A DNA stretch of 64,000 nucleotides from Henckelia pumila (lineage: Eukaryota > Streptophyta > Magnoliopsida > Lamiales > Gesneriaceae): positions 31,665,374-31,729,373 of the forward strand of contig NC_133121.1 in NCBI RefSeq assembly GCF_033568475.1. Direction: 5' to 3'. Within the stretch, counting starts at the first letter, position 1. Each line of letters starts with the position of its first letter. This document shows positions 1 to 64,000 of this stretch, in pieces. Under the pieces are notes generated by a model, which worked only from the letters and a program-made list of their open reading frames with translations, was not told where the DNA came from and made no database searches. Both the position numbers and the translations under genes were made by a program.

Positions 1-3000
1 AGGTCTGTACAGCAGAACCGAACCATTAATATCACACAACTTTATTAACAACCAAGTAGCTTTGGTAATATAGGTTTTATCAGCAAATACATTTGATGAA
101 TTAAAAAAATGAGGCAATGTACAATTCTGAATTTGATAACTAAAAAACTCGCCCACCCTCCCCACGGTATGGTGCATACAGAAAAATCCTCCTTAAACAA
201 GTCAACCACGGATTATGGATATAGTGTAAGGAAAATATAATGTATACACGGTCTACAAGCAATCAATTATTCATAGACTTTGAACCGGTATTGTCCAAAC
301 ATAGATGGTAGCAAAAGTAAAAGAGAAATAAAATGGAACAAATAATTTCATGAGGAAAAACTAATAAATGTGTTGTTAATGGACGCACTAATTCATCCAT
401 TCCACTAATAAAAGAAACATCACATGTGCAAACCACCTAAAATTTATGTCAATCAACTGATAAAAAGAGAGCACATGCAAGATGAGACTCCAAATAAGAA
501 ATTTATCTACCTGATGAATCATTATGCCATTATGCACCTAAAGCAAATCTCATCAATAAACATTTTTATTACAGAAAAAAAAGTGCAAAAAACAAAAGGA
601 AAACTAACCTATTGGTTGCCATTAGAACTTTAATATTGCCACGGGCATCAAATCCATCAAGCTGATTCACAATTTCAAGCATGGTGCGCTGAACCTCATT
701 ATCTCCACCCACTCCATCATCGAACCGTGCACCCCCAATGGCATCCACTTCATCGAAAAAAACAATGCAAGCTTTTTTAGAGCGAGCCATCTGCCACATA
801 AGGTGAAGATTGTGGATTTTTAGCATATTCACATTATAACAGGATTAGAAGAAAGCTAGTACACCGAAGAGAACTGGACCTGAAAGAGTTCACGGACCAT
901 CCGAGCCCCCTCACCAACATATTTCTGAACAAGCTCACTTCCAATCACACGAATAAAACATGCATCGGTTCTGTTAGCTACAGCTCTGGCTAGTAGAGTT
1001 TTACCTGTACCCGGAGGACCATAGCACAGAACGCCTTTTGGAGGATCGATCCCCAGCTTAACAAATTTCTCAGGATGAAGCATGGGTAGCTCAACCACCT
1101 AGCAAGATCCATAATGCATAAGTAGAAAGTTCAGCTGAATTCGTGAAAAAATAAAGAAATTTGAAACGAGACGGGAGAATGAAAAACAAAGAGCAACAAA
1201 TTCCGCAAAAGTATGCAAAGACACAAATATAACAAACCTCTCGCATCTTTTCAATCTGCTCTTTACATCCTCCAACATCATTATACGTAACATCTGGTTT
1301 TTCTTCAACTGTCATCATTGTAACACTTGGGTCAATTTTCGGAGGCAATGGAATCTGAATTTGGTATTTATTTCTGTCAACACTGCAATAACAACAAAAT
1401 ATCAAATTACATAGCATGATAGGAACTGATAAATACCACACAACAAGAAGCTAAAGCCTCTATCATAATTTACACAGCTTGTGAAATCTGAAATTATTCG
1501 ACCATGGAAATACAGATAAACAGATTAATTGATAAAACACTTCACGTTGTATCAGGCAAATAAATGAAGAAGCAAATGCTAGGCCACCTAAACAGATGCT
1601 CATTTGTACATTGTAATTTGTAAGTTTGTAAAGAACAAAATTAAAACTTATTTACAAGTTGCTTAACATAATCATTTCTTTAATATAATTTTAAAACATA
1701 AAAAGCAACATATCTAATATGATAAGACAAAAAACATATACTTAGTTCCGACTAAATCATCATATATATACCATTTGGAAAACAATAATTTTCCGCTGGT
1801 TTGAGGATAAACCAAGACGAAAAAGCTTACCCAACACGCATTCCTTCTTCAATATCAGTAGGTGAAACCTTATCGCCCAAGCCAACAACAAACTGCAACA
1901 TGTGTGGCATGCCCATGAGTTAAAAAAATATATCGTCAAATCAAAGACATCCAAATAGTATGAAATCTACTGACAGTCATGCAATATGCATATGCGTGTG
2001 CATGTGTATGTATCGCTATTCCCTAAACAGCACTACTTGCTTTTTTTCATGTCCAACAGATGACTCATGTGGAGTAACCATGTTCTTGCAGAGCTGTTAA
2101 GAAGAAAGAGAAGCCAACTTACTTTTGCAATTTGCTTGACGTTTATAACATACTTTGCATCTTCAGTATTTGGACTAATTATCTTTGTGCATCTTGCAAC
2201 CTAGTCGAAGACAACATATATATCTTTCTGAGATGGGCAAAAGATGGAGAGACAATAAATTTAGTGTGTCTTGGAAAACTCACCTGAAGAGGTTGTTCCT
2301 CCTGCATCATTTGCTTATCAGATACAAGATCCCACTGGCTGGGAGCAGCTAAACCAGTGTCAGATTCCTTGATACCTTAGGCAGTAAATATTTAACAATT
2401 TAGAGAAGAAAGAAAAATAGGAACATGGATGGAGCACATCAATCATGTTAGATTAAAAAAACGATACCATCTATCCATAAATCAAATTAGCATTATGTTT
2501 CTACAACATTTTCTATGAATGCAGGTTAATTATTGCTGAACTAATAAAACAAGTATTTTTCTTTGTTGAGTATTTTTCTTAGTACATTTAACATACCGCA
2601 TAAATCATTAATCTTCTTTGCCATGTCCTTGATTTCCTTTTCAACTTTCTTTATGCTTGTAGAATAAGGTCCCAAACCCTGCATCCATCATTTGATGATT
2701 AAAACAGAAGAATACATAATTCAAAATCCCTAAAGTATCAACTCTCAAAAACCTTGAATTTCCATCACATATCATCTCATCACATAGAAAATAGTAGTTC
2801 AATGAAGTGGTGATTTGAACCAAACATGCCAATTGACTAAACAGAGAACACCTAATATTTACAGAAAAAGAAACTGAGGATACAAATTCAAATAATCAGA
2901 TCAAAAAACCAAATATAAAGAAACTTTTATGCCAAAGAATAGTAGTTCTCAGCTCCTACAAACTCCCTCCGGTTCCAAAGAAGCAATACTGTCTTTTCAG

Positions 3001-3652
3001 AGTCTTGGATCTAAAGCAAAACGCTCAGCATCCGTAAGTCCTAATCCGAAGCAGAAAATCTTAGCAGACACTATAGGCTAGCTAGAGACAACAAGTGGCA
3101 GCTGGAGGGAGGAGAACCAGTGCGGTGACCACCTCCCTTCCACTTGTAGCCTCCAAGCACCCGATCCCAATTCAAATTGTAGTTCCACTTCGGAACTAAT
3201 TTTTCTTGGCTCCGTCATTGAAATCCACAGTTCATGAACAATGGAAATTTCATGCTAGACAATAATAATGAAATCGCACTACAGATTGTCGAATCCACAA
3301 TTTAACGTATCCTTATTCGAAAATTAGAATCACTAAATTCCACGCACCATTCAAACCCAAGATCTAATTTTATCCGGTTGGGCAAAAGAAAAACCCTCAT
3401 CCAGCATCCAAAAAAACAAACACTATCGCATCCATCAACCACCCACCCCCAACTCCCACACACATTAAAATCCATATTCCACTAACTTTCATGCAACAAG
3501 TTCCAAAAAAGGGGGGAAAACAGCTCAAATTAAGGGTTACAGAAAAAAAGTAGAAAAAAAGATACATAGGTTTTGAGGAGGGCAATATCATCTTCATCGA
3601 GTGGCCTAGGGTTCTTCTCGTCCTTGATCTCATCTTCAGGCTCCGGTGCCAT
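1..3652 (-). CDS. RPT1: 26S proteasome regulatory subunit 7 (RPT1), AAA-ATPase, 5' part; 3' end beyond window
   Basis: Subunit of the hexameric ATPase ring of the 19S proteasome base, which unfolds ubiquitylated substrates in cytosol and nucleus. Eight full exons read on the minus strand, all with GT-AG introns: 3652-3566, 2678-2597, 2375-2284, 2200-2123, 1892-1831, 1382-1238, 1098-880 and 790-609. A ninth begins at base 4, so only 4 nt of it are in the window and the acceptor CAG lies at 7-5. The start ATG at 3652-3650 opens with [10 protein letters not shown], the conserved RPT1 N-terminus. Exon 7 has the Walker A box (GPPGTGKT) and exon 8 the Walker B box ([12 protein letters not shown]) and the [14 protein letters not shown] block. 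No frameshift or stop is seen, so it is probably a working gene. The missing part is the C-terminal AAA lid and the tail. The RPT1 assignment, rather than another RPT, rests on the N-terminus. Confidence 0.96.
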
Positions 3653-3954
3653 TTCCGAAGATTCCTTTGGAAACCTTTCTTGAAGAAGAGGTTAGACTGA
3701 TACGTACGAAATGATTCAACAAGCTCTGCATCTGCTTTATTGGTGCTAGGTCACACGTGGCAACCCAATATCCAAAAATCAACCGGCCCAGTATAGGAAT
3801 CATTTTTCAGCTCATCAATATCGGCCCAGGCCCATTTCACTTGATTGATGAATATTTATTTCGCGCATCTGTCAACACGCGCCACCATTCACCACAATAA
3901 TTTGTATATATACTACTGGGTCCGAGGATATGATAACTTAAAGGATGTAACATG
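3653..3954. promoter_or_regulatory. RPT1 5' flank (UTR and probable promoter)
   Basis: About 300 bp separate the RPT1 start codon from a GCTCG-rich repeat. The promoter must lie here or within the repeat. I see no clear TATA box at a convincing distance, which is usual for housekeeping genes. Nothing else is recognised. Confidence 0.35.
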
Positions 3955-4335
3955 AGTCGAGTCGAGTCGAGCCAAGCCGATCAGTATCATGCTCGGACTC
4001 AGTTTGTTTGACAGAAATAAGGGTTCGAGCTCGGCTCGAGCTCGATCCGAACTTTTATCACAAGGCTTGGGTTTGGCTCGTTTAGTATATATAAAAGCTC
4101 GGGCTCGGCTCGTTTATCATATTAAACAAGTCTAACTCGAGTTCGGCTCGTTAAGCCGGCTCGTTAGAGAGCTCGTATTCAGGCTCGTTAGTGAGCTCGT
4201 TTTCCGGCTCGTTAAGCAATGCTCGTTAGTGAACTCGTTAAGGAAGCTTGTTTTGAGGCTCATTAAAGTGAGCTCGTTAAGTAGGTTTGTTTCTGACTCG
4301 TCAGACTCAAACATACAAAAAGAGCTCGAGTTTGA
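3955..4335. repeat. GCTCG/CGAGC-rich repetitive block
   Basis: Dense degenerate repeats built on gctcgtta, gagctcg and ggctcg, starting with three direct copies of gtcga. At least eight GCTCGTTA-like units occur between 4140 and 4290. The composition resembles the CGAGC-rich hAT-type MITE at 63296-63704, but I could not find terminal inverted repeats or a target duplication here. It abuts the broken 3' end of the pararetrovirus at about 4340 and lies about 300 bp upstream of RPT1. It may be a truncated MITE. Confidence 0.6.
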
Positions 4336-4339
4336 TTTT

Positions 4340-5416
4340 TTTCGTCATCCTCATCTACGGGTATAGCCATTTTCGGGAGTTTCTTACATATCTCCTTAAG
4401 TTGGTTTACCCCTTTAGTATGTTCATCGGTCCATATAAACCTTTCATCTTTTTTTAACAAAGAACTGAACACCTTCATGTACATCACTAGGTTGTTTATG
4501 AACATCACTGCAAAATTAACCACTCCGAGAAAACTTTGGAGTTGTTTTACATCTTTGAGTTTATCTGGAAAATTCTGTACCTTTTCCACAATATGGGGCT
4601 GTAGAATTATTCCAGATTCATCAATCTCAGTGCCAAGGAATTTGATTTTTCTTGTTGTTATAACTGCTTTTTTTTCAGATAAAATCAGTCCTTCTTTTTT
4701 ACATATTTTAGAGAAAATCTCTAAATGTTTAACATGTTCGTCTATATTTTTGGATGCTATAATAATATCGTCAATATAAACAAACATGAAGTTAAACTAA
4801 TCTTTAAAAAGATTATCCATCTTTCTTTGAAATATTTGGGGTGCATTAGCCAATCCCATATGCATAACTTTCCAAATATAATGTCTTTGTGGTGTAGAGA
4901 AGGCTGTGAATTTCTTACTACCTTCTTCCATCCAAATCTGATAGAACCCAGATTGCAATCAAATTTTGAGAACACTCTAGCATTTCGGACGCAGCTGATT
5001 AAGTGTTCTCTACTGGGTATGAAGTACCTGTCGAACTCCAAAATTTTATTAATACCTTGATAGTTAATAACTAGTCTGAGTTTACCTCTCTTTATTTTCT
5101 CATGATTTCTGACCAGGAAATCTGGACTGCTATATGGTGAAACTTTTTATTTTATTAGACCAAGGTCCAAATATTCCTTGATAATTATCCTCATATCCAT
5201 TTGATCTGTTATGTTCATTGTGATATACTTATATCTAACAAATTCATACTCTTTGCTTTCCTTTAAAGTAAGGATGACTTTGAGTTGATTTCTATCCCAC
5301 CATGTCAAAGGATGCTCATTATAACTTTCTTTGAGCTTCTTTTTGACATTTTCAAGGGATACCTTATTTTCTAACTCTATATCTCTATGGATTAGAGTTA
5401 CCTCGAGAAGATCCAT
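4340..5416 (-). pseudogene. Caulimovirid reverse transcriptase remnant
   Basis: Two coherent pieces are visible. The upstream one (5416-5147) holds the segment that precedes the RT palm in caulimovirids, ending in the motif EYLDLGLIK. The downstream one (4787-4340) opens with the catalytic box VYIDDI and continues through FLGTEID and the LQSFLGVVN thumb/connection segment. The part between them (about 4788-5146) is frameshifted, so the palm motifs before YIDD are out of frame. The coding sequence stops where the GCTCG repeat begins, just before RNase H would start. Confidence 0.85.
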
Positions 5417-5419
5417 ATC

Positions 5420-5980
5420 CTATGTTTGGAGTTCTTGTTCTGTTGTTATTTTTAACATAGTTTCTCCAAACCTCCTGGAATCTTTCATCTTTGAGTGTAA
5501 AAGTTGTCCTTTATCACCATGCTGGCTGCGGAACATGATCGACATATGTCGATAAAAGGCAACCTTGAGTCTTTGAACTATGATTTTACGATCACAAATC
5601 GTAGTGAACATAAGTCGTCTTGACTTATTGTCTCGTGTGTATTTCTTAAACATTTGTAAGAAGTTATTTTCTAACAAGATATCAGCTCCGGTATCATGGA
5701 AATATATGGGTGGTGTCTTTACCTTGTACCAAGGTGTTTGGCCTGCTCCTCCCATAAGAATCTCTGCTTGTTTTATTCCTTTGCAAAGAATTAAAATTTT
5801 TCGAGAGAGACCACGTCTAGAAATTTTTGGTAAGTCTTCTTCACAATTCCCAGGGAAGACGCCTCTTTTTGCTATGCAAATTCCTGCTCCTGAATCAATA
5901 TAGGCTGCGAAGTATTCTGCCTTATATTGTTCATACAACATCCCGATTGGAATGTATATGAAGAAAGAGCTTGTTGTCAT
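5420..5980 (-). pseudogene. Caulimovirid aspartic protease region
   Basis: An open frame of 186 codons. Near residue 29 is the catalytic signature YIDSGAG (D-S-G form), followed by a second conserved block around HDTGADILLENNFL, as expected for the pepsin-like protease upstream of the caulimovirid reverse transcriptase. It is separated from the reverse transcriptase only by a few bases and a stop, so the two were probably one polyprotein. Confidence 0.75.
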
Positions 5981-5981
5981 T

Positions 5982-6200
5982 TTACTTAAAGGGATTATTA
6001 AATGACCACGTCATTTTTAATAAACTGTGTTGTAACTCAATAATCCGATTAAGACTATTTAGCCTTATTGTTTCTAAGGCTTCAGTAGGCAGAGTATGAT
6101 TACTCTTTTCTACTTCTTCAATGTGTTCTAGTAAGTCATTTTCATGATTTACTAACTTCAAGAGTTTTTTTCTTTCTTTGTTTGTGAAAAGATTTCTCAA
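5982..6200 (-). pseudogene. Short viral linker ORF between movement protein and protease
   Basis: A 72-codon frame rich in Lys, Glu and Leu with no recognised motif. It lies between the movement-protein and protease segments of the endogenous pararetrovirus and probably belonged to the polyprotein. No function is assigned. Confidence 0.4.
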
Positions 6201-6269
6201 ATTTGGTTAGGGGATTACCCTTACCCAATTTTCTTGGTTTTCCATCTCGTTGAATTCTTATTGAATTCT

Positions 6270-7250
6270 TCAAGTTTTTTCTTTTTTCATAAACTCTATT
6301 CCTCTTTCAAGGTGTTTCAATGGTTTATGGTTCTTAAGGAATTCTAAACCAAGAATCAGCTGATCTGCTTCTTTTCTTGGAATTCCCCCAATTTGAACTT
6401 CCAATTCACCAATATTTATCAATCCTTGGTAAGTTACTCTTTCCTTTTGTCCTAAATAGTAAATCGAGTTACAAGGGAATTGGTTCCTATGACTTGTAAT
6501 TTCGAATACTATTTTGATTTCTTTCCATCCTTCTAGAGATCTAAGTTTTTCCATTATAGAAAACTCCTTTTCTTCTGGTGGAATTTTCTGTATAGGAAAC
6601 TTTTTCCATCTTCGACTCGTCATTCGGTCACCCTGAAAGGATAACATTTGGGGTTCTATTTTAAGATCTCTATATAGAACCTGTTTGTCTTGAATCTGAA
6701 TGTCTGTTTCCTGAATTAAAGGAAACTCGATTCTTTCTGGGTAGATTGCTTCAGCAACCTTTTCAAAAATCTTTGGGATTTCAATAAACTCATTTCTAAT
6801 AAATAATTTTGAACAGTGGGTATTAGAAAGAACATATGAAATTTGATATGTAATAGAATATGATCTATTATCTTCCTTCATTAATCGTTTTTCTTTGAAA
6901 TTTTGATGCAATGTCAAGGCATGACTAAAGTCTCTGTCAGCTAAATTGTAGGCTATTCTTGGATAAATAACTCCTACAATTTTTTCTGCACATAAATTTC
7001 CTGATATAGTTCCCAGAACAACGTCTTATATATTTCTCATTTTTTTATCGCATACTACGATGTCTATGGGTGAATCTATTCCTTATTTGAAAGTAGCTTT
7101 GATCATTATTTGGATTGCTCCAATATGAATCCAGGACATCGTCCTTGCCACTTCACTTTTCAGTTTTTGCAATTATTATCTTATTTCTTCAAAAGGAATT
7201 AATTGCATCTCAATATGATTACTCGTTAATTCCATAAGGATCGCCATTTC
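6270..7250 (-). pseudogene. Caulimovirid movement protein (30K superfamily) remnant
   Basis: The best frame, 6917-6270 (215 codons), continues the frame of 7250-6918, which contains stop codons. The upstream part carries the block SWIHIGAIQIMIK and the segment leading to LADRDFSHAL. These are typical of the beta-strand core of pararetrovirus movement proteins, which act at plasmodesmata. The N-terminal edge is cut at about 7250, where a plus-strand RNase-H-like fragment begins. Confidence 0.75.
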
Positions 7251-7575
7251 AAACAAGTGTTTATTTCTTCGGATTCACTATTGGCAGTGCAAGCAGTCAC
7301 GACGTCACTTAGTGATTTGATCTATGCTGGATTATGTGCTCAGAAAATAAAAATTTCTCAGTTAGATATTGTTTCTCTGACTCATGTTAGGAGATCGGCC
7401 AATAGTGTGGCTCACTCCTTAGCAAAGTTTGTTGTTCCTCCCCTGCTCCTTTTTGTTGGATGTCTGGGAGTTTTCCAAGTTGGCTAGTTAATAATGTAAT
7501 GAGTGACTCTTGATTCTCGCTAATAAAGATTATAAGTTTCCTGATAACTTGTAAATCAGATTGTGCTTTCTTTGT
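7251..7575 (+). pseudogene. RVT_3-type RNase H-like fragment inserted in the pararetrovirus
   Basis: A plus-strand frame (7257-7487) reads through SSDSLLAVQAVT, YAGLCAQ and LTHVRRSANSVAHSLAKF, the C-terminal half of the RNase H-like domain (RVT_3) found in plant non-LTR retroelement-derived genes. A stop and a 3' UTR-like stretch with aataaag follow. It splits the viral coat and movement segments, which resume on either side on the opposite strand. No poly(A) tail and no clear target duplication are visible, so the mode of insertion is open. Confidence 0.7.
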
Positions 7576-9132
7576 CTAAGCCCTAAGTTTCCTAAGACTC
7601 TTTTCACTTGTCCTGCCAAAACTCCTTGATACTTCTGTAGAGTATGATTTTCTCTCATAATTCTTTGAATCATATTATGAGATATAGTATTTTAACTAAA
7701 AAACCCAGTCAAACTTTCATGTGTTTCATGTCGAAACACTTCTTCTTTAGTCTGATTCTGATTCATTCTCAGATTTTTCTTGATTACATAGTATTTCTTC
7801 CTCGTATATGCTTTCGTCTGAGGGTATATCCTAAAACTGATATACTTGGACAAAATCTTGAAAGAAGGCCACATCATCCATGTCAGGTGTTTTTTCAAAG
7901 AGTTTGACTCCTTTCTTCTCATTTTCTGGAAAATTTGTTGAAATATGTCCCCTTGCTCCGCATGTCCAGCAGTTACAATCTTTAAAACTTTCACTTGCTC
8001 TTGTATGAGTTCTTCTGTAAGTTCTTCTAGATGGTATTCTTCCTTTGCTTTGAGATGAGCTTGTTGTTGGGGATGTTCTTGTAGGTCCAATTCTTTTCCC
8101 TGATCTATAAGATCTGGCTTTTTGTTTGGACCAAACTTCCAAGAACCTCTCATTCTTTTATTGTAGGGATTATTTTTGAATTTTTTTTTCTTTTAAATCC
8201 CTGTGATCTATTTCCAATGATTGTTGGTAGATCATTTTCTCTACAACATAAATGAGTACGTTTATTTATACCTCTTATCTTTTTGTAGTTTTTTTTAATG
8301 ACTTTATGTGGCACCATTCTGCCAATTTTTCTTTCAGAAAAGAGGCGCGTCTTGCCAATATATTTAGATTACCTGGAACGTATTCTTTTATCAGCATTTC
8401 TCTGCAGGGGCTTGGCATTTTTGCAAAAAATAGCTGAATAGCTACATTTTCCTCGACTCTTAAGCTTCATCTGTATTTAGTGAATAACATAATGTATTCA
8501 TTAACTAAACAGATGTCATGCAACTCGAGGCTATACAGAGCTTGAGTATATCTTATCTTCTTCTATGTATCTTGATTATTGAAATAGTCTACCCCTATGA
8601 ATTGTGCTTTAAATAGGGTGGTCATTCTTCCTCCAATCTCGCTGAGGGATTCTTCTGCTAAGATTGATTCCTTAGTTTCTGGCATAGTCATCTCCCAAGC
8701 AATCTTAACAGATCTCATTAGACTCATTTCTAGAAGTTTAATGAATCCTTTTTTATTGAGATCTAATGTTCCTGCTGCAATTCTCATAGTTGACGTCCAA
8801 TCATCTATGGGATCTTCTCTGTTTTTGAAGTCCAGAACATTAAGGTTTAACATAACCCCATAAGGATGTATAAGATCTAAAACAGTTTTTCCGTCAGGAG
8901 TTTGATGGAGTGGGATTTTACTTCTTCTTGTCCTTGTTCTTGCTGGATGTGAATTTTCTCCAGCCTGAAATTCACTAGGTGGTTCTTCTGTTTTAACCAC
9001 ATACCTCGGAGGATTCCCAGTAGGTTGTTCACTTTCAGGGGAATTCATCTTTAGATCTACAACCTTAAGATTTGCAAATGAATCTGCAAGATCTTGTAGA
9101 TACTCAAGATTTAATCTTTCTAAAGTAGTCAT
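7576..9132 (-). pseudogene. Caulimovirid coat protein region with zinc knuckle
   Basis: The N-terminal half (9132-8563, 189 codons) is open and contains a block around DPIDDWTSTMRIAA typical of the capsid core. After frameshifts the frame resumes at 8153-7692 and carries a nucleic-acid-binding knuckle beginning CWTCGARGHIS (about 7929-7974). Its last cysteine appears replaced, since the sequence runs NFPEN where a C would be expected. Frames are broken between about 8160 and 8560. Confidence 0.7.
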
Positions 9133-9314
9133 CAGATCGTATTTTTCTCTGATAATGCTTTTATAAGATTAATCATCATTTTTTCATCAGTTAAAGGTTT
9201 TTGTACCATTTTGGTTTTACCTTTTTGATGTAACAAAGGTTCGGTATCAAACGAGAGTGGTAACCTTCCTCCTTTCCTAGAACTCGATGTTTGTTCTTGA
9301 TTTTGGATTTTCAT
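9132..9314 (-). pseudogene. Small viral 5' ORF
   Basis: A 60-codon frame, Lys/Ser/Gln-rich, ending at the ATG of the coat region (overlap about 1 nt). It may be a short leader ORF or the N-terminal extension of the coat polyprotein. No motif is recognised. Confidence 0.4.
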
Positions 9315-9717
9315 TTGAAGAACCCTTAGAGTTTCAAAAATTTTTTCTTGTTTTTTAAGGATTTCTTCAATTTTTTGAGGTATTTCATACAGCTGGTTGC
9401 TCTAATATTATATTGTCTTTTGGATTTCTCTAAGATCTCCGAAGAGTTTAGAGGAATCTGGGGTAATCTCTAGAAATTGAGAGTTAGAAATCATATTTCT
9501 TAATCCCTTCAAAAAATACAAAACCAAGAGTCTTATTAATTAAGACCCGTTGTAAGGAATCTATTTTAAATAGATTACTTGTTTATAGGATTTCATATAA
9601 ATGAAATCCACATGTTTCAAACCTTCGTTTGAAATCATTTTTTTGTTGAAAATCTCCTTCTCAACAAAGAAAAGTATAATTTAACGAATAATATTACGTC
9701 TAAATAATTAACCTAAA

Positions 9718-9729
9718 GTTCTGATACCA
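9718..9729 (-). other. Pararetrovirus tRNA-iMet primer-binding site
   Basis: The minus strand reads TGGTATCAGAAC, 10 of 12 positions as expected for a complement of the initiator tRNA-Met 3' end (usual form TGGTATCAGAGC). It lies about 400 nt upstream of the first viral ORF, as in caulimovirids, and marks position 1 of the viral genome. Confidence 0.75.
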
Positions 9730-10268
9730 TTTTGCGGATAATTCTTTGTACCATAAATGAGCACAAAATCTCCAGATTCTAACATAAAACATTTATATTT
9801 TAAGCATAAAAACCTTTGAATTTTAAGCATAGATTAGCATAAATCGAGTACAAGAATTAAATATTAAAATATTCAAGTTTGGTGATCCTAGAGAGTTATA
9901 GTAAAGAATCTTTTGGTTAAGGAATTAGAATAAAGTTAGGAATTAGGATGAGTATTGAAGATTTAACTACAATTTGCTCTTAAAATAACTATTTTTCGAC
10001 ATGATAGTAACCTTTTCTGTCATTCTACAAATTAAATTAATTAAACCATTAAGCAACTAATTTTTTGTACGATAATAAGCTATTTTTCTTTTCTTTTTTT
10101 TCCTATAATTCTAAAAATTAAAACCATCTCTACATACGGCATACCACAGGATTTCTCATTCAGAGTATCTTTTTATCATGCTATTTCAATTTAGAAACTA
10201 GTAATTTTCATTTTAATTTTAATTTTTTTAAAAAAATCCTAATTCCTTTCCCACAATCCACTTGTTTT
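9730..10268. other. AT-rich intergenic DNA
   Basis: No coding potential, RNA gene or terminal repeat recognised. It could include the viral intergenic region upstream of the primer-binding site, but nothing identifies it. Confidence 0.4.
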
Positions 10269-10396
10269 AGGTAGTGTTTGAGAGAACTTTTAGGAAGCAC
10301 TTTTCAGTTTTTCGTTGACAAAATTTCATAAAATTTCAAAATTTTGTTAATGAAAAGCTGAGAAGTGTTTCTTAAAAGCTCTCCCAAACACTACCT
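10269..10396. mobile_element. Foldback MITE of about 128 bp
   Basis: The two arms are near-perfect inverted repeats. The left arm starts aggtagtgtttgagagaac. The right arm, reverse-complemented, starts aaggtagtgtttgggagag. They pair over about 40 bp around a short AT-rich loop. It lies about 290 bp past the stop codon of the downstream gene, probably at or beyond its 3' UTR. The superfamily is not certain; the target duplication is unclear. Confidence 0.75.
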
Positions 10397-10687
10397 TAAT
10401 AAATTTTAAACAACCTTTTTTGTTTCTCTCTTTTATTGGTCCAACTGGAACAGGCAAAAGATGTATCTTACTTTGTGGTCTTGGTCGGGTAGCATTCAAA
10501 TTGGTGTACAAAAATGTAAAACTTGCATTAGGAACAAGAAAAAGCCCCACAATCCTACAACATTTGAGTTTTCAACAAAAGAAACAAAATATGATGGACT
10601 TGTACAATGGACAATTTCCTCAACACCAAATTGTCAAAAATGTATAGAAAAAAATGGAATTAGAATGTGGGTTGATGCTTAAAGAAG

Positions 10688-13600
10688 CTACATTGAATTT
10701 CGATATTTAACAACATCTGCAGTGTTCAAGTAAAATTTCTGGCAAATTTTTGATATGGTACAGTCATCGAGACCTTCACTGTCACCATCTTTATGATCAA
10801 GAAGCTTTTCAAGTTCCGCTGATGGTTGAAAAACCTGATCGCATAGTATTTCATGGCGTTACTAGTGTTTCAGGAAAAGAGCATAAAAAATCAAGAACAA
10901 AAATAACCATGGCGCTGAAGAAAAAGAGCTAGTATGTAAAAGAACAGATTATATAATTAATTAACTCAATGGGCTCTAGAAGACAACCGTATTTAACTAA
11001 TGTAGTCAGTGAAAAAAACAGACAATATGTAGAAGGTGCAGCACAAATAAGGTTAACAATAACGAGTTGGCAATCTTAATTACCCATGAAGAAATAGTAG
11101 AATCTTCGCTTTCTTTGTCGGAAATTGTTGTTGAACTCTCTGGCACTCTCACATTCTCAACGGACTCGGTGACCAAATGCAGGAGCTTCTCACTTCCCTG
11201 AATTTAGGTGAGGAAAAATGAAATACATTCCAGGTTGGTTCTTCTGCCATGTATATAAATTACATTTAATTTCAGGCTGCCGATAACACATTTATTTTAA
11301 AAGTTTTTTCTTAACCTGTGAAGCTCTCCAGTGGGAGTAAGTGCGGAACAAGGTCCAAAAGAATAGGACGTTAGGCAAGGGAAGAACCTGCATGATATTT
11401 TAGTGAGTCCACTGTCCAAGTATCAGATAAAATGAAATGGAATAATCCAAACTTTAAGAATGCATAGGCGAGAATATGAAGAGTGGAATTCTTAGACAGA
11501 AAAATAATTAAGAGAATGACATTTGTCTAGATGCACACAGATACATACCATGAAAACTGATGTCAGTGGCAGCAAGATGGCCGATTGGTAAAAGTATTGC
11601 TTATGAATAACCGAGCCCCTGGGAATGGATCACATTACATTATATAAGGAATGATTCATAAATAAACAACTATTATGTAATCTTAGACAAAGCGTAGCGT
11701 ACCGTTGCCAAGTCTAGATTAAAGAGGGATTGATGCATAAAAATAAACTATTATGTAATTTTAAACCAAGCATGGTATATCATTAGAAGTTAACAAAAAA
11801 ATAACACTTGATCCTTGGGATGCTGAAAAGCTTATCTTAAACCGATATGATCTGATCGTAGAAGAACTTGATCATAAATTTCATGTAGGTCCAAATATAT
11901 TATCATAAAAACCATGTGCCACTGCCTAGGCATGCTATTGCAAAATGAACTCTCTTTCACCTCTTTCACGAGCTACGGGTGAAACAGTATTATACCTAGC
12001 TGAAATTAAAATTTGTCAAGGTGTCACAGTAAATCGAAAGTTAAGAGTGTGGCCCGTCCTTGTTAAACTAACCTCCCTACGTGGCCACTCCATCCCAATA
12101 AATGTCATCAAAGTAATTGATGCAAGCAAAGATGCAACATGAACGTCAGCCTCAGCAACAAATTGGTAGATATTACAGCGATTATACAAAGAATACAATG
12201 AAACCAAGTAATAAAATATCACCTGAAAGCTATGTGTCGTAATCTTCGGCGGACAACTCGCGGATTCATACTGTGATTTTTCAAAGAGAAAATAATGTGA
12301 AGACCTGCCTCGACTGAAACAAACAAGCATCTGTCCATCCCATATTGTTATTTGGAGTCATTTATTCCAAGCCAAGAATATTTTCATCAATTTCCATCCC
12401 TAAAGTTTCAGGATTCCATAATTCCCTTTAACATCAGACATTCAATAACCTACTAGGAGATTAGCAGCTCATCAGTTTCAAGAATGCACCAAGTCAAACC
12501 TCGCAGTTTTATCTTTCAGTATAGAGTGCTTCATATATGGCCAAATCTTGTGAATAAGTATTTTAACAAAAACAAGAAAATCTATCGTGCTAACAACTTA
12601 TAACAATAACTTCATTTTACGGAGGTATTCTTCAAATTCTCAATCTTTAGTTGATTTGTAATATATATTAATTTATGAAGTATGAACATAGCACACTAGG
12701 AGAGATAACACCACCTTGATGGGTATGTGATTTCCACACTGTCAATCTCCTTGGGAATAGATTTGAAGAAGATTTCCGATGGCTTCACTCGTGACAACAG
12801 CTTTAATCCAAATCTAGGCATAAGAACCAGTAATCACCAATTTGGAAACAACACAAGTCCAGCACATTTGTTTTCTTCACTTTTATTTTATAATAATTAT
12901 CTCAAATAAAGATTAGACGTTGATAATCTTCAAGCAAACTGTTAAATATCAAACAAAAAGAAAGAAAGCATAGATTCTAATCATGTACAGAACGCATACT
13001 AAAAAATGAGGATGACGTGAATACCCATGAATCTTGTTCTTTATAGACCCTTGAGGTGCCTTCTCCAGATTAATCCAACCAACATTCATCTAAACAAAAC
13101 ACATAAAATCACTTAAATACATACACGAGGGATACACATTAATCACTTGGCAGTAACATCATATACATGTACACACACACACTTTTCTACACGGTTTTCA
13201 TGTAAGTAAAATCTAAATTAATTTTTTTTTTTTGAATACTCGTTCAGACTCCATAATCAGCTCCAACTCAAGAATAAATACGAACATACATTTTCAGTTA
13301 TGAGAAGAAAAATGTTGGCTCCATGTTGGATGACGGCCAGAGGGTTCAGACGTGCAGCAACGCCGATGAAATTAAAATAAAATTTAAAACATATATCGAT
13401 TCATGGGCGACTGCCCTGCTGATCATTGCCATTGAAAATATATATAACAAAAAATGTAATGTGGGCCTGCCCCGGATTCAACAGCAATAGCAAGAGAAAA
13501 TGCATACATTAACGAAGAAATTGTCACCTTGTTTGCGACAAAATCAACCACAAGTTCAACTTTAAACGCCTGAGAGGATTGAAAGCCGTTCGCAGAAGAT

Positions 13601-13746
13601 GGGTTCGAGGAGAAAAGTACGCTGTAGAGTTCTCTGAACGTGGAAGGAGTGTTGGGAGACTGAGCGCCGGGCTTTGAAGGGTCAATCGTTCGACTGAAGC
13701 ACCAGCTTCTTCCTCTGATCGGAAACACCACAAGTTTAGCCCTCAT
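10688..13746 (-). CDS. Mitochondrial K+/H+ exchange-related protein (Mit_KHE1-like), 277 aa, eight exons
   Basis: Exons on the minus strand: 13746-13528, 13089-13025, 12813-12715, 12270-12223, 11618-11549, 11387-11316, 11197-11084 and 10834-10688. All introns are GT-AG, phases match throughout, and the total is 834 nt with a TAG stop. The protein opens MRAKLVVFPIRGRSWCFSR and carries LEKAPQGSIKNKIHG, LLSRVKPSEIFFKSIPKE, a basic VVRRRLRHIAFRGS stretch, then two hydrophobic segments (FYQSAILLPLTSVFMV; LPLPNVLFFWTLFRTYSHW) and an acidic C-terminal tail. This matches the plant relatives of PF10173, linked in yeast to mitochondrial K+/H+ exchange; the plant role is inferred. No lesion is seen. The last exon is easy to miss because a longer open frame lies antisense to it. 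Confidence 0.88.
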
Positions 13747-14320
13747 CTTTGAATAACCTCAAATCAATGCTAACGATTGATTTCTTCTATAGATTTTCAG
13801 AAAGATCAATTTCAAGGAAACTTGAATTACAAAATCAAGAAGGTAGGAGATTCTTGAATCTTGATCGCTTTAGAATGTGACTGTGTGAAGAACCACCATT
13901 TCCAAGATTGCTCCACAGATTATGGTGCGGCGGAGTCGGAAGTCTATGAGCGGTTTGGGTGGTTCACGGTGAAATTTCTATTAATAACTGATGCTCTCTC
14001 TGTGAAGTGGGAACTTCAATTTGGATGGGCCATTTGGCAGGCCTGACTCGGAACCTAGGCCCATCTAATATATGGGCTTTTAAAATCCAAATTTTCTGTC
14101 CGATCCGTTTTTCTTTCCTTCCACATCTGTACAACATTTCAAATCTTGTATGTTTTTAACAAATTCGATGTAACGTGCCAGAATTTTTAATGACCATTAT
14201 TTATTTAATTAAAATAATTTATTTAATGTATTAAATTTAAGTGAGGATTTTAAAGATTAATTTTTCGATTGAGACTTGATTTTCAAGATGATGGATTCGA
14301 GGTGGTTTCTCGAGGAGGAT
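13747..14320. other. 5' flank of the KHE-like gene
   Basis: Contains the 5' UTR and presumed promoter of the KHE-like gene, then AT-rich DNA up to a retrotransposon LTR at 14321. Short open frames on the plus strand (13861-14046) show no family motif. No TATA box is convincing. Confidence 0.4.
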
Positions 14321-15720
14321 TGTAGTGACTCGCACTGTGATTACTTACTAATCAAAAGCTTAAGCATGCAATAATCTTAGTTAAAACATAATCAAAATTT
14401 ATCAGCGAAAAATACCAAAGTTATACAAACCCAAGCAAAATAAATCCGAATGCTAAAGTTATTACAAGCAAATCGAAATAACTACTCAGTACCAAACCAA
14501 CAAGTTCTGATACAATCATCTGAATAAAAAAATCTCCCAACAGCTGCCAAAACCCTGCAACTAAGTCTTCCCTGAGCCTCCTGCTCCGTCCAACCTAAGA
14601 CCTGCCCCGTCGAATAGGATGTCCAAATAAACACAAAAAAATGGACTTGAGCGACTACGCTCAATACGAAAGTATGAGCATACAAATACTATATGAACAT
14701 GAATGCAAGTGTATGAGGTACCAAGACTCAAGGTCAAAAAATTCTGATCAAACAGACTTAGCGCCAAGGTATGTAGTACTCTGTTCCGTCGCACCAAGAG
14801 ATGGCTTACACACCCCACTGTGGATATCGGTGACCTGATCACGAGTACACGTGTCCAACCATCCACTAGCTCAATAGAGTAACCACCCTAATACAGGCTA
14901 TCTCAAGGATAAAAGCTCAATATGATAATGCATGAAACATAATATCGTGACATAATATACATGCAGATAAAATCATGCCATATAACAATGCAACATATAA
15001 TACATGCATACTCAGTTAGGATATCTCGAACAGTACTTTCGTACCTCAATACTATCACGCAAGCTACACCAGCTCTACTGTCCAAGCCTATAATCACAAG
15101 ATTATTATATCACTAATCATCATCTAAAAGTCTTAACTAAGCTAATAGATACTCCCAAACTATTATAGAAACTCGAATTATAATTTCGTCTGTCGTTAGC
15201 CCGTTGTTGTAGATTTTTCCAGAACTTGGGCACAACTCCGCTTCGACTCCGGAGATGCCTCGCCAAGGCCCGTCCCTCGACAAAGAAAGGATGGAAGCCC
15301 CTAATATACTCAAGAATCAAGAGGTAAAAGTTGTGAATTGGCAAAGAAAATGGGCTCACGGATGCCCTATTTATAGGCGGAGATCGAACGTTCCAAACTC
15401 CTGATCGGACGTTCCGAACTCCTGATCGGACTTTCCGATCTCATGCATACATCTACATGTACAAACGTCAACGACACGTCACAAGTGCACATGATCTAAC
15501 TCGATCGGCAGTTCTGATCTAGCTTTCGAACACCATCGCTTGATCCGATCACTTCGGATCATCCGATCTCGTTCGCACCTTCCGAACTTGTCCAAGTCCA
15601 CTTCGACCCTTTGACCATTTCTAACATCCTGGAGTCGATTTCTTGATTCATTTAATCCAATTAAAATCACTTAATTAAGTTTAATCATTTAATCTTGTAA
15701 AATGGGACTGAGTTACTACA
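14321..15720 (-). mobile_element. 3' LTR of Tekay/Del-like element E (minus strand)
   Basis: A 1400-bp LTR read on the minus strand: it starts TGTAGTAACTCAG at 15720 and ends GTGCGAGTCACTACA at 14321. It is preceded on that strand by a purine-rich tract (CTTAAGTGAGGGAGAA) following the pol end. A TATA-like box (CCTATAAATAGG, about 15366-15378) lies just downstream, in transcription order, of an array of GATCGGA/TCCGATC half-sites (15380-15440). The related element F at 43793 has the same promoter layout. The other LTR of E is not in the window. Confidence 0.8.
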
Positions 15721-16267
15721 TTCTCCCTCACTTAAGAGATTTTACCATCGAAATTAACTCTTAAGTAAACGAAACTCAATAATGAACAAAACATCCTTTT
15801 ATTACCACTGAATATTTTACAAGATACAATACTTAAAACAAAAGTACAATCAAAACAACTCAAGATGTTCCAAAGGCACACGGCTGTCTAGTTCCCAAGT
15901 GGTTTCCTCAGTGCCTCGATGTTGGCACTTAACTAGAACGAGAGGAATGATCTTGTTTCGCAACACCTTATTTTATGATCTAGAATACACAAAGGTCTCT
16001 TCACATATGTCAAGTCTGTATCCAGCTGTACCTCAGACGGCTGTAAGATGTGAGACTCATCTGCCACATACCATCGCAATAGGGATACATGAAACACATC
16101 GTGGATGCTAGACAAATACGGTGGCAAAGCAAGTCTGTAAGCAAAATCTCCAACACTTTCCAAAATCTCGAATGTGCCAATGAATCTCGGAGATAACTTT
16201 ATCTTGAGACCAAATCTCAATATCCCCCGAAAGGGTGAAACTTTCATGAACACTGTTTCCCCAAACG

Positions 16268-16335
16268 AAATAATAATAATACTTTAATTTTAATTTTTTA
16301 ATAATATTTTAGATTTAATAAAATTTTATAATTAA

Positions 16336-16415
<80 letters not shown>

Positions 16416-16586
16416 CGGGGCGGGTTCGGGGATGGGGATAGCATCCCCATACCCGCCCCAATATATTTCGGGGATTTTTAAAAATCCCCGAACCCGAACC
16501 CATACCCGAAAATACTCCCCCAAACCCACCCCGTTTCGGATTTTCCCCACGGGTACCCGAACCCGCGGGGAAAATTGTCATCCCTG
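16268..16586. mobile_element. MITE-like insertion in element E integrase
   Basis: About 320 bp that interrupts the integrase reading frame. The right end reads aaaattgtcatccct, the form seen at ends of GC-rich hAT-like MITEs. The interior alternates gggttcgggg/ccccgaaccc half-sites that can form long hairpins (16417-16570). The left part is AT-rich with an ATT microsatellite and no matching terminal repeat, so the element is probably truncated or rearranged there. Confidence 0.55.
16337..16416. repeat. (ATT)n microsatellite
   Basis: About 26 uninterrupted ATT units. On either strand it encodes homopolymers (Ile or Asn), which create spurious open frames. Confidence 0.97.
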
Positions 16587-17803
16587 ACTGCGCTTGGCAT
16601 TAACATAACTGGATTGTCGGTCCTGTGCAGTTCTAATGCGTCTCTTGATCTAATCAACTATATCAACGGCCTGCTGGATTAGTTATGGTCTTTCCACCTG
16701 TCGTTCCCCAACTTATTCTCAGAACAATGGAGTACGAAATCGTCATCCATACAACGATTCAAATGGTGCCATAGCAATACTGCGATGATACATGTTGTTG
16801 TACGCGAATTCAATCAATGGTAAATGATCTTATCAAGCTGGACCAAAATTCATAGTACACGCTCGTAACATATCCTCAAGAGTACGGATCGTACGCTCTG
16901 TCTGCCCATCAGTCTTTGGATGATATGTTGTACTCAAACTGAGAGTAGTGCCCAAAGCACGCTAAAAACTCCCCCAGAACCTCGAAGTAAACCTGGGGTC
17001 TCTATCACTGACAATACTCACATGTACTCCGTGGAATCGTACAATCTCCTTAATGTACAAACGAACCATCCGATCTAAAGTGTAATCTCGGTTATATGGA
17101 AGAAAATGTGCTGACTTGGTGAGTCGATCCACCACAACCTAGATAGCATCACAATTCTTTGAAGACACTGGCATATGGGTCACAAAGTCCATCGTGATAA
17201 ACTCTCACTTCTACCCCAAAATCGGCAAACTATGAAGCAATCCTCCATGTCATCGATGTTCCGCCTTAACCTGTTGACATACCAAACATCTAGAAACATA
17301 CTGGTAAACACCGCGCTTCATTCATTTCCACCAGAACCGGGTCTGCAAATCCTTGTACATCTTATTGCTCCCTGGGGAACACTCAACTTGGTACGATGTG
17401 CTTGAGATAAAATCTCCTCTTTTAGAGTGTCATCCTCAGGTACCACAATACGTCCGGATAAGCAAGAAATCCATATGAATGGTAATAGAATCCAGAAGTA
17501 CTATCACTGTTGGCTACCCTAGCCAATCGCCGAGTCTTTGGGTCAGACATCTGAGCATCACGAATCTGAGAATACAAAGCTGGTTCAGATAGAATAAAAA
17601 AAATCTGAATACTCACCATTACCTTCTTATGCTTAAAGATGAATCCAAAAGAACGACAATCCTGAATCGCACTAGAGATAAGACAAGACTGTAGTGCAAA
17701 TACTCACACTTTGCGACTCAAAGCATCAACAGTAGGATTAGAAGCACCTGGATGATATTTAATTTCGCAATCATAATCCTTCAGCAAATCCATCCAGCAT
17801 CAC

Positions 17804-19592
17804 TGCTACAACTTAAATTGTAATTCACCCAAGTGTAGGTTGTCTGCAAGTAATATACTCGTGAGTACGAGATCGATCCACGGAGAGGATGTTGTAGGTT
17901 TAATTTTAGCAATGATATATTATAGATGAAAATATTATTATAAAACTTCTAATACAAATTATAAAATTGTCAAGGCTTCAAAGGTTCATTGTTGGTTTAT
18001 TTAAGATTGCTTAACAAAAATAAATAAAAAAAACTAAAATAAGAATAAACATAAAAGAACAATGAAATATTTAAACAAATATATCATATAATATAGTTTC
18101 CACTATATTAATATCAGATTAACCAATATTTAATACATGGTACTCATAATATATATATATATATAGATGCATAAATATTAACATAAAAAAACAATTAAAT
18201 ATTTAAACAAATATATCATATAATATAGTTCTCACTATATTAATATCAGATTAACCGATAATTAATATATGGTACCCATAATAAATATATAAGTGCATAA
18301 ATATAAATTGACATAAAATTAAATGTTAGATCAAATCACCATATTTCATTTAGAACAACCGACAGAGCCACGCTATCGTCTAAATAAAATATATGACTTT
18401 TTATGTTAGATGCGATAAAGTAAATGTTAATTGCGGAAATGTAAATGTTAGTTGCGAAAAGTAAATGTTAATTGCGAAAAGTAAATGTTAGTTGCGAGAA
18501 AGTAAATGCTAGATCAAATCACAATATATTATTTAGAATAACTGGCAGAGCCACGCTATTGTCTAAATAATATATATGACTTTATTATAAATTGATGCAT
18601 ATATTTATAGTATATAATTATTGTAGTATTTATTGTATCATATTAGACAACAATTCAAGGTAACCACATTCAAGGTACCAAGTATTTGATGTAAATAGAT
18701 AACAATAAATCATCCAAATTATAACTACAAATAAAGATCAATTAGTAAAACAAAATAAAAAATAGAAAAAGAAAGAATATACAAAATATAAACAATCTTA
18801 CTTGACCAACAATGAAACCTTTTCACCTTGACATAAAAAGATTTAGCTTGTCATGAACATGAAACTCAAGAATAAGGATAAAAGAAATTTCATACTTGAA
18901 CTTGAGAAACTTGCACACTCAAACTTTTATTCTCACACACACAATATTTATTTTACAAATGAGGAATTTCTCTACACTTTTGCATACTACAAAGCTTATA
19001 CAACACATCTATTTATAGGCCAAATGAGAGCAAGAGTTCAAGGCTCATTAAATGTGGAATAATAAAGTTGATGGGTGCTTGTCTCCTTGAATGTCAATAC
19101 CATGATCCAACTTTAATTGACATGTTTGATGCCTTAGACCACCGATTCAGTCTTTCCATTCAACATAGAACACGTAGGATATTTTGTGTAGATGTGTTTG
19201 GACATATAATTCACCTCTTTTGGGTAAAAGGTGAAATAGTTATGATATTTTTACTACAAGCTGGTCATAGTAAAAGTAAATCTGTCTCCATTTTGATGTT
19301 TGATTATTTTGATCATCTTAATGAGGTTTTTGGAATTTCTTGTCTTCTACAAAGTTTAAGATGCCTCTTTTTTGATTCTACAGGATTTGAGATTACTCCA
19401 ATATGATCTTTGTAGCTTGAGTAATTTTATTTTTACCAAATTTGCGCAAAACATAAAATACAACATTTTTAGTAAAATATTTAAATATAAACACATAACA
19501 CTAAAATAATACAACTTCATAATTTTAATGAAATTTTCATTTTAAAATACACTTTTTAACATATAAATAATTACAAATTTTAAGTTTCATCA
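17804..19592 (-). repeat. Athila-like element 3' LTR
   Basis: 1789 bp. It contains an approximately 125-bp tandem duplication (about 18060-18300), a minisatellite of about 21-bp units (18415-18506) and a second internal duplication around gcagagccacgctat (18367 and 18546). It keeps the ancestral empty site for the hAT MITE found in the other LTR (near 18710). Confidence 0.93.
18415..18506. repeat. Minisatellite in 3' LTR, unit gtaaatgttaattgcggaaa
   Basis: Four degenerate copies of a roughly 20-22-bp unit. The equivalent array in the 5' LTR (28560-28660) has a similar copy number but different variants. Confidence 0.8.
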
Positions 19593-19615
19593 CACCCCCA
19601 AACCGGCTAATTACT
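19593..19615 (-). other. Athila-like polypurine tract
   Basis: On the minus strand the sequence just before the 3' LTR reads GGTTTGGGGGTG, then TGATGAAACTT. A G-rich tract in this position is the expected primer site for plus-strand DNA synthesis. Confidence 0.75.
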
Positions 19616-21025
19616 AGTCCCTTAGTAATAAAATATCATAAAAAATCATAAAATCACAAGTTAGATTTTTATTCCTTAATATATATATATATATTCAAAT
19701 TTGCAAACCTTAACATTTTAAAACACACTTATAAGGAGATCATATGTTTATTTATAAATCTTGCTATCAACTAATATATTAATATATAATTGGATGAGTT
19801 ATACATATATATTTCACACAATATCAAAATATTAAATATATATAATTTTTTATATAAATATTTTCTAAAAATTTTGAGAATAATATAATCAAAATGATAA
19901 TAGAAATCATTTTCATAACATGTATAATATCAAAAATATTAATGTAAAAGTCTCAAATCCATATTTTCTCGGGTTATGATATTTCATATATAACCGTTTT
20001 TCACTCATGGAGTTGGAAGAAAATTATACACTCATTGAAAATGGCTAATAAAGCAGACAATCAAATAACCTAATATTGAAAATAAGATAGGATAATTTAC
20101 AAAGAATAAACCCATTTTGTTTTTTTTTTTTATTTTTTTTCTTTTTTCTAATTTTTTTTTGGTTGGCTGCAAAATTGTTTTTGCATAACCAAATACCTCC
20201 AATAAACTTTGAAAAAGTAACATTTTTTTTTCAAAGTTTATTTATTTGTTTATTTTTTTATGAGGTAAATCTATTACATTGATAATTATAGTAGAGATAT
20301 TAATACTCTACATCTTTACAATCAAACTCCAAAAAACTTTGCAGCCAATTTTTATATGCACATTTTTTTTTCAAAATGGGTTTAATCTAGTAATCAACCA
20401 TTTTTTAATAATCAATAAAAGCTTATAAGTTGTTTTCTCAATTCTCACCTCTCACTCACAAAATTTATGTGAGTATATATTGCACTTTTACAAATTAATT
20501 CCTTCAATTATACATGTTATTATTCATTCAATCAATATCACCTTAACTATATATTCATAAAAGTTTTAGAAAATATGTTATTTGAAAACACACAATTATA
20601 TATTATTTATAACTTATATCCCATCAATTATATATTTTCTATTAAATTGATAAAAAGAAGAATAAATAAACATCTATACAAAAAGACTTCATTTTCTTAG
20701 TAGTTTGCAATTTAAATATATACGGAATAATAAAATCTAATCTATTGTGATAATATGATAAATAAAAACTAATGCGTGTCAGGAGCTTTTGACTCCTTAC
20801 TCTGCCATTGAAAAAGGAAAAATAAATATTATTAAAGAAATATTTTTTTTTATTTTTAAATTTTTATTTTTTTTTAATTTTTAAAAGATAAACCCTCCCC
20901 CAAACATGAATATGACATTGTTTTTAATTTTTTAAAGAAAAATAAAGAGTACATGATGAAAGAGATATCACCTGAAATTTATTAAAGATGAGGAACAAAC
21001 ACAAACCATTTCGTGACATGTTGAA
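19616..21025. other. Athila-like element 3' untranslated region
   Basis: About 1.4 kb of very AT-rich DNA between the LOG stop codon and the polypurine tract. It contains long T and AT runs (19680-19695, 20119-20160, 20845-20880). No reading frame with a recognisable domain is present on either strand. Confidence 0.6.
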
Positions 21026-21663
21026 TCAATGATCCAATTTTCTTTTCTTACTGGTTGGTTGAGACCAATTGATATTTGTTATAGACGAATCAGGTTGATG
21101 AACAAAAGCTTGGAGATCATCAATTAATTGGTCGTCATTCGAAGCAGAGATGAGCATCCTTCATGAATTTTCTGAAATAAAATTTTGTTCCACAGCTACA
21201 TCAAGAAAAGTCAACAAACCATCATAATAGTTATTGATATTCAACAAACCAACAAGTTTATTATGAATATGAAGTTGTGCCCAAGAAACAACATGAAAAA
21301 TTTCTTCTAAAGTACCAAAACCACCTGGTAAGGCAATAAAAGCATCAGAATTATCTATCATTTTAGTTATTCTCTCGTACATTGATGAAACTTTCAACTC
21401 TTCCCCAACCGTAACACCTGTAATATTTCCTTCAGCTAAAGCTGTAGGAATAATACCCAAAACCTGACTACCTCCAAGATGAGCTGCTGTTGAAATAGAT
21501 CCCATTAACCCAATATTGCCTCCTCCGTATACCAAATGAATTTTTCTCTCTGCTAACTTTTTTTCAAGATTAATTGCTGCATCAACAAATATTTCACTCT
21601 TTCCGGTGTTAGAACCACAAAATACACAAATATTTTCAATTTTTGTGAAGCAAATCCTGCCAT
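21026..21663 (-). pseudogene. LOG: LONELY GUY (LOG) cytokinin riboside 5'-monophosphate phosphoribohydrolase, captured in retrotransposon, intronless
   Basis: LOG enzymes release active cytokinin bases from nucleotide precursors. Hallmarks in order: ICVFCGSNTGKSEIF, LVYGGGNIGLMG, VLGIIP, the retained Arg in MYERITKM, and the catalytic PGGFGTLEEIF motif (PGGxGTxxE). The C-terminal part RMLISASNDDQLIDDLQAF ends in KKRKLDH at a TGA (21028-21026). The coding region is continuous, whereas plant LOG genes have several introns, so it came from processed RNA. Lesions: an in-frame TGA at 21163-21161, 44 codons before the natural end, and the nearest ATG (21663-21661) is one frame off. It lies sense to the element, after integrase. 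Confidence 0.9.

Positions 21664-21664
<1 letters not shown>

Positions 21665-21698
<34 letters not shown>
21665..21698 (-). repeat. 34-nt poly(A) tract (minus strand) between the two captured ORFs
   Basis: The plus strand shows 34 consecutive T, so the element's sense RNA carries A34. It lies about 280 nt after the stop of the cysteine-rich ORF and 1 nt before an ATG at the start of the LOG region. It could be a fossil poly(A) tail of the upstream captured RNA or a simple homopolymer expansion. Confidence 0.95.
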
Positions 21699-21700
<2 letters not shown>

Positions 21701-21865
21701 AAAAATATAGAGATAGTTGAGTGATTTTATAAGGAAAACAAGGAATACGACAGAAATAGGAATACAGGTGTGAACATAATAACGAAAACAATATAAATAA
21801 TAATATATAATAATGACATGCATGCGCATATACAGTGATTGTGGCTCACAGTGTTCCTTCAATAT

Positions 21866-22417
21866 TTATGAGTTGAGGGTTGGCTTACCATCCAATTTTC
21901 TTATAAATTGGCAAATAGGGTCTTTTTTAGTCAGATTCCCAAGACCATTACCATGACGCTGTGCTTGGAATAGTTTTCATAAACGGAGAAGTTGACCTTG
22001 CACATCTCCACTAGAATGCGTCTCAAGAGTCAATGAGATATTATCTAATGACTCTTTACTCAGCCCATTCTTAATGAAATAAATTTTATCTTCTCTATTT
22101 GTGGAAACATATCCCAAAGATCTGCATCTTCTATCACAAGTCCATCTGGCACATTTATGACAAACATTTAACCTTTTGGCCCTCCTTTTCTTCGCATAGG
22201 TGCTTTTTCCTAGTCCAGACATATTTCGAACAAGTAAGAATTTTGGAACTTCACCACCCAATTGAACTTTGGCTTCAATTATAAGACGAATATCCTCCGA
22301 AATTCCTTTTTGCATAAGCATTCTCAATCTTTCACATCTACCTTCATAAATCATTCTCAGAACTTTTTTAGAAACAAATGGAAAATATTTACCATGTTCT
22401 TTGATAGCTTCATCCAT
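21866..22417 (-). pseudogene. Cysteine-rich protein resembling carlavirus nucleic-acid-binding protein, captured in retrotransposon
   Basis: A frame of 146 codons from ATG 22417 to a TGA at 21979-21977; the same frame then stays open 36 more codons to a TAA at 21868-21866, so the TGA may be a recent lesion. Residues 69-80 (LGKSTYAKKRRA) are a basic block directly followed by a Cys cluster (C86, C89, C94, C98; CHKCARWTC). A Gly/Ser-Lys-Tyr-Ala-basic segment just before Cys-x2-Cys is the layout of the small 3'-terminal carlavirus proteins (PF01623), which bind nucleic acid and suppress silencing. No retroviral domain looks like this. Assignment is by motif recall only; another zinc-binding protein is possible. 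Confidence 0.5.
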
Positions 22418-22534
22418 TTTGAAAATAAAGAATTTTTTTTTTCAATTATTTTGGGAAATTGAAAGAAAACCGACTAAAAGAAGTCACGGAGTACCGTTAT
22501 CCGCCACTTAACCGGGAAGTGAACTCAATTCTGC

Positions 22535-22562
22535 AAAAATAAAATGAAAATATAAGTAACAA
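22535..22562 (-). promoter_or_regulatory. Splice-acceptor-like site between integrase and captured ORFs
   Basis: On the minus strand, immediately after the integrase stop, the sequence reads TATTTTCATTTTATTTTTGCAG followed by AATTGAG. A long pyrimidine/T-rich tract ending in GCAG is a strong plant 3' splice signal. In Athila-type elements the env-like gene in this position is thought to be expressed from a spliced RNA, so the captured ORFs may have used the same route. Confidence 0.55.
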
Positions 22563-24470
22563 TTAATTTGGATCATATAAAGGCATAAACTCATCATTAA
22601 GAATTTCATTTTCTAAAAATGGTTTAAGCCTTTGTCCATTAACTTTAAACACATTATTATTTTTAGGATTTTTAACATCAACAACACCATGAGGATAAAC
22701 ATTTTTTACAACATATGGACCTGTCCATCGTGATCTAAGTTTTCCTGGAAACAAATGCAAGCGAGAATTATAAAGTAAAACTTTTTGTCCAATTTCAAAC
22801 GATTTTCTCATAATATTTTTATCATGAAAGACTTTTGTTTTATCTTTATAAATCTTTGCATTTTCATATGCATCATTTCTTAATTCTTCTAGTTCATTTA
22901 GTTGCAATTTTCTTAATTTAGATGCATCATCTAAATTAGTATTAAATGCTTTAATAGCCCAATAAGCTTTATATTCAATTTCAACAGGTAGATGACAATG
23001 CTTACCAAAAACTAACCTATATGGTGACATCCCTAATGATGTTTTAAATGCAGTTCTATATGCCCATAATGCATTACTTAATCTTAAACCCCAATCTTTT
23101 CGATTTGTATTAACAGTTTTTTCCAAAATTTGTTTTATTTCTTTATTTGCAAGTTCAACCTGACCATTCGTTTGAGGGTGATATGAAGTAAAAACTTTAT
23201 GTGTAATACCATATTTTCTTAACAAAGAAGAAAATGATTTATTTATAAAATGACTTCTCCCATCACTGATTATAGCTCTAGGTATTCCAAATCGACTAAA
23301 AATATTTTCTTTCAAAAATTTTATCACAACTTTATGATCATTAGTTCTACATGCAATTGCTTCAATCCATTTTAAAACATAATCGACAACCACTAAAATA
23401 TAAGTAAATCCAAAAGATAATGGGAATGGACCCATAAAATCTATTCCCCAACTGTCAAATATTTCAATAATCATGATTGGATTTAAAGACATCATGTTTT
23501 GTTTTGAAATTGAACCCATTTTCTGACAATTTTCACAAGATTTGTAAAATGAATGCGTATCTTTGAATAAAGAAGGCCAATAAAATCCACATTGAAAGAT
23601 TTTTGCAGCTGTTTTCTTTGACGAAAAATGACCTCCACATGCCTCAGAATGACAAAATTTATTGACACTACTTACCTCATTGTCGGGTATGCAACGTCGA
23701 AAAATTTGATCAGGACAATACTTAAACAAATAAGGATCATCCCAATAAAATTTTTTGACCTCTTTCAAGAATTTATTTTTATCTTGTGAACTCCAATGAG
23801 AAGGCATTTTATTTGTCACAAAAAAATTTACAATATTAGCAAACCAAGGCATAGTAGTAGCATAGAATAGTTGATCATCCGGAAAATTTTCATTTATTGA
23901 TATTTCATTTTGAGACGATTCAAAAATTATTCTTGATAAATGATCGGCTACTACATTTTCTTTTCCTTTTTTATCTTTTATTACAAGATCAAATTCTTGT
24001 AACAACAAAATCCATCTTATTAATCTCGGCTTTGCATCTTGTTTATTTGATAAATATTTTATGGCAGAATGATCAGTATAAACAATAGTAGTAGAACCAA
24101 TTAAATAGGATCGAAATTTATCTAATGCAAACACTATTGAAAGTAATTCTTTTTCAGTTGTTGAATAATTGATTTGAGCACTATTTAAGATTCTACTAGC
24201 ATAGTAGATCACATGAGGTTTACCTTCTTTTCTTTGTCCTAACACGGCTCCTACAGCATAATCACTTACATCACGTATTAATTCAAATGGTAAAGACCAA
24301 TCAGGAGTTTGTAAAATAGGTGAAGTAGTTAAAAGATTAATTATCTTTTTAAAAGCAGTTTCACATTCTTGAGTCCATTCAAATTGTGCATCTTTTGTTA
24401 AAAGATTTGAAATTGGTTTCGATATTATGCTAAATTTTTTTATGAACCTTCTTTAAAATCCCGCATGACC
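22563..24470 (-). CDS. Athila-like RNase H and integrase
   Basis: An uninterrupted 560-codon frame from the first Met (24245-22563) that is open further upstream to about 24445. RNase [51 protein letters not shown]. Integrase: the His/Cys zinc-binding domain (HSEACGGHF through CENCQKMG) and a DDE core with [18 protein letters not shown] and [16 protein letters not shown], all catalytic residues present. The C-terminal [11 protein letters not shown] block precedes the stop after LYDPN. No chromodomain, as expected for Athila. A stop and a frameshift at about 24450-24470 separate it from RT. Confidence 0.92.
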
Positions 24471-25172
24471 CAAAAATGATAATTTCTTTGATCGTGTTTG
24501 GTGATGGTAAATTAGCAATAACATCAACCTTAGCTTTATCAATTTCAATTCCTTTTTCAGATATGACATGCCCTAACACAATTCCGGATTTAACCATGTA
24601 ATGACATTTTTCCCAATTTAAAACAAGATTTTTTTCTTCACATCTTTTTAAAACTTCTTCCAAATTTTTAAGACAGTTTTCAAATGAGTTTCCAAAAACA
24701 GTTATATCATCCATAAAAACTTCCACAAATTCTTCAATCATGTCACTAAAAATACTTAGCATGCATCTTTGAAAAGTTGCCGGAGCATTACATAAACCAA
24801 ATGACATTCTTTTAAATGCAAAAGTTCCAAAAGGACAAGTGAAAGTAGTTTTTTCTTGATCTTCTAATGATATTGGTATTTGATAATACCCCGAATACCC
24901 ATCAAGAAAATAATAATAAGGATTACCTGCCACTTTCTCTAAAATTTGATCTAAAAATGGTAACGGAAAGTGATCTTTTCTAGTTGCATCATTTAATTTT
25001 CTATAATCAATGCACATACGCTAACTAGATGGAATCCTAACTTGTAATAATTCTCCCTTTTTATTTTTTTTATAACAGTGATGCCTGATTTTTTTGGTAC
25101 TAATTGTGTTGGACTTACCCATTTACTATCCGAGATTGGATAAATAATTCCGGCATCTAATAGTTTTAAAAC
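24430..25172 (-). pseudogene. Athila-like reverse transcriptase (frame broken)
   Basis: An open frame of 195 codons, 25017-24430, starts at MCIDYRKLNDATRKDHFPLPF and carries FALCNAPATF-type (FGLCNAPATFQRCM) and catalytic FMDD boxes, then VLGHVISEKGIEIDKAK. The N-terminal segment (25172-25018) continues from the protease frame and includes LLDAGIIYPISDSKWVSPTQ, with stops. A frameshift near 24470 hits the connection to RNase H. Confidence 0.88.
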
Positions 25173-25982
25173 TTAATTTTTAACAACTTCTTTCATGTGT
25201 GGATTTAATCTTTTTTGAGGTTGTTGATATGTTTTAGCATTTTCTTCCAAGTGAATTCTATGTGTGTAGATTAAAGGATTTATACCTTTTATATCCTGCA
25301 AAGTCCATCCAATTGCATTTTTGTGTTTTTTATGTAATATTATTAAATCTTCTTCTTGTTTTGGTAAGATGGTAGAAGATATTACATTAGGATATGTTTG
25401 ATTTTCACCAAGAAAAACATATTTTAGTTCTTTTGGCAAAGGTTTTAATTCAAGTTTTGGATGATCATCTTTTTTTACTTCTTCAAGTTCATTAATTTCT
25501 TCAAATAACTTTGATTTAAAAACACTTTCCACTAAATAAACTTCAGATTGTTGATTTAAGTTTTCTTGGTGTATATTTTCTTTCACAATTGTTTCTATTG
25601 CATTATCATCTTCATCTTCATTAATAATTGGTTGTTTACATAAGTTGAACACATTAAGTTCTAAAGTCATATTTCCAAAAGATAATTTCATTATTCCATT
25701 TCGACAATTAATTAAAGCATTTGAAGTTGCTAGAAATGGACGTCCCAATATTACTGGAATTTCATTATGCACTTCTATTGGTTGTGTATCCAAGACAATA
25801 AAATCCATAGGATATATGAATTTATCGACTTGAACTAACACATCTTCTACGATACCTCTAGGTATTTTGATTGACCTATCGGCTAGTAAAAGAGTGACAG
25901 ATGTAGGTTTTAAATCTCCCAACTTAAGTTTTTTATAAACTGAATAAGGAAGTAAATTCACACTTGCTCCCAAATCTAACAA
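25173..25982 (-). CDS. Athila-like protease region
   Basis: An open frame of 269 codons. The catalytic motif LDLGASVNLLPYSVYKKL (Asp-Leu-Gly-Ala-Ser form) lies at the N-terminus, followed by LADRSIKIPRGIVEDVLV and VILGRPFLATSNALI. The C-terminal half leads into RT with the segment LNPHMKEVVKN. The Asp-x-Gly active site is intact. The frame ends at a stop at about 25173 that interrupts the original gag-pol polyprotein. Confidence 0.88.
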   Translation of the reverse strand: MLDLGASVNLLPYSVYKKLKLGDLKPTSVTLLLADRSIKIPRGIVEDVLVQVDKFIYPMDFIVLDTQPIEVHNEIPVILGRPFLATSNALINCRNGIMKLSFGNMTLELNVFNLCKQPIINEDEDDNAIETIVKENIHQENLNQQSEVYLVESVFKSKLFEEINELEEVKKDDHPKLELKPLPKELKYVFLGENQTYPNVISSTILPKQEEDLIILHKKHKNAIGWTLQDIKGINPLIYTHRIHLEENAKTYQQPQKRLNPHMKEVVKN

Positions 25983-26203
25983 AGCTTTTTTAATTTTATT
26001 TTTTCCAATAATTCATGAAATTGTTGGACAACCTGGATCTTTATATTTTAAAGTAGAATTATTTTGAATAATAGAACTTACTTGTTTAGTTAAGAATGCT
26101 TTCTTCTTTACATGCAATTGTCTTTTCACAGTACATAAATCTTTTAAAAATTTTGCATAAGAAGGCACTTGTTTAATAGCATCTAATAATGGAATATTTA
26201 TTT

Positions 26204-27853
26204 TTACTTGTTTAAAAACTTCATAAATATCAGAATCATTTTTTTTTGTTTTTTATTGTTTACTAATGCATGAGGAAAAGAAACATGTTTATTTGACTCA
26301 TATATTACTTCAGATAATTTATCATCAACTTTCTCAATCTTAGGACTCAAAGTATCATCTTTCTCGAAAGTATCAAGATTTTCATCCTTACTCTTTGAGT
26401 TTGACTGATCTTTGTTTTCATCACTATATGGATCATTAACTATTTTACCACTTCTAAGAGTAATAACAGATTTTACTTGATCAAACTTATCTTGATTTTG
26501 ATTTTTAGGATTAGGTTGTGGTTGAGATGGAAATTTTTCCTTTTCATGAATATTAAGTGCAGATGCAAATTTTGCAAGAGTTTCTTTCAAATCATTCATG
26601 GATTGAATGTTTTGAATATTGATAGACTCTTGCTTCTGAATGTATGCATGAATTTCATCTTCAAAATGTTTTCTTGGAGGTGGGATATAAGGAACATAAC
26701 CTTGATATTTTGGTTATTTTGAAAAGGTTGTTGTGAAGGTTGTGCATTATTATCATTCCTCCAACTAAAATTAGGATGATTTCTCCAACCAGGATTATAT
26801 GTTTGTGAAAAAAGATCTAATGTTGCTTTTTTAAAATTGTTAACATAATTGGCTTGTTCATGGAGACATTCTTTAAATGAAGAAAAAATAGGACAATTTT
26901 TTGTAAGATGATCATGTGTGTCACATATATGACAAACAATTTCTTGAACACTTTTTAATTGATCACTCTTTTTCATTTGTAATGACTCAATTTTTCTTGC
27001 TAAAGATGCAAGTTTGGCTTGAATATTTACATCATTTTTAAGATGGTAAATACCAACCCCATTTGTTGAATTATTGGTTTTACTTGGTGGTTCAATTGAG
27101 CCTATATTATCCCAATTTTGAGCATTTTCTGCTAATGACTCCAAATATTCCATAGCTTCATTTGGGTTTTTATCTTCAAAAGTTCCATTACACATGAATT
27201 CTATCATTTGTCTATCTTTAGGTATTAAACCTTCATAAAAGTGAGAAACTATCCTTCATATTTCAAAACCATGATGTGGGCATGTATTAAGTAACTCTTT
27301 ATATCTATCCCAACATTGATAAAATGTTTCCCCTTGTTTTTGAGAAAAAGTTGTAATTTGTCTTTTAAAAGAGTTTGTTTTATGGGAAGGGAATTTTTTT
27401 TTTAAGAAATTGTTGTTGCATTTCTTTCCATGATGTTATTGAACTTGATCTCAAATTTTGCAACCATGTTTTAGCTTTATCTTTTAAAGAAAAAGGGAAA
27501 AGCTTTAATCGAACAATATCCATGCTACAATTTTGATCATTATAAGTGTTTCAAACCTCCTCAAATTCTCTTAAATGCAAATATGGATTTTCAGAATCTA
27601 GGCCATGAAAATTTGGTAAAAGTTGAATAATTTGAGGTTTAAAATTGAAATTAGATGCATCAGGAGGAAAAACTAAACAAGATGGTGTACTAGTTCTTAT
27701 TGGATTCATATGGTGCCTAAGTGTTCTTGGTTGTTCATGTTCTTGATTATTATTATTATTATCATCTTGATTATTAGAATTATCCTCCATGTTTAAAATA
27801 TTTTCAAATACTCGAACAAGTCTACCACTTTGTTTACGACTCCAAACAATCAT
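26204..27853 (-). pseudogene. Athila-like gag (frameshifted)
   Basis: Three coherent pieces. The first (27853-27551) contains RTLRHHMNP, IQLLPNFHGL and ENPYLHLREFEEV. The second (27207-26596) contains MCNGTFEDKNPNEAMEYL, LAENAQNWD and a zinc knuckle CHICDTHDHLTKNCP (C-x2-C-x4-H-x4-C). The third (26599-26204) contains VITLRSGK, the region just before protease. The piece between 27550 and 27208 is frame-broken. The order and motifs are those of an Athila gag polyprotein. Confidence 0.88.
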
Positions 27854-27921
27854 ACAATTAAAAATAACATACTATTTACATAAATAACATAAATAAAAAA
27901 AAAGTAAACTTAATTTATACC

Positions 27922-27939
27922 TCCCCGGCAACGACGCCA
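27922..27939 (-). other. Athila-like primer-binding site (tRNA-Asp)
   Basis: The minus strand reads TGGCGTCGTTGCCGGGGA, starting 6 nt after the 5' LTR end. This complements the 3' end of plant tRNA-Asp with about one mismatch, the primer used by Athila/Tat elements. Confidence 0.85.
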
Positions 27940-28559
27940 AAAACTTGCTACAACTTAAATTGTAATTCACCAAAGTGTAGGTTGTCTGCAAGTAATATAC
28001 TCGTGAGTACGAGATCGATCCACGGAGAGGATGTTGTAGGTTTAATTTTAGCAATAATATATTATAGATGGAAATATTATTATAAAACTTCTAATACAAA
28101 TTATAAAATTGTCAAGGCTTCAAAGGTTCATTGTTGGTTTATTTAAGATTGCTTAACAAAAATAAATAAAAGAAACTAAAACAAGAATAAACATAAAAGA
28201 ACAATGAAATATTTAAACAAATATATTATATAATATAGTTCCCACTATATTAATATCAGATTAACCAATATTTAATACATGATACCCATAATATATATAT
28301 ATAGATGCATAAATATAAACATAAAAGAACAATTAAATATTTAAACAAATATATCATATAATATAGTTCCCACTATATTAATATCAAATTAACCGATAAT
28401 TAATATATGGTACCCATAATATATATATATATATATAAGTGCATAAATATAAATTGACATAAAATTAAATGTTATATCAAATCACCATATTTCATTTAGA
28501 ACAACCGGCAGAACCACGCTATCGTCTAAATAAAATATATGACTTTTTATGTTAGATGC

Positions 28560-28660
28560 GATAAAGTAAATGCTAATTGCGGAAAGTAAATGTTAATTGC
28601 GGAAAATAAATGTTAATTGCGGAAAGTAAATGTTAGTTGCGAGAAAGTAAATGTTAGATC
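28560..28660. repeat. Minisatellite in 5' LTR
   Basis: Four copies of a unit near gtaaatgttaattgcggaaa, homologous to 18415-18506. Confidence 0.8.
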
Positions 28661-28855
28661 AAATCACAATATATTATTTAGAACAACCGGCAGAGCCACA
28701 CTATTGTCTAAATAATATATATGACTTTATTATAAATTGATGCATATATTTATAGTATATAATTATTGTAGTATTTATTGTATCATATTAGACAACAAAT
28801 CAAGGTAACCACATTCAAGGTACCAAGTATTTGATGTAAATAGATAACAATAAAT

Positions 28856-29581
28856 TAGGGGTGACAAATTTTACATAAATCCCGATCCATCCCGATTCCC
28901 GACCCGTTCCCGTCCCGAATTTTTTCCGTCCCGAACTTTTCACGACCCGAGTGGTCGGGATTTTTTCCAACCCGATCAATTTCGGGATCGGGATCGGGAT
29001 AGGCAACTTTTCCCGACGGGATTCCCGACCCGACCCGAATATAAAAATAATATTTTTTAAATAATATTTTTTAATTAAAAAAATAATTTTTTTTAATTTT
29101 ATGTTTTAATATTAATGTTTTATAATTATATACCATATAATTTTTTTAATATTTATCTTTTTTAATATTAACATTGAGTTATAAATTTTTATTTTGTTTT
29201 TTAATTATTATGAATAATTATATGTTTTTTTTATTAATCAAGTAGTTGTTTTAGTTTATTTTAATGTACTTAAAAAATGTTTTAGTTTTTTAATGGTTAT
29301 ATATAAAGAAATTTTAATTTATTTGTAATGTATTAAGAAATTGTTTGATTTTTTTCATAATTTTTTTTTAAAAAATATTTACATAGAATTTTTTTTTAAA
29401 AAAATATTATTCGGGATTACCCTCTCCCGACCCGACGGGATCCCGAATGTTCGGGATCCCGAACATTCGGGTCACGACACTTCTCGGGTGTGGGATCAGG
29501 ATAAAAAAAATCTCAATTTCTATCGAGACGAAAATCGGGCAAGGGGGTTACGGGACGGGTCCCGACCCGATTCCACCCCTA
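28856..29581. mobile_element. hAT-type MITE, 726 bp, 8-bp TSD caataaat
   Basis: Ends are TAGGGGTG and CACCCCTA, perfect inverted octamers. It is flanked by perfect 8-bp direct repeats caataaat (28848-28855 and 29582-29589). The other LTR of the same element has this octamer only once, giving the unfilled site. The interior has GC-rich cccgacccg/cgggatcggg arms (28880-29040 and 29410-29575) around an AT-rich centre. TIR and TSD size fit the hAT superfamily. Confidence 0.93.
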
Positions 29582-30476
29582 CAATAAATCATCCAAATTA
29601 TACCTACAAATAAAGATCAATTAGTAAAACAAAATAAAAAATAGAAAAAGAAAGAATATACAAAATATAAACAATCTTACTTGACCAACAATGAAAACTT
29701 TTCACCTTGACATAAAAAGATTTAGCTTGCCATGAACATGAAACTCAAGAATAAGGATAAAAGAAATTTCATACTTGAACTTGAGAAACTTGCACACTCA
29801 AACTTTTATTCTCACACACACAATATTTATTTTACAAATGAGAAATTTCTCTATACTCTTGCACACTACAAAGCTTATACAACACATCTATTTATAGGCC
29901 AAATAAGAGCAAGAGTCCAAGGCTCATTAAATGTGAAATAGTAAAGTTGGTGGGTGCTTGTCTCCTTGAATGTCAATACCATGACCCAACTTTAATTGAC
30001 ATGTTTGATGCCTTAGACCACCGATTCAGCCTTTTCATTCAACATAGAACACGTAGGATATTTTGTGTAGATGTGTTTGGACATATAGTTCACCTCTTTT
30101 GGATAAATGGTGAAATAGTTATGATATTTTTACTACAAGCTGGTCATAGTAAAAGTAAATCTGTCTCCATTTTGATATTTGATTATTTTGATCATCTTAA
30201 TGAGGTTTTTGGAATTTCTTGTCTTCTACAAATTTGAAGATGCCTCTTTTATGATTCTATAGGATTTGAGATTACTCCAATATGACCTTTGTAGCTTGAG
30301 TAATTTTATTTTTACCAAATCTGCGCAAAACATAAAATACAACATTTTTAGTAAAATATTTAAATATAAACACATAACACTAAAAGAATACAACTTCATA
30401 ATTTTAATGAAACTTTAATTTTAAAACACACTTTTTAACATATAAATAATTACAAATTTTAAGTTTCATCAGTCAC

Positions 30477-31268
30477 TGTCACATATTCAACTCTTTCCGA
30501 GTAAACAAATACTTGAGACTCTTGTGATCAGTGAAGATTTCAAATTTCTCGCCATACAGATAATGACACCAAATCTTCAATGCAAAGACGATAGCTGCTA
30601 GTTCAAGATCATGCACTGGATAATTCCCTTCGTGAACCTTCAGCTGTCTAGATGCACATGCAATCACATACCCATTCTAAGTCAGAACACAGCCTAATCC
30701 TTGCAGAGAAGCATAAGTATACACAATACACCCTCGAGAACCAGCAGTAGTGCCAACACAAGTGCAGAAGTCAACCGTCGCCAAAGTTCACAAAAATTCT
30801 CCTCAGAGTCTGATGACCACTCGAAAGTTACGCCTTTACGAGTAAGTTGCGTCAAAGGTCGAGCTAACTGCGAGAAATTTGCGATGAAATAGAGATAATA
30901 TCCTGCTAGACCCAGAAAAATACGGATCTTAGCCACCGTCGTCAGATGCAACCAATTCAACACAACATATATCTTGCTTGGATCAACTGAAACTCCGTGA
31001 CTGTATATGACATGGCCAAGGAACACCACGTGATCAATCCAAAACTCACACTTACTTAGTTTTGTGTAAAGTTTCCTTTCCCGGAGAGTCTTTAAAATGA
31101 GCCTTAGATGATATGCATGCTCATCCAAATTACGAGAATAAACCAGAATATCATCGATGAACAAAACCACAAACTTGTCTAAATGAAAACACGATTAATC
31201 AAATCCATGAATACAAACGGTGCATTAGCCAATCCAAATGGCATTACCAAGAACTCATAATGCCCATG
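30477..31268 (-). pseudogene. Element E pol, RT and RNase H (upstream half)
   Basis: The minus strand continues element E across the Athila insertion. The RT piece (31170-30694) has [47 protein letters not shown] and FEWS. The segment before it (31268-31171) reads [17 protein letters not shown] with a lesion before FIDD. RNase H (30667-30479) has [13 protein letters not shown] and [11 protein letters not shown]. Coding similarity stops abruptly at about 31268, where plus-strand sequence of another element begins. Confidence 0.85.
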
Positions 31269-34093
31269 CGATTTCGAGGACGAATTTATTCCTTAGAGGG
31301 GAGGCATTGTAAGGCCTGAAAATAATAAGTTATTAATTACAAAATTAGAGAATTAAATTCCGAATTTAAGAAAAATATTATTTGGGAATTTATGGAAATC
31401 AGAGATTTATTTTCTGAGCCGAAAATATTTAATTTGAGAATTTACGAATTTTGAGAATTAAATTCTGGGATTCTTAAATTAAAAGTTAGAAATATTTGAA
31501 GTAAATATTTATGAGATTAAGATTGAAATGTGTAGTTGGGAATGACAAAGAAGTTAATTTGAAGAAGAAATCCGAGCAGGGATCAATTTGAAAATATTGA
31601 GAAGTTCAAATACTAAAATGCAGTTTTAATCCAAGAACATTTAATTTGAGAATATTTGGAGTTTAAATTAAATTCTAATATTCTTAAATTATCTAGGATT
31701 TAAATTGAATTAAATCTCTTGTTCGGGGACTGATTTGCAATTTTCCAAGCTCTCAAGGACCAAAATGCAATTTATGCATGTGAGTGGGATCACACGTGTG
31801 ATACATATATGAATTGGTACAACCAATTCATTCCACTCAGCAAAAGAAACGAAGGGAAGCAGAAACATTGAAGAAGAAGCTCCCATGGTCGATTCCTTCA
31901 TTTCAAAATTTGATAGAAATTAATCCGTCTGGTAGAATTTCAAATTGATCGTATATTTGCTATCACGGCTTCGAGTGCTACACTTTGACGTAAGTTTTGA
32001 TAAATTATACCATGTTCTAATTTTGAGATGATGTTATAATTAAGATTTGATTGTTTAAACTTGTTCTAATATATACGACGATAGCATATCTAAGACGAAT
32101 CGAGAAAATATCGTCGTTTGAACATGTTTTCGATTTTTGGAAGATTTTTCAAAATTCTGAAAATAGGGGCTGTTGGATTTCTAAATTTAGATGTGAATTT
32201 GAAGTTATTATTGAGTTAAGATTGCGGTTATGTTGATGAATATGCTTTTGGAAATATCGAATTCGATTCCTTATGCCGCCGGTAGAAGATTTTGAATTGA
32301 TATGAAATTCTGAAATTGTTGGGATGCTATTTTCGAATTATGGCTTATATATATTGATGTTGATATTAGATTTAGATCAATGTTTAGATGATGTGTAAGC
32401 TTTTTGATTTATCGAATTCGAATCGTTGCGTCGTCGGTTTAAATTCCGGTCAATCGATCAAGAATTGTACTTGCTGTAACTTGATGAATTGTAATGATGT
32501 TTAGAAGCTGATGTTGAGTTTTAAACAATGCAATTCAGATTTAAGTTGAAAGATACCGAGTTCGAGTCGACAAGACCAAATTGACAGGAATTTGGCTTCT
32601 AGTTGGGAACAACTAGAGTATGAATTAACAAGAGTTGAGTGAGCAGAGTTTTGAAGGAAGTGCAGATTTTTGGGACAACTTGTGATCAAGAAGTGCCAGA
32701 GTTCAGAGGTTTGAGTTCAGAATAAAGGTATGATTCGATATTAACCTCAACAGGTAGAATAACTCGATAACGTGATGGTTTTTGAGTTTATTAAATCACA
32801 TACATGCATGTTTAGTTGTTCTTGCTTGATCTTATTTGACTTATTTGATCTACTTGATTTAGTTGAACTTTTCGCTTATTAAATAAGTTTGTTTGATTAA
32901 ACATTCTATTTTATTTAAGATCGAAAAGTGTAGATTATTATAAACGATTTGATTGTGGTGAAATTTCTCATAGAGTTGAGATGTAATCCTTTTGAGCCAC
33001 AATTCTTTCGAAACCCCGAAAGCAGAATCGAAAAGAAAATATTGGACGTGGTGAATTTATATATGGGAGGCAAAAGAATTTATTTGAATCCTATTGCCAT
33101 GATTCTCAATATAGTGTTCACAGTCCAGGGAATAAGAGCTTGTTACCACCCCGAGCGGGAGCGTAGGTGGGAGGCCTGACTTTTTGCCTTATTCTATTCC
33201 CAGGATCCCAACGAGATGATTTATAATGAAATATCGATTCTGCGAGATTGAAATCCTTTACCCTTTAACCTATACCTATGTCGTTATGATATTGATTTAT
33301 TTGCTTTGAATGAAATCCGACAGGTAAGGGTATATAGACTTGTGATTGGTGTTAGTTGAATATTGATTTGATATGTTTATATGTTTATACATATGTATTT
33401 CATACTGAGATGTATTTTTCACCGGAGTTATCCGGCTGTTGCTTTGTTTGTATGTGTGCATTGCATCAGGTTGGGCAGAAGCGCGTCAAAGGATTACTTG
33501 AACGACTTGAGATTGAGAGATTTAGAGTGGAGACTCGGGTTAAGAATAGAAGTTGCTGTCAAATTAATGTTTTGAGCTAAGTTGAGATTGTATATATGCT
33601 GTCAAACCTTATATGAAGTTAGTTGTTGGAAGTTTAGATTCTATTTGAATACTTGTATGCAACTTTTTGAGTTTGATGACTTGCATTGTAGAAACTTGTA
33701 CAAGATAAGGTTTGAGTTTTTATGCATGTTCTTCCTTGTATCTTATCTTTAGATCATTCTAGTATGAATTTGAGATGCTTAGAATGATTCAAGCACATTA
33801 GATATTGCATAAGACAGCAACAACAGATTTTGAGTTTTCTGCACATAGCATTCTTGCTCAATCGGTGAACTTCAACCAATCAAGCGAGGCCATGTGAATT
33901 GTCGGGAAAAAAGTTGCTGAACTTGTGCTTGCTCGATCGGCTAACTTTATTCGATCGAGCGAGGCCTTGATTTAAAAAAATTATTGCTTTTGCTTTCAAG
34001 TTCAGTTTGATTGCTTGTAAGTTATTTCGTTTAATTATTAGTGTAATTCTGATTGCAAGTCGATAATTGAGATTAGCACCCGAGGTTCCCACA
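31269..34093 (+). mobile_element. 3' end and 3' LTR of Tekay/Del-like element D1
   Basis: A 39-bp internal tail (atttcgaggacgaatttatt, then the purine tract ttagaggggaggca) precedes an LTR that starts TGTAAGGCCTGAAAATAAT at 31308 and ends GAGGTTCCCACA at 34093 (2786 bp). The rest of the element is missing. The LTR is homologous to D2 on the other strand (41483-43488): both share a cluster around gtcgtttgaacatgtttt (32115 here) and the same terminal segment. A double hairpin lies at 33854-33964. No TSD can be assigned on the left. Confidence 0.75.
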
Positions 34094-34197
34094 GGCTCCT
34101 TCCTCCCAACATTCTTAAACAAAAACACGACTTTCTTGAGATTTATTACGCACCTCCGAATTTTGCACCCGGTTTTCTTAAGACCCAATAATTACTC

Positions 34198-34440
34198 GCA
34201 AACTTAGCTATAACTGTGATAGGATTAGAATTTCAATCTCCTCGTCTATAGCCCGGATGGAGCATCAATCTCATTGAACGCGCAAACTTAGCTATGGAAT
34301 CGTGACTAGAATTTCAATCACTTTCCAAGCCTGGATGGAATTGTTATTTTAAAATTTTTCAAAATTTTAACCCTATTTAATCCGCATGGTGATTAGGATT
34401 TAAATCCCTTGCACATAACTCGGATTGAGTTAATCTTTTT
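34198..34440. repeat. Degenerate tandem repeat, unit about 85 bp
   Basis: Three diverged units share the phrases aaacttagctat, (g)attagaatttcaatc and cccggatgga. The first two are easily aligned; the third is weaker. Confidence 0.6.
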
Positions 34441-36103
34441 TCCACAAAAATTTTCAATAAAATTAACAGGTGCACCCAAGATCGTACATGCAATGTTATA
34501 AAGATCATTAGGATTCAAAAACACTATCAGGATCAATAATCACCTATTGTCGTGCAGTGGTCCAACAAACACCAACAAAATCTAATACATCGCTATATTT
34601 CACTGGTCTAACATGTGTGCTTAAGATTATTCACAATTCAACCTACGGTTCTCATGTCCAATCAAGAGCAAAAATTTTCACAAATTTTTTTTAAACCAAA
34701 CTTCATCATCATAGGCTATTGAATTTCAACAGTCATATTCATCGCTAACTATGAGCTCTAAAATTTTTTTTTTTTCTCTAAAACCGGCTACATCCTCTCA
34801 ATGACTGGCCAAGTCCTCTACCCCATACTTAAGATCTTACATTGTCCCCAATGTAAGTAAAAATAACACAAAAAAAACAAAAAAAACAAAAAAATTAAAA
34901 TAAAAGATATGGAAGAAAATACTCCCCTTGGGTTGCCTCCCAAGCAGCGCCTGATTTTCAGTCTTCAGCTTGACCCTCAGAAGCACTCCTCAAAAGCGGC
35001 TGAAACCCAAAATAAGTGTCATATGACACCACAATTGGGTCTTTGTTCAATGTTCCCTCAAGCTTGGCTAGATGTATACAGTTAAGCTCGTCACCTCAAC
35101 AATACTCCAAAGTAGCTGGTAAACATGGGAAGAGAACATCTCTGCGGGCTCTCGGAAGCCAAATCTTTTGAAACTGGTATTGATGGAAGGAAATGTTCTT
35201 GGGGATGTGTGTATGATAATACTATTGATGAGCTCAAATCGATAGACTCTTGAACTCCATCATCCTCAAACCTGAGTGGCAACATATTTCTATCATACCC
35301 TATTTCTTCCAGAAAATCTTCCAGAAAATCTTCCGACTTAGGTTCAATAAGAAAAGAAGACTCAAACACCTCTAAATCTTCGGCATAATTTGATTCGCAC
35401 TCCTAATCCTGGTTCTCTGAGTCATCATCATCGAACCAAATTGGGTTGGTCACTGCTTGAGTATCTTGCTTCACTTCCTGTTCTTGGTGTTCATGGAGGA
35501 TTGATCTCTTCATATTCTCTATTTGCTCCACAAGGTGACATCTAGAATTGATTAGATCTTTTATATCTGCCTCAGTCGATGCCACAAACTTGCACATTAT
35601 ATCCTCTAGAGGATGTAAGATCAATTGAGAACAACTTCCCTCCTCCTTTTGAAGCTCGAATGGTTGGTCTGTAAAATCCGAGTATTGAGTATCTTGTGGG
35701 TATTGGTGGCTCCATACTTGTGGTGTAAGATCCCAATACCGGTAATAGTCAAATTCCGCCATATCATTCAACAGGTGTATCATATTATCATCATATTGGC
35801 AAAATAGTGGACTACCGGTTATGAAAGCTCCATCAATTACCCATCTTTTTGTCACTGCATCCAAGCCATCAAGAAAAAAAATGTAAGGAGAGAATAGTTA
35901 GAAAAATCATGATACCGGAAGATGGTTGCCAATTCCTTGAAGCTCTCTCATGCTGCGTAGAATGGCTCCCCGTGTTGCTGGATAAAACTTGTGAATACTT
36001 GTAGATTTGACATCTCGAAGTATTATACCATAAGAATTCTTGCAAAAACAGATTAGAAAACGGTGAATAGAACGAAAATAAAAACACAAATAAATTAAAC
36101 GCC

Positions 36104-36122
36104 TTCCCCGGCAATGACGCCA
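36104..36122 (-). other. Primer-binding site of element A (tRNA-Asp)
   Basis: The minus strand reads TGGCGTCATTGCCGGGGAA, five bases after the LTR end, complementary to tRNA-Asp with one or two mismatches. Confidence 0.75.
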
Positions 36123-37149
36123 AAATTTGGTAGCACTTAGTCGTGTCACGCCGAAATTAACTCAACTCATATTAACTTAATAAACATGCAGTAGCGAGAG
36201 TAGAGATCGTTCCCACAAGAAAAGTGAAATTTATTTGTGTTCTTAAAAAGTACTGAAAATAAATAAAAGGGGATTTCAATTTTGAATCTAACTAACTAAA
36301 ATTAAAAGCAATTTAAAATAAATTTTACCAACTAGTGTAGCACCTAAAATCTAATCTACAAAATCGCATACATTAAATTTAATAAATATTAGGATTATTA
36401 TTTTAGTTTTAATTGATTTAAATTCTTTATTTGAATTTTGTGCTAATAAAATATTTTTATTTTTTTATTCAATGAATATTTTATTGTACTAACTATTTAA
36501 TTAATGTTTTTAATTATTTAAGTTTATTTGTCAAAATGTTTTTTATTATGCAATTTAATTGTTTTAATATTTTAAAGGTTTAATCTTGCATATTTAAATT
36601 ATTTTAATTGTTTAGTTTATTAATTCAAATGATTTTAACTGTTTAGATTATTTGTTTAAATAATTTCGAGTGTCCAACTTATTTATTTTAAATAGCCTTA
36701 ATTTAGCGGTTATTTATTTTAAATTATTTTAAATGTATAGATTATTTATTTAAGTCCTTTTCAATTGCCCAAATCATTTTAAAGGCTTTATTTTCGCTTG
36801 TGTATTTATTTAAATTTTTTTTAAACGTTTGTCTAGTTTGTTCAAAATTATTTTAATGGCTCTGCTTGTTATTTAAATATTTTACTCGTTGCCGGAAAAT
36901 CAGAATATTTAAAGAGTTTAATTCTTGATTTTTCAAGCTTGTGTTTTATTTAGTGCAATTAAATTCATATTCCTAAGTTGCTAAGTTTGATCTAGCAATT
37001 CTTAAAAGTGTGTAGCACTTTTTCTCCTAAACTTTTACATACACCTACCACTCAATTTAATATATAACCCTAATCCCTAAATTCTACACTCAAATCACAC
37101 ACACACACTTCATGCCTAAATCCTCTCACCCCTTCACGGTTAAGTCGAT

Positions 37150-37293
37150 GCCACCCACAGGGTAGTGCCTTGTGGGTGGCGTGACGGATTTTGTTTGGTT
37201 AAAATTAGTGGACCCCACATGGGACCCACTGATTTTAACCAATCATGGGGTTACACGTTGCCCGCAGGGTAGTACCCCGTGGACGGCATGAAC
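37150..37293. repeat. Cluster of three hairpins in solo LTR G
   Basis: Hairpin 1: gccacccaca (37150) pairs perfectly with tgtgggtggc (37171-37180). Hairpin 2: ggttaaaattagtgg (37197) pairs with cactgattttaacc (to 37240), one mismatch. Hairpin 3: imperfect, gcccgcagggta with taccccgtggacggc (37260-37287). The loops of 1 and 3 share gggtagt. Confidence 0.85.
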
Positions 37294-38713
37294 AAAACCC
37301 CCCTTCACAACATTCCCCTGTTTTATTTTATTTTTTCAAGCTCACGATCGGCGGCTTCATCTTCTCCAGCTCTTCCTCGCCGCTGCAGCCGCCGCTCCTC
37401 CTTCTTCTCCGGCGGAGCATCACCTTCACGAGCTGGCCGAACTGCAGCAGCCCTTGGCACCCCCATTTCCAGCTCGTAGCAGCTCCTTTGCCTTCGAGGC
37501 AGACATAGCTTACTTGGGTTCTTGCATTTCGAGTTTTAGCTTAGGCAAGATTGTGGGATTCCTTGCTCACCAAGTAGATTATTATGTCGTGCGATGTAGT
37601 GTGTATGCATATCATATTTTCGAAAGTTTTTTGCCCTGTTTGTTCGAAAATTCTGTGCAGATTTTTGCTACATACATGCTTGAGGATTTATGATATTGTG
37701 ATTCTTTGGTTGAGGAATGAAATGGATTATGCATTTGTTTGTTGTTGAATTGATGCTCGATTTCAAAAATTCCAGATTTTCAAGCATGTTTAATTCGAAA
37801 ATTTCATGTCCTTGTTTGTGTTGATTTAGGTGGTGGATTAGGGGCTACCATGGGTGAAATGTAGTTCACATGGTAACGTTTAGAATGGCTTGAAGTGGAT
37901 TGTAAGTCGTGTTGATGAAATCACGGATTGGCTATGATTTAGGGGATTGGTTTTGAGGTGATTAGAGGCTGTTTTTTTTAGCTAAGTTTAATCAGGTTAT
38001 AAGCGGGTATTAAGGGGTTATGGATGAGCCTACGTGTTGATCTTGATCCTAGGATAGTAGCTTGGTACTTGGGAGACAAATAGATAAGTTTTTGATTGAG
38101 TGTGAGGTAATGGTATGAGCAGATTTTCTGGGTTGTGTTGGGGCTGTCCGGAAATGGCCACGTAAAACAGGGGAAACCTCATGTTTTGGTTAAGGTCTCG
38201 GGTTTGGAATTAGTCTAGGATGTTAGGAATATGTCTGTTCAAGCGAAAACGGATTCGGTTAAGTTTAGGTGGAGTTTTAGGCTATTGATTTGGATAGGTG
38301 CAGAATTTTGGAGTTAATGAAGTTGCTGTCCGGAAATAAATTTGTATAAAATGATTGGATAGGAATATTACTCCGAGGATGACTTTTTGAATTATTTCTA
38401 AGTGTGTGAGAGTCGTGGTTTCAAACGAAATCCTTTTTGAATAAGAATTGAGCAAGTTACAAATTTTACGGGTGAATCACTCGAATTGCCTTAAGCGCTA
38501 AATTATGGTTTAGTTTCTCATCCTTTGGTTTATTTCTTAAATCACCATCCCGGTCATCCACATTTGAGTCTCTTGCATGATCATTGAGTAAATATTTTCA
38601 AGCACATTACATCTACATATGCATGATAAGTTATTATATCAAGGCAAGAAAGAAAGTATGAAAGAAAATATTTTTATGAATGAAGTGAGATGATTGTGAC
38701 TATAGAAATGACA

Positions 38714-38863
38714 TGTATGTGTGGGGTTGGGAGACGTTCTGACCTACCTTATCAAAGGATGTGTATGTGTGGGGTTTAGAGACGTCTTGGCATACATTAC
38801 CAAATATAGACGTGTATGTGTGGGGTTAAGAGAAATCTTGGCCTCCCTTACCAATTACAGGGC
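38714..38863. repeat. Tandem repeat, three units of about 48-51 bp
   Basis: Units start tgtatgtgtggggtt at 38714, 38762 and 38813 and share gagacgt.ttgg..tac.ttacca. Confidence 0.85.
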
Positions 38864-40948
38864 AAGATTGGGTTGGGTGTTATCCCGACCTCCTTGCGCA
38901 TAGTGCACTGCAGCCATGATCATGATCGAAAACACAGAGTCACAATCAAGGATCTAAGTTCACAGTTCGCAGCTCACAGTTACAGATTTAGATACAGTTA
39001 CAGACTTAGATACAGTTACAGTTCACAGAATTCATATGACTATGTTTTAGTACAGTTTATGCAGTTACATTGATTATATATGACTTAGCCACGCATATGT
39101 TATATTCTTATTCTCTCAGTTTTGAAGTTTATTTTGTTTAAAGCAAGGGCACAAAACAAAGTATATTTTTAGTATCATATATTTTTAATCTGTGTGTGCA
39201 TGTATTTATGTAGTACTTGTTATTCTCTCATATACTTGTTGGGCCCCTAGGCTCACTACATCTACTTGGTGCAGGTTTAGGTTATCAGTGAGATTGCGAG
39301 GCAGGACTATCGAGTGGACTGTGATGCAGGCATGACACATCCCTCTGACCATGCTAGTCTTCCGCAAAAGTTTATTTTAGCACTTTAAAGTCCTTCATCT
39401 TGTTAATTTAGTAAATGTAAATGTAAAGATAATATTCTTTGGAATTTTTTGTGGGCACTTATGTATCAAATTGTTAATTTTTGGATAGTTTGGAGTGTCA
39501 ATATTTTTCTCAGGTTTCGTTATTATTTTTTTTCTTTCTTTTCTCGGTCTAGTTTATTTAGTGTTGTTGTTTGCATTTTAAATTTGTTTTCTGTGACATG
39601 AGGGTTTGAATAAAAATAGAGAGGTCATGCCGAATTTTTTTTTGAAAACCCGTATTTTTATTCAGTTTAATTTAAAGTAGAACTTGGGTCGTTTCAACTA
39701 GCATGAAAGAATTAAAATTATGGAAAAACAATTAATTAACAAGCCTTGGTATCGGCCGACTACACCCTTGAAGTTATTCACTCGATCATCGATTCTCTAA
39801 AAACAATTAATTCTAATTGAATATTCATCCGTTCTAAATGACAGGCATGACACTTAGAAATTTAATTCCTATTTACCCATAATTTTAGTTAATTAGACAC
39901 AAGCGTTCTAAATTATCCCTTACCAATGAATTAACCCAAATACAAGCGATTAAGGTTTAAACCCAAGGTAGCATTCAAACTAGTGAAATTGATGAAACTA
40001 AACAACACAAACACAAGCAGTTGTATTTAATCTAGTCAAGAGATGTTCCTACAAATTAACAAATTCACAAGCGGAAATTATTAATCGCAATTGCTTTGCA
40101 AATTAGAGGGATCAAAAAATTACGGAATTGATATCTAATTTAGCTTTAGATTGCATGAAAAATCATCAGGTGATCAATCCAATAATCAAACACACAAACA
40201 TGTCAATCAATTTCGAACAACTCTTGATACTCAAATAAAAATCAAATAATGAAAATCAAAATATCACGAAATAAATAAAATTCAAAGGATTTGTCTTCCT
40301 CTACCAAGAATTAAAACTTAGAAGAATTGAAGAAGAAATTAAATCTAAGAACAAAGAAGATAAAGCCTAGCCTCCAAGACCTATTCTTCACTCTTCATCC
40401 GTCCAAAAATCCCAAGATACTCTAAAATTCAAAATATATATGCTAATTAAGGTTAGAGTCCTCCCCAAGCAACTTTTATTTTTAGATAAAATTTCCAGAA
40501 CATCACATCTCGCTCGATCGGTCAAAACTTGCGGATCGAGCAATATGTTCTCTGGTCCAAATCTCCTTCTTTTCTCCTTGCTCCCGCTCAATCGGTTAGA
40601 AATTACCAATCGAGCGGTACATGCTCCGCCCGAGACTCTGTACGCATACACAGCAGAGCTCTTCAATAACCCCAAGCGCCCTTTACAAGCGCAATAGCAC
40701 TTCATTAGAGACCTTCATTAGAGCGACAACACTTCTCAAGGGCTATTCGTTAATAGCTCTAACGAACATCTTTACTTCTTCAATCTTCTTTCTTTGCTTC
40801 TTTTCTTAAATTATTTTGCACCATTTTTTTATTTTCCTATATCAAAACACAAACACTGATTATGAACTATAAAATAAATTTAATCAATGCAAATTCTTCT
40901 AATCATACAAATGAACTCAAATAAATATAGGAAAATATAACCAAATCA

Positions 40949-41145
40949 CGCTTCAACAGAACTTCCATCGGTGTAGCAGTCGTATCCATAGGATCAGAAG
41001 ATGTACTTCCTTGCTCAGTCGGAGGTACTTCTCTTACTTGTGGAACCTCTGGAACATTACGACCTTGTGGAACCTGTGGCACAATACGACCACTTTGAAG
41101 AGGCATAGCTTGGGGAGGCATAACTAATAGACTGAGATACAACAC
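40949..41145 (-). pseudogene. gag N-terminus of element D2
   Basis: The minus frame starts MPPQAMPLQSGRIVPQV and ends TPMEVLLKR just before LTR A. TPMEVLLKR-like sequence followed by the capsid core is common in Tekay/Del gag. The rest of gag was displaced or deleted at the junction with element A. It lies about 340 nt downstream of the D2 primer-binding site. Confidence 0.65.
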
Positions 41146-41466
41146 ATTAAAAATAATCTCAGTTGAATCCCTTATTTATTCTTCAAACTCATGAGTATAC
41201 TTATCCCGTCACAAAACATTTTTTTTTCTATCTACATGTTTAGAAAATATAGCAAATACGCTTAAGAAACACGTAAGCACATAATTGCAAAAGGCACATA
41301 ATTGCTAAAACTAAACATGCTAGCATATAGCCATGAATTTTCAAAGGTAGAAACATAATGGCATCGAATTCACATAATCAAACAATGCATTAATCTCATG
41401 CATAATGAATTCATGCGACTCAATCTATCCCGCTCAACTTCTAATGTCGACTCAAGACAACTTAAG

Positions 41467-41480
41467 CTCTGATACCAAAC
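41467..41480 (-). other. D2 primer-binding site (tRNA-iMet)
   Basis: The minus strand reads TTTGGTATCAGAGCTTAAG just after the LTR end CCCCACA, a perfect TGGTATCAGAGC core. Confidence 0.9.
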
Positions 41481-41482
41481 AA

Positions 41483-43487
41483 TGTGGGGCCTTGGGTGCT
41501 CACCTACTTAAGCTTATAACCCACAATCATTACTAATGAATAAGGAAAAGAAAGAACAATTTTTTTTTTCAAAAGGGGGTGGGCTCGAGCCGCAACTATT
41601 CACAGCTCGGGCGCTCCCTTCCGCTGGACAAAATAGAAACTCAGAACAGGGTGCGCTCGCGCCGTCAATTTTTATCGCTCGGGCGCGCCCTCCAGCAGAT
41701 CATATCCAGAAAAAATAGCTTAAAACATTCTAAACAAGCCATGCAACGCAATATCCAACTTTTATCAGTTTACAAAAATTCAAAATACAGGAAAGAGCAA
41801 TACATGCGAGGTTCTCGATCAAGACAACGATCGATGGTACAAAAATTCAACATGTGTCAACAAGAGTTCAAACTACATGAATCCTAAACCCGAGCTCCAC
41901 TTCTAAAATTCTCCCAAATCTCATGGCCTCCTATGACTCGGCCCTGAACCACCTGTTGCAATGCACACACAAAAACAAAGCAACAGCCGGACAAACCGAT
42001 AAGTATAAAACTTAGTATGAAACAACGGAACATGTAATGAATCAAATATAGCAAGATTCATGTATTTCAAATACAAATCACAACTATGAAATTCAATGAC
42101 AAATGACAAGGCTATCAAGGATCAAGGATCAATAAGCGACAATGGTTTAGACGCTAAAACACATCAACTCATCATCAAGCTAAAAACTCATCACTGATGC
42201 TATACCGTAGTCGAAGTATCAATGCTACATACTCATCACTGATACTTTATATCGAAGCTAATAACTCATTGACGATATCATGACAAGGCTAGAAGAAAGG
42301 TTAGGCTCAAAATGCACAACGGGATGACATAATAAACAATCACCTTCTATAAAGCTTAACAAGCATGCTATAAAACTCAAGCAATGCATATCAAACATAT
42401 AAACACATAATATAGAAAAATTGTGTGATTTAAGGGATCGAAAAGGCAAACTCATCTCGACGTTGTTCCCCAATTCAATCATCATCGAATCATACCTTAT
42501 TCTTGATAACGAACTAGCTCAATCCACAAGATATAAGATATACAAGCTCTTATTAAAATCCGCCCAAGCTCAACTCGATCCTCAAGGTATAAAACTCACA
42601 AACCTTGATCAAATCTTTCCCCGTTCGAAGTTGGAACTTCTCGAATGCGATCAATCTTCAACAAAATCTGGAAATGAAGTTTAACAAGCTATAAACATCA
42701 AAATCAACTCAAAAATGTCCAGCTCAATCAATCTAGACTCAAACTTGATCATTTTCAAACCGACAGCGTAACGGTAGCAAAACCGGCAAAACCAACAAAT
42801 TATACCACATCTATACAATCATATTAACTCAATACTATCCTCATATCAATACAAAAATCTCGAAATCTATAGCACCAAAAACTCAGATTTTTCGAAAATC
42901 TTCAAAAATTGAAAAACATGTTCAAACGACGATCTTTTCTCGACCCGTCTTTGATATGCTATCGTTACCAGCTCAAAAACGTGTTTATAATATCAAACTT
43001 TGAATCTAACAACATCCCAAAATTAAAGTTTGATAGAATTTAGCCAAAATTACGTCAAAACGTAGCTCTCAGTGCGGTGCTCGCGAATATACTATCAAAT
43101 CTGAATTCTGACGGCCGGATGTCGCAAATCGAAGTTTGGAATAGCTTGAAAGTGGCGTGAGCTATGGCTTCTCCAAGTTTCTCCCTTTCAATCGTGGAAG
43201 ATGATAATGATATAAAGATATATATGCTTACACGTATATATCTCCACTTGAATCTCCACTTGCAATATAATATTAACTAATTTCGAATTTGCAATGTAAT
43301 CCTTGGAACTTCAACAATTGCAAATTAATTCCAATACAAAATATGCAGCTTCTAATTAAGTTCTTTAATTTTAGAATCTTGGAAGTTTAATCTCAAATTC
43401 CATAAATTCTCAAATTAAATATTTTTCAATTCAGAATTTGAATCTCTAATTTTGAAAATTAATAACTTAATATTTTTGGGGTCTTAA

Positions 43488-43488
<1 letters not shown>
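41483..43488 (-). repeat. 5' LTR of Tekay/Del-like element D2
   Basis: About 2006 bp. The minus strand ends GAGCACCCAAGGCCCCACA at 41483. At the other end it begins TTTAAGACCCCAAAAATATTAAG at 43488, homologous to the D1 start. A GC-rich double hairpin with gctcgggcgc arms lies at 41580-41700. The 5' end runs into a TA microsatellite. Confidence 0.8.
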
Positions 43489-43540
<52 letters not shown>

Positions 43541-43552
43541 TATATATTTAAG
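43486..43552. repeat. (TA)n microsatellite
   Basis: About 60 bp of nearly pure TA at the edge of LTR D2. Confidence 0.95.
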
Positions 43553-43792
43553 TTGATTTTTCGTGGTAGTATTTGCTCGATCACTACACGAAACCTTGTG
43601 ACCCTAAATAAGGTTTTGCACGTGCTCAGTCAATTGGAATAAACAACAAATTTAGGAAACCAAGTGCTCCTTGCCTATCCAATCCAACAAAACTAGGGTC
43701 GTCACCTACATCACGAAATAAGGTTAGAGGCATCGGGGGATGCCCGGCGAAAACCCTCATACGCTCAAGTCAGCGATCTATCCAAAATATGT
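43553..43792 (-). mobile_element. Tat/Retand-like LTR fragment, left part
   Basis: Contains cccggcgaaaaccctcatacgctcaagtcag, cut into shorter quoted blocks here as cccggcgaaaaccctcat and acgctcaagtcagcg, a phrase common in Tat-type LTRs. It is interrupted by element F and continues at 52851. On the minus strand it would be the 3' portion of the LTR that follows the pol remnant at 56.7-57.7 kb. Confidence 0.5.
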
Positions 43793-45223
43793 TGTAGTGA
43801 CCCGTACCCCAGTAAGGTGATTAAGGAATAATTAGAAAAAATTAAGAAATTGGGCCAGAGCAAATCGGACGCTCCTAAGTGGAGATCGGAGGTTCCGATC
43901 GGGAACGGACGCTCCGTCGGCATCATCGGACGGTCCGATCAGTGCCAGGGCTTACCTCATCCTCTACGTCAGCAAGGTGACATCATGGATTACGTACGGA
44001 TGGGACATCAAATGCTCCGATGTGGGGTTGGATGGTCCGATCGTGTTTGGACGGTCTGATCAAAGATCGGACGGTTTGATCTCCGTCTATAAATAGAGGT
44101 GCCGAGGTTCATTTCTAGGCGCACCAAATTCCTTCTCTCTCATTTCTCTAGCCTTCTAGCTTAGATCTAGAGAAATCTAGGCATCCTATTGGGAATCCAG
44201 AAGTAGCGGAGCGATCCAGACATCATAGCGGAGCTGTGACCTAGTTTTGAGGCAAGCGACAGCAAAGGGATGACGACAGAATCAGGTATAGTTTTGGATT
44301 CCTAAAAATATTTAGGGGTATGAAATAGCTTAGTTAAGGCATTTAGAGCTTAAATATTGATGCATGAGTATTTGCATTGTAGTCCCAGTAGATCAGACTT
44401 GTAGATGTGGGATCTAGACCAGTGTGCTAGGTTTGAACCGCAGTATTAGAGGTACGTAAGTACTGACCGAGATAGCCGACATGATATATATGCTTATATT
44501 TGCATTCGTATGTGCTATATGTTTTCCAAGATTCACTGATTTAGCACATGCATGTTTTTATACTGGACTGCATCTCGTGAGATGTGAGTCGTTGACAATT
44601 TCCATAGGGAGCTTGTAAGTCATCATGGACTCGAGTCAGGTATTTTCAGTTTCCATGTGAGCCTTGTGTCCTGTTTTGCATTCGGGTCAGGTTTTGGGGA
44701 GGCTCAGCCCCTGGTTTTGCTATCACTAGGAGGGACCACGATGGTGGGATTGACGCTATTCTGGTAGGGTGAATATACGAGTACCCCCGCGAAGTTGCTC
44801 TCTGGCAAGGTGTTGTATATTCGGTGGCTCCCTGAGCAGACTATTTTACCCAGGATTTTAAAGTCATTTATGTGCTGCATATTTGTTTATATATTATTGT
44901 TTTTGTACTGAGCGTTGTCGCTCACGACCCTATGTTTGGTGTTCTTCGGATACCTTGTGGCGGAGCAGGTTTGATACTAGACGGTCCCGAAGGTTCGCAC
45001 CAGGAGTGAGGTCGGTACCGGTAGCAGCAAGGATTTAGCAGTAGGGTTGTGACCCTAAGAACTTTCGATTTGGTTGTATAAGTATTATACACTTTTTTTA
45101 TTGTCGGTTGTATTCTGCCGATTGGATTTGCTGTATTTTAATTATCCACTATTCAAGTTTTTAATATTATTGCATGCGCTGTATTACTCTGATTAGGTAG
45201 TGGATCCGGGTAGGGTCGCTATA
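43793..45223 (+). repeat. 5' LTR of Tekay/Del-like element F
   Basis: 1431 bp, from tgtagtgacccgtac to ggtcgctata. The last bases are diverged from the gctaca of the 3' copy. A promoter with TATA box (ctataaatag, 44087-44096) lies directly downstream of an array of GATCGGA half-sites (43863-44080). Flanks tatgt and taagt are a probable target duplication with one change. Confidence 0.88.
44087..44096 (+). promoter_or_regulatory. TATA box of element F 5' LTR
   Basis: ctataaatag followed about 30 bp later by the start region ttcatttctaggcgca, which is conserved in the 3' LTR (TATA at 51711-51720). Confidence 0.7.
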
Positions 45224-45228
45224 TTTAT

Positions 45229-45242
45229 TGGTATCTAAGCGC
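45229..45242 (+). other. Element F primer-binding site (tRNA-iMet, diverged)
   Basis: tggtatctaagcgc, five bases after the LTR, resembles TGGTATCAGAGC with changes. Confidence 0.65.
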
Positions 45243-45298
45243 ATTGCAACTGTGGGAAATAAGAAAAGCGGATTGAAATACTCTTTGTTATTGAACAG

Positions 45299-46390
45299 AT
45301 GACAGATTACGACAAGAGTCAAGATATTGGAGGCGGTCGATGGGGCGATCGAGATGGTCGTAGGAAGTAACGGTGCAGGAACCATGAGGATCGAGATCGT
45401 TTCAGTATGCATCGATTTCTTCAGATGAGTCCGAAGCCATTGATAGGTGGCGAGACACCTGGAGTTTCCTAGGACTGGATTGAGCGCATAGAAAATTTCT
45501 TTCGACAGTATCAGTGCACTGAGGAGCAAAAGATGGAGACGCTGGGTTTCCTGCTAGAGGGCAATGCCAGGAAGTGGTGGAGAACCATTTCCACACCAAT
45601 CATATCAGCTAGAGGAGATGCTAATTGGGCAGAGTTCCGGGCAGATTTCGAGAAGTTATATTTTCCTCCAGCCCTACTGCAGTCAAAGTCTAGCGAGTTG
45701 TTGAGCTTGCGGCAGGGGTTGATGATTATCGACGAATACAAGCAGAAGTTCATCGAGCTTCTCCCTTATTGTTCACAGTTTGCCGGTAGCTCTACGACGC
45801 AGTACACTCTTTTCCTTTAGCGTATTAACCCTGAGATCCACCAGTTGGTTGCAGTGGGTGGCGATCTGACATATGAGGATTGGTGAGCCGTTGTCACTAG
45901 GCAAAGGACAGCATTTGGAGGAATAGGTCTATGGGTTCTTCCTCTTCCAGACCGACTAGCTCTATCGGGCCAAAATGCCAGTCTTTTAAGAAACATGGAG
46001 GCACTTATTCCTCTTCTTCTGGATCCGGCGGAGTGCACCAATTTAGTTGTTAGAAGTGGAACCGTTGTCAGCAGTGCAGGCAGAGACATCCTGTAGGTTA
46101 GTGTCCTCGAATGACCAACGCATGTTTTCAGTGCGGACAGGAGGGGCACATGAAAAAGGACTGCCCTACTCTGATTGGAGCAGCGAGCGGATCCATAGGC
46201 TCTCAGGAATCTGTGCAATAGCAGCAGCCCTCTCAGCAGCAGCGCAAGTAGCATCGCAGCGACAGAATTCTTCCCGTGGTCATTCTTCTCTATGGCCACG
46301 TATTCAGGGGCAAGTCTGTGCACTGAACCAGGATCAGGAAAAGGCCGACAATGATCGGATGATTGCAAGTATCTGTAGTTTATGTGGTTT
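45299..46390 (+). pseudogene. Element F gag
   Basis: ATG at 45299 is followed within about 20 codons by a stop. The capsid core appears at 45533-45820 (LEGNARKWWRTI, FRADFEKLYFPPAL, RQGLMIIDEYKQKF). A zinc knuckle CFQCGQEGHMKKDCP lies at about 46120-46165. Frames are broken in at least three places. Confidence 0.85.
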
Positions 46391-46760
46391 TCTTGCATAT
46401 GTATTGATTGATACTGGTGCATCACACTCATTCATCTCAACACGTTTTGCTAAGAGGTATAGATTACCGTTTGTTCCTTTAGACGTGTTGTTAGTGGTTA
46501 CTACTCCGATGGATAACGAGGTTTTAGCTAAGCGTCTAGTGTTTGGTTGCACTTTGGGCTTTGAGGGATACCAGCTTAGTGCTAACCTGATGATCCTAGC
46601 TATGGATGATTTTGAATGCATTATTGGGATTGACCTCCTGACTAATTATAGAGTCATAGTTGATTGTTATCAGCGGTTTGTTCAGTTTCGTCCCAAGGAT
46701 GGCAAGTCATGGTATTTCTATGGTAAGGGAGGCGACCTCCGTTGCCAGTGGTTTCTGCTC
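46391..46760 (+). pseudogene. Element F protease
   Basis: The frame 46047-46763 carries VLIDTGASHSFISTRFA (catalytic Asp-Thr-Gly) and [16 protein letters not shown], both typical of Ty3/gypsy aspartic proteases. The frame then shifts before RT. Confidence 0.85.
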
Positions 46761-47871
46761 TGAGAGCCCAATGTGCTTTAGAGTCTGGAGGGGAAGGCTA
46801 CTTATGTACGCCATTGATGCATCCTTGGAGGGACCAAACATCCAGGAGATACCTGTAGTCCGTGAATTTCCAAATGTATTTCCGAAAGAGATTCCAGGTT
46901 TACCACCAGTGAGGGATATCGAGTTTGGCATTGAGTTATTTCCAGGGACAGCACCGATTTCCAGAGCTCCATACCGATTGGCACCCTCTGAGATGAGAGA
47001 GTTACAGAAGCAACTTCAAGATCTTCTTGATAAGGGATACATTCGGCCGAGTGTTTTTCCGTGGGGAGCCCCAGTCCTTTTTGTCAAAAATAAAGATGGG
47101 TCGATGCATCTTTGCATAGACTATTGGCAGCTTAACCAAGCGACTGTGAAGAATAAGTATCCTCTTTCGCGGATAGATGATCTGTTTGATCAGTTGCAGG
47201 GTACTTCTGTTTATTTGAATATAGATCTGCGTTCGGGAAACCATCAGTTTAGAGTAAGAGAGGAGGATATCTCCAAGACAGAATTTCGTATGCGGTATGG
47301 TCACTACGAGTTCTTAGTAATGCCTTTTGGTTTGACAAATTCTTCAGCTGTTTTTATGGATTTGATGAACAGGGGTTTTCGCGGCTTTCTGGATAGGTTC
47401 GTGGTAGTGTTCATCGACGATATCCTGGTGTATTCTCGCAGTGTTGACGAGCACGCTTTCCATATCCATACTGTTCTTCAGGTTTTGAGAGAGAGGCAAT
47501 TGCACGCTAAGTTGAGTAAGTGTGACTTCTGGATTGATCGAGTTGTTTTTCATGGTCATGTGATTTCACGAGACGGAGTTTCTGTTGATCCTAGTAAGAT
47601 AGAAGCCATACTGAATTGGTCACGACCGACAACAGTCTTGGAGATCCGCAGTTTCCTAGGGATGGCAAGGTACTATCGAAGATTCGTGGAAAACTTTTCT
47701 CAAGTTTCTAAGCCTTTGACGCAGCTGACGAGGAAGGATATGCCTTATGTTTGGACTTTAGAGTGCGATGAGAGTTTTCACGAGTTGCGACGCCGTCTGA
47801 CTACAGCTCCAGTGTTGACTATACCGTCTGGATTCGGTGGCTTTGTAGTTCACACCGATGATTCTCTCTAG
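46761..47871 (+). pseudogene. Element F reverse transcriptase
   Basis: One long open frame (46660-47871, 403 codons). It includes [42 protein letters not shown], the palm ([14 protein letters not shown], catalytic [10 protein letters not shown]) and the thumb/connection ([30 protein letters not shown]). It ends at a stop in the first residues of RNase H. Confidence 0.9.
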
Positions 47872-48220
47872 GGATTGGGATGTGTGTTATCACAGAGAGG
47901 TCATGTGATTGCCTATGACTCTAGGAAATTAAAGAATCATGAGGAGAACTATCATGTACACGATTTGGAGCTTGCGGCCATTGTTTTCGCTTTTAAGATA
48001 TGACGTCATTATTTGTCGGTGAGAGGTTCGAGATTTTCACTAACCATAAGAGCTTGAAGTATTTGTTCACTCAGTCTGAGTTGAACATGAGACAGCGAAG
48101 ATGGATGGATCTGCTGAAGGACTACGATTGTGAGATCAAGTACCATCCAGGATCTTTCAATCCAGTTGCGGATGCTGTTAGCCGCAAAGTGTATGTGAGT
48201 TCCCTTCGCACCAACTAAGT
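47872..48220 (+). pseudogene. Element F RNase H
   Basis: Frame-broken: [30 protein letters not shown], shown here as motifs [16 protein letters not shown] and [10 protein letters not shown], then after a stop and a shift [22 protein letters not shown] and DAVSRK. The same RNase H end is seen in element E. Confidence 0.85.
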
Positions 48221-49690
48221 TGCACGAGTGGTAGAGGAGTGTTGTTCCTTGGTTTTCACTTTTCGGCACAAGAAGGAACAACAAGGAGTTCGCGTTTCAT
48301 CTGTACTTGCCTAACCATCCTTGTATACGCGTATACATGAGTCTCAAGCCATTGATCCGAAGACGCAAAAGTTATCCCGATTGGATCAGGATGGAAATAC
48401 TTTTGGTTTTCATTTGCAGAATGATGTTCTGTTGTGTCTTTCCGGACGTGTGGAGCTTCCTGATAATTCCACACTATGAGAGGAGATTCTGTCATAGGCT
48501 CACCGTAGTAGATTTTCTGTACATCCAGACAGTATGAAAATGTACAAGGATCTACGTACGAGATTTTGGTGGAAAGAGATGAAGCGTAGTGTTTATCAGT
48601 TCGTGTCTCGGTGCCTTGTGTGTCAGCAGGTCAAGGCAGAATTTCGACGACCCGGTTGATTGCTTCAGAGTTTAGATATTCCTAAGTGAAAATGGGAGCG
48701 TGTAACAATGGACTTTGTCACCCACTTGCCGATGTCTTCTTGGAATTGTGATGCTATTTGGGTTGTTGTTGATTGATTTTTGAAATCTGCGCATTTCTTG
48801 CCTTACAATAGGGACTTTAATTTCGATCAGATGACACGTCTTTATGTGCAAGAGGTTGTTTGTCTGCATGGAATTCCGTTGAGAGTTGTCAGCAATAGAG
48901 ATCCGAGGTTTACCTCTAGGTTTTGGGGTAGCTTCCAGCGAGCTCTTGGCACTACTCTGAGTCTAAGTACAGCTTATCACCCGGAGTCTGACGGGTAGAG
49001 TGAGAGGACTATTCGTACTTTCGAGGATATGCTTCAAGCGATAGTGATAGATTTTGGACCAGCGTGGTATGACCATTTGGCGTTGGTAGAGTTTTCTTAA
49101 AATAACAGTTACCATCGCAGCATTGGCAGGGCACCATTCGAGGCTTATTATGGATGCCGTTGTCGTACGCCGTTGTTTTCGGATGAAGTTGGCGAGCGTC
49201 AAGTCGAAGGTCCAAAAATGATCCAGCAGATGATCGATGCAGTGAAGTTGATCCGTAAGAGGATTAAGGCGGCCAGGATCGACAGGCTAGCTACGCTAAC
49301 ACTCATCGCGGACCTCTACATTTTGAAGTAGGAGAGCACGTGTTTCTACGAGTGTCACCTTTTCGGAAGTTGATGAGATTTGGACTCAAGGGTAAGTTGT
49401 CGCCGAGGTTTATTGGTCCGTTCGAGATTCTTTAGAAGGTTGGAGACGTGGCTTACCATCTAGCTTTCCAGATGAGTCGCACATCTTGCATCCGACCAAG
49501 GTGCAATTGGACCAGGATTTATCTTATGTGGAAATACCTCTTAGGATTCTTGATAGGAAGGACAAGGTGCTTTTGCAACAAACACATATTTCTAGTGATG
49601 GTGCAGCGGAAGCGTAGGGGAACTGAAGAAGCAACTTGGGAGTTGGAGAGCCGGATGTGAGCTGAGCATCCAGAGTTGTTTTGAGTTTTG
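48221..49690 (+). pseudogene. Element F integrase and C-terminal tail
   Basis: CLVCQQVKAEF (end of the zinc-binding domain), MDFVTHLPM with WVVVD (first catalytic Asp region), [12 protein letters not shown] (second Asp region), STAYHPESDG then SERTIRTFEDML (Glu region), HVFLRVSPF and LSPRFIGPFEIL (C-terminal domain), ending in a degenerate chromodomain-type tail (EEATWELESRM). Many stops and frameshifts. Confidence 0.85.
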
Positions 49691-49812
49691 TATCTCTCCT
49701 TGTAAAGATTTTTACTTTGTAATGTTCAGTTGTAATAAAGAACATTTGTTGACTTTCCTTGTCTTCCTCTAGACTTAAATTTCGAAGATAAAATTTCTTA
49801 AGTGGGAGAGAA

Positions 49813-52800
49813 TGTAGTGACCCTGGTAGCGCTAAGTCGTGTCACACCCAAATTACCCAACTCAATTAGATAAACAAAGTATGCAGTAGTGAGAGTAGGG
49901 ATCGTTCCCACGAGAAAAGGGAAATTTAGTGTGTTCTAAAATAAAATAAAGGGGGTTTTGAGTTTTAAAATTAACTAATGAAAATTTAGAAGCAATATTT
50001 CATAAAATTCTATCAACTATCATGCAAGATTGAAAATTATTCTGAAGAAATCAATGAGAAACAAGCCTTGCTATCGGTCGACTACACTCTTAAAATTATT
50101 CATTCAATCATCGATTACCTAGAAATAATTAATCCTATCAAATATTCATTATTGAAAATTAAATTCATGTTTCACCTTAATTTTAGTTAACTAGACACAA
50201 GCGTTCTAAGTTAACTCGTACCAATAAATTAACCCAATACAAGCGATTAGATTTAAATCCACGATAGCATGCAAACTAGTGAAACTGACGAATGTAGACA
50301 ACACATACACAAGCGGATGTATTTAATCTAGTCAATTGTTGTCCCTACAGTTTAATAAATTCACAAGCTTAAAATATCAATCGTAGTTGCTTCGCAAATT
50401 AGTTGATTCAATCAATTACGGATTTGAATTCTAATTTAGCAGTAGATTGTATAATGAAATCCTAAGATGGCCAATCCGAAAATCTCATATACAAGCATAA
50501 CAATCGATTCCAAACAACTCTCGATACTCAAATAAAATCAAACAATGAAAATCAAAATCTTCCAAATAAATAAATTCAAGGGTTCGTCTTCCTCAACCAA
50601 GTTCTAAAACTTAGCCAACAATATTCATGAATTCTCCAAAAAATTTCATGAAATAAAATTAAATCTAAGAAAAAAAAGAAGAAACCTAGCCGCCAAGAGA
50701 GTTCTCCTGCTTTTTTCCATCCAAAGATCCCCCTTTGACTCTAAAATTCGAAATATATATTTTAATTAAGGCTAGAGTTCTTCAAAATAAAAATTCCTAA
50801 TTTAAATATTTATTCCCGAACAGCCCGGCTCGCTCAATCCGTAAAGTTTGACGGATCAAGCGAGAAATTCTCTGTCCAAATCTGTAAGCTTTTCTTCTTA
50901 CGGCCGCTCGATCGGTTGAATTCTATGGATCGAGCGACCGAATCTTTGTCTCGCAAAAATTCACTCACTCAGCACTTTGCGCAGCTGCGCATCATCCAAG
51001 CGCTATCGCGCTAATTAGATTCTTAACCGCACATCAAGTAGCGCAATCGCGCTTCACATCTCATCATGCACGTTAGCGCTTGTCTACGGCGCTTCATATG
51101 CGCAAACGCGCAACCAATCTCCTCAACATCGCATGGTTCTTGTACAGCTCTATTTCTTCAACTTTGCTGCGAAGATTCATCTTCAATGGCATATGCGATG
51201 GTTTGTGGCTTCGAAACGCAGACCCGCATTCTTCCAATTCCTAATCAAGCGCAGAAACTTTTCCATCTCTAAAGCAACAGCTTCTCTTCTTCATCATAAA
51301 TACCGAGTTTCCGTAATTTTCTAGCCTGTTATTATATCAAATCACAAATTACATTAGGAGCTATTAAACAAAATTTATAATTCAAAATGCATAGAATTAT
51401 AACAAATTATTCCAACTAAACATAGGAAAATATGGACACATCAGACCCGTAACCCAGTAAGGTGATTAAGGAATAATTAGCAAAAAGTAAGCGATTGGGC
51501 CAGAGCAAATCGGATGCTCCGAAGTAGAGATCTGAGGTTCCGATCGGGATCGGACGCTCCATCGGCAACATCGGACGCTCCGATCAGGGCCAGGGCTTAC
51601 GTCATCCTCTACGTCAGCAATGTGACGTCATGGCTTACATACGGATGGGACATCGGACGCTCCGATCGTGTTCGGATGGTTCGATTGGGGATCGGACGAT
51701 CCGATCTCCATCTATAAATAGAGGTGCCGAGGTTCATTTCTAGGCGCACCAAATTCCTTCTCTCTCATTTCTCTAGCCTTCTAGCTTAGATCTAGGGAAA
51801 TCTAGGCGTCTTATTGGGAATTCGGAAGTAGCAAAGCGATCCAGGCGTCGTAGCGGAGCTGTTGCCTAGTTTTGAGGAAAGCGACAACAAAGGGCTGACG
51901 ATGGATGTAGGTATAGCTTTGGCTTTCTAAAAATTTTTAGGAATATGAAATAGCTTATTTAAGGCTTTTAGAGCTTAAATATTGATGCATGAGTATTTTC
52001 ATTGTAGTCGCAGTAGAGCAGACTTGTAGACGTGAGATCTAGACCAGTGTGCTAGGTTTGACCCGCAGTATTAGAGGTACGTAAGTACTGACCAAGATAT
52101 CCGACATGATATATATGCTTATATGTTGCATTCATATGTGCTATATATTTTCCATGATTTACTGCTTTAGCACATGCATGTTTTTATACTGGACTATATC
52201 TCGTGAGATGTGAGTTGTTGACAGTTTCCATAGGGAGCTTGTAACTCATCATGAACTATAGTCAGGTATTGTCAGTTTTCGTATGAGCCTTGTGTCCTGT
52301 TTTGGATTCGGGTCAGGTTTTGGGGAGGCTCAGCCCCTGTTTTTGCTATCACTAGGAGCGACCACGACAGTGGGATTGACGCTATAGTGGTAGGGTGAAT
52401 ATACGAGTACCCCCGCAGAGCCACTCTCTGGCAAGATGCTGTATATTCGGTGGCGCCTTGAGCAGACTGTTTTACCCAGGATTTTAAAGGCATTTATGTG
52501 CTGCATATTTGTTTATATATCATTGTTTTTGTACTGAGCATTGTCTCTCACTCCCCTGTGTTTGGTGTTCTTGGGATACCTTGTGGTGGGGCAGGTTTGA
52601 GACTAGATGGTCCTGGAGGTTTGCACCAGGAGTGAGGCCGGTGCCGGTAGTAGCAGGGATTTAGCGGTAGGTTTGTGACCCTAAGAACTTTTGATTTGGT
52701 TGTATAAGTATTATACACTTTTTTTTATCGTCGGTTGTATTCTGCCGATTGGATTTGTTGTATTTTAATTATCCGCTATTCATGCTTTTAATATTATTGC

Positions 52801-52850
52801 ATGCGCTTTATTATTCTGATTAGGTAGTGGATTTGGGTAGGATTGCTACA
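49813..52850 (+). repeat. 3' LTR of element F, split by solo LTR B
   Basis: Begins tgtagtgaccc at 49813 after the purine tract ttaagtgggagagaa. Interrupted from 49824 to 51448 by solo LTR B plus its duplication, then resumes at 51449 (cgtaacccag) and ends ggattgctaca at 52850. Net about 1413 bp. In the first roughly 190 aligned bases it differs from the 5' LTR at about one base in ten, so F is an old insertion. Confidence 0.88.
49824..51443 (-). mobile_element. Solo LTR B of the Athila-like A/C family, TSD GACCC
   Basis: 1620 bp, starts tggtagcgctaagtcgtgtc and ends tatggacacatca. Flanked by perfect gaccc duplications (49819-49823, 51444-51448) within the 3' LTR of element F. It has no internal region. 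Orientation is taken as minus by analogy with A and C, whose primer-binding sites lie to the left of the same end. It contains the double hairpin (50830-50863, 50903-50937) and a GCGC-rich block (50965-51120). Confidence 0.9.
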
Positions 52851-53270
52851 TAAGTACTCACAAAAACTAAAGGGCTTTTATAGCATAAATTGAGAGAATG
52901 AGAGTGTACCTTGAAAAATGGGTAGGATCCTTCTATTTATAGAGTTTTTTAAATGGGTCATGGGCCCTCCAAATATAAGGACTATCTTCCTGGACCTAAG
53001 CACATGGGCTTAACAAACTTGATACCTCTTTAATACACCTAATCTATACCCCAATTTAATTATTTTTATACTAATACCTATCATAAGCTTCTCAATCTCG
53101 ATTATCTTTAATTTATTGAAGATGATCGAGAGTAAAAAATCTGCATTCCTAAAGGGTGGTTTAATATCTTTTATTTTGGCTTGACCCATTACCCTTGCAA
53201 ACCCTAGATCACAATATACCTCCCTATATAAGGGCCCTACCACATTACTTCATCCTCGAAATTCCAGCCG
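52851..53270 (-). mobile_element. Tat/Retand-like LTR fragment, right part
   Basis: Continues the fragment 43553-43792 across element F. On the minus strand it has a TATA-like box (CTCTATAAATAGAAGG, at about 52930-52947) followed by CCTACCCATTTTTCAAGG, a promoter layout expected inside an LTR. The upstream edge of the LTR is not certain. A plus-strand ctatataagggccc lies at 53223-53236. Confidence 0.5.
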
Positions 53271-54463
53271 TCATGTTGGGTAATGAAATTCTCTCTCCTT
53301 TCTTTATTACTCTTCCTCTTCTGCTCATTTTCATTTATGATGTCTGCTCACACCCATATATATGCCTATACGCATAGTATCATCTTCTTCCTCTCCCTCG
53401 CTCATTCTCGCCAGTGCACTATTCTGTTTTTCATTTATCTATTACTTTTTTGTATGTATTTTCCTTCATGATCTTGCTTGCTCCAAGAATATCTATTGGA
53501 TTTCATGGCTTGATGGTTTCACCTCCGTCCATTCACGACGGAGGAAAAAACATCGGAAGTGACTCCAACACTGCTACTCTTCTTGCTTCGCAGAGATGCA
53601 ACGATCCCGATTTGATTTTGCTAAAATCTTGCCGCGGTGACTGGACACACCTAGCTAAATCTTGAGTGAACTTTGCCTTTTTAAAAGTGTTCTCTTTGGC
53701 TATGGGTTTTTGAGTTTTGGGAAAGATGGACTACACATGGGATATTTTTCTTTTTTTTTTTCTTATATATTTTTTGGTGGTTATGGTGCGGCGGTATTTG
53801 GGCACATGGAGTGGGCGGCGGCCAAGGGTTCGTTGGAGATGACGATTGACGCTCGGGTTTTGGTCGTGAGTGGGAGGTGGATTTGATTGGTTCATGGGTT
53901 TGGGTTGTGGTTATTTGTGGTTTTGGGATTACATAGGTTATGGTCTTGAGTTGAGCGGGTTGGTTTGGACATGGCTTTGATTTTGATGGGTGGGTCACAA
54001 GATTAGGTCTGGGTTTAGTTTTGAGTCTGGGTCTGGATATGGGCTGGGTTTGGGTGTGGGTTTGATTATTGGGCTTTTTTGGGTTTTATATTTTTATTTA
54101 TTTTAATAGGTTTTGTGTAGTGGGCTTGTATTTGGGCCCCGGGCTGGGCTCGTTTTGGGTTTAATCCGAGCTTGGGTTTTGGGATATTTGGCTATTTGGG
54201 CTAGGGATTTTTATTTGTTCTTAGCTGATTTTTGAAAATTGTGCACATTGGTTTATAGGCTTGGATTATGGGCTAGTTTGGAATAATCCACATGTTGATT
54301 TACATGCCCTAGGTTGAACTCAGATTTTCAGCTAAAATTTAGTTGGTTACCGGGTTACCAAGTGGTTGTTAAAAAAATGATAGAGGTTCTTTTATTTGAA
54401 TAATTGATGCCTTTAAAACTTTTTTTAGGGTTTGTGCCTTGCGAGAAATAATATTATTTATTA
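53271..54463. other. Noncoding region between Tat-like LTR and antisense ORF
   Basis: Includes a pyrimidine-rich stretch (53285-53330), whose complement could be the polypurine tract, and a long G/T-rich, low-complexity region (53850-54200, ggttttgggttt-like). No credible gene; short frames lack domains. Confidence 0.45.
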
Positions 54464-56130
54464 ATGGCAAGTTGCGAGCATAATTCTCCTCCTAAGACTA
54501 GCTTCAGCGGGAGTGAAGCTTCAGATCCTTGCTCCTAATACTCTGATACCTCCTCTCTTCTGAGCGACCTGGGTTCTTTGTGTGACCTGACTTTCTTTGG
54601 TGATTTGGGTTCTTCGAGTGAATTCGGTCCAATGGATGTACTTGGGACTTGTACTGTTTCCAGCACCCAGTGCCTCTTTCACCGGGTGTTCCTCCCAAAC
54701 CTACTTCTGGTGATGCTTTGCACCGGGATACTATTCCCGAGGATATAGAACAAAGTCTCTTGAATTTCTAGGATGTGAAGTACTTGACTGAAAAATTGAG
54801 TCTCCCATCTGAGTGTAAGTGGATGATCCCAGGGCCAGGGGATTCCTTCCACAAACCCCCTTTGGAATACTTTAATATGAACCTGGCATACTTTAACATT
54901 GGTTTTTCTATCCCTCCTGACCCCTTGCTAGTCGAGGTGGCATAGAGCCTAGGTATAAGCTTCAGTCAACTGACACCGAATGTTTTTTTTCTAATTCTTG
55001 CAGTTTTGCCATTGAGTAGGCGAGCTTCACATTCCTGCTACCGTGTCTCTATTTCATTCTTTCTTCTCTACACGATGTCTTTGACCATATTTTTCTGTTT
55101 GCTTCCAACCTCGCGTTGGATTCAAGTTCATGGCTAGACTTCGCTCGCCGCGAGGGGATTGATGGTCCTATTTTTTCTTTGTAAAATACTGTAGGTGGGA
55201 GGTTCCCATTTCTTGGAGCTCCAGTTGTAGTATTGTAAAAATGATGGAAACTCATCGACAAATGCAAGTTCACTGTCAAACCTTAGAGCTTTTTGACGAA
55301 CTTTTTGATCCTTGGAGCTTATTTGCTGAAGGTATTTTTTGCGTTCTGACAATTTCTCTATCTTTTAATTATCTTTATTTATGTCTAGTTTTGCGTATTT
55401 TACGTGTATCCTTGATATCCAATAGTGATGTCATACTCTCTATCCTTGATAGGTTGCTAGGTACCCTTTCTTCAGTTTTCCATTTTATGTGCTCGAGTGT
55501 TTGTTCTATGAGCTAAACTTGTATTTTGTACCTTCCAGGCGGTATCTCTGGCGTGTGTTTACCAGCTGCGTGAGGAAAAACACCGAGATGACGAGGCTCA
55601 TTTCCGTCGAAATCTGGCCCAGCTGACGGAAGACAATGAGCGTTCTTCGCTCGTAGAACTCTAAGCTCAAATAGGATTTGTCTTTGTCGAACAAAACAGT
55701 TGAAGAAAGAACGAGAGATAATGACAGCTTGCACAAGGAGCTTAGTGCTCTTTATGAGAAGCACTACTCTGAAGTGAAGACAGGTGAACGTTTCATGGCG
55801 TCTGACTCAATAAAATCTTTTGTTCAAAAAGTTGGGGATAAAGCATTTGCTGCTTACCATTCTTCTCCAACATATACTGATGAGATCTTCAATCATGCTT
55901 TTGGACTTCATGGCGAGGTTGTTCGGGATTGTTGTTACCAGCTCCGCTTGATGGGTTCATTTCTAGAGGAGGTCATTATGAAGATCTCACCCCAGGTTCC
56001 AGAGTTCCTGCTGATGTTGTTGTGCCAGATCCTCCTACTGGCGATATTCCGATGAGGTACGCTGGTACCAAGATCATTGAAGCCTTGACTTTGCTTCCTT
56101 CCGATGAGGCGACTGAGGATGGATGACTTC
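54464..56130 (+). pseudogene. Antisense ORF of Tat-like element H (Transposase_28-like domain, then coiled coil)
   Basis: Plus-strand, opposite to the pol remnant on its right. Broken frames read MASCEHNSPPKTSFSGSEAS, then YLTEKLSLPSECKWMIPGPG, FNIGFSIPPDPLLVEVA and LGISFSQLTPN, then SFFSLHDVFDHIF. This resembles the PF04195 (putative gypsy-type transposon) region. The 3' part (55540-56055) is Glu/Lys/Leu-rich and probably coiled coil (QLREEKHRDDEAHFRRNLAQ; then HKELSALYEKHY). Tat-lineage elements are known to carry antisense ORFs between pol and the 3' LTR, which matches this position. Stops and shifts make it a pseudogene. Confidence 0.6.
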
Positions 56131-56690
56131 GCCTTCTTAGTATCTATGATGTTCTTGAGTTTTTAGTTGTTCTAGTTATATTCCTTTTGTTTATGGTGTT
56201 GGATTATGACTATGTTTATTTTTACTGTTGACTCATGTCAGTATTTTATCTATTATATTACGATGTTTCTGCGTTATTTCTTGGTTTATCACTATTCAAA
56301 CTTCTTGTCTTTGCTACTCACAGATGCTGAAGATGTACTTTAGCTTTTTAATATTTTCTTCTCGACGGGAATTCCTTGTATGACTGATTAGTGGAAAGGT
56401 ATCCCGGGACTCAGCTATTTTCTTAGTGACCTCTTAAAGCATCAAACCTTCCTTGCTGGGCTGTCCAAGCTTCTTATGTGCAGATGCGTATTATGACTGC
56501 TTGGGTATCGTGGTGATTTCGCCCATTTTTAATTTTCTTTGCTTGGGAATGCAATTTTTCGTATTACATAAATAGATGCATCTAGTGTTAGAAATGTGAC
56601 TCTTTGGCTGTCAATGTTTGCCATAAAACTCGCCATTTTTTCTAGCTTGTCTACTTCCTCATTTTTTCCCGAGGTATTTGCTTTATTTCA
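56131..56690. other. Noncoding spacer in element H
   Basis: About 560 bp of AT-rich DNA between the antisense ORF and the pol remnant. The integrase expected between RNase H and the antisense ORF is absent, so an internal deletion is likely. Confidence 0.45.
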
Positions 56691-57690
56691 CAGTTCTCTA
56701 GTCGTGAGAGCAGTTCATTAATCCGAAGTATGTATTTAGCCATTTCTCCTCTTTGGCTGAATAATTTCCTTGAATTTTATTATCAAAAATCTGGGAGTCA
56801 CTGTGCGCTACTAGTCTTCTGGCTCTGACAGCTAAAGACAGCTTGATACCTGCTATCATAGCTTCATACTTCGCTTCGTTATTTGATGCTGTAAAATGGA
56901 ACTTTATGGAATATCAGAATTGTTCTCCATGCGGGTTCTCTAATAAAATTCTAGCTCCACTCCCTGATGTGGTTGAAGATCCATCGACAAAAACTGTCCA
57001 GGTGGGGGTGGAACTTTCTGAATTGATTGTCTCCATTTCTATTATGAAATCTGCGAGAACTTGGGTCTTGATTGTTGGGCGTGACTGAAATTAAAATCCA
57101 TACTTGCTTAATTCTATTGCTCACTTGACCATTCTACCAGACGCCTCCGGGCTAGAGAGTATTTTCTTCAGAGGATGATTAATTAACACCACTACTTGAT
57201 GAGATTGGAGATATGGACGTAACTTTCTACCTGTGATGATGAATTCTAGTGCTAATTTTTCAATATTAGTGTATCGCAACTCTGCTCCCTACAACGTTTT
57301 GCTCACATAATATATTGGTTTATGCTCGTTTCCTTCTTGTTACGCAAGCACAACACTGACTGCTTCAACTGAAACTGCTAGATAAAGAAACAAGGTATCA
57401 CCTTCCTATGGTTTCACAAGCAGGGGAGGTGTGATTAAATATTTCTTCAAGTCATTGAAAGCTTGCTGCCAATCAAGTGTCCATTTAAACCTCTTTCCTT
57501 GTCTTAGCACTTTAAAAAATGGCAAGCATTTTTTTGCTGATCGGGAGATAAATTGATTAAGGGCGGCAATCCATCTGGTTAATTCCTGCACCCCCTTCAT
57601 TGTTTTTGGAGGAGACATGTTCAAAACTACTCTGATCTTCTTTGGGTTAGCTTCTATCCCTCTTACCAAGACCATGTATCACATGAATTT
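56691..57690 (-). pseudogene. Tat/Retand-like RT end and RNase H
   Basis: Minus strand. The RT/connection piece (57675-57406) has GIEANPKKIRVVLNMSPPKT, LTRWIAALNQFISRS, CLPFFKVLRQGKRFKW and QQAFNDLKKYL, all typical of Tat. Next come RNase H pieces (GAELRYTNIEKLALEF; then FVDGSSTTSGSGARILLENP, NEAKYEAMIAGIKL, VAHSDSQI) at 57390-56740. The second, cellular-like RNase H is characteristic of Tat. Frames contain stops. It ends at about 57690-57720, where element C begins. Confidence 0.75.
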
Positions 57691-57719
57691 TCCCCCCCTT
57701 ACCCCAAATGTTCATTTTT

Positions 57720-58605
57720 CTGGGTTCAACTCGATAGACTCTTGAATTTCGTCATCCTCACACTTGAGTGGCAACATATTTCCATTATACCCTATTTTTT
57801 CCAGAACATCTTCCGACTGAGGTTCAATAAGAAGAGAAAACTCAAACACCTCTAAATTTTCAGCATGATTTGATTTGCACTCCCAATCCTACTTCTCCGA
57901 GTCATCATCATTGAACCAAATCGGGTTGGTCACTGCTTGAGTATCTTGTTTCACTTCCTGTTCTTGGTGTTCATGGAGGATTGATCTCTTGATATTCTCT
58001 ATGTGCTCCACAAGGTGTCATCTAGAATTGATTAGATCTTCTATAATTGTCTCAGTCGATGCCACAAGCTTGCTCATTATATCCTCTAGCGGATGTAAGA
58101 TCAATTGAGAACAACTTTCCTCCTCCTGTTGAAGCTCGAATGGTTGGTCTGTAAAATTTGGGTATTGAGTATCTTTTGGGTATTGGTGGCTCCACACATT
58201 TGGTATAAGATCCCAATATCGGTGATAGTCAAATTCTGTCATATCATCCAACAAGTGTATCATACTATCATCATCTCGGCAAAATAGTGAACTACTGCTT
58301 GTGACAGCTCCATCAATTACCCATCTTCTTGTCACTGCATCCAAACCTTCAAGAAAAAACGTAAGGATAGAATAGTTAGAAAAATCATGATACCGGAAGA
58401 TGGTTGCCAAATCTTTGAATCTCTCCCATGCTTCGTAGAATGGCTCTCCGTGTTGCTGAATAAAACTTGTGAATACTTGTTGATTTGACATCTCGAAGTA
58501 TTACACCATAAAAATTCTTTCAAAAACAGATTAGAAAACGGTGAATAAAATAAAAACAAAAACACAAATAAATTAAACGTCTTCCCCGGCAACGGCACCA
58601 AAATT
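57720..58605 (-). pseudogene. Internal region of Athila-like element C with shortened gag
   Basis: The main frame (58491-58018, 157 codons) starts MSNQQVFTSFIQQHGEPFYE, has WERFKDLATIFRYHD, VTRRWVIDGAV and YHRYWDLIPNVWSHQYP. It resembles only the central part of Athila gag, with no N-terminal half, no zinc knuckle and no pol. Downstream to 57720 it matches the acidic segment of element A. The ATG lies about 90 nt from the primer-binding site. Confidence 0.65.
58582..58600 (-). other. Primer-binding site of element C (tRNA-Asp)
   Basis: The minus strand reads TGGTGCCGTTGCCGGGGAA, matching the complement of tRNA-Asp with one change. Confidence 0.8.
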
Positions 58606-60163
58606 TGGTAACGCTTAGTCGTATCGCGCACAAATTAATCCAACTCAGATTAACTTAATAAACATGTAGTAGCGAGAGTAGGGATCATTTTCACGAGCTA
58701 GGAAGGTGCAATTTATTGTGTTCTTAAAAATACTAAAATAAATGAAAAGAAATTTTTTGGATTTTGAAATTATCTACTAATAATTAAAAGCAAATAAATT
58801 AATTTTATCATTAGCATGCAATATTAAAATAATAACGAAAAAATTAATTAAAACAAGTCTTGATATCGGTCGACTACTTCCTTGAAGTTATTCACTCGAT
58901 CATCGATTCTCTAAAAATAATTAATTCTCATTGAATATTCATCATTGGAAATGTAATTCCTATCTAACCTTAATTTTAGTTAATTAGACACAAGCGTTCT
59001 AGAATAACCCTTATCAATAAATCAACCAAGATACAAGCGATCAAGATTTAAACCTATGGTAGCATTCAAACTAGTGAGACTGATGAATCTAGACAACACA
59101 AGCACAAGCGGTTGTATTTAATATAGTCAATTGTTGTTCCTACGAATTAACAAATTCACAAGCGGAAAATATCAATCATAGTTGCTTCACAAATTAGATG
59201 GATCAAACAATTACAGATTTGATTTTTAATTTAGCAGTAGATTGTATGATAAAATCAAAGGGAGATCGAGCCAATAATTAAACATACAAGCATATCAATC
59301 GATTCCAAACAACTCTTGATATTTAAATAAAAATCAAACAATGAAAATCAAAATCTCACGAGATAAATAAAATTCAAAGGGTTTGTCTTCCTCTACCAAG
59401 AATTAAAACTTAAAAGAAATTTAAGAAAAAATTAAATCTAAGAACAAGAAAGAAAAAACCTAGCCGCCAGATGTATTCTTCACTCTTCAGCTGTCCCAAA
59501 AACTCATTCTCCAATCTAAAAATCGAGATAATATATTATTATTAAGGCTAGAGTCCTTCCCAAGCAAATTTCTTTTTTTTTTTATAAATTTTTTATGAAA
59601 TCCGCGTCGCGATCGATCGGTGAAAATTAACAGATCGAGCGAAAAATACTCTGCCTCGAAATTCTTCTTTTCTCCTCTTCTCCCGCTCGATCGGTAAAAA
59701 GTTACCGATCGAGCGAAAATTTCTCTGCCTCTCATCTGCACGCAAACCATCCTAGCGCCCTTAATTCATTATCTCCCACGCCCGATAGCGCTTCTCAAGG
59801 GCGCTCAATAGCGCTGCTCCCAAGCGCGATAGCGCTTCACCTTTTCTTTCATAAGCGCCCTTCACTAGCGCGTTAGCGCTTCACAATGCTACATGTAGAG
59901 CCCTTCGTTAGAGCAATAGCACTCCTCAAGGGCTGTTTGTTAGAGCTGTTGGTTAGAGCTGTTCGTTAACAGCTCTAACGAACCGCTCTACTTCTTCATC
60001 TTCTTTTTTTGCTTCTTTTCTTCAATTCTTTTGCACCATTTTTCTATTTTCCTATATCAAAACACAAATAATGATTAAGAACTATAAAATAAATTTAATC
60101 AACGCAAATTCTCCTAATCATAAAAATTAATAGAAATAAATATAGAAAAATATAACCACATCA
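58606..60163 (-). repeat. 5' LTR of element C
   Basis: 1558 bp, from tggtaacgcttagtcg to atataaccacatca. It contains the double hairpin (59610-59640, 59683-59715) and a long GCGC/TAGAGC minisatellite (59745-59990). No 3' LTR of this copy is present. Confidence 0.85.
59745..59990. repeat. GCGC / TAGAGC minisatellite in LTR C
   Basis: Imperfect units such as agcgctatagcgcttc-like, gcgcccttcactagcgcg, ttcgttagagc and ttggttagagctg. Homologous but differently sized arrays lie in LTR A (40660-40765) and LTR B (50965-51120). Confidence 0.75.
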
Positions 60164-62108
60164 ACTGCTTAGAAATATTTCTTCATGTTTTTTCAAATAC
60201 CAAAACTTATCCCAACAATATAATACCTATCAGGTATGTTCCAGTTGTCTGGATATATTTGTTGCCATGCATGAGCTGCATGCAAGTGGTGAGAACGATA
60301 ATATGTTAGATAATTATGTGGAAAATGCTATACAAAGGAATTAGAATACATGAAAATAGAACAATAATCAATTTGTATTGGGGCCGTCCGGTTGGCTCTC
60401 TTGACACATAATTTAAGTAGATTGCATTGAGATTTTGTCAACCCATTTAAATACGGGTCTAAATGGGCCATCCGGCGGGGGTCGCGAATCAAGGCGACCG
60501 GCCATCAATAGGCTTTGAAGTGAAATGTTTAAAATTTTTTTAAAAAATTATATTATAAATTTATGGTGATATATATATATTTTTTAATAAAAATTTTGAA
60601 TTTTTTGTATTTATTACTTTATAAATATGTACACGTGTAAAATCAATAAATAAGAATTTTATTGATATTTTTTTATAAATATTTATTTATAAAATAGAAA
60701 TTTTAATTAATTATAAAACCATTAAAGTGTTTTTTAAAAGTTAACCGTACTGAGAAGCACATTTTTAAAAACATTTTTAAAACACGTTTTATTAAAATCA
60801 TATTGAAACAATATATTCAATTTTTTCCAGTTCAAAACATTTAAAATGTTTTTAAAATATTTATTTAGACGAAACCTATATCAATTGCACACTTGGGTTA
60901 AGGCACTGGGCCCTAGCTCCGCCTAATTTTTTTTTTTGAAAAAAAAAAATTAGTATTGATTTTTGTTGTTGTTCTATGTTAAAAAAATAAAATTTGGATC
61001 TAGTCCTAAGCCCCTTCATCATTTACAAAAGAAAATTAAGTTTCTTAATTTAATAGACTAATAATCCCTTCATTTTTCAAATTTCCTCCATCATTTGAAA
61101 AAAAAACTATTAAATTAAATTAATAGACTAATAAGTCTTTCATTTTTCCTTTTTCAAATTTCAAACTGTCTTCAAATATTTATTTGCTAGTTTTCTTGCC
61201 AATTTATTCACATAATTTGGCAGAAATCCTCTTAAATTTACTTGCTTATGATTTATTTATTTTTCTTTATTAATAGAAGGTTTTAAGATTTCAACCTATT
61301 AAAAATTAACAAATATTTTAAATAAATTTTTTTTTAGTATTTTAAATTATTAAAATATATATCTGATTCATTATTTATATGTTTCAGAATACAATGTGTG
61401 TGTTTGTTTTAATACATAATGTGGTGTATGTTGGGTTGCAATAATTGTACCCCTGTTGGTAGAGCGATCGAACCTTGACGCTTGTGCTGTTGTGCGGTTT
61501 AAAAGATTTGAGTTTCTCAATTACCACTAGCTATATTTTTTGGTAAAGCGACAAGCGCTCGATCTTATAATGTATTTATAAATTTTCGAGTTTGGATTTT
61601 TAGCCTAAAATCTACTATTGCTAATTAATTTTGAGAAAATAATTTGTTGGTTGCGATATTTGAGACTACCGATATATAATTATTACCGGGCTGATTGTAT
61701 AGACATTTTTTGAGTTAAAAATAAACGGAAGTTGAGTAATTGTGAAATTTAGAAAAATAATTATCGATTGAAAAATTTTGGAATTATAAGAATTTACAGT
61801 TGGATAAATTAAGGAATTAAGAAAAAAAAAACCATAACTCAAATTTTAAACCAAAAGCATATATCGATTTTTTTTTTTATTTTTTTTGGAAAAAAAAAAT
61901 TATTATATGAATTATAGGTTAACGTTGGAGGAACCAGACAAATAATTTTTTATTTTGAATCCGCCCATGGCCATGGTTGCACTTAAATTACGTGCGCATG
62001 CAAAAGAGAGAGATTTATTTTTTAATTTATAAACACAGAGTTGAGAATGATAATTTATTTTACATGCACAGAATGAACTATTTCACCTTTTCACACGAAG
62101 ATAAATAA
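60164..62108. other. Intergenic DNA, AT-rich
   Basis: No gene or LTR recognised. Long A and T runs, and a short direct duplication of taatagactaataa (61048 and 61121). A tRNA-like A-box phrase (ttggtagagcgatcg, 61456-61470) with a weak B-box (ggtttaaaagatttgagttt, 61497-61516) might be a diverged SINE head, at low confidence. Confidence 0.4.
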
Positions 62109-62109
62109 C

Positions 62110-62430
62110 TGGAAAAAAATACTTTTTTAGTTTTGTATGTTTGTTACTTTGCGATTTTGCTCTTCTATATTTTCAGATTTCAGTTTTAGTTCGATATCTT
62201 TATTTTTTTTTTTTACAATTTTAGTCTTTTTTTGATGTGGCGCTAATGTTGAACTAATGCAGTGCTGATGTGAAGCTGACGTGTATAGAGTCAAGTAAGC
62301 ATTTTCAAATAAAAAAAAAATGAAATTGTCAAAAATCAAAATACGCATGATTAAAACTGAAATAGGAAAACATAGAAGACCGAAATCGTAAAATGACAAA
62401 CATAAATGACCGAAATTATAGTTTTCCCTA
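62110..62430. mobile_element. Foldback MITE of about 320 bp
   Basis: The outer arms are long imperfect inverted repeats: ttagttttgtatgtttgtta and ttttgcgattttgctcttc-type sequence on the left, and gaagaccgaaatcgtaaaat and gacaaacataaatgaccg on the right. They pair over about 75 bp. The centre includes gatgtggcgctaatgttg. The exact ends and target duplication are not resolved. Confidence 0.7.
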
Positions 62431-62699
62431 AATAACATGTCCCAAGAAAATTGAGCATGACCAAATTGTATTTTCGGTTAGTTTTTTTTAAAGCTCAAAT
62501 AATGGAGATTTTATTAATGATGAACAGGATTATCGTGTAATCGATCCCAATGAGAAATAATGCAATTCGGAGGCTCGTTCCAAACCGTTGTGCGTAGGTT
62601 CGTATTTTTGGTTAGTTCAAGTTCGAAGATAAATACAATTTTTATTTCATTTTTTTCTTTTTGTCAAAAATTAATTGTTATTATAGTTGATCTACACCT

Positions 62700-62746
62700 G
62701 ATTTTAAATGGATTCAATTTATCTGATTTTAAATGGATTCAATTTA
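62700..62746. repeat. Tandem duplication, 25-bp unit
   Basis: gattttaaatggattcaatt plus a short tail occurs twice in a row. Confidence 0.9.
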
Positions 62747-63029
62747 ACTACAGGCGTTGGAAACATTCGGAGACAGCACTGTGCATGCTGTGTTGACTAA
62801 AGAGTTTTGTATTCATAACTCCGATTTGTGGCACACAGGATTTACATCCTTATTTTCAGTGTTCTAATTATATGCATCTAAGATGCAATTTATTTTCTTA
62901 ACTTGTTGAAAAAACTAGTTTTTCATATAATTGTTAGTACTCTTTTTTGTAAATTGATTACGTTTTTTTAATAATTATTTTTCCCGACGCGTTGCACAAG
63001 TATTTGTACTTATGCGTAATTATCGTTAT

Positions 63030-63125
63030 GTTATTTACTTTAAGTGTTTTAATCGTGTTTTCAATATTCATATTCATGTTATCTACTTTAAGTGTTTTAA
63101 CCGTGTTTTCAATATTCATATTCAT
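63030..63125. repeat. Tandem duplication, 48-bp unit, two copies
   Basis: Units start gttatttactttaagtg (63030) and gttatctactttaagtg (63078) and differ at two positions. A partial third copy (gttatcg) starts at 63126. Confidence 0.92.
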
Positions 63126-63295
63126 GTTATCGTAAGGTCATATATAACATCTAGACAACGTTAGTTGAATTATATTCCAATCGTACCAAAAATGGATTCA
63201 ATTTATATGATTTATTAAAATCAATTATTTTAACTAAAAAACAAGCAATTATTATTTAATAATCATAGAATAGAATAATCAGCCTGTTTTGAGAT

Positions 63296-63704
63296 TAGGA
63301 GTGCAAACGAACCGACTCGGTTCGTGAGCTTTACGAGCCCGCTCGATACATATTTGATTCGTATTCGAACTTATCGAACTCGAGCCGAATTTGAACATGT
63401 TCGAAATTTTTTTCGAGTCGAGCTCGAGCTTATTCTGTTCAATAGTTCGTGAATAGTTCGCGAGCTTTAATATTTAATTAATAATATAATTATATAATAA
63501 ATATATATATTTCGAATCTTTTTGAACATTTCGAGCTTTTTAAACCATAATATCCGAGCAATAGTTAACGAATAGGTTCGAATGTTTCGAACCGAACTCG
63601 AATTCGAACTTCATTTCGAGCCAAAACCATAATATTTGAAATTATCGAATTTCGAATCGAGCTCGAAATCGTATACGGCTCGATTCGGTTCGTTTGCATA
63701 CCTA
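63296..63704. mobile_element. hAT-type MITE, 409 bp
   Basis: Termini taggagtgcaaacgaaccg and, reverse-complemented, taggtatgcaaacgaaccg. Flanking octamers tttgagat (63288-63295) and gttgagat (63705-63712) match at 7 of 8. The interior is rich in cgagctcg/gttcgaa half-sites that form hairpins. It lies about 160 bp upstream of the start codon of the right-edge gene. Confidence 0.88.
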
Positions 63705-63866
63705 GTTGAGATGAAGCCACGTTACTTGGTGGAATTTGGAAAGGCCACGCAGTTGCTTCTCCAGCATTCCGGTTAGTTCCCCTAATAAACAAAAAAGTCA
63801 ATAAATCGAAGACACAGCTTGGCATTCAAAGTTTCATTACCAATTGAAATCATCAAGAGTCTCAAA
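63705..63866 (+). promoter_or_regulatory. 5' flank of right-edge gene
   Basis: Non-repetitive DNA between the MITE and the ATG at 63867, presumably 5' UTR and core promoter. No TATA box is convincing. Confidence 0.35.
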
Positions 63867-64000
63867 ATGAATGGTAGATTGGCTGCATTAATGGTGAGCA
63901 GAAATCAAGGAGGAGTACTACTACTTCCCGAGTACTTTCGCCGGGAGCTGCGGCGGAGCATGGTCGGCAAACCACCAACCAGGGCGGCGGTGCATGGCTT
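63867..64000 (+). CDS. N-terminus of unrecognised protein, truncated by window end
   Basis: An ATG at 63867 opens a frame that stays open for 44 codons to the edge and becomes GC-rich (gcggcggagcatggtcgg), unlike the flanking AT-rich DNA, which is typical of a plant first exon. The translation starts MNGRLAALMVSRNQGG and continues through LLLPEYFRRELRRSM. It is Arg-rich and nearly free of acidic residues, which would fit an organelle targeting peptide, but I do not recognise the family. It could also be a chance frame. Confidence 0.45.
   Translation, partial: MNGRLAALMVSRNQGGVLLLPEYFRRELRRSMVGKPPTRAAVHG

What the first reader, a model, noticed from the sequence alone, without database searches (positions are those of the whole stretch)
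21026..21663. LTR retrotransposon carrying a captured, intronless LONELY GUY gene
The LOG frame lies between integrase and the 3' LTR of an Athila-like element, in sense orientation, inside a clear LTR pair with a target duplication. All signature motifs are present (CGSNTGKS, YGGGNIGLMG, PGGFGTLEE), and the coding region is continuous where host LOG genes have several introns. Capture of a cytokinin-activating enzyme by a plant retroelement would be unusual; cytokinin pushes cell division and shoot meristem fate, the tissue from which a new copy reaches the germline. The benefit to the element is speculation.
Basis: partly seen in the sequence, partly recalled or inferred. Interest (0 to 1): 0.9.

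Follow-up and report, generated by a model that had tools for sequence, protein, structure and literature searches.

The report
Retrotransposon carrying LOG plus virus-like gene
This is one aged copy of a young, many-copy family of plant jumping genes that carries two passenger genes side by side, one derived from a plant hormone-activating enzyme and one resembling an RNA-virus protein; the same pair is indicated in maple and yellowhorn.

Summary
The observation mostly holds. A minus-strand LTR retrotransposon (17804-30471; LTRs 96.9% identical; 5-bp TSD with one transition) carries an intronless LOG frame in sense between integrase and 3' LTR. In this copy LOG is broken (frameshift near the ATG, stop at 21161-21163).

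In the host assembly LOG gives 150 scored matches (441 candidates). All 50 copies I examined hold LOG at the same place; 7 of 10 tested copies have perfect, mutually different 5-bp TSDs, and those seven date to about 0-0.12 My. LOG is mobile cargo.

Records indicate the pair in Xanthoceras (consecutive locus tags) and Acer (one gene model). Cargo LOGs form one clade across eudicots (99/97). They mostly keep the proposed catalytic Arg/Glu, but 138 of 156 replaced the adenine-binding Lys; of 117 complete ones 92 end in LxLxL, against 0 of 31 ordinary LOGs.

YgdH/LOG domains in Citrus and Populus gypsy elements are already in print; the pairing was not found in my searches. Function is inferred.

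The parts
30472..30476 (.). target-site duplication, GTGAC read on the minus strand
27946..30471 (-). 5' LTR (2526 bp), holding a 734-bp hAT-MITE-like insert at about 28856-29589
27922..27939 (-). primer-binding-site-like stretch TGGCGTCGTTGCCGGGGA (tRNA-Asp type is recalled, not computed)
26204..27853 (-). gag region, broken into three ORFs; no Pfam gag match (best eIF3g 22.7 bits, below its cut-off)
25173..25982 (-). aspartic-protease-like ORF (PF13650 19.9 bits, below its cut-off of 24.3)
24430..25017 (-). reverse transcriptase ORF (PF00078 2.1e-28)
22563..24245 (-). RNase H and integrase ORF (PF17917, PF17921, PF00665)
22531..22544 (-). splice-acceptor-like stretch TTTTATTTTTGCAG upstream of the NABP-like gene
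21869..22417 (-). cargo gene 1: carlavirus-NABP-like, Cys4 zinc finger and basic stretch; in this copy interrupted by a stop at 21977-21979
21665..21698 (-). 34-nt A run, the expanded form of an A-rich purine leader before the LOG ATG in the younger copies
21026..21664 (-). cargo gene 2: LOG-type frame, intronless; in this copy frameshifted near the ATG and stopped at 21161-21163
20880..21025 (-). 3' flank of LOG that aligns with the LOG-less relative L001
   Evidence: score 56; best of 1000 shuffles 46
19593..19604 (-). polypurine-tract-like GGTTTGGGGGTG before the 3' LTR
17804..19592 (-). 3' LTR (1789 bp)
17799..17803 (.). target-site duplication, GTGAT read on the minus strand

Best explanation
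The LOG frame is cargo of an Athila-type Ty3/gypsy family that multiplied very recently in this plant. The family carries two sense ORFs after integrase: a carlavirus-NABP-like protein, then a LOG-derived protein. Shown: element anatomy; both genes side by side in all 50 copies examined; different TSDs; very young copies; intact frames; non-neutral substitution in LOG. Indicated by records, without their DNA: the same pair in Acer and Xanthoceras. Inferred: the LTR promoter makes the RNA; splicing at the conserved acceptor-like site puts the NABP AUG first; LOG is then reached on the same RNA through its A-rich purine leader. Inferred function: the NABP-like protein binds RNA and dampens RNA silencing of the element, as the carlavirus protein does for its virus. 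The LOG protein is a nucleotide N-glycosidase of altered base preference, or has become a nuclear accessory, rather than a plain cytokinin activator.
For: Anatomy. Copies: 150 scored of 441 candidates for LOG; 150 scored of 490 for NABP. Pairing: 30 of 30 and 20 of 20 copies picked by NABP alone. TSDs: 7 of 10 perfect, all different. Age: LTR pieces of those seven, 917-1046 bp, 0-3 mismatches. Selection: LOG pN/pS 0.534 in 16 copies picked by NABP, neutral simulation median 1.04 (0 of 200 as low), shifted frames 1.05 and 1.11; NABP pN/pS 0.245 between this element and L001. Elsewhere: locus tags ACOSQ2_032186 (LOG, P0249) and ACOSQ2_032187 (NABP, P0073) on a contig of one length; P0253 of Acer yangbiense holds both. 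Clade: 47 cargo rows against 20 others, 99/97. LOG changes: Lys100 replaced in 138 of 156 cargo rows, kept in 34 of 34 others; LxLxL end in 92 of 117 against 0 of 31. Silencing suppression by a carlavirus p12: PMC7588395 (abstract and opening text).
Against: No expression, splicing, enzyme or silencing data. The carlavirus match is modest (29.2 and 23.4 bits; cut-offs 23 and 20.9), and two reversed control proteins gave unrelated matches at 2.4e-4 and 3.6e-3, below that family's cut-off. The NABP part of P0253 reached neither viral family; it is placed by 83% identity to P0073. The selection test on NABP inside this genome is weak (0.558; 4 of 200 simulations as low; one shifted frame 0.69). 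LOG copies picked by LOG similarity look over-conserved for that reason (0.081). The window copy itself is dead in both cargo genes and in pol. The LxLxL tail is absent from this plant's copies, which end SKKRKLDH.
Confidence: 0.8

Rival explanations
1. A lone processed LOG pseudogene, or a segment of host DNA, landed by chance in this one retrotransposon copy.
For: The gene is intronless, preceded by a 34-nt A run and broken in this copy.
Against: 50 of 50 copies examined hold LOG at the same place with NABP upstream; 7 of 10 have different perfect TSDs. The A run lies 5', not 3', of LOG and is an expansion of a leader shared by the younger copies.
Confidence: 0.01
2. One reading: the LOG is a working cytokinin activator that promotes cell division and meristem fate, so that new copies reach the germline.
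For: Intact frames in many copies; PGGxGTxEE and the proposed catalytic Arg and Glu are kept in this family's 28 copies checked; the Xanthoceras/Acer group of 18 rows also keeps Lys100; LOG frames are under constraint.
Against: In this family the adenine-binding Lys100 is Ile; alanine at the residues tested in the C. glutamicum enzyme nearly abolished activity (PMC4979012, passages). Cargo LOGs gained a C-terminal basic cluster (110 of 117) that no ordinary LOG in the set shows (0 of 31).
Confidence: 0.2
3. The cargo genes are inert hitch-hikers: captured once, copied because the element copies itself, with no benefit.
For: Additional ORFs in plant gypsy elements diverge fast and their function is questioned (PMC6317226, section 13). 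L001, a relative with NABP, shows no LOG in the about 1 kb after it.
Against: LOG pN/pS 0.534 against a neutral 1.04; NABP pN/pS 0.245 against L001; key active-site residues kept in most of 156 cargo LOG rows.
Confidence: 0.12
4. The NABP-like gene is not of viral origin but an element-born zinc-finger protein that resembles viral NABPs by convergence.
For: The Pfam match covers 30-90 residues around a basic stretch and a Cys4 finger; reversed controls show that Cys-rich letters can give E near 1e-4; no profile match among solved structures (best E 0.34).
Against: 13 of 13 members scanned hit Carla_C4 and 12 of 13 Viral_NABP at E <= 0.01, with the best match running over 88 residues (P0007, 3.5e-8). 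Structure comparison could not be run.
Confidence: 0.3

Closest known systems
Athila lineage of plant Ty3/gypsy elements (OTA superclade; Neumann et al. 2019, PMC6317226)
   Same: No chromodomain and no additional (archaeal-type) RNase H found; long LTRs; large sense coding region between integrase and 3' LTR; 5-bp TSD.
   Different: In place of the env-like or Athila ORF-1 region there are two other genes, NABP-like and LOG.
Ty3/gypsy elements with a YgdH (LOG-type) domain in Citrus and Populus (Alvarado-Marchena et al. 2022, PMC9289625, section 12; it cites Steinbauerova et al. 2011)
   Same: LOG-type domain inside plant gypsy consensus elements; Populus LOG rows fall in the same clade as this LOG.
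   Different: That text mentions no carlavirus or nucleic-acid-binding gene (0 occurrences of either term), no pairing, no lost Lys and no tail.
Phalaenopsis gypsy elements with an AlkB-type RNA demethylase (PMC9289625, abstract and section 12)
   Same: A plant gypsy lineage that acquired an enzyme gene whose relatives act on nucleic acid.
   Different: Another enzyme; one cargo gene; one orchid genus.
Carlavirus NABP, e.g. chrysanthemum virus B p12 (PMC7588395, abstract and opening text)
   Same: Basic stretch followed by a Cys4 zinc finger; Pfam families Carla_C4 and Viral_NABP.
   Different: About 182 aa, carried by a retrotransposon, no other viral gene seen beside it, and far from the profile average.
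Ordinary plant LOG proteins (LOG3, LOG7, LOG8)
   Same: PGGxGTxEE and the proposed catalytic Arg and Glu; about 50% identical to a LOG7-type protein.
   Different: Intronless, multi-copy, Lys100 replaced, C-terminal basic cluster and often LxLxL; a separate clade.

Membership tests
LTR retrotransposon | two LTRs with TG...CA ends | tested here: met
   2526 and 1789 bp, 96.86% identical over 1784 aligned bases
LTR retrotransposon | short target-site duplication | tested here: met
   window GTGAC/GTGAT, one mismatch; 7 of 10 other copies perfect
Ty3/gypsy | order RT, RNase H, integrase | tested here: met
Athila lineage | no additional RNase H (the Tat mark) and no chromodomain | tested here: met
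   one search shows neither in the RH-integrase ORF; criterion from PMC6317226 (passages, section 13)
Athila lineage | RT/RH/INT fall in the Athila clade of a tree | not tested
   no reference elements were at hand
LOG enzymes | PGGxGTxxE and the proposed catalytic Arg99/Glu122 | tested here: met
   the mapping of C. glutamicum numbers to plant letters is mine, by motif
LOG enzymes | adenine-site Lys100 | tested here: not met
   Ile in this family; replaced in 138 of 156 cargo rows, kept in 34 of 34 others
LOG enzymes | hydrolysis of cytokinin riboside monophosphates | not testable with these tools
   needs an enzyme assay
carlavirus NABP | passes the Pfam cut-offs of Carla_C4 or Viral_NABP | tested here: met
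   29.2 against 23 and 23.4 against 20.9; reversed controls matched neither family
carlavirus NABP | lies in a carlavirus genome after the coat protein | tested here: not met
   integrase precedes it in the window and in L001
carlavirus NABP | binds nucleic acid and suppresses silencing | not testable with these tools
   needs a bench assay

The most novel reading that the evidence does not exclude
The two cargo genes act as one counter-defence module that spread through eudicots with this retrotransposon lineage. The virus-like NABP blocks RNA silencing of the element. The former LOG has been rebuilt into a nuclear protein: most complete cargo LOGs gained a basic cluster and a C-terminal LxLxL (the EAR form that binds TOPLESS co-repressors, from recall), which would let a dimeric enzyme scaffold capture or redirect TOPLESS complexes, while loss of the adenine-site Lys gave up or changed the cytokinin reaction.
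Probability: 0.12. Interest if true: 0.93.

Novelty: new variant of a known kind. Interest (0 to 1): 0.78.

Why it matters
Additional genes in plant LTR retrotransposons are usually unassignable, and whether they do anything is an open question. Here both extra genes resemble proteins with studied functions: an RNA-silencing suppressor class and a hormone-activating enzyme. They sit together in a family young enough to have LTR pieces without a single difference, with many intact copies. That makes the question of what cargo does for a plant retroelement testable with single-gene assays. It also suggests a route by which an RNA-virus-like gene became a standing part of a eudicot retrotransposon lineage, and it warns annotators: proteins named LOGL10 or LOG3-like in Populus and Primulina fall in the cargo clade.

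Tried and rejected
Rejected: (1) The 34-nt A run as a viral poly(A) tail fused to LOG cDNA, my first idea. Younger copies have only a mixed A-rich leader there, so the run is a late expansion. (2) A lone processed pseudogene. (3) The LOG pN/pS of 0.081 as proof of selection: those copies were ranked by LOG similarity, so I repeated it on copies picked by NABP.

Led nowhere: IMG/VR scans with NABP, LOG and the leader motif (none). PHROGs (none). Solved structures for NABP (nothing below E 0.34). Host LOG exons: full and exon-sized queries returned 150 cargo copies each, and the DNA pattern for the ordinary motif did not complete, so the donor gene and its introns in this plant are unknown. Structure prediction of NABP never started (queue full). 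Rows dropped before counts: three tandem or fused gene models (P0241, P0242, P0123) from the 190-row tree; copies not in one full-length frame from pN/pS (28 of 30 LOG and 28 of 30 NABP kept; 16 of 20 LOG and 18 of 20 NABP kept).

Full report
The element. The window (G000:C2:31665374-31729373 of an unnamed 885-Mb assembly) holds a minus-strand LTR element at 17804-30471. Its LTRs are 2526 and 1789 bp and 96.86% identical over 1784 aligned bases (56 mismatches, K2P 0.032), i.e. 1.2-2.3 My at 1.3e-8 and 7e-9 per site and year (rates recalled). The length difference is one 734-bp insert in the 5' LTR. It sits in an older Ty3 element. Read by eye, the flanks meet at GTGAC/GTGAT and give back an RNase H frame apart from substitutions. 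RT, RNase H and integrase are recognised. The gag region and protease fall below the Pfam cut-offs, and pol is split over several ORFs, so this copy is dead. Athila is the best label: no additional RNase H and no chromodomain (criteria from PMC6317226, passages and section 13). A tree of RT was not made.

LOG in this copy. The frame 21026-21664 is a LOG (PF03641 3.7e-33; TIGR00730 1.1e-45; Arabidopsis LOG3 structure 2a33 6.7e-55). One tblastn stretch covers residues 7-202 of a LOG7-type protein at 49%, so it has no introns. It is broken by a frameshift after the ATG and an in-frame stop.

A second cargo gene. The ORF between integrase and LOG matches Viral_NABP (1.1e-6) and Carla_C4 (5.8e-5), both above cut-off. 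145 relatives reach E <= 0.001, 120 of them listed; the full-length form is about 182 aa. Of the 120 listed proteins 115 have the C-x2-C-x4-C-x3-C pattern. Of 13 scanned members 13 hit Carla_C4 and 12 Viral_NABP at E <= 0.01. Controls: two reversed proteins did not hit these families but gave an unrelated one at 2.4e-4 and 3.6e-3 under its cut-off, so Cys-rich letters inflate E-values. I therefore call it carlavirus-like, probably viral in origin.

A relative without LOG. L001 is a 3330-bp contig filed under a Nomurabacteria MAG but of plant retroelement content. It has integrase (71% identical), the same leader, an intact NABP (66%) and no LOG in the about 1 kb that follows. The DNA after LOG in the window aligns with L001 shortly after NABP (score 56; 1000 shuffles, best 46). 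So LOG lies between flanks that L001 has next to each other. Gain here or loss there cannot be told apart. pN/pS-based dN/dS between the two elements is 0.245 for NABP (145 codons) and 0.144 for RH-integrase (463 codons), with dS about 1.0 and 1.5, near saturation.

Copies in the host genome. LOG: 441 candidates, 150 scored, listed at 90-100% identity, three with a stop inside the matched part. NABP: 490 candidates, 150 scored. Both are lower bounds ranked by similarity. In the 30 LOG loci taken, 30 have NABP 194-231 nt upstream on the same strand, the window copy included. By an automatic test LOG is intact in 28 and both genes in 26 of 30, one of the 26 (L009) with a frameshifted NABP end. 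To avoid picking by LOG, I took the 20 best NABP matches not yet held: 20 of 20 have LOG in place, 14 intact, 2 with a stop, 4 frameshifted. Of 10 copies tested for both ends, 7 have perfect 5-bp TSDs, all different (ACTAG, AAAAC, CAGGC, CAACC, GATAC, CAGAG, ATAGT). For two the 5' end was outside the stretch fetched, and for one neither end was found. LTR pieces of those seven (917-1046 bp) differ at 0-3 sites, two at none: 0-0.12 My.

Selection. In the 16 NABP-picked copies with a full LOG frame, LOG pN/pS is 0.534; a neutral simulation gives 1.04 (0.75-1.58), 0 of 200 as low; the shifted frames give 1.05 and 1.11. NABP in 28 LOG-picked copies: 0.558 against 0.82 (0.56-1.32), 4 of 200 as low, shifted frames 1.08 and 0.69, hence weak. 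The simulation assumes a star tree.

Other plants. In Xanthoceras sorbifolium LOG P0249 is ACOSQ2_032186 and NABP P0073 is ACOSQ2_032187, on a contig of the same length. In Acer yangbiense one gene model, P0253, holds both; its NABP part is 83% identical to P0073 but reached neither viral Pfam family. I did not see the DNA of either. Cargo-clade LOGs are dispersed: by my count of names, 29 clusters on 14 chromosomes in Reevesia pubescens and 13 clusters on 11 in Diplodiscus trichospermus. In a 67-row tree the 47 cargo-type rows are one clade (99/97). The Xanthoceras/Acer rows and the window lie on opposite sides of its deepest split (39 others 100/99; the eight Sapindales-like rows 82/49). The NABP tree agrees where it can be compared (Xanthoceras with Acer 97/91; window with P0001, P0002 and P0012 100/100). 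This suggests an old pairing. Horizontal spread is not excluded.

What LOG became. In Corynebacterium LOG, Arg99 and Glu122 are proposed as catalytic and Met96, Lys100 and Glu121 hold adenine; alanine there nearly abolishes activity (PMC4979012, passages). In a 190-row set the cargo clade has 156 rows: Arg99 in 147, Glu122 in 151, Lys100 in only 18, the other 138 having Met, Ile, Leu or Val; the other 34 rows all keep Lys. Of 117 cargo rows with a complete end, 110 have a basic cluster and 92 end in LxLxL; of 31 ordinary LOGs none has either. Rows are clusters from two top-120 lists, often several from one plant, so they are not independent. This plant's copies have Ile at that position and end SKKRKLDH, without LxLxL (28 of 28). 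LxLxL as an EAR (TOPLESS-binding) motif is from recall.

Expression model (inferred). In 29 of 29 copies checked a GCAG lies 109-135 nt before the NABP ATG, with no ATG between in 28 (the pyrimidine stretch was printed for four of them and for L001). Before LOG, 28 of 28 young copies have no CAG within 60 nt. The 20 whose leader was printed show a pyrimidine stretch and then an A-rich purine leader up to the ATG. Xanthoceras LOG models P0244 and P0245 read lysine runs just before the Met, i.e. A-rich DNA there too. I infer NABP as first ORF of a spliced RNA and LOG reached internally or by reinitiation.

Novelty. LOG-type (YgdH) domains in Citrus and Populus gypsy consensus elements are in print (PMC9289625, section 12 read; Steinbauerova et al. 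2011 not held). For the NABP gene, the pairing and the LOG changes I found nothing in searches (open-licence PMC papers only; listings, plus the passages).

Noticed in passing
window 28856-29589: 734-bp insert in the 5' LTR with ends TAGGGGTGG...CACCCCTA and the 8-bp repeat ATTTATTG on both sides: a hAT-MITE-like element.
   Followed up: partly
window 4263-5980 (minus): ORFs with a caulimovirus-type peptidase (PF02160, 5.1e-10) and reverse transcriptase: probably an endogenous caulimovirid fragment. Described only.
   Followed up: no
window 15933-17458 and 30473-31267: An older Ty3 element (SH3_Tf2-1, RNase H) into which this element inserted; relatives of it recur at about 47.3-49.8 kb.
   Followed up: no
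L001 2348-2420; P0055; P0253: After the NABP stop the same frame stays alike across elements (KAFKPLLDVKPEEDVSHNHNY in P0055; similar in P0253 and L001), as if part of a longer protein or an RNA signal.
   Followed up: no
L001 1-3330 (DAIEQH010000041.1): A plant retroelement contig filed in a Candidatus Nomurabacteria MAG: contamination of a public record.
   Followed up: no
P0128, P0144, P0151: Proteins named LOG3-like (Primulina) and LOGL10 (Populus) fall in the retroelement LOG clade; probably element genes annotated as host genes.
   Followed up: partly
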